Shown here: positions 1-46,363 of the stretch, piece after piece | Layout: each line of letters opens with the position of its first letter | Numbering within the stretch: position 1 is the first letter of the stretch | Assembly (NCBI GenBank): GCA_021203465.1 | Contig: JAJQBC010000043.1 | Coordinates: forward strand, 1-46,363 | Source: Lachnospiraceae bacterium | GTDB taxonomy: Bacteria; Bacillota; Clostridia; Lachnospirales; Lachnospiraceae | Length of the DNA stretch: 46,363 bases | Reading direction: 5' to 3' | Notes under the pieces: model-generated | Told to the model about the DNA's origin: nothing | Database searches by the model: none | The model's input: only the letters and a program-made list of their open reading frames with translations | Translations under genes and position numbers: made by a program

Positions 1-68
1 GAACGAAAAAAACAAACATATTTTCACAGAATATAAAATTTTCGTGAATTTTTCATAAGATTTTCTGA

Positions 69-97
69 TTGCTTTTAACGAAAAATCATGCTATACT
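69..97 (+). promoter_or_regulatory. Promoter of tRNA-Ala
   Basis: A -35 box TTGCTT (69-74), a 17-base spacer and a -10 box TATACT (92-97) lie ten bases before the mature tRNA 5' end. Spacing and position fit a housekeeping sigma-A promoter. The sequence before it (1-68) is AT-rich and shows no gene. Confidence 0.75.
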
Positions 98-106
98 CTT
101 GTGCAT

Positions 107-179
107 GGGGCATTAGCGCAGCTGGGAGCGCGCCACAATGGCATTGTGGAGGCCACGGGTTCGAATCCCGTATGCTCCA
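107..179 (+). tRNA. tRNA-Ala, anticodon GGC
   Basis: A full cloverleaf can be folded by eye. The acceptor stem GGGGCAT (107-113) pairs with ATGCTCC (172-178). The D stem is GCGC/GCGC (116-119/128-131). The anticodon stem is CCACA/TGTGG with loop ATGGCAT, giving anticodon GGC at 140-142. The T arm is ACGGG-TTCGAAT-CCCGT (155-171) and the discriminator base is A179. The third acceptor pair is G:T, the G3:U70 wobble that marks alanine tRNAs, which agrees with the anticodon (reads GCC). The 3' CCA is not encoded. Confidence 0.97.
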
Positions 180-190
180 CTCAAAGATGC

Positions 191-217
191 AAATCCGAAC
201 TCATTGAGTTCGGATTT
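191..217 (+). terminator. Hairpin terminator after tRNA-Ala
   Basis: AAATCCGAACTC (191-202) is a perfect inverted match to GAGTTCGGATTT (206-217) around a three-base loop, followed by TAT. It sits just after the tRNA and just after the 3' end of the opposing membrane-protein gene, so it may serve both transcripts. The T-tract is short in both directions. Confidence 0.7.
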
Positions 218-244
218 TATGCGTTTTACTCCATTAAAAAAGCC

Positions 245-1006
245 TTAAAGCGTCCACTCCGTCTCCACATGCGGGCGGCTGTACCGCTGCTCCGTTATCT
301 CGCGGTAAAATGCGGCTCTCGCCGCCTCCTGATACGGACTGACCCAGAGCAAAGCAATGCCAAGAGTGAGATTCGACAAGAGAATCCACCAGATAAAACT
401 GACATCCAGCGTGAACAGCTTCCATTTATTACCGCGCATCAAGCGCTTGGATTCCGAGATCGCCTCCATCACGGAGAGATCGTAATTTTCGGCAAGAATA
501 TAGGGCGTCATCGCATAACGGTAGCTCGCAATAATACCGGGGATCACAAAGAGCATCGACCAGAGCAGAATCATCATGCCGCGGAAGAACTGCATGCAGA
601 AGCCCTCCCACTTGCGATTAAAATGGCTGAACAGGTCGCTGAAGCGCGGATCATTATCGTCCGCGAGATTTAGGTTGAACTGCGCATAGCTGAGCGTCAC
701 AGCACCTCCGATGAACAATACAACCAAAAGATAAATACACACAACACTGACAATACCAACCAGAACCGGCAGAATCGTCTGAAACAGATCGCTCTCCAGA
801 AAGGCCTCGGCCTGCTGCATCGCACTGTCATATTCCGCATCGCTGAGCACCGCCGCATTGTCACCATATGAAGTCAGATCAAAGCTCAGATTATTTCGGA
901 TTGCCGCGCCCAGCAGGCCGGCCACCAGTCCTGTACCGACGCCGAGCCCCCAGCGCCCCCGCAGGCTCTCCTTCGCAATCTTTTTATAGTCTCTTGATAA
1001 AAGCAT
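245..1006 (-). CDS. DUF975-type membrane protein
   Basis: Predicted 253-residue integral membrane protein. The N-terminal segment, with SRDYKKIAKESLRGRWG shortly after the start, is the signature of DUF975 proteins, which are multi-pass membrane proteins of unknown function common in Firmicutes. Hydrophobic segments include LPVLVGIVSVVCIYLLVVLF, a stretch near WSMLFVIPGIIASYRYAM, and one near the C-terminus (WWILLSNLTLGIALLW). I chose the ATG at 1006 because AGGAG lies nine bases before it. A longer frame starting at 1078 has no ribosome site and an atypical N-terminus. It stands alone, facing the tRNA gene. No function beyond membrane location can be read. Confidence 0.8.
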   Translation of the reverse strand: MLLSRDYKKIAKESLRGRWGLGVGTGLVAGLLGAAIRNNLSFDLTSYGDNAAVLSDAEYDSAMQQAEAFLESDLFQTILPVLVGIVSVVCIYLLVVLFIGGAVTLSYAQFNLNLADDNDPRFSDLFSHFNRKWEGFCMQFFRGMMILLWSMLFVIPGIIASYRYAMTPYILAENYDLSVMEAISESKRLMRGNKWKLFTLDVSFIWWILLSNLTLGIALLWVSPYQEAARAAFYREITEQRYSRPHVETEWTL

Positions 1007-1084
1007 CTCGCTATCTCCTGTATATCCTATAATATCCGTCAACAGGGCTATTGTAGCATTAAGCACTGTATTCTTCAAGCGGTT

Positions 1085-1564
1085 TCATTTATGGTAGGGC
1101 TCATGATTTCTTATGCGAAAGCTTCGGTAAATCTGTTCCAGCAGGATAACGCGCATGAGCTGATGTGGAAAGGTCATGTGGGAAAAGCTGAGCCGATAGT
1201 CCGCATGCTTCAGTACAGCCGATGAGAGTCCCAGAGAACCGCCAATGAGGAAGGCCATGTGGCTGACGCCGTCCACATTCCAGCGCTCCATCTGCCGTGC
1301 GAATTCCACCGAATCCGGCGCGTTCCCATCAATCGCGAGCGCGATCACGTAAGCTCCGTCCGGTATTTTCTGAAGGATGCGCTCCCCCTCCCGCTCCCGG
1401 ATACCGACTTCCACCGCTTCAGAGGCACCGTCCGGCGTTCGTTCATCGGCCACCTCGATAATGTTCAGCCTACAATAGCGTCCGAGCCGTTTCATGTACT
1501 CTGCCACTGCGTCTGTCAGATATTTTTCTTTTATTTTGCCGACCGCAATGACCGTGATTTTCAT
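1085..1564 (-). CDS. rlmH: 23S rRNA (pseudouridine1915-N3)-methyltransferase RlmH
   Basis: Methylates N3 of pseudouridine 1915 in helix 69 of 23S rRNA using S-adenosylmethionine, on the assembled 70S ribosome. From the ATG at 1564 the protein is 159 residues, the usual length for this SPOUT-class (knotted) enzyme. It opens with MKITVIAVGKIKEKYL, carries the IGGSLGLS cofactor-knot motif in the C-terminal half and ends RNHEPYHK, close to the conserved C-terminal tail. GGAGAG precedes the start. A longer frame to 1705 would run through the divergent promoter region and is rejected. It is divergent from the zinc-ribbon gene at 1655. Confidence 0.96.
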   Translation of the reverse strand: MKITVIAVGKIKEKYLTDAVAEYMKRLGRYCRLNIIEVADERTPDGASEAVEVGIREREGERILQKIPDGAYVIALAIDGNAPDSVEFARQMERWNVDGVSHMAFLIGGSLGLSSAVLKHADYRLSFSHMTFPHQLMRVILLEQIYRSFRIRNHEPYHK

Positions 1565-1594
1565 ACTGGCTCTCCGGATTCTGTCAGGTTTTGA

Positions 1595-1623
1595 TTGATT
1601 ATACCACAAAAACCCCTTATAAT
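1595..1623 (+). promoter_or_regulatory. Promoter of the zinc-ribbon membrane protein gene
   Basis: TTGATT (1595-1600), 17 bases, TATAAT (1618-1623). The transcript would start about 25 bases before the AGGAGGG ribosome site at 1641-1647. A TATAAT on the other strand (1603-1598) may serve rlmH, so the two promoters overlap. Confidence 0.75.
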
Positions 1624-1654
1624 AAACACAAACGTGAAAAAGGAGGGACTGACG

Positions 1655-2284
1655 ATGCCATGGTGTCCTGTCTGTAAAAGTGAATACGTAGAGGGGAAAA
1701 CGCACTGTCCGGATTGTGATGTGGATCTGGTGGATGAGCTGCCGCAGGATCAGCCGGAGAAAGAAGAAATCCCTACATTGACGGAAGAAGAACGTGCGGA
1801 TATCCTTGCTCGCCGCGCCGCCGCGTCACAGACCCGTACTTATACTTCCGCAAGGGAAAAGCAGTCGGAGAACCGTTCCTCCGCCTGGACCTTTCTGATT
1901 GTGGGCGGCATCGGGCTTTTGGTGATCACACTGGCGCTGCTCGGCATCGTAAAGCTCCCGCTGAATACCTTCTCTCTCGCCGTGATGGAAGTGATCTTTG
2001 TCATCTTTCTGATTATCGCGGCGCAGTCCTTCCGCAAAGTGATGCGGCTCATGGACGATATTGCCCGTGAGGACACGCTGGATGAGAAGGTGCGAAGCTG
2101 GATGCGGGAAAATTTGACGAGAGAGGAACTGCTCGCAGATGTTGACGCGGATACGACAGAAGAATTACAGTATTTCATCGTGTCGGAGCAGATCCGCAGG
2201 CAGCTCATGCTGCAGTTCCCCGAAATCGACGACGCCTACGCAGAGGAAATGACGGAGAATTATTACAACGAGCTGTTTTCATAA
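1655..2284 (+). CDS. Zinc-ribbon membrane protein, function unknown
   Basis: A 209-residue protein. The start ATG at 1655 follows AGGAGGG by seven bases. The N-terminus holds a two-knuckle zinc ribbon (CPVC at residues 4-7, CPDC at 18-21), then an acidic, charged stretch. Two hydrophobic helices follow at roughly residues 77-98 and 105-130 (TFLIVGGIGLLVITLALLGI; the second contains MEVIFVIFLIIAAQS). The C-terminal ~75 residues are charged and end in an acidic/aromatic helix. The layout suggests an inner-membrane protein with a cytoplasmic metal-binding head. I do not recognise a named family. It has its own promoter and terminator, so it is probably monocistronic. Confidence 0.8.
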   Translation: MPWCPVCKSEYVEGKTHCPDCDVDLVDELPQDQPEKEEIPTLTEEERADILARRAAASQTRTYTSAREKQSENRSSAWTFLIVGGIGLLVITLALLGIVKLPLNTFSLAVMEVIFVIFLIIAAQSFRKVMRLMDDIAREDTLDEKVRSWMRENLTREELLADVDADTTEELQYFIVSEQIRRQLMLQFPEIDDAYAEEMTENYYNELFS

Positions 2285-2293
2285 GGCTCGGAC

Positions 2294-2343
2294 AAAGGCA
2301 GAGAGCAGGCTGTCTCATCGCAGTTTGCCCTCTGTCTTTTTAT
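2294..2343 (+). terminator. Terminator of the zinc-ribbon gene
   Basis: AAAGGCAGAG (2294-2303) pairs with CTCTGTCTTT (2330-2339) with one G:U, around a long loop of about 26 bases, followed by TTTTAT. It lies ten bases after the stop codon. Confidence 0.55.
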
Positions 2344-2408
2344 TTCGGTGCGTCTGCCGTGAGTTCGGTATAGCAGAAACAGCCGGAATTGTAAATCAGA
2401 AAGAGGAA

Positions 2409-2441
2409 AGCGGCGCCTCTTATTCGCTAAGAAGCGCCGCT
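2409..2441 (-). terminator. Terminator of the nfnAB operon
   Basis: AGCGGCGC (2409-2416) pairs with GCGCCGCT (2434-2441), and an inner TCTTA/TAAGA stem extends the hairpin. On the minus strand it follows the nfnB stop by about 20 bases and is trailed by a T/C-rich run (TTTCCTCTTTC). Confidence 0.75.
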
Positions 2442-2460
2442 CTCTACACTGTCACAGAAC

Positions 2461-3849
2461 TTATTTATTGCTCAGGTACTCGTGGATACCCTTCGCAGCC
2501 GTCTTGCCCGCGCCCATGGCGAGGATGACGGTGGCCGCGCCGGTCACGGCGTCGCCGCCGGCGTAGACGCCCTCTTTCGAGGTCGCGCCGGTCTCCTCCG
2601 TCACGACGATGCACTGCCTGCGGTTGATATCCAGACCCTTCGTCGTCGAGGAGATCAGCGGATTCGGCGAGGTGCCGAGCGACATGATGACCGTATCGCA
2701 GTCAATGTCGAACTCAGAACCGGGAACCTCGACCGGACGGCGTCTGCCGGAGGCATCGGGCTCGCCGAGCTCCATGCGGATGCACTTCACACCCTTCACC
2801 GCGTCGTTCTCATCGACCAGAATCTCCACCGGATTCGTCAGGAGGTCAAAGATGATGCCCTCCTCCTTCGCGTGGTGGACTTCCTCCGCACGGGCCGGAA
2901 GCTCCTCCTCGCTGCGGCGATAGACGATGTGCGTCTCCGCGCCGAGACGAAGCGCGGTACGGGCCGCGTCCATCGCCACGTTGCCGCCGCCCACGACGAC
3001 AACCTTCTTGCCGTGGACAATCGGCGTATCGTAATCCGGATTGAAGGCTTTCATCAGGTTATTTCTGGTCAGGTACTCGTTTGCGGAGAGCACGCCGCAG
3101 GCGGTCTCGCCCGGGATGCCCATGAACTTCGGAAGTCCCGCGCCGGAGCCGATGAACACGGCGTCGAAGCCCTCGTCCTCGATCAGCTCGTCCAGCTTCA
3201 CGGTCCTGCCGATGATCACGTCGGTCTCGATCTCCACGCCGAGCGACTTCACATTCTCGACTTCGGGAGCGACCACACGGTCCTTCGGCAGACGGAACTC
3301 CGGAATGCCGTAGACCAACACGCCGCCCGCCTTGTGCAGCGCCTCAAAGATCTTGACCTCGTAGCCGAGCTTCGCGAGATCGCCCGCGCAGGTCAGACCC
3401 GCAGGGCCGGAACCGATGACGGCGACCTTCTTGCCATTCTTCTCGGCGGCCGGGGTCGGCTTGATGCCGTTCTCGCGCGCCCAGTCCGCGACGAAGCGCT
3501 CGAGCTTGCCGATGGAAATCGGATCGCCCTTCTTTCCGCGGATGCAGACGCCCTCGCACTGGCTTTCCTGCGGGCAGACACGGCCGCAGACTGCCGGGAG
3601 CGAGGAGGATTCGCTGATGATATGGAACGCGTCCTCAAAGCGCTCCTCCTTGACCGCTGCGATGAATCCCGGGATGTTGATCGATACCGGGCATCCCTCC
3701 ATACACTTCGCCTTCTTGCAGCCAAGACAGCGCTGCGCCTCTTCTACTGCCTCTTCCTTATTATAGCCATAGCAGACCTCCTCGAAGTTCGTCGCGCGAA
3801 CCTTCGGCTGCTGCTCTCTTACCGGTACTCTTGTCAATCCTGCTGCCAT
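2461..3849 (-). CDS. nfnB: NfnB: FeS-flavoprotein subunit of NADH-dependent ferredoxin:NADP+ oxidoreductase
   Basis: The 462-residue protein belongs to the GltA / glutamate-synthase-small-chain flavoprotein family. Eight N-terminal cysteines (C41, C44, C49, C53 and C88, C92, C98, C102) can bind two [4Fe-4S] clusters. An FAD-binding GSGPAG motif follows near residue 146, and a second dinucleotide fold VVVVGGGNVAMDAA lies near residue 285. Alone such a protein is often called NADPH-dependent glutamate synthase. Directly behind an NfnA-type gene it is best read as the bifurcating subunit, which reduces NADP+ with NADH and reduced ferredoxin in the cytoplasm. The start overlaps the nfnA stop by one base (TAATG) and follows a perfect GGAGGTGA site, so the pair is translationally coupled. 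Confidence 0.9.
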   Translation of the reverse strand: MAAGLTRVPVREQQPKVRATNFEEVCYGYNKEEAVEEAQRCLGCKKAKCMEGCPVSINIPGFIAAVKEERFEDAFHIISESSSLPAVCGRVCPQESQCEGVCIRGKKGDPISIGKLERFVADWARENGIKPTPAAEKNGKKVAVIGSGPAGLTCAGDLAKLGYEVKIFEALHKAGGVLVYGIPEFRLPKDRVVAPEVENVKSLGVEIETDVIIGRTVKLDELIEDEGFDAVFIGSGAGLPKFMGIPGETACGVLSANEYLTRNNLMKAFNPDYDTPIVHGKKVVVVGGGNVAMDAARTALRLGAETHIVYRRSEEELPARAEEVHHAKEEGIIFDLLTNPVEILVDENDAVKGVKCIRMELGEPDASGRRRPVEVPGSEFDIDCDTVIMSLGTSPNPLISSTTKGLDINRRQCIVVTEETGATSKEGVYAGGDAVTGAATVILAMGAGKTAAKGIHEYLSNK

Positions 3850-4733
3850 TATTTGTCACCTCCGCATAATCCGCATCCGCCGTGATGGGTCTCGCCCTCC
3901 TGATATTTCAGAAGCCTGCGGCCTTCCTCTGTCTTGTACATGGCGGCACGCTTCATCGCCTGATCAAAATCAATCTTGTGGCCGTCAAATTCCGGACCAT
4001 CCACGCAGGCATATTTGACCTCGTCGCCGACCATCACACGGCAGCCGCCGCACATGCCGGTGCCGTCCACCATGATCGGGTTCATGCTGACCACAGTCGG
4101 GATGCCGAGTTTCTTCGTCGTGAGACAGGCAAACTTCATCATGATCATCGGACCGATCGCGACGCAGTGGTTGAACTCTCTGCCCTCGCTGACAAGTTTC
4201 TCCAGCATGGCCGTGCCGACACCCTTGAAGCCATAGCTGCCGTCGTCCGTGCACAGATGCAGGTTGCCGACCGCGCTCATCTCCTTCTCGAAGATCAGCA
4301 GGTCTTTCGTTCTGGCACCCACGATGATATCGCAGTCGATACCGTGCTCATGCAGCCACTTTGCCTGCGGATAAACCGGTGCGGTACCCACACCGCCCGC
4401 GATGAAGACGATCTTTTTCTTTTTTACTTCCTCGAAATCGTCCGTGACCAGATCAGACGGCCGTCCCAGCGGTCCCACAAAGTCGAGGATGGAATCCCCT
4501 GCCTTGAGATTCACCAGCTTGTAGGTCGATACGCCGATGGGCTGGAATACGATAGTGATGGTACCCGCTTCTCTGTCATAGTCACAGATCGTCAGCGGAA
4601 TACGCTCCGCGGTCTCGTCCACACGTACGATGATAAACTGCCCTGGCTCGCAGGATTTCGCGACGCGCGGTGCTAGGATCACCTGTTTGTAGACATTTGC
4701 AGAGAGCTGCTCTGCCTCCAGAATTTTAAACAT
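3849..4733 (-). CDS. nfnA: NfnA: NAD(H)-binding subunit of NADH-dependent ferredoxin:NADP+ oxidoreductase
   Basis: A 294-residue protein of the ferredoxin-NADP reductase / dihydroorotate dehydrogenase electron-transfer subunit family. The flavin-binding RIPLTICDYD motif is at residues 44-53 and the nucleotide-binding GGVGTAP at 113-119. A [2Fe-2S] ligand set of D223, C228, C231 and C243 matches the unusual one-Asp three-Cys coordination known for NfnA. Together with NfnB it interconverts NADH, NADPH and reduced ferredoxin. An extra C-terminal tail carries two more cysteines (C287, C290) beside a His-His-Gly-Gly run. The start at 4733 follows AAGGAGG by six bases. It is the first gene of the operon, with a near-consensus promoter upstream. 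Confidence 0.9.
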   Translation of the reverse strand: MFKILEAEQLSANVYKQVILAPRVAKSCEPGQFIIVRVDETAERIPLTICDYDREAGTITIVFQPIGVSTYKLVNLKAGDSILDFVGPLGRPSDLVTDDFEEVKKKKIVFIAGGVGTAPVYPQAKWLHEHGIDCDIIVGARTKDLLIFEKEMSAVGNLHLCTDDGSYGFKGVGTAMLEKLVSEGREFNHCVAIGPMIMMKFACLTTKKLGIPTVVSMNPIMVDGTGMCGGCRVMVGDEVKYACVDGPEFDGHKIDFDQAMKRAAMYKTEEGRRLLKYQEGETHHGGCGLCGGDK

Positions 4734-4772
4734 ACTTGTCCTCCTTAGATTTTTGACAAATCATTAACGATA

Positions 4773-4801
4773 ATTATAATCCATCCTTACGGATATTTCA
4801 A
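4773..4801 (-). promoter_or_regulatory. Promoter of nfnAB
   Basis: Read on the minus strand: TTGAAA (4801-4796), 17-base spacer, TATAAT (4778-4773). This is one mismatch from consensus, and the start codon lies about 40 bases downstream. Confidence 0.85.
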
Positions 4802-4828
4802 CAAATTCCGCAAAATCATTCTGTAAAA

Positions 4829-5686
4829 TCATTCCTGTGGTACTTCTTCCGTATTCTCCACCGCTTCTCCTTCCGGATCCGCCACCTGATAGATGACCTC
4901 CTCAATGCCGCTCTCCCGATTCTCGCTGTCGATCGCGATCGCCTGCAGGACGGTCAGTCCCGGATTAATCTGTATCGCGCCCGTATATCGGGTCGAATAG
5001 CGATCAGGCTCCTGCCCATCCGTTGTATAATAGATTGTGCTGTCCTCCCCCGCGGTAATCGTCACATAAAAGCTCTCCGCGTATTCACCGGAAGGCACGC
5101 TGAAAACCGGCTCGTCAGGATAGGTAAAGACGACTTCATAAGTTCCATCCGCCTCCATGCTCTGGAGCCCGTCGTTGCGGATAAAGATCGCGCGGAGCAC
5201 AGTTCTGCCCTCGTCTATATAGATCTTTCGATTGTAGATCGTGCTGTCCGCGTCCGGCGTCGTCCCGTCCGTGGTGTAATAGATATAGCCATCCGCAATC
5301 TCCTCATGCGAAATCACAACCTGCAGTGTATGGCTGTAAGCACCGGGGGCGATGCTGAACGTAGGCTCTGCAAGAAGAACCGGTCCCTCCACCTCTGCTT
5401 CCTCAGCTTCTGTTTCCCGACCTCCCGTCAGGCTATACGCTGCCTGAAACGCAAGAAATCCGGCGGCAGCCAGCAAAAATGCACAAAGAACATATCTGCG
5501 CTTTGACCCTTTTCCTTTTTCAGGGACAACAGGCGCTTCCGGCTTCTTCTCCGGCTCATTTTTTTCGGCGCCAATCGCTATGTCATCCTCAGGATTGTAA
5601 TCCGGCACCATCTGAATCGCCGTGCCGCACTGCTCGCAGTAAATCTTTCCCTCTGGAATTTCGGCTCCGCATTTCTGGCATTTCAT
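4829..5686 (-). CDS. Zinc-ribbon, membrane-anchored protein with two chitobiase C-terminal-like domains
   Basis: A 285-residue protein. Residues 3-20 form a zinc ribbon (CQKC...CEQC). A charged linker is followed by one transmembrane helix near residues 65-88 (YVLCAFLLAAAGFLAFQAAY). Two repeats resembling the chitobiase / beta-hexosaminidase C-terminal Ig-like domain come next, each with the hallmark YYTTDG and a Y/I..GRTVL or PGLTVL segment (about residues 105-190 and 190-268). The predicted topology is a cytoplasmic zinc ribbon with the repeats outside the cell. It starts 21 bases after ftsK, so it is probably co-transcribed. The ribosome site AAGGA lies 13-20 bases before the start, which is loose. 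The function is unknown; a wall- or sugar-related role would be inference. Confidence 0.85.
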   Translation of the reverse strand: MKCQKCGAEIPEGKIYCEQCGTAIQMVPDYNPEDDIAIGAEKNEPEKKPEAPVVPEKGKGSKRRYVLCAFLLAAAGFLAFQAAYSLTGGRETEAEEAEVEGPVLLAEPTFSIAPGAYSHTLQVVISHEEIADGYIYYTTDGTTPDADSTIYNRKIYIDEGRTVLRAIFIRNDGLQSMEADGTYEVVFTYPDEPVFSVPSGEYAESFYVTITAGEDSTIYYTTDGQEPDRYSTRYTGAIQINPGLTVLQAIAIDSENRESGIEEVIYQVADPEGEAVENTEEVPQE

Positions 5687-5707
5687 GATAGAAAATGCGT
5701 CCTTTCC

Positions 5708-8284
5708 TTAAACATACTCGTCTATGTACTGCTCAAACTGCTCCATGGACATCAGGATTTTCCGGGGCTTTGTGCCCTCCTCCTCGCCCACGACACCCGC
5801 GTCGGCCAGCTGATCCATAATACGCGCCGCGCGGTTAAATCCGATCTTAAACCAGCGCTGCAGCATGCCGATGGACGCCTTGTCCTTCTCGATAATGAAT
5901 TTCCCAGCCTCGGCAAAGAGAACGTCGCGCCCATTCCCGCCTCCCGACGCGGAACCGGAATCCGACGCGGACGCGCTCTCCGACGCGCTCTGCATTCGCT
6001 CGATCTGATCGGCAATCTCAGCCTCAGCCGGCGTTGTCTCCTGCTTCTGACGGCTCAGGAATTCCACCACTGCGCCGACCTCCGTGTCCGACACCAATGC
6101 CCCCTGTACGCGCAGCGGCTTCGGAATGCCGGAGGGGGCGAACAGCATATCGCCCTTTCCGAGCAGCTTCTCCGCGCCGTTCATATCGAGGATGGTGCGC
6201 GAGTCGACGCCGGATGAGACGGCGAAGGCGATGCGCGAAGGCATGTTCGCCTTGATAAGACCCGTAATTACATTGACCGAGGGGCGCTGCGTCGCGATGA
6301 CCAGATGGATACCGGCCGCGCGGGCGAGCTGCGCCAGACGGCAGATCGCGTCCTCGACTTCGCCGGGTGCGACCATCATCAGATCTGCCAGCTCATCGAC
6401 GATAATGACGATCTGCGGCATTTTCTCGGGCTTCTCGCCTTCAATGTCCGCGAGCGACTCAATCTTGCTGTTATAGCCCTCGATATTCCGGACATTCGTC
6501 TCCGCAAATTTATTATAGCGGCCCATCATCTCATTAACAGCCCAGTTCAGTGCGCCCGCGGCCTTCTTCGGATCAGTCACCACAGGCGTCAGAAGATGCG
6601 GAATGCCGTTGTAGGCACTGAGCTCCACAACCTTCGGATCGATCATGATCAGACGTACCTCGTCCGGCCTCGCCTTATAGAGAATGCTCATGATCAACGT
6701 GTTGATGCAGACTGATTTTCCGGAGCCGGTAGCGCCGGCAATCAGAAGATGCGGCATCTTCGCAATATCCGAGACCATGATATTTCCGCCGATATCCTTG
6801 CCGACCGCGAACGCGATCTTCGAAGGATGCTTTTTGAACTCCGCCGACTCGATCAGCTCACGCAGAGGAACGACGGAATTTTCCCGGTTCGGCACCTCAA
6901 TACCAACCGCTGCCTTTCCGGGAATCGGCGCTTCAATACGCACATCCGGAACCGCGAGGTTCAGCTTGATATCGTCCGAGAGCGACACAATCTTGCTGAC
7001 CTTCACACCGTGGGCAGGCTGCACTTCAAAGCGCGTCACCGCCGGACCGCAGCTGACATTCGTCACTGTGGCATTCACACCGAAATCTTCCATGATCTGC
7101 TGCAGATGCTCTGCCGTCTCCTGCAGCTGTGCAGCAGTATTTTTCTGAGAGGAACTGCGTTTTGGCATCTTAAGCAGAGAAAGCGGCGGAAACTGGTATT
7201 CCTGCTGCGCTTTCGGCGCGGGTTTCGCTGTTTTCTGCACTGCTGTCTGTATCTTTGCAGGCGCCTCCGGTTCAGGCTCCAGCTGCGGTTTTTGCTTCGG
7301 GACAGCTTCCTTCTGTACCTGTTCTCTTATCTGCTCCTGCTCGAACTCCCGCTTGCTGAGAGCGTTTCTCACCAGATCGTCCTCATTAAAACCAATTTCC
7401 TGCACGCCGCCGGTCAGGCTCTCCTCGTCCTCATAGTGCTTCGGTTCCGGACGGTGGATCGTGATGGTCGGACGCCTTCGAACCGGCTCCGCAACCTTCT
7501 CTTCGACAGGCGCCTCCACCGGCTCTGATTTTTCCGCCCCCGCTTCTTCCAGTTCGACAAGACCGCTTCCGGAGGGCTTTGGAATCTTCAGGTCAGGTGT
7601 GACACCGCTGGCCTTCTGCTCGCGGCGGCTCTCCTTTTTCTGCTCAGAGAGTTCCTTTCGGCGCTCCATACTTTCCCGCGTAGACTCGTAGACTCTGCGG
7701 CTTCCGTCGGACATACCCCTCACAAAGGATCGCCCGGTAATGATCACAATACAGATAATCAGCACACCAATCAGGAGCAGGCAGGCTCCAATCCCGCCAA
7801 AGGCACTTTGCAGCAGCGTCCAGATGCCGCCGCCTACGATACCGCCGCCAGTGTGATGCTCCCGGCACCACGCAAAGATCTCTCTCACTCCTTCCACATC
7901 CACATTTCCCATCGTGATCCGATGCAGCAGGGCTGTGATCGCCACACAGGCGAGAACCATGCCGCTGGCCTTAACCTTTGCGATCAAATTCTCCCGATTC
8001 GCCAGAGAAAACAGAATAACCAGCAGAAGCAACAGCGGGAAGAGGTAGGCAAGCAGTCCAAAGCAGCCGAACAGTAAACCGCTCAGGAACTCTCCCACCG
8101 CGCCGCCGACTCCGAAATTGCTGACAAACAGGAAAATGGAGAAAATGATAAATAGCACGAGAAGAACCTCGTCCCAGATTCCGTTGTCGGCCTCTGTAAA
8201 GGTTCTCTTTCTCACGGTGTTCTCGGTATTTTTTTTCTTTGCGGAAGTCGTCTTTCTGCTGCCGCTCTTTCCTGTTCCACTCAT
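5708..8284 (-). CDS. ftsK: FtsK/SpoIIIE-type DNA translocase
   Basis: An 858-residue membrane-anchored motor that pumps DNA through the division or sporulation septum. The N-terminus has four transmembrane helices (first one around [20 protein letters not shown]). A long charged, Pro/Gln-rich linker of about 200 residues follows. The motor has Walker A GATGSGKS near residue 515 and Walker [16 protein letters not shown]-terminal winged-helix gamma domain ([20 protein letters not shown] onward) recognises polarity sequences on DNA. I chose the ATG at 8284, with GGGAG/AAGGAA just before it; the longer TTG frame at 8341 would begin almost at the transcript start. A perfect sigma-A promoter lies about 65 bases upstream. 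FtsK and SpoIIIE cannot be told apart here. Confidence 0.93.
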
Positions 8285-8349
8285 GCTTCCTTTACTCCCA
8301 TCTGGAAAAAAGGACTCGCCCCGGCGGACCAGCCCTTTCAACGCTTTGT

Positions 8350-8378
8350 ATTATAACATAGGGTGAAACGCTTGTCAA
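8350..8378 (-). promoter_or_regulatory. Consensus promoter of ftsK
   Basis: Minus strand: TTGACA (8378-8373), 17 bases, TATAAT (8355-8350), an exact consensus sigma-A promoter. Its -35 box overlaps the last codons and stop of the upstream YitT-type gene (stop at 8375-8377). Confidence 0.88.
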
Positions 8379-9238
8379 AGCGACTCCTCGAACAGATTTT
8401 TGTAGCCTTCCCCGTAGATTTCGTTCGCGCTCGTAATGATGAGAAAAGCCTCCGGATCCTCAGCCTTTACGAGTTCCTGCACCCGTGGTCCCTGCGTGCG
8501 GCGGACAACACAGAGGATCACCTGTTTCTCGCGCCCCGTCCAGCCGCCGGAACCCTTTAGATAGGTAATGCCCACCTCCAGCTCGCATAAGAGCCGTTTG
8601 CCGATGTCACCCGGCTTCTCCGTGATGATGTAGATCAGCTTCGCCTCGTCGCCGCCGTATAGCACATAGTCGAGCGCACGTCCGCTGACGAGCACAGCGA
8701 TCATGGCGTAGAGCGCAATGTTGAGATCGCGGAACACCAAACCGGAGATCGCCACGATGATCATATCTGTGCACTGGAAGAGAAAGCCGGTCTTCAGATA
8801 ACGATATTTCTGCCGCAGAATCTTGATAATGATATCAGTGCCGCCGGTCGTCGCGCCCGCCTTGAAAATCAGGCCGATTCCAAGCGCGATCAGCACGCTG
8901 CCTGCAAGCGCCGCGAGAAGCGGATCCTCCGTAGCCGCACTGTAGGCGGATAAAAGATTCGTGAAGGTGGAGGTCAATATAACGGCGTAAGCTGTCTTTC
9001 CCATGAAGCGCCAGCCGAATTTCCACACGCCAATGAGGACAATTGGGATATTCAGCAGGAAATAAAGCGTACCTGTATCGACGCCAACGAGCCGGTTCAA
9101 GATGACGGAAATACCCGTCACGCCACCCGGCGCGAGATTGTTCGGGTCAAGGAATAGGCTGATGCCCGCCGCGTAGATAAAAGCCGCGGCGGCGATGACA
9201 AGAAGATTTTTTATAATACGGATATTGTTCTGTTTCAT
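8375..9238 (-). CDS. YitT-family membrane protein (DUF161 plus DUF2179)
   Basis: A 287-residue protein. The N-terminal two thirds hold five to six hydrophobic helices typical of YitT (LLVIAAAAFIYAAGISLFLD, then LAPGGVTGISVILNRL). The last ~90 residues form the soluble DUF2179 domain (KLIYIITEKPGDIGKRLL onward). Members are cytoplasmic-membrane proteins without an assigned activity. The ATG at 9238 has no good ribosome site of its own. A ten-to-twelve-codon upstream reading frame with a GGAGG nearby ends about a dozen bases before it, so coupled translation is possible. The ftsK promoter overlaps the 3' end of this gene. Confidence 0.88.
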   Translation of the reverse strand: MKQNNIRIIKNLLVIAAAAFIYAAGISLFLDPNNLAPGGVTGISVILNRLVGVDTGTLYFLLNIPIVLIGVWKFGWRFMGKTAYAVILTSTFTNLLSAYSAATEDPLLAALAGSVLIALGIGLIFKAGATTGGTDIIIKILRQKYRYLKTGFLFQCTDMIIVAISGLVFRDLNIALYAMIAVLVSGRALDYVLYGGDEAKLIYIITEKPGDIGKRLLCELEVGITYLKGSGGWTGREKQVILCVVRRTQGPRVQELVKAEDPEAFLIITSANEIYGEGYKNLFEESL

Positions 9239-9362
9239 AAATATACCGGGCTTAAAGCATCTGTCTGTAACGATATCGCAAATACATCCTCCAGCGCACC
9301 TATGCAGCCGGATACTTTCCTTCCCTGCGCTCCTTTTTGTAAATAATCAAAATTTTAAAATA

Positions 9363-9380
9363 CCCGGCAGATCAGCCGGG
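9363..9380 (-). terminator. Terminator after miaB
   Basis: CCCGGC (9363-9368) pairs with GCCGGG (9375-9380) around AGATCA. On the minus strand it is followed by TATTTTAAAATTTTG. It lies about 80 bases after the miaB stop, inside the 224-base gap before the YitT-type gene, where I see no other gene. Confidence 0.7.
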
Positions 9381-9462
9381 CATTCATGGACACTGCTTCT
9401 GCGCCTGCTCTTTAAAACTCATTGTGCGCTGCAGTCAATTTTATATTCCATAATGGCTCAAT

Positions 9463-10899
9463 TTAGTTCATCAGGCTTCCCATATAATAAAATCCCTTGC
9501 ATTCATCCAGCCTGACCTTTACAATCTGGCCGATCAGCTCCGTCCCGCCCGGAAAATGGACGACATGATTATTTCCCAACCGGCCGGTCACATAGCCGCC
9601 AAGCTGCTCATTCGGCTCCTCCACGAGCGCCTCCTGCACGCTCCCGGTGAAGCGCTCCGCCATTTCCCGGGAAATATCCTGCACGCAGCTGAGCAGCCGG
9701 TCGAAGCGATCCTTCACGACCTCGTCCGGCACCTGATTTTCCATGACAGCCGCAGGCGTGCCTGTCCGCTTGCTGTAAATAAAGGTAAAAGCACTGTCGT
9801 AGCGCACGGTTTTCACCACGTCGAGTGTCTCCAGGAAATCCTCCTCCGTCTCGCCCGGAAAACCAACGATAATGTCTGTGGAAAGCGCGATGTCGGGCAT
9901 CGCCCTGCGTATTTTCTGCGCAAGCTCCACGTATTGTTCCTTCGTGTAACGGCGGTTCATCACTTTCAGGATGCGGCTGCTGCCAGACTGCAGCGGCAGG
10001 TGCAAATGGCGGCAGATCTTCTTCGACTGCGCCATGACCTCGATCAGCTCGTCCGACAGATCCTTCGGGTGCGAGGTCATGAAGCGGATACGCTCAAGGC
10101 CGTCGATCTGTTCCACTTCCTTCAGAAGCTGTGCGAAGCTTACAGGCTGCTCCAGCGTTTTCCCGTAGGAATTGACGTTCTGCCCGAGCAGCATAACCTC
10201 GCGCACACCGTCGCGCACCAGCGCCTCGATCTCGCGGATAATATCCCGCGGCTCGCGGCTCCTCTCCCGCCCCCGCACGTAGGGCACAATGCAGTAGCTG
10301 CAGAAATTGTTGCAGCCGAACATAATATTCACGCCCGACTTGAATGGATATTTGCGCTCAGTCGGCAGATCCTCGACGATCTGGTCGGTATCTTTCCAGA
10401 TATCGATGATCATCCGGTCGGAGGTAAGCGTGCGCACCAGCAGCTCCGCGAACTTGAAAATATTGTGCGTCCCGAAGATCAGGTCGACGAAGCGATAGCT
10501 CTTCTTCAGCTTCTCAACCACAGTCGGCTCCTGCATCATACAGCCGCAGAGCGCGATCTTCATATGCGGATTTTTCTTCTTATAACCGTGCAGTACGCCC
10601 AGGCGTCCGTAAACGCGCTGGTTCGCGTTCTCCCGCACGGTGCAGGTGTTGTAGATGACGAAGTCGGCATCCTCGCTTTCCGTCTCCACATAGCCCGCCT
10701 CGCGCAGAATGCCGGAGAGCTTCTCTGAATCGCGGGCGTTCATCTGACAGCCAAAGGTCGTGATGTTCGCCGTCAGCGGCCTGCCAAGGCGCGCGGATTC
10801 CTCCTCAACGAGACGGCGAGCCTCCTGCATGTACGCGTACTGACGCTCCGTCTCTGACATTAGTGCGGCCATTTCTTCTATTTTGTCCAGTTTGTCCAT
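9463..10899 (-). CDS. miaB: tRNA-2-methylthio-N6-dimethylallyladenosine synthase MiaB
   Basis: A radical-SAM methylthiotransferase that adds a methylthio group to i6A at position 37 of tRNAs reading UNN codons. At 478 residues it has the three-part family layout. The N-terminal UPF0004 domain holds cluster ligands C51 (GCQMN), C86 (YNTCTVRENA) and C120. The radical-SAM domain has C196-x3-C200-x2-C203 (CNNFCSYC). A C-terminal TRAM domain begins around the MAERFTGSVQEALVEE segment. NTCTVRENA and the radical-SAM spacing favour MiaB over the related RimO and MtaB. The start at 10899 follows AAAGGAA by about a dozen bases. The 180 bases upstream (10900-11080) hold no gene I can support. Confidence 0.95.
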   Translation of the reverse strand: MDKLDKIEEMAALMSETERQYAYMQEARRLVEEESARLGRPLTANITTFGCQMNARDSEKLSGILREAGYVETESEDADFVIYNTCTVRENANQRVYGRLGVLHGYKKKNPHMKIALCGCMMQEPTVVEKLKKSYRFVDLIFGTHNIFKFAELLVRTLTSDRMIIDIWKDTDQIVEDLPTERKYPFKSGVNIMFGCNNFCSYCIVPYVRGRERSREPRDIIREIEALVRDGVREVMLLGQNVNSYGKTLEQPVSFAQLLKEVEQIDGLERIRFMTSHPKDLSDELIEVMAQSKKICRHLHLPLQSGSSRILKVMNRRYTKEQYVELAQKIRRAMPDIALSTDIIVGFPGETEEDFLETLDVVKTVRYDSAFTFIYSKRTGTPAAVMENQVPDEVVKDRFDRLLSCVQDISREMAERFTGSVQEALVEEPNEQLGGYVTGRLGNNHVVHFPGGTELIGQIVKVRLDECKGFYYMGSLMN

Positions 10900-11080
10900 A
10901 TTTTAAAACATTCCTTTTTAATATGTTGTTCTCCGCGACAAGTACAATCTTCCATAATTACCGAACTTTGTACGCAGGCTGTTTTTCTGAGAGTATAGAT
11001 CAAACTCGGGTTGCGCCGAAAATTTCTGACCTGTGTTGCAGTAAAAACGGAGCTGCGAAAAGACAGTTTTTTTCAGGATT

Positions 11081-11350
11081 TCATAACACCAGCCCCGAAA
11101 GTTCCTCCTGCACCGTCTCATAAAAGCTCTCGTCCGTGACCGCGCTCACGACCTGCTCCGCGGTGATACCGAAAAGACTCGTCCCCGTCAGGCTCATATA
11201 GGCAAAAGCCCCAAAAAGAAGCAGGCAGATTGTAAAGCGTATCTTAAATACAGTCAGAAATCCGGATGGCTCCGCACGGGTTTCCCCCATAAGCTCGGCC
11301 CTCCGGCTTCCGTAAGTCTCTTTTAAAAGCTGATCGCGGTATGCGCCCAT
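11081..11350 (-). CDS. Small single-pass membrane protein, function unknown
   Basis: An 89-residue protein with a charged N-terminal half, one hydrophobic helix (IRFTICLLLFGAFAYMSLTG, about residues 37-56) and an acidic C-terminal helix. GGGGTGAG directly before the ATG supports the start. It lies 46 bases after hisIE on the same strand and may be the last gene of the his transcript, although a small hairpin (11378-11392) sits between them. I recognise no family. Confidence 0.65.
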   Translation of the reverse strand: MGAYRDQLLKETYGSRRAELMGETRAEPSGFLTVFKIRFTICLLLFGAFAYMSLTGTSLFGITAEQVVSAVTDESFYETVQEELSGLVL

Positions 11351-11396
11351 CTTCTCACCCCGCTGCTAATCTATGCGGCAGAATGATTCTGCATAC

Positions 11397-12638
11397 CTAT
11401 CTTTTCGCGAGCTCCTCCGTGATATCCTCCCAGATGACGCCGCGCTCGACCATCAGCACCATCGCATGATATAAAAGGTCGCTCATTTCGTACTTGATCT
11501 CCTCCGGATCCGGGTTCTTGGCCGCGATGACGAGCTCCGTGCACTCCTCACCGACCTTCTTCAGGATCTTGTCAAGTCCCTTGTCAAAGAGGTAATTCGT
11601 GTAGGAGCCCTCCTTCGGATTCGCCTTCCGATCCTTGATGACATCGTAAACCTCTTCAAAGACACGCAGCGGATTCGATGTATCATATTCTTTCTTCAGA
11701 ATATCCCGATAGAAGCAGCTGTAATTGCCCGTGTGACAGGCCGCGCCCACCTGACTCACCCTCGCAAGGAGCGTATCGTTGTCACAGTCGACTGACAGTG
11801 CCTTTATGTACTGGAAGTGGCCGCTCGTCATGCCCTTGATCCAGAGTTCTTGACGGCTGCGGCTCCAGTAGGTCATCTTGCCGGTCTCCAGCGTCGCATT
11901 GAAAGCCTCCTCATTCATGTAGGCAACCATCAACACCTCCAACGTGCGGTAATCCTGCACGACGACGGGAACGAGTCCGTCGGAATTCGGGCGCAGCTCC
12001 TCCCACTCCATCTCGCTCGTCAGGACATGCATCTTAAGGCCGCGCTCCGCTGCCGCAGCCTTAAGGCCCATGAAATCAGCCACCTCCGAGGAAAAGTAAG
12101 CAGTCGCAATACCGTCCGTCCATTTATTGGACAGCACATTGATCACGGCCTCCTCGGTCGCCGCCCCGCTCACGCTGATGACCGGAAGCCTTCCGCCGAA
12201 GGGACAGTAATCATCGGAACCGGACCAGAAGGCCAGGCTCCCGAACTCCGGGAAATTCGCGGCAAACTGAGATTCATCGGAAATGCTGAAGGCAATCTTG
12301 TCGCGGCCAAAACGCTTTGACACCTCCTCCAGCATCTCCACATTACTCGCTCTGCCGCAGTTCAGTACCGCCTTGTGGCAGCCTGCATACAAAATCTTCT
12401 TTACATCCTCCACGCGGCGGATATGTCCGCCCGTATAGACCGGAATTTCCACCCGGCGCACGAGCTCCCGCAGCATGCTGATATTCTGCTCATGTTCCTC
12501 GTCGGACTCAGACAGATCGAAGAGCAGGATTGCGTCCGCCCCGTTGTCACTGTAAAAGGCGGCAAGCTCCACCGCGTCACGTCCACCGGCCTTTCCCTTT
12601 CGCACCGGCATGACCGGCACCAGATATTTTTTCCTCAT
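11397..12638 (-). CDS. hisIE: HisIE bifunctional enzyme with N-terminal HisA/HisF-like domain
   Basis: A 413-residue fusion. Residues 1 to about 215 resemble a HisA/HisF (betaalpha)8 barrel ([31 protein letters not shown]). In the first strand, where HisF has its catalytic aspartate, the sequence reads [11 protein letters not shown], so the usual Asp is absent and the domain is probably not a working cyclase or isomerase. Residues ~218-320 are HisI, phosphoribosyl-AMP cyclohydrolase, with [11 protein letters not shown], the zinc-binding VDCDNDTLL, and the downstream cysteines of [10 protein letters not shown]. The last ~90 residues are HisE, phosphoribosyl-ATP pyrophosphohydrolase ([12 protein letters not shown]). 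It catalyses histidine steps 2 and 3. The ATG at 12638 lies one base after the hisB stop and follows AAAGGAAG. It ends in TAG. Confidence 0.93.
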
Positions 12639-12639
12639 A

Positions 12640-13227
12640 TCAGAGACTTCCTTTCGTCGATAAAACATCCGTAATCCGTGAATCCTGCGCAACTGCCATG
12701 TCGAGCGCCTTCGCGAAGGCCTTGAACATGGCCTCGCAAAGATGGTGGCTGTTTCCGCCGGAGAGGACTTTAAAGTGCAGGTTCATCGCTGCGCTGTAGG
12801 AGACCGCGTAGAAAAACTCGCCGATCGTCTCCGTGTCCAGCTCGCCGATCATCGGCGCGCCAAAGGCAGCGTCCGACACATAGTAAGGCCGCCCGGAAAG
12901 ATCGACCGCGCAGAGCACCAGCACCTCGTCCATCGGCAGAATGCAGCTGCCGTAGCGCCGGATGCCCTTCTTATCCCCAACCGCATCGCGGATCGCGCTG
13001 CCCAGCACGATACCCGTATCCTCCACCGTGTGATGACAGTCCACCTGAAGGTCTCCGTCCACCCTGAGATCCAGATCAAAGAGACCATGCCGCACGAAGC
13101 CGTCCAGCATATGGTCAAAAAATCCGATTCCTGTGGAGATATCAGCCTTCCCGCTCCCGTCGAGTTCCAGCGTAAGCCTGATCTTCGTCTCCTTCGTATT
13201 TCTCGCTACCGTGGCCGCTCTGCTCAT
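12640..13227 (-). CDS. hisB: Imidazoleglycerol-phosphate dehydratase HisB
   Basis: Dehydrates imidazoleglycerol phosphate to imidazoleacetol phosphate, step 7 of histidine synthesis, using manganese. The 195-residue protein is the usual length of the stand-alone enzyme. It shows the metal-binding histidine motifs [13 protein letters not shown] near the start, [11 protein letters not shown] in the middle and [14 protein letters not shown] near the end. AGGAGGG precedes the ATG at 13227. Its start overlaps the hisD stop as ATGA. Confidence 0.97.
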
Positions 13228-14525
13228 GACTCGCCCTCCTTCTCAAAGCGCACCGCGATCGAATTCGCGTGCGCGGTCAGATGCTCCGCTTTTGCAAAAT
13301 ATTCAATATCCTCGTGCGCCTTTTCCAATGCTTCCCTCGAGTAATAGATGATGCTCGATTTCTTGATGAAATCGTCGACCGACACCGGAGAGAAGAAACG
13401 CGCCGTGCCGTTCGTCGGCAGGATGTGGTTCGGTCCCGCAAAATAGTCGCCGAGCGGCTCGCTGCTGTAGGCACCGAGGAAAATAGCCCCCGCGTTATGC
13501 ACCTTCATCATGATTTCGAAAGGATTCTCCGTCACAATCTCCAGATGCTCGGACGCGATCGCATCGACCGTCTCAATCGCCTGCTGCATGGACTCCGCCA
13601 CCAAAATATAGCCATAGTTGTCGAGCGACTTCTGGATGATCTCTTTTCTCGACAAATGCTTCACAAACTCATCGACCTCCGCGGATACCTCCTCCGCCAG
13701 CTTCCGGCTCGTCGTCACCAGAATCGCGCTCGCCATCTCGTCGTGCTCCGCCTGTGAGAGCAGATCCGCCACCACATATCGGGCGTTCGCGCTCTCATCC
13801 GCCAGAACGAGGATCTCGCTCGGCCCCGCGATGGAGTCGATGCCGACGATACCGGAGACCTCCTTCTTCGCCAGCGCGACGAAGATATTTCCAGGGCCGG
13901 TGATCTTGTCCACCTTCGGGATCGTCTCTGTCCCGTAGGCCATCGCCGCGATCGCCTGCGCGCCGCCGACCCGGTAGACCTCGTCGACGCCCGCCTCCTT
14001 CGCCGCGACGAGCACCGCCGGATCGATCTTTCCGTCCTTGCAGGGCGTGCACATGATCACGCGCCCCACCCCCGCGACACGGGCCGGGACGATGTTCATC
14101 AATACTGACGAGGGGTAGACCGCCTTGCCGCCCGGCACGTAGACACCCGCTGTTTTCAGCGGCGTGATCTTCTGCCCGAGCAAAGTACCCTCGTCCGTCG
14201 TATCGAACCAGCTGCTGCGCTTCTGCTTTTCATGATAATTTCGAATATTATGCAGAGATTTGCGGATCGTCGCAAGAAGCCGCCCGTCAATCTCGTCATA
14301 AGCCTTCTGCATCTCTGCTTCCGATACGCGCAGATTCTCCGCGCAGATACCGTTCCAGTCAAAGCGCGCGGTCAGTTCGATCAGCGCCTTGTCCCCGGCC
14401 GTGCGCACCTGGTCGAGAATATCCTGTACCGTGTCGGCGTATTCCCCGTAATCCGAGGTACTTCTCTTCAGGAGCTTCCGCAGCAGATCCTGCCGGGATT
14501 CCTGATCCAGTGTTACGATTCTCAC
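13224..14525 (-). CDS. hisD: Histidinol dehydrogenase HisD
   Basis: Oxidises L-histidinol to L-histidine with two NAD+ molecules (last step). The 433-residue protein has the family core: [52 protein letters not shown], the QAEHDEMA motif, which contributes zinc and substrate ligands, and a late [14 protein letters not shown]. Translation starts with GTG at 14525, overlapping the hisG stop as GTGA, with AGGAG four bases upstream. Confidence 0.97.
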
Positions 14526-15187
14526 TTCTCCTGTGCCTCCTTCAGCGCGGCCTTCAGATCACCGATGATCTTTCCGATCCGCTCCTGTTCCATCTTCATG
14601 CTGACCTGGTTCACGACCATGCGCGCCGAGAGCGGGCAGACCTCCTCAAGCACGGTGAGCCCGTTTTCCCGCAGGGTCGAACCGGTCTCGACAATGTCCA
14701 CGATCACCTCGGAGAGCCCGACGATCGGCGCCAGCTCGATCGAGCCGTTCAGCTTGATAATCTCGACGGTCTGGTGCTTCCGATTATAAAAATAATCCCG
14801 CGCGATGTTCGGATATTTGGTCGCCACGCGGATCAGCTCCTGATGCTGCAGATATTCCCGCGCGGACTCCGGACCGCAGACGCACATCCGGCACTTTCCG
14901 AAACCGAGGTCGAGCACCTCATACATGCGCCGCCCTTCCTCGAGAATCGTATCCTTGCCCACGACGCCGATGTCCGCCGCGCCGTACTCCACATAGGTCG
15001 GCACGTCCGGCCCCTTCGCGAGGAAAAAGCGCAGGCCGTGCTCCTCATTGACAAAAATCAGCTTCCGGCTGTCCGAATCTTTCATCTCCTCGCAGAAGAT
15101 GCCCGCACGCTCGAAGAGTTCCATCGTTTTTTTTGCCAGACGCCCTTTCGTGAGCGCCACTGTCAGATATCTCATATCTATCTCCAT
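14522..15187 (-). CDS. hisG: ATP phosphoribosyltransferase, short form (HisG)
   Basis: The catalytic subunit of the first step: it joins ATP and PRPP to phosphoribosyl-ATP. At 221 residues it is the short form, which lacks the C-terminal ACT-like histidine-sensing domain and needs HisZ, encoded directly upstream. Visible motifs are [39 protein letters not shown], and the PRPP-binding region [14 protein letters not shown]. Two starts are possible. ATG 15187 has GGGAGG four bases before it. ATG 15175 ([12 protein letters not shown]) has GGAG six bases before it and matches the usual family N-terminus. The difference is four residues. Confidence 0.96.
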
Positions 15188-15245
15188 TCTGCCTCCCTTT
15201 TCGTCTGCAGCAAAATCTGCGGGAAAAGAACTGCCTTCCTTCCCA

Positions 15246-16457
15246 TTACAGCTTTTCTTCTGCTATATCTCCATTTTGAAAATGCAGAAGCTTTCCCGCG
15301 CCCGTCCGTTCCGCGTAGGCACGATAGTCGTCAAGGCCTTTCCCTTCTACCGCGCGCAGCAACTCCACCTCTTTGCCCTGCCCGCGAAGCTCATTTGCGA
15401 GCGAAAGCGCCGCGGCACGCTCTTCCTCCTGATAGACAACGAGGATCCCTGTATGGTCTCCCTCGGATGCAAGGTCCTGCCTTGTAAGCGCGCTTAAGAG
15501 CTGGTCGACGACGACCGCAAAACCGACCGCAGGAGATTTCTTGCCGAAATGCTCAAGCAGTGTGTCGTAGCGGCCTCCCTTCACGACCGGCTCACCGGTG
15601 CCATAGGTATAGGCCTGGAACAGGATACCCGTGTAATACTTGTATTTGCTGACGATGCCAAAATCAAAGGAAACATAGCGCTCGTAGCCGTAGAGCTTCA
15701 GGATCTCATAAAGCTCTGCGAGACGATCCACTGCCTGCGCCCCTGTCATATTGACCGCGAGTGATTTCGCTTCATCGAGGACCTCGGAGGTCCCATAGAG
15801 ATAGGGCAGACGAATGAAGGCGCGCCGCACTGCCTCGTCGAGATCAAGGTTTGCGACAAATTCCTCCACGCCGAAATAATTCTTATTGGAAATGAGTTCG
15901 CGCAAGGTGAGCTCGTCCTCCTGCTGGATTCCTGCCTCCATCAGAAAGCTTTTGAAATAGGCGATATGGCCAACGCTCACCTGAAACTCCTTAAGTCCTG
16001 CGCTCAGCAGCGACTCGATCACAAGCGCGATGATTTCTGCATCCGCATCAATCGAGGCATCCCCCATCAGTTCCGCGCCGAACTGCGTGTTCTCCTTCAG
16101 GCGACCGCGGTAGCTCGCACTGTTGATAAAGGTATTTCCCATATAACACAGGCGAATCGGCAGATCCTCCTCGAGGAAATATTTGGACGCTGCGCGCGCG
16201 ATCGACGGTGTAAAGTCCGGGCGCAGCACAAGCGTATTGCCCTCCCGGTCGAAAAATTTGTAGAGCTCCTTCGAGGGAACCGTGCCGACCTCGCGGCTGA
16301 ATACGTCGAAAAACTCGAAGGTCGGCGTCTCGATATCGCGGTAGCCGTAGCGCCGCAGCGTATCGTGCAGCTGCTGCTGCAGGCGCAGCTTACGGCTGCA
16401 CTCCTCATTGTAGATATCCCGGACGCCCTCGGGCGTATGTAAAATCTGCTGGTTCAT
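15246..16457 (-). CDS. hisZ: ATP phosphoribosyltransferase regulatory subunit HisZ
   Basis: A 403-residue paralogue of histidyl-tRNA synthetase that lacks aminoacylation and serves as the regulatory partner of short-form HisG. The class II synthetase core is visible ([33 protein letters not shown]). The tRNA synthetase HisA motif region reads [20 protein letters not shown] with [12 protein letters not shown]. The C-terminal ~80 residues are divergent and short relative to HisRS. GAGGAG precedes the ATG at 16457. It is the first gene of the his operon. It lies downstream of recU, with the dispersed repeat and an eight-pair hairpin (16486-16505) between them, and I find no clear promoter there. 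Confidence 0.94.
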
Positions 16458-16485
16458 GGTGTGACTCCTCTGTTATTAAACGGAC

Positions 16486-16505
16486 ATATCCGCAGGCGCG
16501 GACAT
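16486..16505 (-). promoter_or_regulatory. Leader hairpin before hisZ
   Basis: On the minus strand ATGTCCGC (16505-16498) pairs with GCGGATAT (16493-16486) through eight pairs, one of them G:U, around the four-base loop GCCT. It sits about 30 bases before the hisZ start. There is no strong T-run after it, so it may be a processing or attenuation element rather than a full terminator. No T-box or His-codon leader peptide is visible. Confidence 0.4.
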
Positions 16506-16521
16506 CACAAAATCTAAAAGC

Positions 16522-16658
16522 CCGATGTCTATGTATCCTTGCATGCAAGTACGTGTCCTAAAGGACTAACTGCGTGTCGTGCTCTTTAGAGTACTAACTA
16601 CGTGTCATGCTTTTTAGAGTATGCAGTCCACATAGCCGGCGCTGGGGACTTTTTTATA
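16522..16658. repeat. Dispersed repeat, copy A (with internal 28-bp tandem units)
   Basis: This segment matches 36907-37040. Shared parts are CCGATGTCTATGT; a 43-base core (16557-16599) that is 41/43 identical to 36946-36988; and a terminal part ATGCAGTCCACRTAGCC followed by a GGGAC-TTTT end. Copy A also holds two tandem 28-base units (16565-16592 and 16593-16620) that agree at 25 of 28 positions. The plus strand of the end can fold as GTCC...GGAC followed by six T, a terminator-like shape. On the minus strand the end is translated as VPSAGYVDC in the small ORF below. It lies between recU and hisZ. Confidence 0.85.
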
Positions 16659-16679
16659 GTAAGCCCAACGCTTTCCCAT
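16614..16679 (-). CDS. Putative 21-residue ORF coupled to recU
   Basis: The ATG at 16679 overlaps the recU stop by one base (TAATG), and the AAAGGAGAT in the last recU codons is well placed as its ribosome site. It encodes 21 residues, beginning MGKRWAYYKK and ending VPSAGYVDCIL, then TAA. The last ~11 codons come from the dispersed repeat and match the C-terminal tail of RsmD (VPDDGYVDCM). The ORF may be a real translated peptide or a by-product of the repeat. No function can be assigned. Confidence 0.45.
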   Translation of the reverse strand: MGKRWAYYKKVPSAGYVDCIL

Positions 16680-17242
16680 TATAAGCTATCTCCTTTATCT
16701 ATGTCAACCGGCGCCTCATTTTCCAAGTCGTAGCTCAGCGGCTTCAGATAAGGCACAAGGTAGCCGCCGTCGCTCTCAAAGAAATACGCCGGATCAAGCT
16801 CCTCGTAAAGGAAACTCTTCCTGCCGCCCTCCTGCGCCCGCTTCCAGAAGACCATGAGCTGACGGATATGGAGATAGTAAAATTTCTGTTCTGAAGTAAA
16901 ATGAATGATCAGGAAAGCCTTGCCGCCCTGCCGCTCGAAGTCTTCCATAAACTGAACCTGATGCTCGTGCACATTGTGTAGCGGGAAGGTGCGGACATGG
17001 CACTCCTTCGCGTCGAAACAGACGGGAATTCCCTGCACTGCCCCGATGTAGTCAACTGTGCTCTTCTGGTCAAAGTAGGCCAGCGTGATATGCCGTTCCT
17101 CCTTGTCGATCTTGATCGGCGTGATCGGGGTCGGCACCTTCTGGATCAGCGCGAGACCCTTCTGCCGGTAGCAGTCGTTTGTTCGGTTGATCAGCTCCTC
17201 CAGGGCGGAACCGCGGAGCCCTCTTGAATTCCAAGTAGCCAT
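16679..17242 (-). CDS. recU: Holliday junction resolvase RecU
   Basis: Cuts four-way DNA junctions during recombination and chromosome segregation in Firmicutes. The 187-residue protein has the family opening NSRGLRGSALEELINRTN, the KVPTPITPIKID strand and the nuclease core STVDYIGAVQGIPVCFDAKE. The likely metal-binding residues are D64, D77 and K79. D77 stands where Bacillus RecU has Glu in the E-A-K motif, a conservative change. FPLHNVHEHQV follows. GGTGA lies about 12 bases before the ATG. It is divergent from marR and has its own promoter. Confidence 0.93.
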   Translation of the reverse strand: MATWNSRGLRGSALEELINRTNDCYRQKGLALIQKVPTPITPIKIDKEERHITLAYFDQKSTVDYIGAVQGIPVCFDAKECHVRTFPLHNVHEHQVQFMEDFERQGGKAFLIIHFTSEQKFYYLHIRQLMVFWKRAQEGGRKSFLYEELDPAYFFESDGGYLVPYLKPLSYDLENEAPVDIDKGDSL

Positions 17243-17338
17243 AATGTTTTTATGTCACCTTCTGGCTTATCCTTTTTCTGATTGTCGAAATGTATATCTT
17301 TCCCTTTCGATGCTGTTCTGAACGGTTATGCCGAAATT

Positions 17339-17367
17339 ATTATAGCAGAATTATTTTCACTTGTCAT
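17339..17367 (-). promoter_or_regulatory. Promoter of recU
   Basis: Minus strand: ATGACA (17367-17362), 17 bases, TATAAT (17344-17339). The -35 box abuts the -35 box of the divergent marR promoter, so the two promoters are back to back. Confidence 0.75.
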
Positions 17368-17427
17368 TGACCATCCTGCAAATATATGCTAAAGTGATTA
17401 GCAAGCGCATAATAAGTATGCTTATCA
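17367..17427 (+). promoter_or_regulatory. marR promoter with overlapping inverted-repeat operator
   Basis: TTGACC (17367-17372), 17 bases, TAAAGT (17390-17395). Overlapping the -10 and start region is an imperfect palindrome: TGATTAGCA (17395-17403) faces TGCTTATCA (17419-17427), with an inner GCATA-ATAAG-TATGC. Its position is right for autorepression by the MarR protein encoded at 17450. Confidence 0.65.
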
Positions 17428-17449
17428 AAGGAATAAAAAGGAGTAGCTT

Positions 17450-17875
17450 ATGGAATCCCTGCACTATCTTCTGATGAAAACCCATACGAAACTCAATCGA
17501 AAAATCATTTCACGAGTAACGGAACAGGGATTCTCCCCCGGGCAGCCAAAGGTGCTTGAATGTCTGTCAAAGCGCGAGGGCATTGAACAGAAAACAATTG
17601 CCCGGTATTGCGAAATTGAGCCGGTCACAGTCGGAGGGATTTTACTTCGCATGGAGCAGGCGGGATTGATCGAACGGAGGCAGAAGGATGGAAATCGTCG
17701 TTCTCTGTTTGTGTATCTGACAGAAAGCGGAAGGCAGGCCGCTGATAAAATCAACGCGATTTTTGCAGAAGAAGACCATCTTGCGGAGCAGGGGCTGTCA
17801 CCGGAGGAGATAAAACAGCTGAAAATATTGCTTGAAAAACTGAACCGCTCTCTGGAGCTTTCCGCTGAAGAATAA
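17450..17875 (+). CDS. MarR-family transcriptional regulator
   Basis: A 141-residue winged-helix regulator of the MarR family. The helix-turn-helix runs from about residue 28 (SPGQPKVLECLSKREGIEQKTIARYCEIEPVTVGGILLRMEQ, residues 29-70), followed by the wing GLIERRQKDGNRRSLFVYLTESG. Flanking helices should form the dimer interface. AAGGAG lies six bases before the ATG. It probably controls itself and the membrane protein 21 bases downstream by binding the palindrome at 17395-17427. No ligand can be inferred. Confidence 0.92.
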   Translation: MESLHYLLMKTHTKLNRKIISRVTEQGFSPGQPKVLECLSKREGIEQKTIARYCEIEPVTVGGILLRMEQAGLIERRQKDGNRRSLFVYLTESGRQAADKINAIFAEEDHLAEQGLSPEEIKQLKILLEKLNRSLELSAEE

Positions 17876-17896
17876 TGAGTACTGGAGGTTGATAAT

Positions 17897-18550
17897 TTGA
17901 ATAATAAAGAAGAAATCAGGCAGGTGAGACGCTATCTGTTTCTGATTGCCGGACTTTTCATCATGGCGTTTGGAGTCGCATTTTCCATCAAGGCCGGGCT
18001 GGGAACGTCACCGATCTCAAGCGTCCCCTATGTCCTGAGCGAAGCCACGCCACTGACAGTCGGCAATATTACTATCCTGATGCACTGTGTTTTTGTGCTT
18101 TTGCAGATTCTGATTCTCAGGCGCAAATACCAGCCGATACAGCTTCTTCAGCTCGCCGTGGCTGTTATTTTCGGCTATATGACCGATTTTGCCGTATGGG
18201 TTCTGACTCCGCTGCAATGCAGCGGCTACGCGATGCAATGGGTATTCTGCGTGACTGGAATCGCTCTTGTGGCAACAGGCGTCAGCTTTGAGGTGACCGC
18301 CCATGTGGTAACACTGGCCGGCGAAGGGCTTGTGCTCGCCATCTGTCAGGTGGTTCCTGTAAAATTTGGCACAATGAAAGTGGCCTTTGATGTCTCTCTC
18401 GTCGTGATTGCCTGCATCCTGTCCTTTGTATTTCTTCACGGGCTTTACGGAGTGCGGGAAGGAACGATCATGGCTGCAATCTTTGTCGGGACAATCTCCA
18501 GGCAGATCAACAAACTGCTCGGAAAGCTGGGTGAAAAAATTTTCGCCTGA
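17897..18550 (+). CDS. YczE/YitT-like integral membrane protein
   Basis: A 217-residue protein with five to six hydrophobic helices. The first region reads FLIAGLFIMAFGVAFSIKAG and is followed by LGTSPISSVPY, a motif typical of the YczE/YyaS/DUF6198 group of membrane proteins. Translation begins with TTG at 17897, seven bases after GGAGGT. It forms a two-gene operon with marR, which suggests it is the regulated target. The group has no firmly known substrate; export or permeation would be inference. The stop lies seven bases from the convergent pseudouridine synthase gene, and a small hairpin (CTGAC/GTCAG, 18547-18561) spans both stops. Confidence 0.85.
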   Translation: MNNKEEIRQVRRYLFLIAGLFIMAFGVAFSIKAGLGTSPISSVPYVLSEATPLTVGNITILMHCVFVLLQILILRRKYQPIQLLQLAVAVIFGYMTDFAVWVLTPLQCSGYAMQWVFCVTGIALVATGVSFEVTAHVVTLAGEGLVLAICQVVPVKFGTMKVAFDVSLVVIACILSFVFLHGLYGVREGTIMAAIFVGTISRQINKLLGKLGEKIFA

Positions 18551-18557
18551 CAGGGCG

Positions 18558-19535
18558 TCAGATCCGGCAGGTTCCCATCTCTGCCTGCATGGCTTTCAAA
18601 AAATCATGCGGAAGATCCGCTTCAAAGCTTTTCCCGGAAAGCTGGTCAAAGGGCTGCTCCATTGCAGGAAATTCGATGCGCCACGCATGAAGCAGCTGGC
18701 GCTTTATGCCGAGCTCCCTGCGAAAAGAATCGTTTCGCTCCTTGTCCCCATATTTCGCATCCCCGATGACCGGATGGCCGATGGAAGCAAGATGCGCGCG
18801 GATCTGGTGCGGACGGCCTGTAATGAGATGTACCTTCAGGAGCGTTGCTCGCTCCGTCACGTTCAGCGGCTCAAATTCCGTGACGATCGGAAGTGCACCG
18901 TCCTGCTCCTCTGTGAAAATCTCCACGCGGTTGGAAGAGGCGTCCTTTTTCAGCCAGCCTTCCAGGCGCCGCGCCTCCTCCACTCTTCCACTCACAAGAC
19001 AGAGATAATATTTTTTCAGCTCACGGCTGCGCAGCAGCTCCGCCATGCGCTGCAGCGCCGGCAGCGTCTTTCCACAGACCACAAGACCGCTCGTGTTCCG
19101 GTCGAGACGGCTGCAGACGGAAGGACGAAAGGCCTGCTCTCCGGGACTCCACTGCCCGCTGTGGACGAGATAGCCAAGCACATACTCGTTCAGTGAGACA
19201 TCCCGCGGGAAGGACTTCTGGCTCAGCATCCCGGCGGGCTTATTGACGATGAGAATCTGCGCGTCCTCGTATATGATGTCCAGATGCGCTTCCGGAAAGT
19301 GTTCTTCCTCTTCGCGGCTCGCAAATTTCTCATAAGTTTCCTTCGACAGGAAAATACGGATCTCATCCCCCGCCTGAAGCCGCTCGCTGCCGTCGGCCTT
19401 CTTCCCATTCAGTGTGATATTTTTTTTGCGGAGCATTTTATAGAGGAAGCCTGTAGACGCGCCGCCAAGGCGGCTTCCGAGCAGCTTCGTGAGCCGCTGT
19501 CCGGCCTCCTGCTCCTGCACTGTGATCATTCTCAT
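18558..19535 (-). CDS. RluC/RluD-family pseudouridine synthase
   Basis: A 325-residue enzyme that isomerises uridine to pseudouridine in structured RNA, probably 23S rRNA. An S4-like RNA-binding domain spans residues ~12-63 (LLGSRLGGASTGFLYKMLRK). The catalytic domain follows, with IVNKPAGMLSQ and the active-site motif SRLDRNTSGLV (catalytic D145), then HQIRAHLASIGHPVIGDAKYG, typical of RluA/C/D. Which uridine it modifies cannot be told. The ATG at 19535 has no ribosome site. An extended -10 box ends five bases before it, so the mRNA may be nearly leaderless; a second ATG two codons in is an alternative start. Confidence 0.92.
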   Translation of the reverse strand: MRMITVQEQEAGQRLTKLLGSRLGGASTGFLYKMLRKKNITLNGKKADGSERLQAGDEIRIFLSKETYEKFASREEEEHFPEAHLDIIYEDAQILIVNKPAGMLSQKSFPRDVSLNEYVLGYLVHSGQWSPGEQAFRPSVCSRLDRNTSGLVVCGKTLPALQRMAELLRSRELKKYYLCLVSGRVEEARRLEGWLKKDASSNRVEIFTEEQDGALPIVTEFEPLNVTERATLLKVHLITGRPHQIRAHLASIGHPVIGDAKYGDKERNDSFRRELGIKRQLLHAWRIEFPAMEQPFDQLSGKSFEADLPHDFLKAMQAEMGTCRI

Positions 19536-19540
19536 ATTTT

Positions 19541-19560
19541 ATTATACCAGTCAATTGACT
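19541..19560 (-). promoter_or_regulatory. Extended -10 promoter with 12-bp palindrome before the rlu gene
   Basis: On the minus strand TGGTATAAT (extended -10; TATAAT at 19546-19541) lies five bases before the ATG. Immediately upstream is the perfect palindrome AGTCAATTGACT (19549-19560), which overlaps the spacer and could bind a dimeric regulator. No good -35 box is seen. Confidence 0.5.
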
Positions 19561-19643
19561 TTTCCAAACTGCAGATTCACACTCTCTAAATACTCCCAAA
19601 ACAGTTGCCATAAAAAGAGTCGACATACGGCGAAATTCACCAT

Positions 19644-20243
19644 CTACAGAGAAATGGAGTTCAGTACCTCGCGAATGACCTCCTCCCTGCCAAACCCCGG
19701 ATAACGGTCGTCGCCCTTGAAGGGCACCTCCTCCGGTGTGCGCTGCGCGAGATCCCGCGCCCGCGACAGGAAGGCTTTCCGGTCGGTGACGATCTTCACG
19801 TTCTGCTTGTAGGAATTCTGCCGCAGTATCCTCGTCAGATGCTCCGCGGCTGCAGCCGTGTCCAGCTTTGCGTCGCTGCTGTATCCGGCCAACTCCCACC
19901 CGGAAATAATGATGCTGTCTATATAGTAATTTTTCTCATAGGTTGTGAACACATATTCATAAACGGCGAGCCGCTCACCTTTCGCCTCCTCCACTTCCTC
20001 GTAAAGCGAACGATCAATCGAATGGTAGCGCGTCGCGAGAATTGCGTGCACGACCTGATTGCAACCCGGGATGCAGCCCACGATGACCATCACCGTGATG
20101 ATCGTGATCTGCTCGCCGTTCAGCAACAGCACCGCAATATAGACCGCGATCGGAATCGACAAAAAGAGCAGCGCCTTAAGCCACTCGTGCACCTTCAGTT
20201 TATTAAGATAGCCGAAACTCCCTTTTTGCAACGTATTTTTCAT
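19644..20243 (-). CDS. Two-helix membrane protein, function unknown
   Basis: A 199-residue protein. After a short charged N-terminus come two transmembrane helices (ALLFLSIPIAVYIAVLLLNG and ITIITVMVIVGCIPGCNQVV, about residues 24-67). A soluble C-terminal domain of ~130 residues is rich in charged residues, with a KNYYIDSIIISGWE segment and a YKQNVKIVTDRKAFLSRARD stretch. The ATG lies three bases after the YgiQ stop, so it is in the same operon and probably translated by re-initiation. I do not recognise a family. Confidence 0.75.
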   Translation of the reverse strand: MKNTLQKGSFGYLNKLKVHEWLKALLFLSIPIAVYIAVLLLNGEQITIITVMVIVGCIPGCNQVVHAILATRYHSIDRSLYEEVEEAKGERLAVYEYVFTTYEKNYYIDSIIISGWELAGYSSDAKLDTAAAAEHLTRILRQNSYKQNVKIVTDRKAFLSRARDLAQRTPEEVPFKGDDRYPGFGREEVIREVLNSISL

Positions 20244-20246
20244 TGA

Positions 20247-22133
20247 TTATTTTCGCTTCCTTCCCTGTGTAGCAGTCTTTTTCTTCCTGTCTGTGCCTGT
20301 CTGTTTCTTCGTATGTGTCCTTCCTGCCTCCGGACAGATCAGGCATTTCGTGCCGTAACCGATCAGCTCTTCGCGTCCGGCTTTTTTCAGCGCTTCCAAT
20401 ACGAGCGCGCGGTTCTTCGGATTCCGGTACTGGATCAGCGCACGCTGCATCTCTTTCTCATGAGGATCCTTCGGCACGTAGACCGGCTTCATGCTGCGCG
20501 GGTCAAGCCCAGTATAATACATGCAGGTCGAGATCGTCGAGGGCGTCGGATAAAAATCCTGCACCTGCTCGGGCATATACCCTAAGTCACGGCAATACTC
20601 GGCGAGTTCGACGGCCTCCCGCAGCGTACTGCCCGGATGCGAGGACATCAGATAGGGCACAAGATACTGTTTCAGGCCCAGGCGCTCGTTCATCTTCCTG
20701 TAACGATCACAGAACTCGCGGTAGACCGACGCGGACGGCTTGCCGAGGCAGCGCAGAACATTGTCCGACACATGCTCCGGCGCGACCTTCAGCTGCCCGC
20801 TCACATGATAACGGCACAGCTCTTCCAGAAAATTGCTCTTCGTATCCGCCAGCACATAGTCGAAGCGCACGCCCGAGCGGATAAAGACCTTTTTCACGTG
20901 CGGCAGGGCGCGCAGCTTTCTGAGCAGCGCGATGTAATCGCTGTGGTCGGCGATCAGATTTTTACAGGGCTTCGGGAACAGGCACTGCCTGTCCGGGCAT
21001 ACGCCTTTTGTCGTCTGCTTTTCACAGGCCGGCGCGCGGAAATCCGCGGTCGGTCCGCCGACGTCATGAATATAGCCCTTGAAATCCCTTTCCCGCGTCA
21101 TCCGCTCCGCCTCGCGGAGGATCGACTCATGGCTTCGCGTCTGGACGATGCGTCCCTGGTGAAAGGTCAGCGCGCAGAAGGAGCAGCCGCCGAAACAGCC
21201 GCGGCAACTCACGAGGCTGAACTTTACCTCGGAAAGCGCCGGTATCCCGCCCGCCGCGTCGTACATCGGATGCCACCGGCGCGTGTAGGGGAGATCGTAA
21301 ACTTCGTCCATTTCTTCCTGTGACAGTGGCTCCGAAGCCGGATTCTGCACAACAAAGCAGCTCTTCGAGTAGGGTTCAACGAGCCGCCTGCCGCTAAAGG
21401 GATCCGTATTGCGGTACTGCTCGGCAAAACTTTCCGCGTATTTTCGCTTATCCGTGTGTATTGTATCATAATCCGGGAGCAGTGAAAAGTCACTGATTTC
21501 CTCGAGTGAGCGCACCTTGCAGACCGTCCCCGGTATCCATGTAATATCCCGCACAGACATTCCCGCGTCGAGAGCCTCCGCGATCGCCGCGATCGAACGC
21601 TCCCCCATCCCGTAGGAAATAAGATCCGCGCCGCTTTCGAGCAGAATCGAACGCCGCACGCTGTCCGACCAGTAGTCGTAATGGGCGAGCCGCCGAAGTG
21701 AGGCCTCAACACCGCCGATAATGATCGGCGTATGCTTGTACTTCTGCCGTATCAGATTGCAGTAGACGATGACCGCGCGATCCGGCCGTTTTCCCATCTC
21801 TCCGCCCGGCGAGTAGGCGTCCGTCTTCCGATGACGCTTCGCGACTGTGTAGTGATTGACCATGGAATCCATATTTCCGGAACTGACCAGAAAGGCCAGA
21901 CGCGGTTCTCCAAGTTCGGTGATACTCTCCGCACTGTGGAAATCCGGCTGTGCGAGGATACCGACCGTGTAGCCGCGCGATTCCAGCAGGCGGCTGATGA
22001 TCGCCGTGCCGAAAGAGGGATGATCCACATAGGCGTCGCCGCTGATATAGACAAAATCCAGCTGCGAAATGCCTCTCTCTTCCATATCCGCCCGATTCAC
22101 CGGCAGAAATTCAGTTCGTATCGCCTGATTCAT
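20247..22133 (-). CDS. YgiQ-family radical SAM protein
   Basis: A 628-residue member of the YgiQ (UPF0313) group. An N-terminal B12-binding-like region (LDFVYISGDAYVDHPSFGTA, IIIGGVEASLRRLAHYDYW) is followed by a radical-SAM core with C313-x3-C317-x2-C320 (CFGGCSFC). A family-typical FQYRNP-like end is seen here as ALIQYRNPKNRALVLEALKK, with LICPEAG close to the C-terminus. The very basic tail (about RKKKTATQGRKRK) could bind RNA or DNA. The reaction is unknown. The start at 22133 lies inside the 3' end of the RsuA-like gene (23-base overlap). Confidence 0.92.
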   Translation of the reverse strand: MNQAIRTEFLPVNRADMEERGISQLDFVYISGDAYVDHPSFGTAIISRLLESRGYTVGILAQPDFHSAESITELGEPRLAFLVSSGNMDSMVNHYTVAKRHRKTDAYSPGGEMGKRPDRAVIVYCNLIRQKYKHTPIIIGGVEASLRRLAHYDYWSDSVRRSILLESGADLISYGMGERSIAAIAEALDAGMSVRDITWIPGTVCKVRSLEEISDFSLLPDYDTIHTDKRKYAESFAEQYRNTDPFSGRRLVEPYSKSCFVVQNPASEPLSQEEMDEVYDLPYTRRWHPMYDAAGGIPALSEVKFSLVSCRGCFGGCSFCALTFHQGRIVQTRSHESILREAERMTRERDFKGYIHDVGGPTADFRAPACEKQTTKGVCPDRQCLFPKPCKNLIADHSDYIALLRKLRALPHVKKVFIRSGVRFDYVLADTKSNFLEELCRYHVSGQLKVAPEHVSDNVLRCLGKPSASVYREFCDRYRKMNERLGLKQYLVPYLMSSHPGSTLREAVELAEYCRDLGYMPEQVQDFYPTPSTISTCMYYTGLDPRSMKPVYVPKDPHEKEMQRALIQYRNPKNRALVLEALKKAGREELIGYGTKCLICPEAGRTHTKKQTGTDRKKKTATQGRKRK

Positions 22134-22851
22134 CCCGCGATCCTTCTTCCTTCTTTAATAGCGCAATTTCTTCTTCACGCAGCCTGCGCCACTCTCCGGG
22201 CGCAAGGCTCTCGTCCAGCGCAAGACTCCCCATCGAGAGCCGCTTAAGGTAAAGCACCTCGCAGCCGACTGCCTGAAACATCCGTTTCACCTGATGGTAG
22301 CGGCCTTCGTGCAGCGTGACGAGCGCCTCACTCTCTGCCCCGCTTTTCTGTATCTCAAGCTTTGCCGGAAGTGTCTTCCGCTCATCGCCGATGTCCAGAC
22401 CTTCCTGAAAACTTAGAATATCCGCTTCCCGCAATTCTCCACGCACCTGCGCGAAATATACTTTTTCCACATGATGCCGCGGAGATAAAAGGTGATGCGC
22501 GAGTGGCCCGTCGTCGGTCAGCAGAAGCAGGCCCTCCGTGTCCTTATCCAGCCTGCCGACCGGGGAGAGATCCCGCCGAAGCTCCGCCAGGATGAGATCG
22601 AACACCGTCCATTCCCGCCGATCCGATCTGGCCGTCAGAACACCCGCGGGTTTATATAACATAAGATAAATAAACTCACTGTAAACTGCCGCTTTTCCGC
22701 CGCAGGAAATGATATCGGAGTGCTCGTCCACCTTCCGCTCCGGCCGCTTCTCCGGCTCGCCATTCACACTCACCAGACCCTTTTTCAGAAGAGCTTTCAC
22801 CTGACTGCGCGTACCGAAGCCGGTCTCGCACAGATATTTATCTAAGCGCAT
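22111..22851 (-). CDS. RsuA/RluB-family pseudouridine synthase
   Basis: A 246-residue enzyme. The N-terminal S4 domain (MRLDKYLCETGFGTRSQVKA) is followed by the catalytic domain with LMLYKPAGVLTA and GRLDKDTEGLLLL (catalytic D102), then EGRYHQVKRMFQAVGCEVLYLKR. The layout fits 16S rRNA pseudouridine-516 synthase RsuA; RluB/RluE-type targets cannot be excluded. The ATG at 22851 overlaps the stop of the methyltransferase gene (TGATG). A TTG one codon earlier is an alternative. It belongs to one RNA-modification operon: RsmF-like, RsuA-like, YgiQ, membrane protein. Confidence 0.93.
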   Translation of the reverse strand: MRLDKYLCETGFGTRSQVKALLKKGLVSVNGEPEKRPERKVDEHSDIISCGGKAAVYSEFIYLMLYKPAGVLTARSDRREWTVFDLILAELRRDLSPVGRLDKDTEGLLLLTDDGPLAHHLLSPRHHVEKVYFAQVRGELREADILSFQEGLDIGDERKTLPAKLEIQKSGAESEALVTLHEGRYHQVKRMFQAVGCEVLYLKRLSMGSLALDESLAPGEWRRLREEEIALLKKEEGSRDESGDTN

Positions 22852-24227
22852 CAAGAGTTCATCCTCCAGCCCGAGAAATATTTGTTCCTAAGTGTGCCGC
22901 GGATGAGTTTGCCCCAGCCGAGCGGGTAGCCGTCCACGCAGACGAGCTGCCAGCTATCCGACCGCGTACTCTCCTCCTCCGCGATCTCGATCGTCTCCCC
23001 CTTCAGATAGCGAATGACGCGCTCGTCCATCGCGGGAAGATCGATCGTGGAGGCATATTCTTCCTTCTTTAGCACCATCGCGAACGCCTGGCTCGGCTCA
23101 AAGCGCTTCTTTAAGAGCTCTCCCATGTAAAGCCCCGCACGCAGGAAACGCAGACCCGGATAAGCGCCCACGCCCTCCGGCATCAGGAAGACCTTCGTGC
23201 CGCGGATCTGCAGACGCGCGCGGTCGACCGGCATCGACACATCCTGCAGGAAGTCTTCCAGCTCTGCAGGCAGCTTCACCGGGCGCTTCTTTATCTGAAC
23301 AGCTTCCGGGGCGCGCTCTCCATCCTTTCTCAGCAGCGCCAGAAAATGTCCCTCGCCGTCAATCCGATGCGGGAAGAGGCGGACGCATTTCTCCAGCGGA
23401 TAATGGCTGCCCACCAGCGCAGGCTGCCCCGGGCAGAATCCCTCACAGGACAGGATATCCTCCAGATGGAAGTCAGGATGCTGCGTGAGAAAAACGTCGA
23501 CACTGCCCTCGTCCTCAAGCTGTGAGAAGGTACAGGTCGAGTAGAGCATCATCCCACCCGGTCGCAGAAGCTCCGCCGCCTGATCGAGGATCTCTCGCTG
23601 CATTTTTGCAAAGACCTCCGGTCCCTGCTTCTCCCAGGCCGCGATCATATGTGGCTGCCTGCGGAACATGCCCTCGCCGGAGCAGGGCGCGTCGATCAGA
23701 ACCTTGTCAAAATATTCATGAAAATAACGGTCCAGCCTGTCGCCCATCTCGCTCGTCACGAGAATGTTCGGCAGGCCGAAGACCTCCAGGTTCTTGAGCA
23801 GCGCCTTCGTACGGGAGGCGCTCGCATCGTTCGCGACGAGCAACCCTGTATGGTTTAATTTCGCTCCGAGCTCCGTCGCCTTTCCACCCGGAGCCGCACA
23901 GAGATCAAGCACGCGCTCTCCCTCCTCTACCGGCAGCACGCTGGCCGGCGTCATCGCGCTCGGCTCCTGAATGTAGTAGAGCCCGGCGTAATAGTAAGGA
24001 TGCCGGGTCGGCTCGTCCTCCTCCGTGTAGAAGAAACCGTTCGGCGTCCAGGGCACCCTTTTTAAGCTGCGGAAGGGACTGATCCGCAGAAATTCCTCCA
24101 TGGAAATCTTCGAGGTGTTGACACGCAGGCCGCGAAAACCCGGCTTGTCGAAGCTCGCGAGGTAGTCGTCAAGCTCCGGGCCAAGGATCGTTTTCATATT
24201 TTCGATAAAACGCTGTGGCAGTTTCAT
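22851..24227 (-). CDS. RsmF/RsmB-like (NOL1/NOP2/Sun) RNA m5C methyltransferase
   Basis: A 458-residue S-adenosylmethionine-dependent cytosine-5 methyltransferase acting on rRNA or tRNA. An N-terminal RNA-binding region (FRGLRVNTSKIS) precedes the Rossmann core with VLDLCAAPGGKATELG, the DAPCSGEGMFRR motif and the catalytic cysteine in YSTCTFSQLEDEG. A C-terminal RsmF-type extension contains an FSGW-type end (YFSGWRMNS). I chose the ATG at 24227, ten bases after AAGGA. A TTG at 24275 would add 16 unusual residues. It is the first gene of the operon and the last core gene before the AT-rich island. Confidence 0.92.
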   Translation of the reverse strand: MKLPQRFIENMKTILGPELDDYLASFDKPGFRGLRVNTSKISMEEFLRISPFRSLKRVPWTPNGFFYTEEDEPTRHPYYYAGLYYIQEPSAMTPASVLPVEEGERVLDLCAAPGGKATELGAKLNHTGLLVANDASASRTKALLKNLEVFGLPNILVTSEMGDRLDRYFHEYFDKVLIDAPCSGEGMFRRQPHMIAAWEKQGPEVFAKMQREILDQAAELLRPGGMMLYSTCTFSQLEDEGSVDVFLTQHPDFHLEDILSCEGFCPGQPALVGSHYPLEKCVRLFPHRIDGEGHFLALLRKDGERAPEAVQIKKRPVKLPAELEDFLQDVSMPVDRARLQIRGTKVFLMPEGVGAYPGLRFLRAGLYMGELLKKRFEPSQAFAMVLKKEEYASTIDLPAMDERVIRYLKGETIEIAEEESTRSDSWQLVCVDGYPLGWGKLIRGTLRNKYFSGWRMNS

Positions 24228-24320
24228 TTGATTTTGTCCTTCATAATTATTTTTATAAAACTCTCTGCTTGACAAACACAGATAAAACTCATAAAATAAA
24301 CTAAAAGGAAGCGGGTTCTC

Positions 24321-24860
24321 TTACTGAGTAAAGTCTTTGGACTGGAAAAGGTTTCTCGTTTCTTTTTTTATTTCCATGATATCATACAAATAGAGTTTTC
24401 CATCCTTAGCATGGCGCATCAACATTAATGCATGGAACACGTTATATCGCTCTACTTCCCCAGATTCATCATAAACCGGAAGCGCAAAACGTGAATCGTA
24501 ACGGTACCATCCCAATTTTGCATCCTTATTATGCTTATCTTTTTGATTTTCCTCGAATCGTTTCCCAGTAGCGATTTCAATCATTTCGGGAAGTCCCTGC
24601 GATGCGTTAGCCTTTGCTTTTGCACTTCCACCTTTTAGTCTGGCTGTATAATTCGATCGGGTATATTCATCAGGCAGATCAGATCCTATGTATACAATTT
24701 CTTCTGTTTCCGCAATAGAATAAAAATCGCCAACATACTTTTTCAGATAATTTTCTACATCTTCCCAGTTTACTTTTCTTTTTCCTTTAAATAGTATATC
24801 ATTTATCAGTACAATTTGATTACCGCTTAAATCCTTGATAATGCTCACATTTCTATCCAT
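24321..24860 (-). CDS. Putative standalone BECR-fold (barnase/EndoU/ColicinE5/RelE-like) nuclease-domain protein
   Basis: A 179-residue protein; the ATG at 24860 follows AAGGAAG by five bases. The C-terminal part, with GWYRYDSRFALPVY, ERYNVFHALMLMRHA and KLYLYDIMEIKKET, looks like the terminal nuclease-like domain of phage MuF-type head proteins and related mobile-element proteins. The middle (LPDEYTRSNYTARLKGGSAKAKA, residues ~67-90, then EIATGKRF) is also seen in such proteins. Here it is a free protein. Family placement is from memory of similar sequences, not a search. If correct it may be a toxin-type RNase. No obvious antitoxin is adjacent, but the next gene upstream encodes a membrane protein. 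Confidence 0.5.
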   Translation of the reverse strand: MDRNVSIIKDLSGNQIVLINDILFKGKRKVNWEDVENYLKKYVGDFYSIAETEEIVYIGSDLPDEYTRSNYTARLKGGSAKAKANASQGLPEMIEIATGKRFEENQKDKHNKDAKLGWYRYDSRFALPVYDESGEVERYNVFHALMLMRHAKDGKLYLYDIMEIKKETRNLFQSKDFTQ

Positions 24861-24920
24861 GGGTTCTTCCTTTATAAACAGAAATATCCGCCATACAGAT
24901 GTCACATAGGAGAACGTTGG

Positions 24921-25397
24921 CTATCGATCTTCTCCGTTTTTTCTTTTCTGGTAGCGCACAATGACAAGCGAGATGCCAAAAATCAAGGCCAGCACGAATA
25001 TAACCGCAAACAGGGAGACGCGCCACCCGCCGCCGGTAAGCCCTGCCGCCACGGGCATTGACAGGCAGGTGAGCACAATGTCTCCGATCAGGAAACCCAC
25101 GATAAGATTACTGTCCTTCGCTCTTCCGATCAAGTTCAGAAAGACACCGATCAGTACCACGGAAAGGATGATCCATATGTACAAGGGCGCGGCTATTTTT
25201 CCCGTGAACGATACGCCATATACTTCCTCATAATCCCCGGTCATGCAGTAGATGCACAGATAGAGGTAGAGGAAGATATAAAGAAGGACGCAGAGCGCGG
25301 CCAGAATTTTATTCCAGCGTTTGATACCTGCTGCCGCGTTTTCCTTTGAAGGGTGACTGGATTTTTCTATAGTCGGCTGTTTGTTGTCTTCATTCAT
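24921..25397 (-). CDS. Four-helix membrane protein, function unknown
   Basis: A 158-residue protein. A polar N-terminus of ~25 residues is followed by four hydrophobic helices: around ILAALCVLLYIFLYLYLCIY, APLYIWIILSVVLIGVFLNL, LIVGFLIGDIVLTCLSMPVA and VSLFAVIFVLALIFGISLVI. The tail is basic. The ATG at 25397 lacks a clear ribosome site. It lies between mcrC and the nuclease-like gene on the same strand. It could be a membrane effector or immunity protein of the island, but that is only inference from context. It ends with TAG, an ordinary stop in this genome. Confidence 0.7.
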   Translation of the reverse strand: MNEDNKQPTIEKSSHPSKENAAAGIKRWNKILAALCVLLYIFLYLYLCIYCMTGDYEEVYGVSFTGKIAAPLYIWIILSVVLIGVFLNLIGRAKDSNLIVGFLIGDIVLTCLSMPVAAGLTGGGWRVSLFAVIFVLALIFGISLVIVRYQKRKNGEDR

Positions 25398-25450
25398 AAA
25401 CTTGTTTATTCTGCTTTCCCTCGTTATATAGTATAAGAGATTTTAAAAAC

Positions 25451-26506
25451 TTAAATTCCAAAAAAGTCGATAACAATCTGATTTAACCGTTTAGCAATAA
25501 CCGGGAACTCCTGATTTAAATCCAGCGTTTTTACATCGATCCGGTTCCCACTCATCTGATACGACTGATCCGGCTGAATACTTTCGTCCGTGCGGGCGTA
25601 CAGCAACATTCCCGAAACGGTATGCGGCCTGTCCACAAACTCCGCATCCTTGTTTTTCACATAAGTGAAAATCTGATACAGATTGTTCGAGTGCAGGGTG
25701 TGAACCCCATACTGCTCCTGCGTAGTGCGGGAATAATACTTGGCGTCTATAATCAACACCGTATCCTGACATGAAAGCATGATATCGCTCTGCATAACAG
25801 GCAGCATCGTTCCGATCCCGTCATCCAGCGCCCAGCTAATCCGGGATGCGGAAACGTGTAATCGCGGAAACTCCCTGATGTAATATTCAAGGATAAACTT
25901 CTCGTACAGTCGGCACATCCGCTGCTCATCCACGAAGGACGCAAGTCTGTGTTCCCCATGTTCCGTCGTCAGCAGCATCCCCTGCAGAATAAGCTGGCAC
26001 AGGCTGATGAGCATCTGATAAGCCTGATTGTTCCGATGAAACCGAAGCCGATCCCATTGGACGACGGATGGCTCAATCAAATTAATGTCCGAGAAATACA
26101 GCATTTCCTTTTTCAGAATATCTTTATATTCCGTATCGACATCACGACTCCTGAGCAAAAGCATGACCGTCGTTTTCAGGATCTGATTCAGAAGATTGTT
26201 CTCTGACAGCTCATCATATTCACAGGTCAGCATCTGCTCGCGGGCAATCTTATGCTTTATGGTTCCAGGCATATCAATCCTGCCTCGCATGGTTGGAATG
26301 TCCTCGGTTTTATCCTGATATTCCCGATATAGGCCTTGCTTTAACTGCTGCCCGATGCCCTTGCTCAAAATGGCAGCAAACAGATTCTGCACATTATCAA
26401 ATTCCTCGGTAGCCACATCGTCGAAGTTTGACTGCCGCAAAATCTGAAAAGCATAGGACAGCATATAATATATATTTTTTATCAGAATGTTCTGATTCTG
26501 CTTCAT
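25451..26506 (-). CDS. mcrC: McrC-family restriction component
   Basis: A 351-residue protein of the McrC type, the nuclease partner of the McrB motor in modification-dependent restriction. The N-terminal half has YMLSYAFQILRQ and a long helical region. The C-terminal PD-(D/E)xK nuclease core is visible as MQSDIMLSC followed by VLIIDAKYYSR (D and DAK residues around positions 241-255), then YQIFTYVKNKD. The start overlaps the mcrB stop (ATGA), the usual coupling in this system. The gene itself looks intact, but its partner is broken. Confidence 0.9.
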   Translation of the reverse strand: MKQNQNILIKNIYYMLSYAFQILRQSNFDDVATEEFDNVQNLFAAILSKGIGQQLKQGLYREYQDKTEDIPTMRGRIDMPGTIKHKIAREQMLTCEYDELSENNLLNQILKTTVMLLLRSRDVDTEYKDILKKEMLYFSDINLIEPSVVQWDRLRFHRNNQAYQMLISLCQLILQGMLLTTEHGEHRLASFVDEQRMCRLYEKFILEYYIREFPRLHVSASRISWALDDGIGTMLPVMQSDIMLSCQDTVLIIDAKYYSRTTQEQYGVHTLHSNNLYQIFTYVKNKDAEFVDRPHTVSGMLLYARTDESIQPDQSYQMSGNRIDVKTLDLNQEFPVIAKRLNQIVIDFFGI

Positions 26507-28890
26507 TGAAATACTCCATGCAGAATATTACTCCAACGCTGCAGCTTTGCTGTGTCATCAAACCAGTATTCATCCAACATCGGAAGAATATCAAAGTCTA
26601 CAACAGTACGCATCTTTTCATCTGTGCACTCGTTCCAGTTGCAGAAATAACTGTGGCCGATACAGAAGCCCTTTCCTAATGCCCTGTCATTTGCAATCTC
26701 CTTATTCAGCTCTTTGATTTTCTCAATGAGCTGGTTGAAGGTTTCATTATTCAGTTCATTCTGATACCGGACAAATCCCTCCGAATCAAAACCCGGCTCC
26801 ATCTCAAAAAAGCTGAATCTGCGGCGGAGGGCGTAGTCGATCATGGCAAGACTCCTGTCTGCCGTGTTCATCATACCGATGATATAAAGATTAGCAGGCA
26901 TGGAAAATGAGATTCCATTATAAGCCAATGTTGCCTTTGTGCCACGATAGTCTTTTTCAATCAGCATCAGCAGCTCGCCGAAAATCCTGCTCATATTCCC
27001 GCGATTGATTTCATCAATGATAAAGAAGAAATCCTTTTCCGGCTGATTTGCAGCCTTCTGACAGAAGCGATAGAAAATACCCATCCTCAGTTCAAAGCCA
27101 TCCTCTGATGGCTTATACCCCATCATGAAGTCTTCATAGGAATAATTCTGATGAAACTGGATGAACTCAATGCGAGTATCATCCTTTTCTCCCATGATGG
27201 AATAGGCCAGCCTTCTGGCCGCGAATGTCTTCCCGACACCGGGCGCGCCCTGCAGGATGATATTCTTCTTGTTTTTCAACACCGCCACAAGCATATCATA
27301 TCGCTGAGCGGACATAAAGACCTGACCGAGAAAGTCTGTTTTGTCATATTTTTCTGTATTTTGTTCAACAATCAACGGATTTTTATCACGAATCAAATCC
27401 ATAAGGAAGTCATATTCGCCTCTTGTAAGCTTAAATAAACTCCCCTGCTGCATACTGAAATATTCCATATGCGCCAATTCCGGACAAGCCTTTAAGGTTG
27501 CATAGTCTATAGGTGTGCTAAGCCCCTCTGTCTTTTCGAAATATATCTTTTCTCCGTCCTGTTCTGCGCTGATTTTGGCAAGCGCCACAATTTGCTTCAC
27601 CGGAGTGGACTCATAGCCGATGATCATATCCCCCGCTCTGGCATCAAGAAAATTCTGAAATATACGTCGCTTATTCCCATTTTCGTTATAGAGCGTATAC
27701 GACTGAACTGCACCAGCTTCAATCCCTGAAAAACTCCAGATTTTCGGACTTGCATTAAGCATCCAGTATCCATGCTCTGAATCGTCTGCCATATGAACAT
27801 ACAACTCGACTTCAGACAAATCAAATCTGTCCAGTGCAGCCGCCAGCTCGTCGCGCAGTTTCCAGATATACACACCTTCCTCGTCCTTGTCCGCTTTTCG
27901 CCCGACGTACAGAATCGGCCACAACTTGACACTGTCATCCTCCGCAGACATAACAGGACAGCCTGTTTTATCCGCCACGCGGCAAGCCAGTGCAATCGAT
28001 CCGCTGTTATAAAAATTAGGAGACTCCCCATATTTTGTTGCAAGCTGGCTGCAGGTGGCCTGTCCCCCGTAATCTTTCATGCGTTTCATAATTTCCAGAC
28101 TGCTGTCCGTAAACACTTCGGAATCATGTAAAAGCTCCAGCCAGATATCCGTTGTAATTTCAGGAGAATAATCTTTCGGGAACCACTCCTGCAGTGCAAC
28201 GGATTCTTTCTGCGAATAATTACGGCTGATATAAAATCCTATGTCAGCGGTTAAAGTCCTATACTCCGGATCCGGATAACAGCTATCCGTGAGCTGCGCC
28301 TGAAAAAGACTGATCAATTCTGCATCAGCACGTATGTAATCACAGATTTCATCGTAAAAACTGTAGAAATTCCGGAGGTTCTCGGTATAGGCGCCTTTCT
28401 TGAAATGATAGTCGCTGCCGAGTTCATCCGCTACCGTTTTTACCTCGCCATATTTGTAAATATAATACTTATCAGGATAGCGAAGCCAAAGATAAACACT
28501 GATTGCATTCTCATACTGATAGTGCTGAGCCACACCATTTCCGTATTTTTCAAGAAGAATAGAGGAATGATTCTTAAATGTCATGATGCGTTCAATCACA
28601 TCCACGCTTTCATCGAACAAGGCAATAAACATTGCCCGGACTTCTTCCGGCGCAGTCCTGGCGAATCCCGTAATCATCCTTGCAGGGAAGTTATTAACAG
28701 ATGCCAGCAAATTATATGTTCTGGACAATGATCGTGAAAGCATATCCGCAAAATCCGCGGCATTGACATCCTAGTTGTCCTGAAACACTTTAATTGCCTC
28801 CCATTTATACTGTTCTTTTTTCCACTGCCTGGAGACAAAATCCTGCTTATATTTTACCAATACATCTTTCAAGCAAAACTTGTCAAACAT
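26503..28890 (-). pseudogene. mcrB: McrB-family GTPase/ATPase restriction component, interrupted by an in-frame UAG
   Basis: The ideal start is the ATG at 28890, six bases after AAGGAGG. From there 39 codons (MFDKFCLKDV...KVFQDN) run into TAG (28773-28771), and the same frame continues without a break for 755 codons to 26503. The residue normally found here in related proteins is Trp (FQDNWD-type), so TGG to TAG is the likely change. The rest is intact: a substrate-sensing N-terminal half, Walker A GAPGVGKT near residue 545, Walker B FFFIIDEINRGNMSR and the arginine-finger segment NTADRSLAMIDYALRRRF. Re-initiation at the ATG at 28743 would give 746 residues but has no clear ribosome site. Nonsense mutation, phase-type inactivation or assembly error are all possible. 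Confidence 0.85.
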
Positions 28891-28904
28891 CGTGTTCCTC
28901 CTTA

Positions 28905-29045
28905 GGCCTCGCGCACTCCGACGCCACCTCACTCTTTCGCCTTTTCCCTCAACATTTCTTCTGCATCCTGAATGTTTCCAAATACGCCTGTTCAACGGGG
29001 GAATTTCTTTCTCCTGGAATTTTCGATATTCATCGTTTGTTTACC
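28905..29045 (-). other. Gap with a possible gene remnant before mcrB
   Basis: Between the DUF4160 gene and mcrB the minus strand reads TNDEYRKFQEKEIPPLN in one frame and then, one frame over, VFGNIQDAEEMLREKAKE and a stop. Both pieces look protein-like, as though a small gene carried a frameshift. Without a relative to compare this is weak. Confidence 0.25.
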
Positions 29046-29047
29046 AG

Positions 29048-29329
29048 TTATTCTTTTCCATAAAACCCTTCCTGACTGTATCTGGCCCACTTTTCATACA
29101 TTTCAAGATAATGCACTTTGATGAATACTTGGATCTTTTTAATTTCACGTTCATCGAGCATCCCCCTGCTCTGCAGCACAGAATCTCCATTATCCTTTAC
29201 AAAGAATTTTGCAGACCCTGCTTCTGTCATCCTTCGATCACTTGCATGAACATGCATACACTCCACAGTACAAAAAGATGTAAAATATAGATAATAGCCA
29301 GCAACTTTATAATCATAATATTTCGGCAT
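29048..29329 (-). CDS. DUF4160-family small protein
   Basis: A 93-residue protein. The ATG at 29329 lies directly behind GGAGGAGTAAG and one base after the stop of the preceding gene. The sequence YYLYFTSFCTVECMHVHAS corresponds to the PPHFHV-type strand of DUF4160 proteins. It is followed by a short beta region (AKFFVKDNGDSVL) and a C-terminal amphipathic helix (FIKVHYLEMYEKWARY). DUF4160 genes usually sit beside another small gene and are often considered toxin-antitoxin-like, but no activity is established. It is the third gene of a three-gene cassette just upstream of mcrBC. Confidence 0.72.
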   Translation of the reverse strand: MPKYYDYKVAGYYLYFTSFCTVECMHVHASDRRMTEAGSAKFFVKDNGDSVLQSRGMLDEREIKKIQVFIKVHYLEMYEKWARYSQEGFYGKE

Positions 29330-29330
29330 C

Positions 29331-29552
29331 TTACTCCTCCATGAGCATTCTGTCTTGTTCCAGATAATTTTTAACAATACGAAGTTCTATATCATCCATA
29401 GATGTCTCGAGCATCTCACCTTCCCTGGAAAAAACAGCAGCCTTTGACGGTCTGTTCAGATTCAACACACGATACCCCAAATCACATTTTGTAAAGGCAT
29501 AGCCGTTAACAATCAAGTCTGCATTATCTGCTACTTCTTTAATATTAATCAT
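29331..29552 (-). CDS. Small conserved protein of the DUF4160 cassette
   Basis: A 73-residue protein that begins MINIKEVADNADLIVNGYAF and contains RVLNLNRPSKAAVF and EMLETSMDDIELRIV. It appears to be a compact alpha/beta protein. Proteins with this NGYAF...VLNLN...ETSMD pattern commonly precede DUF4160 genes in Clostridia, as I recall. The ATG at 29552 overlaps the preceding stop by eight bases and has GGAGG nearby, so translation is coupled. By position it may act as partner of the DUF4160 protein; this is inference. Confidence 0.7.
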   Translation of the reverse strand: MINIKEVADNADLIVNGYAFTKCDLGYRVLNLNRPSKAAVFSREGEMLETSMDDIELRIVKNYLEQDRMLMEE

Positions 29553-29850
29553 ACTGAATTCTAACCTCCTTAATCTGCTTTAAATACATATCCGAATCCA
29601 CATAAAGATTCTCCAGTATCGGCACCAGATCGATATACTCCTCAATCAGTTTCTCATCATGACGGTACTTTGTCATAACTGCAATATAGCCATGATTCCA
29701 TTCCTTGATCTCTGAATAATACTCTAATGAATATGGCGCCCTGAATCGAAATATATCCTGCCCGTAGCAAAATATTGTATACTGCCCTTTATTACTTAAA
29801 GTTGCATAATCCATCATCCAAATACTCCATAGATTGTTTTCTACCTGCAT
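29545..29850 (-). CDS. Small conserved protein, first gene of the DUF4160 cassette
   Basis: A 101-residue protein with FRAPYSLEYYSEIKEWNHGY and YIDLVPILENLYVDSDMYL, patterns I associate with small proteins found next to DUF4160-type pairs. The ATG at 29850 has a poor ribosome site. An internal ATG pair (M11/M12), preceded by GGAG at seven bases, could be the true start. It is probably the head of the cassette, and perhaps of the whole mcrBC transcript. The 247 bases upstream (29851-30097) hold the divergent LOG-gene promoter region. Confidence 0.65.
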   Translation of the reverse strand: MQVENNLWSIWMMDYATLSNKGQYTIFCYGQDIFRFRAPYSLEYYSEIKEWNHGYIAVMTKYRHDEKLIEEYIDLVPILENLYVDSDMYLKQIKEVRIQYD

Positions 29851-29980
29851 AATATTGCAGACAGTTACATTTCATGTGACAAGCAACGCCTTTTTAGCAG
29901 TCTGAGATCGTCCCGAATCCCTTGTACATAGCTTATTCTTTTACCATCATACCATACCAAAATAAGATTTACAATTGAGG

Positions 29981-30030
29981 AATCCCACGTATCCCGTGGG
30001 ATTGACCTGCCCTGTTTTCTATACTAAAAT
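29981..30030 (+). promoter_or_regulatory. Promoter and inverted-repeat operator of the LOG-family gene
   Basis: A perfect nine-base inverted repeat, AATCCCACG (29981-29989) and CGTGGGATT (29995-30003), overlaps the start of the -35 box TTGACC (30002-30007). After 17 bases comes the -10 box TAAAAT (30025-30030). The repeat is well placed for a repressor or activator site. Confidence 0.6.
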
Positions 30031-30035
30031 AAGCA

Positions 30036-30059
30036 TGTCCGCCGAAGTTCCGGCGGACA
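30036..30059 (+). promoter_or_regulatory. 5'-end hairpin of the LOG-gene mRNA
   Basis: TGTCCGCCG (30036-30044) pairs perfectly with CGGCGGACA (30051-30059) around AAGTTC. It would lie at the very 5' end of the transcript from the promoter above, so it may stabilise the mRNA or regulate it. It is not followed by a T-run. Confidence 0.55.
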
Positions 30060-30097
30060 CTTATACGCAATTCTTACAAGAGAGGAACCACCCCACA

Positions 30098-30643
30098 ATG
30101 AACATCGCAGTCTACTTAGGAGCAAATGAAGGAAATCTCCCCATTTACAGGGAGCGCGCCGCCGAGCTGGGGCGCTGGATCGGCGAAAACGGACACCGTC
30201 TGATCTACGGTGGAAGTAAATGCAGCCTGATGGGCGTGCTGGCGCAGCAGGCGCTGAAGCACGGCGCGGAGGTCATTGGCGTCGAGCCTGTATTTTTTGT
30301 TAAGCAGGAAATCCAGCTGGAGGGCCTGACGCAGCTTATCGTGACCGACGATATGAGGGAGCGGAAAGCCCGGATGATGGAGCTTGTGGAGGTCTTCATC
30401 GCGTTCCCGGGCGGCACCGGAACCGCGGAAGAGATCGCCGAAGTGATCAGCGCCGGTTCGCTCGGCCATATAGAGGCCATCTATGGCTATTACAATGTGA
30501 ATGACTATTATGAGTTTGCCCGAAACGGCTATGATCAGATGGTCTCGCAGGGCTTTCTGTCCCCGGAAAGCAGAAAGAAAATCAGATTCTGGAATACAGT
30601 CTGTGAGATTGCGGAAGACATCAAAGTGTTATCTAATAAATAA
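30098..30643 (+). CDS. LOG-family (TIGR00730) nucleoside 5'-monophosphate phosphoribohydrolase-like protein
   Basis: A 181-residue Rossmann-fold protein. The signature PGGTGTAEE (residues 104-112) and the preceding R89-K90 (RERKARMM) are the catalytic motifs of the LOG family. The family includes cytokinin-activating phosphoribohydrolases and bacterial enzymes that release the base from AMP-like substrates. An opening MNIAVYLGANEGNLPIYRER also fits. Older annotation calls such proteins lysine decarboxylases, which is wrong for this motif. I chose the ATG at 30098 because it aligns with the family start and a GAGGA lies upstream; the longer frame runs through the promoter. The true substrate is unknown. 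Confidence 0.93.
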   Translation: MNIAVYLGANEGNLPIYRERAAELGRWIGENGHRLIYGGSKCSLMGVLAQQALKHGAEVIGVEPVFFVKQEIQLEGLTQLIVTDDMRERKARMMELVEVFIAFPGGTGTAEEIAEVISAGSLGHIEAIYGYYNVNDYYEFARNGYDQMVSQGFLSPESRKKIRFWNTVCEIAEDIKVLSNK

Positions 30644-30689
30644 CATCTGAATCAATTTTGTAATCTGTAAAATCCTGTAGTAATAAATA

Positions 30690-30763
30690 TACCCACGGCT
30701 GACCATTATCAGGGGAACTGTTCCATATAATGGAGAGTTCCGGATAAGGGAAAGCCGCGGGTA
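30690..30763. promoter_or_regulatory. Complex structured element between convergent genes
   Basis: The outer stem is TACCC-A-CGGCT (30690-30700) with AGCCG-C-GGGTA (30753-30763). Inside, CCATTAT (30703-30709) pairs with ATAATGG (30727-30733), enclosing the GGAAC/GTTCC hairpin (30714-30724). AGTTCC (30736-30741) can compete for GGAACT (30714-30719). It may be a bidirectional terminator, although its T-runs are weak, or a structured RNA. Confidence 0.5.
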
Positions 30764-30792
30764 TTTCATTATCTGACTTTCATATTCGTTAC

Positions 30793-31782
30793 TCAGAACA
30801 TGATTTTACTCATGTTGTCGATCTCCTCCGAGAGCGCCTCATACACGCCCGGGAAGGTGCTCATGGCGAGTCCCTGAGAAGCATTGGGAATGAAGTACAG
30901 CTTCCCGCACTCGCGACAGGCTCTCTCGACTTCCCGTTTCACAACGTCCTGCGTCCATCCCTCATAATCTACCGAAGCGCTGTCAATACCGCCCATGAAG
31001 GAAATCTGTCCGCCGTATTTCTGAATCAGCTCCGGAATATTGTTCGAAGTCATGACACCCTGCCAGATATCGATGCCCATATCGATCATATACGGAACCA
31101 GCGTCGCCGCATAGGAATCGGAGTGGTGCATAATCAGTTCCACGCCGTGGCTCTTGTAATAGCCATATACTTTCTTATATGCCGGCAGGAAAAACTCTTC
31201 GAACATATCCGGCGATATAAACGTGGACTTCTGGCTCCCCCAGTCGTCATGATGGAAAAGCGCATCCGGCTTGATATACTTGCAGATTTCCTTCGCCAAC
31301 TCCAGCTCCCACTCGGTAATGCACTCTATCAGCTCCTGCAGTGCTTCTGGCTCCTCATAGAAGGCGATCAGGCAATTCTGAATCTCCATCAGATAATGAC
31401 ACTGTTCAAAGATGCCCGGCGCTATGAATGAAGTCACAAACTGTTCCTTCCGGTCCACTGCCTCCGCCTTCGCGATGTACGGCTCCCATGCGGACGCGGG
31501 GAACACCACATTCGGCGCGTGAACATACTCTCTCCAGCGCGTCACATCCTTACAGACGATGCTCTCCTCGTCATGCACCGGAAATGCTCCCGGTACCCCT
31601 TTGGGCCAGGATCTCTTCACGCCCCAGGCGTTTATGACGTTGAGCTCGCCCGGCTTTGGCGCCGGATTGTGCTCGCTAAATGGAGTAGCGACCTGCATGG
31701 CAAACGCTTCATACTGATTGACAAATCGATCCGGCTTGCCTCCGTGAATGGTCTCCAGCAGATTTTGTCTTTTACTTAACAT
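30793..31782 (-). CDS. Uroporphyrinogen decarboxylase-like (HemE/MtaA superfamily) protein
   Basis: A 329-residue (betaalpha)8-barrel protein of the HemE / methyltransferase MtaA-CmuA superfamily. Motifs seen are PDRFVNQYEAFAMQ near the start, ALFHHDDWGSQKSTFISPDMF in the middle, and GVELIMHHSDS and SFMGGIDSASVDY in the second half, the last near the superfamily's metal or ligand site. Anaerobes carry many such paralogues, most likely for methyl transfer or O-demethylation rather than haem synthesis. Nothing nearby (no corrinoid protein) fixes the substrate. The ATG at 31782 follows GGGAG by six bases; a GTG at 31794 is less likely. A degraded paralogue lies directly upstream. Confidence 0.88.
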   Translation of the reverse strand: MLSKRQNLLETIHGGKPDRFVNQYEAFAMQVATPFSEHNPAPKPGELNVINAWGVKRSWPKGVPGAFPVHDEESIVCKDVTRWREYVHAPNVVFPASAWEPYIAKAEAVDRKEQFVTSFIAPGIFEQCHYLMEIQNCLIAFYEEPEALQELIECITEWELELAKEICKYIKPDALFHHDDWGSQKSTFISPDMFEEFFLPAYKKVYGYYKSHGVELIMHHSDSYAATLVPYMIDMGIDIWQGVMTSNNIPELIQKYGGQISFMGGIDSASVDYEGWTQDVVKREVERACRECGKLYFIPNASQGLAMSTFPGVYEALSEEIDNMSKIMF

Positions 31783-31830
31783 TTTCTCTCCCACCTTTCA
31801 CTTGTATTTCTGTCCTGTACATGATCATAC

Positions 31831-32160
31831 TTAATATTTCCCGTATTTGTCAAGCGTCTCGAACATCGCGTCCAGATTCTCGGGCTTGCAGTTTTCCAGC
31901 AGGGCGTTGAAGTCAAAAATGTAGCCGCCGCCCGGCATGCAGTCGTCGAGAAGCTGCCTTGTCTGCCGGATGACTTCCTCCTTCTTGCCAAACTCCAGAA
32001 CACTGGCGGAGCGATTGCCGGAGATGCAGGCAGTACCGCCGAGAATGCGCTTGGCCTCCTTCATATTCACTTTCTCAAAATCTGATAAGCATTTGCCATA
32101 TTCGGATACTCTTCCCGGGTCATGAATTCCCGCTCAATGACCTGGTGGAAACTGTAATCA
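31831..32160 (-). pseudogene. Remnant of a second uroporphyrinogen decarboxylase-like gene
   Basis: The C-terminal ~80 residues are clear: KEAKRILGGTACISGN, VLEFGKKEEVIRQ, MPGGGYIFDFNALLEN, and a family-typical end ETLDKYGKY. Upstream in another frame a piece of the N-terminal region survives (YSFHQVIEREFMTREEY), then a stop. The central barrel is missing, so the gene has lost perhaps 200 codons and its start. It is separated from the M23 peptidase stop by only a few dozen bases. Confidence 0.8.
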
Positions 32161-32181
32161 GAGACTGAACAGTTACACGTA

Positions 32182-32847
32182 TTAATATAAACAGCTCAAT
32201 TTCTGAGTTTCCAGATAACGCAGCATCCAGTAGGGGTTCACCGCCGTCTCCTGATCCGCTCCGAGCGGGATATAGATACCGACATGCAGATGCACCGGGA
32301 ACTGCCCCGTCGTGCCCTCCTCGCCGTAGCCGGAATCCCCCATGTAGCCAAGAATCTCGCCCGCGTACACGCTGTCCCCGGCCTGCCATTCCTTTGCATA
32401 GGAGTGCAGGTGCGCGTAGTAATAATAATTCCCGTTTTCGGAGCGGATGCCGATACGCCATCCGCCCTTCTCGAGCCATCCCACCTTCTCCACAGTTCCG
32501 TCCGTCATGCTGAGCACAGGATAGTAACCGCTCTTGTCAAGATCCGCCATAATGTCGATGCCCTCGTGGCTGCGCGTCCCGCCGTAAGTCCGCTCCGCAT
32601 GCCAGGTATTCTCAAAGGAAACGGTTGCGGCCTCGTTCGTCTCCGACTCCGGCACTGGAAAGCAGACGAGCTCCTCCCAGACACTGTCCAGCAGCTCTTC
32701 GTATTCTTCCAGTTCACTGCATGTGCCAGACTCATCCGGCATTCTCTTAGTCAGGAGCTCAGCCAGCCAAAGCTGCTCCCACTGGATCAGGCAGGCCAGC
32801 AGGAGCACCAAAAGCAGCATACACGCAATTCGCCGGATCGGATTCAT
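32182..32847 (-). CDS. M23-family (lysostaphin-type) peptidase, membrane anchored
   Basis: A 221-residue protein. An N-terminal hydrophobic helix (CMLLLVLLLACLIQ, residues 9-22) acts as anchor or signal. The peptidase domain covers about residues 85-205, with zinc/catalytic motifs H94-xxx-D98 (SHEGIDIM), H146-L-H148 (YYYAHLHSY) and H186-L-H188 (FPVHLHVG), all present. Such enzymes cut peptidoglycan cross-links. The anchored, small form next to ylbJ hints at a sporulation role, as in SpoIIQ-like proteins; this is inference. The ATG at 32847 has only a weak ribosome site. It is divergent from ylbJ. Confidence 0.9.
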   Translation of the reverse strand: MNPIRRIACMLLLVLLLACLIQWEQLWLAELLTKRMPDESGTCSELEEYEELLDSVWEELVCFPVPESETNEAATVSFENTWHAERTYGGTRSHEGIDIMADLDKSGYYPVLSMTDGTVEKVGWLEKGGWRIGIRSENGNYYYYAHLHSYAKEWQAGDSVYAGEILGYMGDSGYGEEGTTGQFPVHLHVGIYIPLGADQETAVNPYWMLRYLETQKLSCLY

Positions 32848-32902
32848 AATTCAGTGTCCGCCCCATAAACTATACAAAGTCAGTTTACTATATGGTGACC
32901 GC

Positions 32903-33853
32903 GTGAAAAAAATACTATACATCCTGTGCTGCGCCGCTGTCCTCATTCTTTTCTTCACGCATCCGGCCACAGTAGCGCTCGGCTGCGCCGCAGGCTTAAA
33001 TCTCTGGTATACGGCTGTCCTGCCTTCTCTGCTGCCCTTCCTGATCGTCTCCGGCCTTCTTATAGGCACCGGGCTCTTCCACTGCCTGAACCGCTTCTAC
33101 GCACCGCCGCTCTCCCGCCTGCTCGGCATCTCGCAGGAAGGCTGCTATGCGGTGCTCATGGGCTTTCTCTGTGGCTTCCCGATGGGCGCGAAGGTCACGG
33201 CAGATCTCGTGCGGGAGGGACATATCTCCGCGGAAGAGGGGAATTTTCTCTTAAGCTTCTGCAACAACGTGAGCCCCGCCTTCTTCCTGAACTATATCTG
33301 TCTTGCAAAGCTCGGCTACCCGAAGGTTCCCTGGACGCTGGCCATCGTCTTCTACGTGACCCCGCTTCTGTATGGCTTCTTTACGAGGCGGTTCCGGCAT
33401 TTTCAAAGGGAAAATAGGCAGACAACAAAACAGACACCTCTGCGCCGGATCGATTTTCCGATGCTGGATGCCTGTATTATGGACAGCTTTACAACTGTCA
33501 CCCGCCTGGGCGGTTATATTATCCTGTTTTCTATTCTGGCAAGGCTGATCGCTCTCCTGCCTCTTGGATCCTCTGCCGCCGTACTGGCCGGCGCATTGCT
33601 CGAGATCAGCGGCGGCATCGACGGGATCGTCTCCGCCTCTGTCGGCCTTTCCCCCGCGCTCCGCACTGCGCTCGTCTGCGCCTGCGCAGCCTTCGGCGGC
33701 TTCAGCACCTGCGCGCAGACCGAAAGCGTCATCGCTGATACGCCTCTTCACCTGCAAAACTATCTCGCCGGACGGCTCATCGTCACTCTTCTGACGCTTC
33801 TGTCGGTACTGCTTCTGCCGTCTGCGGTGCCAGCTCTGCGCGGTTGCTGGTGA
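32903..33853 (+). CDS. ylbJ: Sporulation integral membrane protein YlbJ
   Basis: A 316-residue multi-pass membrane protein with nucleoside-recognition (gate) domain features: NLWYTAVLPSLLPFLIVSG, LMGFLCGFPMGAKVTADL, LLSFCNNVSPAFFLNYI and, in the second half, a matching set near ISGGIDGIVSASVG. In Bacillus, YlbJ is made in the mother cell under sigma E and is needed for spore cortex formation. I chose the GTG at 32903 (MKKILYILCC), with GGTGA four bases upstream; longer frames overlap the divergent peptidase gene. Its last 71 bases overlap the 3' end of the opposing coiled-coil gene. Confidence 0.9.
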   Translation: MKKILYILCCAAVLILFFTHPATVALGCAAGLNLWYTAVLPSLLPFLIVSGLLIGTGLFHCLNRFYAPPLSRLLGISQEGCYAVLMGFLCGFPMGAKVTADLVREGHISAEEGNFLLSFCNNVSPAFFLNYICLAKLGYPKVPWTLAIVFYVTPLLYGFFTRRFRHFQRENRQTTKQTPLRRIDFPMLDACIMDSFTTVTRLGGYIILFSILARLIALLPLGSSAAVLAGALLEISGGIDGIVSASVGLSPALRTALVCACAAFGGFSTCAQTESVIADTPLHLQNYLAGRLIVTLLTLLSVLLLPSAVPALRGCW

Positions 33854-34364
33854 TCACATTGTAGAACTCCTGAAAATTGTTCATCATCGCGGTGTAGCGG
33901 GTATTCGAAGTCTCGACCACATTGCTGACCATCGTCTGCAGGTTTGCCAGCATGTCATCCGTGTACTGAATTGCGCCAAGCCGGATCTCATTTGCGTCGC
34001 GCGTCGCGTTGTCCAGAATCTCCTGTGCCTGCGCAGTCGCCATCTCGATCACCTGATTCGCCTGCGCGTAGGCCTGCTGCATGATCTCGTGCTCATTGAC
34101 AAGCTCCTGATTCTGAATATTCGCCTGCGCGATGATCGCCTCCGCCTTCTGCTGTGCGTCCGCCATAATTGCATCCTTATTTGCCAAAATCTTCTGGTAG
34201 CGCTTGATCTCCTCCGGCGTCTTCATGCGCAGCTCGCGCAGCAGCTCCTCCATCCGCTCGCGGTTCACAACGATCTTGTCGCCGGATCCGAGCAGCGGCC
34301 CCTTACAGGTATCAATGTAATCCTCGATCTCTTCTATAATCTGTTCTATCCGACTGTTGGCCAA
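33783..34364 (-). CDS. Coiled-coil protein (DivIVA / V-ATPase subunit H-like)
   Basis: A 193-residue, almost entirely helical protein. Heptad-rich segments run from about residue 40 to 165 (EELLRELRMKTPEEIKRYQK, then alanine/glutamine-rich AQQKAEAIIAQANIQNQE and AYAQANQVIEMATAQAQEIL). The N-terminus holds a conserved-looking GSGDKIVVNRE. The ends are acidic. Such proteins are often labelled V-type ATPase subunit H or DivIVA-like without evidence; a scaffold role is likely. Its 3' end overlaps the ylbJ 3' end by 71 bases on the opposite strand. No strong ribosome site is seen at the ATG (AAGGGGAATG is nearby). Confidence 0.8.
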   Translation of the reverse strand: MANSRIEQIIEEIEDYIDTCKGPLLGSGDKIVVNRERMEELLRELRMKTPEEIKRYQKILANKDAIMADAQQKAEAIIAQANIQNQELVNEHEIMQQAYAQANQVIEMATAQAQEILDNATRDANEIRLGAIQYTDDMLANLQTMVSNVVETSNTRYTAMMNNFQEFYNVITSNRAELAPQTAEAVPTEASEE

Positions 34365-34475
34365 GTCTCATTCCCCTTATAAATTAAATTCACGCAGCCA
34401 GACGCTGTGCCATCATCATGTTAAGTATACCCCACGAAAATCAATTCCGCAAGGGGCGAATCATAATATTTCTCC

Positions 34476-34504
34476 TTGAATTCCTACTATTCACATAGTA
34501 TAAT
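34476..34504 (+). promoter_or_regulatory. rrf2 promoter with embedded palindrome
   Basis: TTGAAT (34476-34481), 17 bases, TATAAT (34499-34504). Within the spacer and touching the -10 box, TACTAT (34485-34490) faces ATAGTA (34495-34500), and TTCCTA/TAGGAA extends the dyad on both sides. This is a likely autoregulatory site of the Rrf2 protein. Confidence 0.7.
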
Positions 34505-34536
34505 AGGAACAATTTAAAAAACAGGGGCGATTTTCT

Positions 34537-34968
34537 ATGATGATTTCAACAAGAGGCCGCTACGCACTGCGCCTTCTGGTCGATATGGCGGAGCATCAGG
34601 GCGACGATTACATGCCGCTGCGCGAGATCGCCGCGCGGCAGGACATCTCCGAAAAATATCTGGAGAGCATTGTCAATCTCCTTGTCAAGGGAAAGGTGCT
34701 GACTGCTCTTCGCGGAAAGAAAGGCGGCTACCGCCTGCGCAAATCGCCCGACCAGTACACGGTGCGCGACATTCTGGAGCTGACCGAGGGCTCACTCGCC
34801 CCTGTCGCCTGTCTGGAGAGCGGACAGCAGGCCTGCAGCCGCATGGCGGACTGCCGCACGCTGCCGCTCTGGCAAGGTCTCGACCGCGTCATCTCCGAAT
34901 ATCTTGGCAGCTACACGATCGAAGATCTGATGAAGCAGGAGCTCTCAGGAGATAATTACGTCATCTGA
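34537..34968 (+). CDS. Rrf2-family transcriptional regulator
   Basis: A 143-residue winged-helix protein that starts MMISTRGRYALRLLVDMAEH, with the DNA-reading helix ISEKYLESIVNLLVKGKVL and the wing RGKKGGYRLRK. Three cysteines (C92, C100, C106) lie in the position that binds an Fe-S cluster in IscR, NsrR and RsrR, so it may sense iron-sulphur status or redox/nitrosative stress. CymR-type members lack these cysteines. The palindrome in its promoter suggests autoregulation. Its 3' end overlaps the convergent MATE gene by 13 bases. No isc or suf genes are in the window. Confidence 0.93.
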   Translation: MMISTRGRYALRLLVDMAEHQGDDYMPLREIAARQDISEKYLESIVNLLVKGKVLTALRGKKGGYRLRKSPDQYTVRDILELTEGSLAPVACLESGQQACSRMADCRTLPLWQGLDRVISEYLGSYTIEDLMKQELSGDNYVI

Positions 34969-36287
34969 CGCTGCATCCTCATGTAAAACACCAGGCATAT
35001 CAGAATTCCGCACACGGTGGCAGTCGGCGCGGCAAGCCCGATCCACGTCAGCGAAGCGTTCGGCTGGATACTCATAAACCAGGACATGGGAAGCCGGATC
35101 AGGAAGGACTGGATCAGACCCTGGACCATGACCAGCATCGACCGCGAATGTCCGTTAAAATACCCATAGAAGCTGAACAGAATACTTGTGACAACCGCCT
35201 CCGGCGCGAAACCTTTCAAGTACTCCGCCGCTCTCAAAATGACCGCTTCGTCCGTCGTGAATATCCCGGCCAGCAGATCTCCATGGAAAAATGTCATATA
35301 GCAGATGAAGACTCCGATGCCCGCGCCGATCGCCATGCCACATTTCATCGCCTGCCGTGCGCGGTCTTCTTTTCCTGCGCCCACATTCTGTGCAACAAAC
35401 GAAGCCATCGACTGCATGATCGACGACGGAATCAGCATGACAAAGGACTGAATCTTCTGTCCGACGCCATAGCCGGACGAAGCATCCAGCCCAAGACGGT
35501 TGATAAACGCGCACAGCGCCAGAAAAGTGATATTGGTCAGCAGCTCCTGCAGAGCCAGCGGCGCGCCGAGCGAGACAAAGCGCCTGATTTCACCGTTAAA
35601 CTGGATATCTTTCACGGTCATGCGGAAAGGCAGTTCCTGCCGCCGGATGATGACAAGCGACATCACAACGCTGACTGCCTGTGCGCCGATCGTGGCGATC
35701 GCGGCACCGGCCACATTCATGCGAAACCCTGCTACCAGTACCAGATCGCCGACGATATTTACGACACAGGCGATTGCGACAAAGATCAGCGGCAGCCTTG
35801 AGTTGCCAAGGCCACGGAAAATACTGCTGATCACATTGTAGGCAATCACAAAGACGATACCGCCCCCGCAGATGCGGATGTACAGGACAGTCAGATCCAG
35901 AGCCTCCGACGGCGCCTACATCAGCACGGCAATCGGCCGCGCGAAGACGAGCAGCAGCACCGTCAGGACGACGGACAGCGCAAGGAAAAAGCAGATAACA
36001 CCGCCGATCGCCTGACCAATCCGATCCGACCGTTCTTCCCCCAGATATCTCCCGATCAACACCGTCACGCCCATGGCAAGGCCGCCGACACTGAATGTCA
36101 CAAGATTGATAATATTGCTGCCGGTGGAGACGCCGGAAATCCCGGCTGTCGTCCCGAATCTTCCCACGATCATCAGATCGACCGCGCTGTACATTGCCTG
36201 CAGAATCAAAGCTCCCAGTATTGGGAACATAAAACCTATAAGCTTGACAGGGATACTTCCCTGCATAAAATCCTGTTTGTTCTCCAT
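34956..36287 (-). pseudogene. MATE-family efflux transporter interrupted by an in-frame UAG
   Basis: Two halves lie in one frame. From the ATG at 36287 (GAGGAGG just upstream), 123 codons encode the first helices (PVKLIGFMFPILGALILQAM, MYSAVDLMIVGRFGTTAGIS). TAG follows at 35918-35916 after AVLM, and the frame continues APSEALDLTVLYIRICGGG through the remaining ten or so helices to 34956. The total would be 443 residues, normal for MATE. Family members usually have Gln at this point (LMQ.P.EA), so CAG to TAG is the likely event. The downstream piece alone could not make a working transporter. A sequencing error or suppression are alternatives. Confidence 0.87.
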
Positions 36288-36337
36288 ATTCTTCCTCCTC
36301 AGCGTCCCATCATAACACGCAGTCCCTAAAATTGCAA

Positions 36338-36360
36338 ACGACCGCATCATCTGCGGCCGT
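36338..36360 (-). terminator. Terminator after coaD
   Basis: On the minus strand ACGGCCGCA (36360-36352) pairs with TGCGGTCGT (36346-36338), nine pairs with one G:U, around a five-base loop, followed by TTGCAATTTTA. It lies about 30 bases after the coaD stop and before the MATE ribosome site. Confidence 0.7.
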
Positions 36361-36391
36361 GTTGCTTCTCAAATAGAATATCCGGAAAACC

Positions 36392-36886
36392 TTACAGGGT
36401 GTCCCGTTTTTCTTTCATTTTCCTATGTACCGCTTCCGCTACCTTCTCCGGAATAAACTGGCTGATATCCCCGTCGAAGTATGCGACCTCGCGCACGGTC
36501 GTGGAGCTCAGATACGCATATTCCAGACTCGTAGTCAGAAACATGGTGTCGAGCGCGGGATACATCTTCCGGTTCGTCTGCGCCATCTGCAGCTCGTACT
36601 CAAAATCCGAGATGGCGCGCAGGCCGCGGACGACGACCGTCGAGTCGGTCTGCCTCGCGAAATCGACGAGCAGGCCGGAAAACGACTGCACGCTCACATT
36701 CGGCAGCTCCGCAGTCACATCCTTCAACATCGCCACGCGCTCCTCGATCGTGAAGAGCGGCGTCTTCCCGCCGTTATTCAGGACGCCGACGATCAGCTCG
36801 TCCACCATGCGTGAAGCCCTCTTCATAATATCCAAATGCCCGAAGGTCACCGGGTCAAAGCTGCCCGGATAAATTGCTCTGATCAT
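36392..36886 (-). CDS. coaD: Phosphopantetheine adenylyltransferase CoaD
   Basis: Transfers AMP from ATP to 4'-phosphopantetheine, the penultimate step of coenzyme A synthesis. The 164-residue protein has the usual length and motifs: [15 protein letters not shown] with the nucleotidyltransferase T/HxGH at 14-17, then [19 protein letters not shown] and [17 protein letters not shown] near the end. GGGGGAG lies five bases before the ATG. It follows rsmD on the same strand, as in the ylbH-ylbI pair of Bacillus. The 96-base gap between them is filled by repeat copy B. Confidence 0.97.
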
Positions 36887-36906
36887 TTTTTCTCCCCCTT
36901 CTCCGT

Positions 36907-37040
36907 CCGATGTCTATGTTTCCTTACATGCCCTAAAGGATTTATCCTAAAGGACTGACTGCGTGTCGTGCTCTTTAGAGTACTAGCTTCGCGTCGCAGG
37001 CATGCAGTCCACGTAGCCGTCGTCCGGGACTTTTATAATA
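36907..37040. repeat. Dispersed repeat, copy B
   Basis: The second copy of the element at 16522-16658, with the same order of parts. It has one copy of the internal unit where copy A has two, plus an extra CCTAAAGGA near the start. The 43-base core is 36946-36988 (41/43 identity to copy A). The end reads ATGCAGTCCACGTAGCCG, then GGGAC-TTTTATA. The minus strand of this end is the last 15 or so codons of rsmD, including its TAG stop inside the core. Like copy A it lies at a gene's 3' end, upstream of a gene on the same strand. Confidence 0.85.
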
Positions 37041-37576
37041 AAAACATGCTGGCTCGTTTTATATTTCTTATATTTATATGCCCGGAAGCCCAGCTCTTCC
37101 AGATATTCGAAACTGGTTCGCAGAGAAGCCTCCGTCACGATCACCGTATCCGCGTCTGCGAGTGTACTGTGCGCCAGATATTCCAGCACCTGCCGCTCCA
37201 GTCCCTGCTCATAAGGCGGATCCATAAATATAATGCCAAAAGGCTTCTGCCCCTCCATCCGCTGCAGCGCCGACTGCACGCTGCACTTCTGAAGCTCCGC
37301 CCGGTCGATCAGCTTTGTAAAGCGAAGATTTTCCAGAATACATGTACAGGCCTTCGGATTCTGCTCCACCAGAACCGCGTGAGCCGCGCCACGGCTCAGG
37401 GCTTCGATCGCAATCGCGCCGCTCCCGCTGAAAAGATCAAGGAAGCGGCAGCCCGGAATATCCGGCTGTAATATGTTGAACAAAGTCTCTTTTGTCTTGT
37501 CAGTAGTCGGCCTGGTGTCCAGCCCCTTCACCGTCCGAAGCGGCATACTGCGGGCTGTTCCTGCGATCACTCTCAT
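36983..37576 (-). CDS. rsmD: 16S rRNA (guanine966-N2)-methyltransferase RsmD
   Basis: A 197-residue SAM-dependent enzyme. MRVIAGTARSMPLRTVKGLDTRPTTD, split as the opening MRVIAGTARSMPLR and TRPTTDKTKETLFN, is family-typical. FLDLFSGSGAIAIEALSRGA is the SAM-binding motif and IIFMDPPYEQGL the catalytic DPPY. The normal protein ends around YKTSQHVFIIK. Here it continues VPDDGYVDCMPATRS, which is encoded by repeat copy B, so the repeat has replaced or extended the natural C-terminus. The ATG at 37576 overlaps the cyclo-ligase stop (ATGA) and follows GGAGGG. Confidence 0.95.
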   Translation of the reverse strand: MRVIAGTARSMPLRTVKGLDTRPTTDKTKETLFNILQPDIPGCRFLDLFSGSGAIAIEALSRGAAHAVLVEQNPKACTCILENLRFTKLIDRAELQKCSVQSALQRMEGQKPFGIIFMDPPYEQGLERQVLEYLAHSTLADADTVIVTEASLRTSFEYLEELGFRAYKYKKYKTSQHVFIIKVPDDGYVDCMPATRS

Positions 37577-38148
37577 CGAAATATCCCTCCGGGTGTCAGT
37601 ATACATTCTTCCGTCACAATCCTCTGCGGCAGAATGTCATGCTCCTCGAACGGTACCTCCGAAAAAAGCTGAAATTCAAAAGCAAGTGCTATATGTATCA
37701 GTTCCGGGTGGCGTTCCAGATAGCGATCATAATAGCCGCCGCCGTAGCCGACCCGATGACAGTACTCATCAAAAGCAACACCCGGCATGAGCATGAGACC
37801 CGTCTCCGTCTCGCACAGCGGACAGCCTTTCTTCGGCTCCATGATGCCAAAGCTGCCCGGCTCCAGATCATCCAGACTTTCTATAACATAGTAATACATG
37901 ACGCCGTCGCCGTCCACGCGCGGCGCGGCGACACGTTTCCCGTCCTGCCAGGCCTTATGCATCAGCGGCCGCGTCTCCACTTCCCGCTTCGCGTCCACAT
38001 AGGCCAGCAGAAGAGATGCCTCCTTATATTCCGCCAGCGCGGTGAAACGTTCCAATATCCGCGCGCTGGCTTCGTGCAGCGCTGTGAGATCCGCTTCCGC
38101 CCGGCGTTTCTTTACCTCCGCGCGAATCTCCTTCTTGGTCATCTCCAT
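37573..38148 (-). CDS. 5-formyltetrahydrofolate cyclo-ligase
   Basis: Converts 5-formyltetrahydrofolate to 5,10-methenyltetrahydrofolate using ATP. Motifs are TKKEIRAEVKKRRAEA at the start, SLLLAYVDAKREVET, MEPKKGCPL, and the signature GYGGGYYDRYLER followed by EHDILPQRIVTEE. About 190 residues from the ATG at 38148, which has GAGGG ten bases upstream. ATGs at 38175 and 38142 are alternatives. It is coupled to rsmD by a four-base overlap. Confidence 0.93.
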   Translation of the reverse strand: MEMTKKEIRAEVKKRRAEADLTALHEASARILERFTALAEYKEASLLLAYVDAKREVETRPLMHKAWQDGKRVAAPRVDGDGVMYYYVIESLDDLEPGSFGIMEPKKGCPLCETETGLMLMPGVAFDEYCHRVGYGGGYYDRYLERHPELIHIALAFEFQLFSEVPFEEHDILPQRIVTEECILTPGGIFR

Positions 38149-38265
38149 CTTCTGTCCATCCCTCGTATTGTCCATGGTTCTTTGCATTACACGCCCGATT
38201 ATTGACTGTCGCAGGCTACATTCTGTCCATGACAACTTTACATCATATTTTCATTCGTGGCAATC

Positions 38266-38676
38266 CTAACTTGTGTAATTTTCGAGAAAATTATAGAGTT
38301 CCTCTTCATTTTTTAGGTATTTGCCCTGCCGGATCTCCTCGCGCAGACCATCCGGCAGGGCACCAAAATCCACGTCCGTGTATTCAAATAGCTTCTGTTC
38401 CGGGAGCTCATAGACAATGACCGCATCGTCATTCTCGAGGAGCAGGAAGCGGAAGGAAGATTCCTGCTCCGCCTCCGCCCCCGCATTCGCTTCGGTTACA
38501 TCCGCTTCCTCTTCTCCTTCCGCTTGCTCCTGTGCCGGAAACATCTCTACCAGTTCTGTACCGTTTTGCTGCTCCGGCTGTGTCGATGTGTTTCTGCGCA
38601 GAAGCATAATTACGAGAGCAGCCGTAATCACGACCGCCACGCTGCACAGTGTGATTCCCAGTATTTTCCTTGCCAT
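38266..38676 (-). CDS. Membrane-anchored protein with small C-terminal domain (BofC-like end)
   Basis: A 136-residue protein. One transmembrane helix (LGITLCSVAVVITAALVIML, residues 6-25) is followed by a Glu/Ala/Gln-rich low-complexity linker (residues ~33-72). A compact domain comes last: FRFLLLENDDAVIVYELPEQ, then LPDGLREEIRQGKYLKNEEE and LYNFLENYTS. The end resembles the short YL.NE.EL..FLE..  region seen at the C-terminus of BofC-like sporulation proteins, but this is tentative. AGGAGGA precedes the ATG by nine bases. It heads the cyclo-ligase/rsmD/coaD strand and ends in TAG. Confidence 0.7.
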   Translation of the reverse strand: MARKILGITLCSVAVVITAALVIMLLRRNTSTQPEQQNGTELVEMFPAQEQAEGEEEADVTEANAGAEAEQESSFRFLLLENDDAVIVYELPEQKLFEYTDVDFGALPDGLREEIRQGKYLKNEEELYNFLENYTS

Positions 38677-38779
38677 TTACACAGTCCTCCTTTTGTCCTT
38701 AGCATGAACAAAAAGCTCTGTTTTTATACGGCTTATTTTTCCATACCTTTTTTATATGGTTTTTTCACTTTTTCAGTAT

Positions 38780-38841
38780 TTTAACCAGATTCGCGCGCGT
38801 AGTATAATATTAAAGTAAAAATAATGGAGCTTGAAAGCTCC
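38780..38841 (+). promoter_or_regulatory. cstA promoter and leader hairpin
   Basis: TTTAAC (38780-38785), 17 bases, TATAAT (38803-38808). In the leader GGAGCT (38826-38831) pairs with AGCTCC (38836-38841) around TGAA, about 14 bases before the AGGAGGG ribosome site. The hairpin includes a GGAG that mimics the ribosome site. Confidence 0.65.
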
Positions 38842-38867
38842 GCCATCTACAAAAGGAGGGTAAATGA

Positions 38868-40331
38868 ATGATTAGCTTTTTCCTGTGTCTGATCCTGCTG
38901 ATCGGCGGATATTTCGTCTACGGCAAAGTAGTCGAAAACACCTTCGCGCCTGACGACAGGGAGACGCCCGCCGTACGTATCAACGACGGCGTGGACTATG
39001 TGGTGATGCCGCAGTGGAAGCTGTTTCTGGTACAGCTGCTGAACATCGCCGGTCTCGGTCCGATCTTCGGCGCGCTGGGCGGCGCACAGTGGGGACCCAT
39101 TGTATTTCTCTGGATCACCTTCGGCACGATCTTCATCGGCGGCGTCCATGACTATTTCTCCGGTATGATGTCCGCAAGGCATGACGGCGCATCGATCGCC
39201 GAGGTCTGCGGTATCTATCTCGGACCGATCATGCAGAATGTCATGCGTGTGTTCTGTGTCGTGCTGCTGATCATGGTCGGAACCGTGTTCGCGGTCGGAC
39301 CGGCAGGCCTCATGAAAGTGCTGATGGCCAACAACGGCATGGGCGGCGTTCTGGCAAACCAGATGTTCTGGCTGATCCTGTTCCTGGTCTACTACTTTAT
39401 CGCGACCTTTATCTCGATCGACAAGATTATCGGTAAGGTCTATCCGATCTTCGGCATCTGCCTGATTATCATGGCGATCGGCGTCATCATCGGCATCCTG
39501 ACGAACCCGGCCTACACGATCCCCGAGATCTGGAATAATTTCCACAACATGCACTCCAGCGGCACGCCGATCTGGTCCGTCATGTTCATCACCGTGGCCT
39601 GCGGCGCGATCTCCGGTTTCCACTCGACGCAGAGCCCTGTCATGGCGCGCTGCCTCAAGAGTGAGAAACAGGGCCATTTCGTATTCTACGGCGCAATGGT
39701 CGCCGAGGGCGTCATCGCTCTGGTGTGGGCAGCGGCGGGCTGCTCTCTCTATGAGATCAGCGGCGGCCTCACGACCGGCCTCGCAGAAATCTACGCACAG
39801 GGCCAGTCAGTCGCGATCTACGATGTCTGCCAGAAAACCATGGGCGGCATTGGTATCGCGCTCGCCATGCTCGGCGTTGTCGTCTGCCCGGTGACCTCCG
39901 CGGATACCGCATTCCGAAGCGCGCGTCTGACCGTAGCGGACTGGTTCAAGATTGACCAGACCAAATGGCAGAACCGCCTGAAGATCTGCATCCCGGTACT
40001 CGGCGCAGGCGCAATCCTCGGCATCGGCAACACGCTCGGCTACATCAACTACACGGTGATCTGGCGTTACTTCAGCTGGACGAACCAGACGCTCGCGATG
40101 ATCGTCCTGTGGACCGCCAGCATGTACCTGTTCCGTGAGAAGAAGAATTACTGGCTCACCGCCGTACCAGCGACCTTCATGAGCGCGGTCTCCATGACCT
40201 ACTTCTTCTACGCGGGTGAGTGCCTAAACCTCGGCACGACGATCGCCTACCCGGCCGGCATCATCCTCGCGGTGGTCTTCCTCGCAATCTTTATCCGCGC
40301 GACGAAGAAACCGGCGCCGTCGGCTGCGTAA
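38868..40331 (+). CDS. cstA: CstA-family carbon-starvation / peptide-pyruvate transporter
   Basis: A 487-residue protein with about 13 transmembrane helices, the short form of CstA found in Clostridia (the Escherichia coli protein is about 700). Family motifs include VVMPQWKLFLVQLLNIAGLGPIFGALGGAQWGP (residues 46-78), GGVHDYFSGMMSARHDGASI (residues 94-113), and ISGFHSTQSPVMARCLKSEK. CstA proteins import pyruvate or peptides when carbon is short. The ATG at 38868 follows AGGAGGG; its own promoter and a hairpin leader lie upstream. Confidence 0.95.
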   Translation: MISFFLCLILLIGGYFVYGKVVENTFAPDDRETPAVRINDGVDYVVMPQWKLFLVQLLNIAGLGPIFGALGGAQWGPIVFLWITFGTIFIGGVHDYFSGMMSARHDGASIAEVCGIYLGPIMQNVMRVFCVVLLIMVGTVFAVGPAGLMKVLMANNGMGGVLANQMFWLILFLVYYFIATFISIDKIIGKVYPIFGICLIIMAIGVIIGILTNPAYTIPEIWNNFHNMHSSGTPIWSVMFITVACGAISGFHSTQSPVMARCLKSEKQGHFVFYGAMVAEGVIALVWAAAGCSLYEISGGLTTGLAEIYAQGQSVAIYDVCQKTMGGIGIALAMLGVVVCPVTSADTAFRSARLTVADWFKIDQTKWQNRLKICIPVLGAGAILGIGNTLGYINYTVIWRYFSWTNQTLAMIVLWTASMYLFREKKNYWLTAVPATFMSAVSMTYFFYAGECLNLGTTIAYPAGIILAVVFLAIFIRATKKPAPSAA

Positions 40332-40366
40332 GCTCCCGTCATAGTCCCGCTGCATGCGAAGACATA

Positions 40367-40434
40367 TAGACATCAGGCGAGACAACTGCTATAATTTACT
40401 ACAATATCTGCCGCCGCGGATTCACACTCCGCGG
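40367..40434 (+). promoter_or_regulatory. Promoter and leader hairpin before the 40460 gene
   Basis: TAGACA (40367-40372), 17 bases, TATAAT (40390-40395). Downstream, CCGCGGA (40414-40420) pairs with TCCGCGG (40428-40434). The hairpin lies after the promoter, so it belongs to the leader of the next gene and may also end read-through from cstA. The following T-run (TGCTTTCT) is weak. Confidence 0.6.
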
Positions 40435-40459
40435 CAGTGCTTTCTAAGGGGGATTTCCT

Positions 40460-41467
40460 ATGTTTCCGACAAAAGCACTGAGCACGAAAATGCTGGAGAA
40501 AGAAGAGCTTCGCAAGGACAAGGGTGAATGCCTGCGCTTCGGCCCCTGCGGCGTGGGCCGCAAGGCACTGTATCTGAACAGCTTCTACATCGACCGGCGC
40601 TACTACGTTCCCTTCAGCGCCGTCTCACGCGTATTCAAGCGTGTCGCGATGAGCAGGGGCGGCTTCACCGGGAAGGGGATGTTCGCCACACTCGCCTATC
40701 TGGTCGTGCTCTACGACAATGGGCAGGAAAAGCAGTGCCTGTTCAAGGCAGAGGAAACGGTGGATGAAATGCTCGATGCGATCCGTGCGGAACACCCCGA
40801 AATCAAAACGCTCAGCGCAGCCGCGGAGCAGAAGCTCGAAAAAAAGCGCGCCGCGGAGGCCGCAAAACCGCGTCCAAAGCTCAGTCCGGAAGCGGAAGAG
40901 ACCGCAAAAAAACTGGACCGCGCCATCGATTATCTCGAGAAACGACCGGCACTCTCCCGCTCTCTAAGCTACTCCGCGAAGGCGAAGCGTGTCAACGAGC
41001 GCTCGAACCCCGCCTACCGCTGGGTGGCGCTCTTCATCGTCCTCATCGGCGCGGCGATGGCCGTCTACGGCGTCTGGTCGATCATCACGAGCGCGGGCTT
41101 TGGTATCTATTTCACACTCTTCGGCCTCGCGGCGGTCTTCCTCTTCGCCGGGGCGAACGTGCTGCCGACTCGCAACAACAATAAAAAATATATCGACGCA
41201 CAGCTTCAGGACGCCTGCGCCGACATGGAACGCTATCTAAAATCCTATGAAGAGAACTTCCCCGTGCCCGCCTGCTACGCCCACCCCATCACGCTGAAGC
41301 GGATGAAACGGCTCGTGCTGGAGGGAAAGGCGGAGAAGATGGACGAGGCCTTTGAGAAAATGAAAGAGGAACTAAAGGCGCTGAACTCCGATGTAAAGGT
41401 GGAACAGGAAGAGTACGACGAGGTCGTCACGATCAAACCGATGTTCCTTGTGAAAAATTATGAGTGA
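40460..41467 (+). CDS. Two-helix membrane protein, function unknown
   Basis: A 335-residue protein. The N-terminal ~115 residues form a compact alpha/beta domain (ALYLNSFYIDRRYYVPFSAV, FATLAYLVVLYDNGQEKQCL), reminiscent of a PH-like fold. A charged helical linker rich in Ala/Glu/Lys follows. Then come two transmembrane helices at about residues 189-235 (WVALFIVLIGAAMAVYGVWS, YFTLFGLAAVFLFAGANVLP). A soluble C-terminal helical region closes with VVTIKPMFLVKNYE. AAGGGGGA precedes the ATG. I do not recognise a named family. The stop codon lies inside the terminator hairpin. Confidence 0.8.
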   Translation: MFPTKALSTKMLEKEELRKDKGECLRFGPCGVGRKALYLNSFYIDRRYYVPFSAVSRVFKRVAMSRGGFTGKGMFATLAYLVVLYDNGQEKQCLFKAEETVDEMLDAIRAEHPEIKTLSAAAEQKLEKKRAAEAAKPRPKLSPEAEETAKKLDRAIDYLEKRPALSRSLSYSAKAKRVNERSNPAYRWVALFIVLIGAAMAVYGVWSIITSAGFGIYFTLFGLAAVFLFAGANVLPTRNNNKKYIDAQLQDACADMERYLKSYEENFPVPACYAHPITLKRMKRLVLEGKAEKMDEAFEKMKEELKALNSDVKVEQEEYDEVVTIKPMFLVKNYE

Positions 41468-41489
41468 CAGGAAACCCTGTCACTCTTTT
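41464..41489 (+). terminator. Terminator overlapping the stop codon
   Basis: GTGACAGG (41464-41471) pairs perfectly with CCTGTCAC (41476-41483) around AAAC, followed by TCTTTTG. The TGA stop of the preceding gene (41465-41467) is part of the stem. Confidence 0.75.
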
Positions 41490-41596
41490 GTGACATTTTA
41501 TGTGACACTCTTTGCGACATTTCTTTGTGACATTCTGTACATTATTGGAGAGTATCTGTCACCCTTTCTGTAACCTTTTCTGTCACCCTTCACGTA
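41464..41596. repeat. Degenerate TGTGACA / TCTGTCACC repeat cluster
   Basis: In the gap between the convergent genes the hexamer GTGACA, or its complement TGTCAC, recurs. Forward forms: GTGACA in the terminator, TTGTGACATTTTA, TGTGACACTCTTT, TGCGACATTTCTT, TGTGACATTCTG. After an ATTATTGGAG spacer the inverted forms follow: TCTGTCACCCTTT, TCTGTAACCTTT, TCTGTCACCCTTC. Spacing is about 13-17 bases. It may be a decayed tandem expansion of the terminator stem or a multi-site element. Confidence 0.6.
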
Positions 41597-41605
41597 AATC
41601 AATTC

Positions 41606-43264
41606 TCACATCAGGTGCAGCTTCTTCATCACCCGCAACAGCGTCCGTCCCTTCGGGAAGGCCAGAATCTCCTCTTCTTTTAACCCTTTCAACAGCAGCA
41701 GCGCGACTGCGTAGACCGGCACCGCCACAACGATAGCCACGAGCGTCGCCAGCGTGTTGCTGCCAAGCGCGGCGTAGAGGCCGTGGTAGACACCCCAGGC
41801 CGCCAGACCCATGAGCGCGGATGCTGCGATCGGGACGAGGAAGGTGCGCAGCACCTCCTGCCGGTAGCGCATATATTTCGCGATCGAGCGCGAGTTCAGC
41901 ACGCACATCAGAAAGGCGAAGAAAATATTCGCCCAGACGACCGCGTGGATGCCGAGGTCGGTCAGCATGATCAGCCCCACGAGCAGGCCCACGTGCAGCG
42001 CCAGAGAGATGGCCGCGTGGATGACCGGCAGGCGCATCTTGTCCATGCCCTGCAGGATGCCGTTCGTCAGCGTCGACATGCCGTAGAGCACGACGGAAAT
42101 ACTTCCGGTCTGCAAAAGCAGCGCCGAGGTCGCCGTGTACTCCTCCTGCCCGAAGAGCAGCGTGAGGATCGGCGCTGTGAGCACGGAAAGTCCGACCGCG
42201 CAGGGAATGCAGATCACCATGACGAAGCGAATCGCGTTCCCGGTCTTGCGGCGCATCTCCCTGCGGTCGCGCGCTACGCGCGCCATCGTGAGCGCAGGTA
42301 TCGTCGAAGAGGCCATCGCCGAGGCCACCGCAATCGGCACATTGGTGAGCAGCTTGTATTCCCCGCTGTAAATGCCCCAGAGCTCGTCGATCTTCATGCT
42401 TTCGATCCCTTTATACTCCATCAGATGCTTGAAAATTCCCTGGTCGATAATACCGCTCAGATTATAGACCGCCGTGCTGAGAATCACAGGCAGGATCGTG
42501 ACGAGCAGAAGCCAGTAAATCTGCGCCATCGACTCCTCGCGCTCTTTTCGGCCGGACTCCATCTTCCTGCGCATGGTGCGCCGGTAAGCGAGAATCAGGA
42601 AAATGAGCAGGAGCAGCCCCGCGAGAGCACCCATACCGGTTCCGAGCGTACTGCCCGCCGCTCCATAGGCGTAGGCCGCCGTCTCGGTGCCGAGCAGGTT
42701 GTCCAGCTTTGTCCCGTAGCTGAAAAGCATATATGCCGCGCCGATGCTGACCGCCGCGTTGATGATCTGTTCGGCAATCTGAGAGACTGCGGTCGGCACC
42801 ATCGAACCCATACCCTGGAAAAAACCGCGCAGACAGCCCATGATCGCCACGATCAGGATCGTCGGCGCGAGCACCTGCAGCGCAAGCTTGCTCTGCGGCG
42901 TATTCACGAGCGTCTCACTGAAGAATCCGGCGCCGAAAAAGATCAAAAGCGCCGCGACTCCGCCCGAGACAAGCGCGAAGACCAGCGTGCAGCGAAAAAT
43001 CTTATACGCACTCTTCACCTGCCCCTTCGCCATCCGCGCGGAGACCAGCTTCGACACCGCGAGCGGCAGGCTGAAGGACGAGATCAGCAGCATCATCGAG
43101 TAGACCTCGTAGGCCGCAGAGTAATAACTGTTGCCGACCGCACCGATGATACGAGTGACGGGGACGCGATAAAGCATCCCGATGACGCGCACGATGACCG
43201 ACGCCGCCGCCAGAATGCCCCCTTGCACAATATAATTGGAATTGTCCTTTTTCTTATTGCCCAT
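41606..43264 (-). CDS. SpoVB/MurJ-type polysaccharide (lipid II) flippase, MOP superfamily
   Basis: A 552-residue membrane protein with about 14 helices. It opens NYIVQGGILAAASVIVRVIG with LYRVPVTRIIGAVGNSYYSA, typical of the SpoVB / polysaccharide transporter branch. GCLRGFFQGMGSMVPTAVSQ and LTNGILQGMDKMRLPVIHA are the conserved QG..M motifs of the two halves. Members move lipid-linked cell-wall precursors across the membrane; SpoVB does this for the spore cortex. The ATG at 43264 overlaps the ybeY stop by 11 bases, so the genes are coupled. Confidence 0.9.
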   Translation of the reverse strand: MGNKKKDNSNYIVQGGILAAASVIVRVIGMLYRVPVTRIIGAVGNSYYSAAYEVYSMMLLISSFSLPLAVSKLVSARMAKGQVKSAYKIFRCTLVFALVSGGVAALLIFFGAGFFSETLVNTPQSKLALQVLAPTILIVAIMGCLRGFFQGMGSMVPTAVSQIAEQIINAAVSIGAAYMLFSYGTKLDNLLGTETAAYAYGAAGSTLGTGMGALAGLLLLIFLILAYRRTMRRKMESGRKEREESMAQIYWLLLVTILPVILSTAVYNLSGIIDQGIFKHLMEYKGIESMKIDELWGIYSGEYKLLTNVPIAVASAMASSTIPALTMARVARDRREMRRKTGNAIRFVMVICIPCAVGLSVLTAPILTLLFGQEEYTATSALLLQTGSISVVLYGMSTLTNGILQGMDKMRLPVIHAAISLALHVGLLVGLIMLTDLGIHAVVWANIFFAFLMCVLNSRSIAKYMRYRQEVLRTFLVPIAASALMGLAAWGVYHGLYAALGSNTLATLVAIVVAVPVYAVALLLLKGLKEEEILAFPKGRTLLRVMKKLHLM

Positions 43265-43775
43265 TCGACGACTGGTCCTCTCGTGTAATGTGAAGCTGCT
43301 CCAGCACAGCGGACTGTCTTCCTTCCATGTCCGCGGCCTCCGCCTCCGTCATGTGGTCATAGCCCAGCAGATGGAGTATGCTGTGGGCAATCAGGAAAGC
43401 AAATTCACGGCGAACGGAGTGCCCGTAGAGCTTCGCCTGCTCTGCCGCGCGGTCGAGGGAAATCACGATATCGCCGAGCAGCAGCTCACCGGAATCCGGA
43501 TCGAAGCAATCCGCCTCGTGCGCCTCCGCCCAGGAGAAATCCGCCGGACGCTCATACTCCGCCTGCGGAAAGGACAGCACATCCGTGGGCCTGTCCACGT
43601 TTCGGAACTCCAGATTCATGCGATGGATTTCCTCATCTGAGGTCAGGAGCACGTTCACCTGCGCCTCATAGGGACAGCCCTCCGTCTCCAGCACGCGCTC
43701 CGCCACCAGGCGAGCCGTCTCCTCGCAGTTAATCCCAAGGTCAAGGCCGTACTCGTCTTCCAGATTTACCGTCAT
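43254..43775 (-). CDS. ybeY: Endoribonuclease YbeY (rRNA maturation factor)
   Basis: A 173-residue zinc-dependent RNase needed for 16S rRNA 3'-end processing and ribosome quality control. The metal motif HSILHLLGYDH gives ligands H131, H135 and H141. The conserved strand NVDRPTDVLSFP and LLGDIVISLDRAAEQA precede it. I chose the ATG at 43775, seven bases after AAGGAGGG. The longer frame to 43814 adds an Arg-rich stretch read from the phoH 3' end. It overlaps phoH by 35 bases. Confidence 0.96.
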   Translation of the reverse strand: MTVNLEDEYGLDLGINCEETARLVAERVLETEGCPYEAQVNVLLTSDEEIHRMNLEFRNVDRPTDVLSFPQAEYERPADFSWAEAHEADCFDPDSGELLLGDIVISLDRAAEQAKLYGHSVRREFAFLIAHSILHLLGYDHMTEAEAADMEGRQSAVLEQLHITREDQSSNGQ

Positions 43776-44757
43776 AGCGACCCTCCTTCCTCCCGCGCGC
43801 CATCTTCTTCTCATATTCCTCGTAGGCGGTCACAATCTTCTGCACCAGCGGATGGCGCACCACGTCCTGACTCGTCAATCGGCAGAAGGAAATACCCTCC
43901 ACCTTGCCGAGCACCTTCTCCGCCACCTCAAGGCCTGATTTCACATTCGGGGCCAGATCCTTCTGCGTCTCGTCGCCCGTGACGACGACCTTCGAGCCAA
44001 AGCCCACGCGCGTCAGGAACATCTTCATCTGCGCCTGCGTCGTGTTCTGCGCCTCATCGAGGATAATGAAAGCATTGTCGAGCGTGCGACCGCGCATATA
44101 GGCGAGCGGCGCGACCTCGATCAGGCCCTTCTCCATATTTTTCTGGAAGCTGTCCGCGCCCATGATCTGGTAGAGCGCATCGTAGAGCGGCCGCAGGTAA
44201 GGATCGACCTTGCTCTGCAGGTCACCCGGCAGGAAGCCGAGCTTCTCCCCTGCCTCGATGGCCGGTCGTGTCAGGATGATGCGCTCCACCTCGTCCGCCT
44301 TGAAGGCCGTGATCGCCATCGCCATCGCGAGATAGGTCTTGCCCGTACCCGCCGGACCGATGCCGAAGGTAATCATATCCCTGCGGATCGCGTCCACATA
44401 CTGCTTCTGCCCGAGCGTCTTCGGTTTGATCAGCTTGCCGCCGATCGTATGGCAGATGAGATCGCTGTCCGCCTCGAGCAGAGCGCCGCTCTTCTGCTCC
44501 ATCGCCATCGCGAGTGCATAATTTACATTCTGTTCCGTGATCTGATTCCCCCTCGCGGAGAGCTCCAGAAGCTCCGAGAGCACCGTGTGCGCCCTTTCCA
44601 CCTGCACCGCGCTGCCGATGATTTTCACTCCCCCGTCGCGTGCGACCGTCGTCACCCCCGTCGCCTTTTCTATCTTCTTTAAATACGTATCAAACTGTCC
44701 GAATACATTCTGCGCGTGTTCGGACGGAATATCCAGCAATTCATCCTGCAATGCCAC
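43741..44757 (-). CDS. phoH: PhoH-family ATPase
   Basis: A 338-residue P-loop protein of the PhoH/PhoL type, associated with RNA metabolism and almost always next to ybeY. An N-terminal KH-like region (VTTVARDGGVKIIGSAVQVE) precedes the motor with Walker A GPAGTGKT (134-141), TRPAIEAGEKLGFLPGDLQ, Walker B FIILDEAQN and VVTGDETQKDLA. Translation starts with GTG at 44757 immediately after the yqfD stop (TAAGTG). The tail is basic, which may contact RNA. Confidence 0.95.
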   Translation of the reverse strand: MALQDELLDIPSEHAQNVFGQFDTYLKKIEKATGVTTVARDGGVKIIGSAVQVERAHTVLSELLELSARGNQITEQNVNYALAMAMEQKSGALLEADSDLICHTIGGKLIKPKTLGQKQYVDAIRRDMITFGIGPAGTGKTYLAMAMAITAFKADEVERIILTRPAIEAGEKLGFLPGDLQSKVDPYLRPLYDALYQIMGADSFQKNMEKGLIEVAPLAYMRGRTLDNAFIILDEAQNTTQAQMKMFLTRVGFGSKVVVTGDETQKDLAPNVKSGLEVAEKVLGKVEGISFCRLTSQDVVRHPLVQKIVTAYEEYEKKMARGRKEGRYDGKSGRRVRP

Positions 44758-45999
44758 TTATGTCCCGTTTCCTTCCTCTTCCGAATCGTCCTGCTCCGGC
44801 AGGCTCATGTCCGGGGCGCTCTCCCGCACAGCCTCCTCGTCGACCACGTACCTGCCCGAGGCGGTGCAGTACTCCCCATTCGTATCTATTTTAACATTAT
44901 TTTCAATAATTTGAAGTCCCTTTATACTTAATTTTTCAAAAAAGAGGGCAAGTTCCTCCTCCGCGCGCGCCGCGGCCTCTTCTTCTGTGTATACTGCGTC
45001 CAGTATCTCATACTCCTGCACCGTATTTTTCCCAAGAGTGATCGGCAGATAAAAATTCTCGGTGAGCTTCAGCGGAAATTCCGATGTGATGACATCAAAC
45101 TGTGCAAAAGAAGCACCGGGGAGCGCGAAAGTAACACGACGGTTGCCAAAGGTAATGTAGAAGGAAAATCTCCTGCGCCCGGTGTAGACCTTCTTTTCAT
45201 ACTGCATGGAAAAGCTCGACTCATAACGCTCCTCATAACGGATCGTGATGTCCGCGTCCGCGTGGACAAAGCTGACGCTCGCGACCTCGCCGTCGTCGTT
45301 ATAGACCTCCACGCGGCTCGCAACGAGCACATCCCCAGCCTCAACAGACGCGCCCTCCTGCACGGCGGGCGTGCCGCTGCGCACAACCATAGAGACAATC
45401 GTTCCTGCCCCGGATGCGACAATATCTGCAGGCTCCTCATCGGCGATCTCCGTCGTCTCTCCCTCCTCGCTCTCCTTGACATGCACGATCAGGCGCGTGC
45501 CCTTCACCTCGACCGAAGTCCAGGTGATTCCCGGAAAATATTCCCGCAAAGCCGCCTCAATATCGGAGCCCTGCACCTCGCTCTTTCGCATGCCGTGCAC
45601 AATGTTGATCTCTGTGAGATAGCTGAGAATCTCATCGTCGCTCAGCAAATAATTGCCCTCAATATGGATATTCCAGATAAAGAGCGACATGAGCCAGAGA
45701 AGCACTGCGCCGCCGAGCGCGCCCGCCGCGAAGAGCTTCCGTCTCTGATAGCGCTGCAGCAAAAAAGGAAGGCCGTGCCTTTCCAGGATCACGACCTTTG
45801 TCCTCGTTTTGCGTACCAGCGGGCGCAGGCTCTTGAATCCGCCGATGCTGACGCACATCTCATATTCCGTTCCGATGAAGCGGACATCCCACAATACGAT
45901 TCCATGATATCCGCAAAGATTGAAGAAGCGCTCCGGCGCATAGCCGCTTAAGCGAATGCGCACATAACCCTTCAGGAATTTCAGAATTCTCGTCAGCAA
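44758..45999 (-). CDS. yqfD: Sporulation protein YqfD
   Basis: A 413-residue mother-cell sporulation membrane protein. The N-terminal cytoplasmic part (KFLKGYVRIRLSGYAPERFF) is followed by one transmembrane helix at ~91-110 (LFAAGALGGAVLLWLMSLFI). Extracellular segments WNIHIEGNYLLSDDEILSYL, GSDIEAALREYFPGITWTSV and TRLIVHVKESE resemble the POTRA-like region of YqfD. The usual C-terminal helix-rich segment with EEEAAARAEEELALFFEKLS ends in a very acidic tail. It starts with TTG at 45999 after AGGAG and overlaps the yqfC stop by seven bases. Confidence 0.93.
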   Translation of the reverse strand: MLTRILKFLKGYVRIRLSGYAPERFFNLCGYHGIVLWDVRFIGTEYEMCVSIGGFKSLRPLVRKTRTKVVILERHGLPFLLQRYQRRKLFAAGALGGAVLLWLMSLFIWNIHIEGNYLLSDDEILSYLTEINIVHGMRKSEVQGSDIEAALREYFPGITWTSVEVKGTRLIVHVKESEEGETTEIADEEPADIVASGAGTIVSMVVRSGTPAVQEGASVEAGDVLVASRVEVYNDDGEVASVSFVHADADITIRYEERYESSFSMQYEKKVYTGRRRFSFYITFGNRRVTFALPGASFAQFDVITSEFPLKLTENFYLPITLGKNTVQEYEILDAVYTEEEAAARAEEELALFFEKLSIKGLQIIENNVKIDTNGEYCTASGRYVVDEEAVRESAPDMSLPEQDDSEEEGNGT

Positions 46000-46253
46000 T
46001 AACGAATCTCTCCTATCCGCCCTGAAATCTTCATCTCATCCTTGGTATAGTAGTCGATGTGCAGTTTCTCACCACACAAAGTCATCTGACAGGTCTTCGT
46101 CTGCAGGCGGATTCGTTCCTCCGTGTACTCGATAATGCCTCGATAATTCTCAATATAGGCCTCGCTTCTGCCCGTCACCGTCAGGACAGCGGCTCCCATG
46201 ACCAAATCCTTTGGCAGCCGGAAGTGATCGGCCATCCGCTCGCGAAATCCCAT
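45993..46253 (-). CDS. yqfC: Sporulation protein YqfC
   Basis: An 86-residue protein of the YqfC/YabP family of small mother-cell proteins. It shows the typical beta-rich pattern: LVMGAAVLTVTGRSEAYIEN, YRGIIEYTEERIRLQT and LCGEKLHIDYYTKDEMKISG, ending GRIGEIRYC. It always precedes yqfD in sporulating Firmicutes, as here. Its ribosome site is the GGGG stretch at the base of a long hairpin (46257-46305). Expression is expected under sigma E, but I cannot identify a sigma E promoter before the window ends. Confidence 0.92.
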   Translation of the reverse strand: MGFRERMADHFRLPKDLVMGAAVLTVTGRSEAYIENYRGIIEYTEERIRLQTKTCQMTLCGEKLHIDYYTKDEMKISGRIGEIRYC

Positions 46254-46256
46254 AGA

Positions 46257-46305
46257 AATCCCCGCCCCGCGCGTTTATCACAGTCTATGCGCGGGGGCGG
46301 GGATT
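46257..46305 (-). promoter_or_regulatory. Long GC-rich hairpin covering the yqfC ribosome site
   Basis: Twelve pairs (46257-46268 with 46294-46305), then a one-base bulge, then four more pairs (46269-46272 with 46289-46292). The minus-strand 3' arm contains the GGGGCGGGGAT that precedes the yqfC ATG by four bases. It may be the terminator of a gene outside the window (TTTCT follows), or may limit yqfC translation. Confidence 0.65.
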
Positions 46306-46363
46306 ATGATATTTTGGTCGATTGTAAAATGAAGTTGAACACCTAAAAAATCCATAGCGATTG

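Follow-up and report, generated by a model that had tools for sequence, protein, structure and literature searches.

Two dispersed repeats in a Lachnospiraceae contig as probable decayed copies of a MITE-like element that carries the Clostridiales-1 RNA in its intact form

Introduction

REP/BIME elements are dispersed intergenic hairpins, and in this they resemble the family of repeats described here; they differ from it in that its canonical subfamily has inverted ends and target duplications.

The closest described RNA is Clostridiales-1 (Rfam RF01699), which was rated by Weinberg et al. 2010 (PMC2864571) as a probable RNA that is probably not cis-regulatory, and the passages of that paper on Clostridiales-1 do not mention mobility. 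RF01699 is absent from the main text of PMC4081043, and, judged by title and abstract, none of the papers found on Clostridiales-1/RF01699 or on MITEs in Lachnospiraceae or Clostridiales describes Clostridiales-1 as mobile. In the genome studied here and in its relatives, full copies fit the model over its whole length. The two repeats considered in this study, copies A and B, have the outer stem and hairpin 1 of these full copies, but differ from Clostridiales-1 in having neither hairpins 2 and 3 nor a match to RF01699.

Prokaryotic MITEs, as characterised in the sections of PMC10969869 that deal with them, are shorter than 500 bp, have inverted terminal repeats, occur in many size forms with truncations and form stable stem-loops, and in all of these respects the present family is similar; they also have direct repeats, which are found here in the canonical subfamily. 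The family differs from the MITEs of those sections in its three or four separate hairpins and in folding that is biased to one strand, in a GC content of 0.47-0.64 in four aligned matches, so that it is not AT-rich, and in its nested modules, its in-place inversion and the lack of a parent insertion sequence in the genomes sampled. Rickettsia palindromic elements, in the account that the same source gives of them, are about 150 bp long and palindromic, like the repeats here, of which one case is also read in frame. However, many of those elements are inserted in frame inside genes, whereas here one insertion extends one gene.

Copies A and B

The window (the whole stretch of DNA analysed, 46,363 nucleotides of contig JAJQBC010000043.1 from a Lachnospiraceae bacterium) contains two elements of about 140 bp, copies A and B (Table 1). 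Their best ungapped pair of 43-mers, at 16554 and 36943, has 41/43 identities, for which the chance expectation in the window is about 2e-13. The two repeats with a shared 43-base core that had been reported in a preliminary description were thus located again at the same positions, and lie far above chance; the bounds given there (16522-16658 and 36907-37040) mark the right places but fall slightly short of the real extents. The same description had proposed a dispersed repeat, and further copies were indeed recovered from the organism's own draft genome (G000, 3.24 Mb in 158 contigs), in which a search with copy A gave 20 matches at E≤0.001. A short consensus gave 34 matches there at E≤10, several of which are pieces of one element or chance, and the exact core pattern was found in nine stretches across five Lachnospiraceae MAGs.

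Table 1. Features of the window and end sequences of the two subfamilies
Feature	Position	Strand	Remarks
tRNA gene	107..179	+	Rfam match
Histidyl-tRNA-synthetase-like gene	15246..16457	-	downstream of recU
Copy A	about 16513..16661	-	probable decayed Clostridiales-1 derivative, hairpin 1 only; RNA strand is -
Copy A, left end	16513..16553	-	hairpin 1 3' arm and 3' side of outer stem (GGGCTTTTAGA, RNA strand)
Copy A, tip of hairpin 1	16554..16622	-	filled with tandem units of ~28 nt; two units, 82%, 16559-16614
Copy A, right end	16623..16661	-	5' side of outer stem (TACTATAAAAAAGTCC) and hairpin 1 5' arm
21-codon ATG frame with VPSAGYVDC	16614..16679	-	MGKRWAYYKKVPSAGYVDCIL; ATG overlaps recU stop and -10 hexamer
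Promoter-like TTGACA-18-TATAAT	16678..16707	-	matches 12/12 positions; overlaps recU 3' end
recU	16679..17242	-	187 aa, PF03838
Cytidylyltransferase-like (coaD-like) gene	36392..36886	-	other neighbour of copy B
Copy B	about 36903..37041	-	probable decayed hairpin-1-only derivative, tip filled
Copy B, modules in hairpin 1 tip	36931..36998	-	
rsmD	36983..37606	-	last ~16 codons (KVPDDGYVDCMPATRS) supplied by copy B
Canonical subfamily end sequence			TGATRYYRGGGTCAAAAGG
Local subfamily end sequence			TACTATAAAAGTC

Relationship to Clostridiales-1

The shortest complete copies were imperfect palindromes of about 75-83 bp with the ends ATAAAAGTCC..GGACTTTTAT. Four longer copies (166-216 bp) had the same first hairpin and, within the same closing stem, two more hairpins, and it was two of these four that first matched RF01699. 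The gathering threshold of this model, 48 bits, was passed by 11 copies of the own genome; the five full copies of the local subfamily in that genome, which agree with copies A and B in outer stem and hairpin 1, scored 62.8-125 bits. Most of the letters conserved in the Rfam alignments belong to hairpins 2 and 3, and subfamilies differ in the closing stem and in hairpin 1. Of these parts, copies A and B have kept hairpin 1, with units of ~28 nt in its tip, and the closing stem, but not hairpins 2 and 3, and RF01699 gave no match to either copy even at E≤10, let alone one at the 48-bit threshold. What places them in the family is therefore the arms that they share with other copies, along with intermediates found elsewhere in the set of sites: the arms are the same as those of copies that pass RF01699, and short and full forms occur at the same orthologous sites, both of which point to common descent of the outer stem and hairpin 1.

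Matches of copy B to the Guanidine-III and SpF61 models were below the gathering scores of these models and were taken as chance. In a survey of 61 genomes, RF01699 was matched in 27 (21 over the cut-off), with 0-35 matches per genome, a patchy distribution. Head-to-tail arrays, in which the Clostridiales-1 matches lie nearly end to end, were seen at L085 (G013:C66, three matches) and L088 (G052:C6, two matches).

Occupied, empty and inverted sites in relatives

The flanks of 13 sites, namely those of copies A and B and of 11 chosen copies elsewhere in the own genome, were compared with five relatives (G001, G008, G011, G012 and G014). Both flanks were found for 42 of the 65 possible site-relative pairs; 33 of these were empty, seven were occupied and two carried small remnants, with site C20 in G014 and G001, where 15 extra AT-rich bases are present, scored as empty. 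Twelve of the 13 sites lacked the element in one or more relatives; at the remaining one, C83, G014 has a small remnant with both ends. A direct search matched the joined flanks to relatives as one piece at many of the 13 sites, and alignments were made for nine. The family thus shows, in the 33 empty pairs, the insertion polymorphism with empty sites that characterises MITEs. The site of copy A was empty in all four of the closest relatives in which both flanks were found, and that of copy B in three of four (G011, G001 and G014), the other, G012, having a clean, short, hairpin-1-only form.

Different forms of the element also occupied the same site. At C8s, G008 has a full element, the own genome a hairpin-1-only form, G011 a 37-bp remnant, and G014 and G001 nothing; at C20, the own genome has a full element, G008 has hairpin 1 with a module, and G012 has hairpin 3 only, with a module. 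At C83, the own element (L072) and that of G011 (L199, G011:C73:14200-14900) represent the same insertion in opposite orientation, 179/185 bases being identical when one is inverted and 79/181 when it is not, and a 24-nt module lies at the same internal place in both. The G011 element at this site includes two extra hairpin modules of ~50 nt, and that of G014 (L198) keeps both ends only. Beside the element at L064 (own C63), the left flank carries a separate small hairpin (AGATGTCCGCCAATACGGACATCT) that is apparently absent in three relatives.

Terminal repeats, target duplications and the search for a mobiliser

The copies are short, bounded by inverted terminal repeats and apparently without coding capacity, no long frame having been seen in them. 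A search with the canonical 5' end in one genome of the same genus and three of the same family returned 38 matches, 30 of which were read as loci for 330 bases and proved to be RNA-bearing, short or remnant forms, some of them cut by contig ends. Many canonical elements continue beyond the Rfam model with a fourth hairpin, after which the 5' end recurs in inverted form (TGATACCAGGGTCAAAAGG / CCTTTTGACCCCAACATCA). At 19 distinct canonical sites defined by a strict pattern (element lengths 70-79 or 195-212), the 5-bp target duplication was perfect in 13 and had at least four of five positions matching in 17; 20,000 shuffled pairings gave a mean of 1.43 perfect duplications and a maximum of 8, and the observed 13 lies beyond every shuffle. 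The G019 subfamily, with 4/7 perfect duplications, is within reach of its shuffles (mean 0.71, maximum 5) and is only suggestive. None of 19 entries of the local TAAAAGTC subfamily, in which some sites were entered twice or in several species, had a target duplication, the same as in the shuffles, and this is a result against a uniform picture.

The combination of TG..CA ends and 5-bp duplications is reminiscent of DDE families, among them IS3 and IS21. No autonomous transposon with matching ends was seen in the end scan of the own genome, at the 30 of 38 canonical ends read in four relatives, in the frames flanking remnants or in viral contigs. In the own draft genome, TACTATAAAAGTC with one mismatch allowed gave 19 matches (14 for a backwards control) and no kilobase-spaced inverted pair, and a Pfam scan of eight frames beside seven canonical remnants found no transposase domain. 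The two exact canonical end sequences were absent from the viral contigs, and the plasmids searched with a copy of the local subfamily gave no match. The canonical element was detected, at about 80-96% identity, in 16 unannotated gut virome records of 4-10 kb (MT837314.1, MT837121.1 and 14 others), contigs which may be phage-borne or host DNA. A Cas1 gene is the neighbour of one canonical remnant, L277 (G024:C5).

Alternative explanations

The preliminary description had seen the same GYVDC peptide at the 3' ends of two genes, after recU and fused to RsmD, which would suit a unit like the Rickettsia palindromic elements that inserts in frame and donates VP..GYVDC to host proteins. The RsmD tails are what speaks for it: the rsmD frame, with its stop at 36983, runs into copy B and reads KVPDDGYVDCMPATRS, the RsmD of G012 ends in KVPDGGYADCMLTCKDA, and VP..GYVDC is found in one of the three frames of the element's right end. 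Yet RsmD tails of element-free relatives vary between 4 and 21 residues after a conserved QHVF-type end, so that tail variation is ordinary there, and the second gene does not take part, as the recU stop (16679-16681) precedes copy A and recU is not extended. The 21-codon frame with VPSAGYVDC that follows it is judged to be no gene, its ATG overlapping the -10 hexamer of the promoter-like site. At 32 distinct right ends, the loci then examined, 29 had no reading-in frame of at least 60 codons, and the three exceptions were copy B, the same insertion in G012, and L011, where the frame is in a different phase, has no Pfam match and runs antisense to a solute-binding-protein gene. Outside the insertion shared by copy B and G012, the right ends examined number 30, and not one extends a recognised gene. 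What had been put forward as a property of the family is thus one insertion, in two species, instead of frequent in-frame insertion with a conserved peptide, and this tally largely refutes the donation of a peptide, which we consider exceedingly improbable. The VP..GYVDC tail is real for RsmD only, where the insertion overran the end of the gene; it is a by-product of one insertion and not a conserved peptide.

A second alternative is a role as RNA. A pattern similar to the promoter-like site at the end of recU was found in 14 of 15 recU loci, the own one included; judged from its sequence, this site probably drives the downstream his-type gene, and copy A, just downstream of it, would then probably lie in the leader of that gene. 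Together with the typing of RF01699 by Rfam as an sRNA gene, this position could indicate that selection has retained a functional small RNA or a leader element at both genes, which would reflect the true function of Clostridiales-1. Folding of 35 of the 43 RF01699 loci (eight weak ones, L075 and L095-L101, were omitted) points in the same direction: the Rfam strand was more stable than its complement in 34, with a mean difference of 12.4 kcal/mol, although the copies are related and the tests not independent, and in 32/33 once two loci below the gathering score were dropped, and the count of G-U pairs was 85 versus 39. However, what agrees with the small RNA suggested in the preliminary description is the Rfam family of the relatives of copies A and B; these copies themselves have neither the two most conserved hairpins, nor an RF01699 match, nor the strand bias. 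Of seven short forms, four fold more stably on the RNA strand, and A, B and C97s on the opposite strand. That their sites are empty in most of the close relatives also argues against such selection, which seems improbable. A bidirectional transcription terminator, with a GTCC..GGAC hairpin followed by a T-run and spread as a useful terminator, would fit the presence of the ends ATAAAAGTCC..GGACTTTTAT on both strands and their retention in the remnants L223 and L231 and in G014 at C83. A simple scan for sites resembling intrinsic terminators found none at copy A or copy B, however, and the ORF tables place the RNA strand in the same direction as neighbouring genes in some own copies and opposite to them in others, results which also tell against the antisense terminator proposed earlier. 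At copy A, moreover, a terminator would cut a gene off from the promoter that is present at almost all of the recU loci, and we regard this explanation as very improbable.

A proposed history

We consider it very likely that copies A and B are old, decayed insertions, internally both deleted and rearranged, of a small MITE-like, non-autonomous mobile element, the intact form of which carries Clostridiales-1. The earlier interpretation holds to the extent of a dispersed, inserted, palindromic element with one copy read as an RsmD tail, but without the donated peptide and the antisense terminator. The intact element would consist of the three-hairpin Clostridiales-1 RNA enclosed by inverted terminal repeats, and would owe its movement to a transposase acting in trans, probably one of the TG..CA-end kind. 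The ancestor of copy A may have inserted into a leader, directly downstream of the promoter overlapping recU, and that of copy B over the 3' end of rsmD, and because the latter overran the old end of the gene, the element now supplies about 16 codons of the frame. The palindromes would then have decayed in place, presumably from full to short at A and B as well, with hairpins 2 and 3 lost, perhaps by replication or repair at the palindrome, and with short tandem modules, of a kind also present in the hairpins of other copies, filling the tip of hairpin 1. The loss of whole hairpins while the outer stem is kept, down to remnants like L223 and L231, would fit deletion within palindromes.

If the interpretation as a MITE-like element is right, what Rfam lists as an orphan "sRNA gene" would better be regarded as the main part of a mobile element, with consequences for the annotation of its many copies in Lachnospiraceae-type genomes and for the view of how its covariation may have arisen. 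Orthologous sites are at hand for its arrival, its inversion, the loss of hairpins and the nesting of further insertions, so that the mobilising enzyme and the reason for the strand-biased folding become testable. Some caution is also needed, in that protein tails encoded by elements should not be taken as conserved peptides. A further idea, which we offer tentatively and think rather unlikely as a whole, is that Clostridiales-1 is a mobile element that needs its folded strand in order to move, with selection keeping the hairpins on one strand, while the element flips in place and its tips and loops are colonised by hairpin modules of 24 nt and about 50 nt that leave the outer fold intact.

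Nested modules

Other copies carry, in hairpin 1 or 2, a 24-nt module (GCGACGCGAAGCTAGTCCTTTAGG, RNA strand) that is related to the ~28-nt units of copies A and B. When up to three mismatches were allowed, a 20-nt pattern of this module had 14 matches in 5 of 17 genomes of the genus, and a backwards-pattern control had nine over the 17, so that the number of weak matches means little; eight of the 14 had no or one mismatch. Inspected by eye, ten of the matches lie clearly in elements of the family and two in degenerate ones (G011:C93:23834 and own C106), a further match (own C140) belongs to another kind of repeat, and the last, in G002, looks like chance. The repeat that encloses the module in own C140 (L159, C140:21128) is itself structured. 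The second module, of about 50 nt, had 18 matches in 5/17 genomes and none with the control; 12 overlap RF01699 matches, four more are in elements by eye and two are outside. At L250 (G012:C90, about 447-475), the ~50-nt module lies outside any Clostridiales-1 element, apparently where the reading frame of a gene is shifted or broken.
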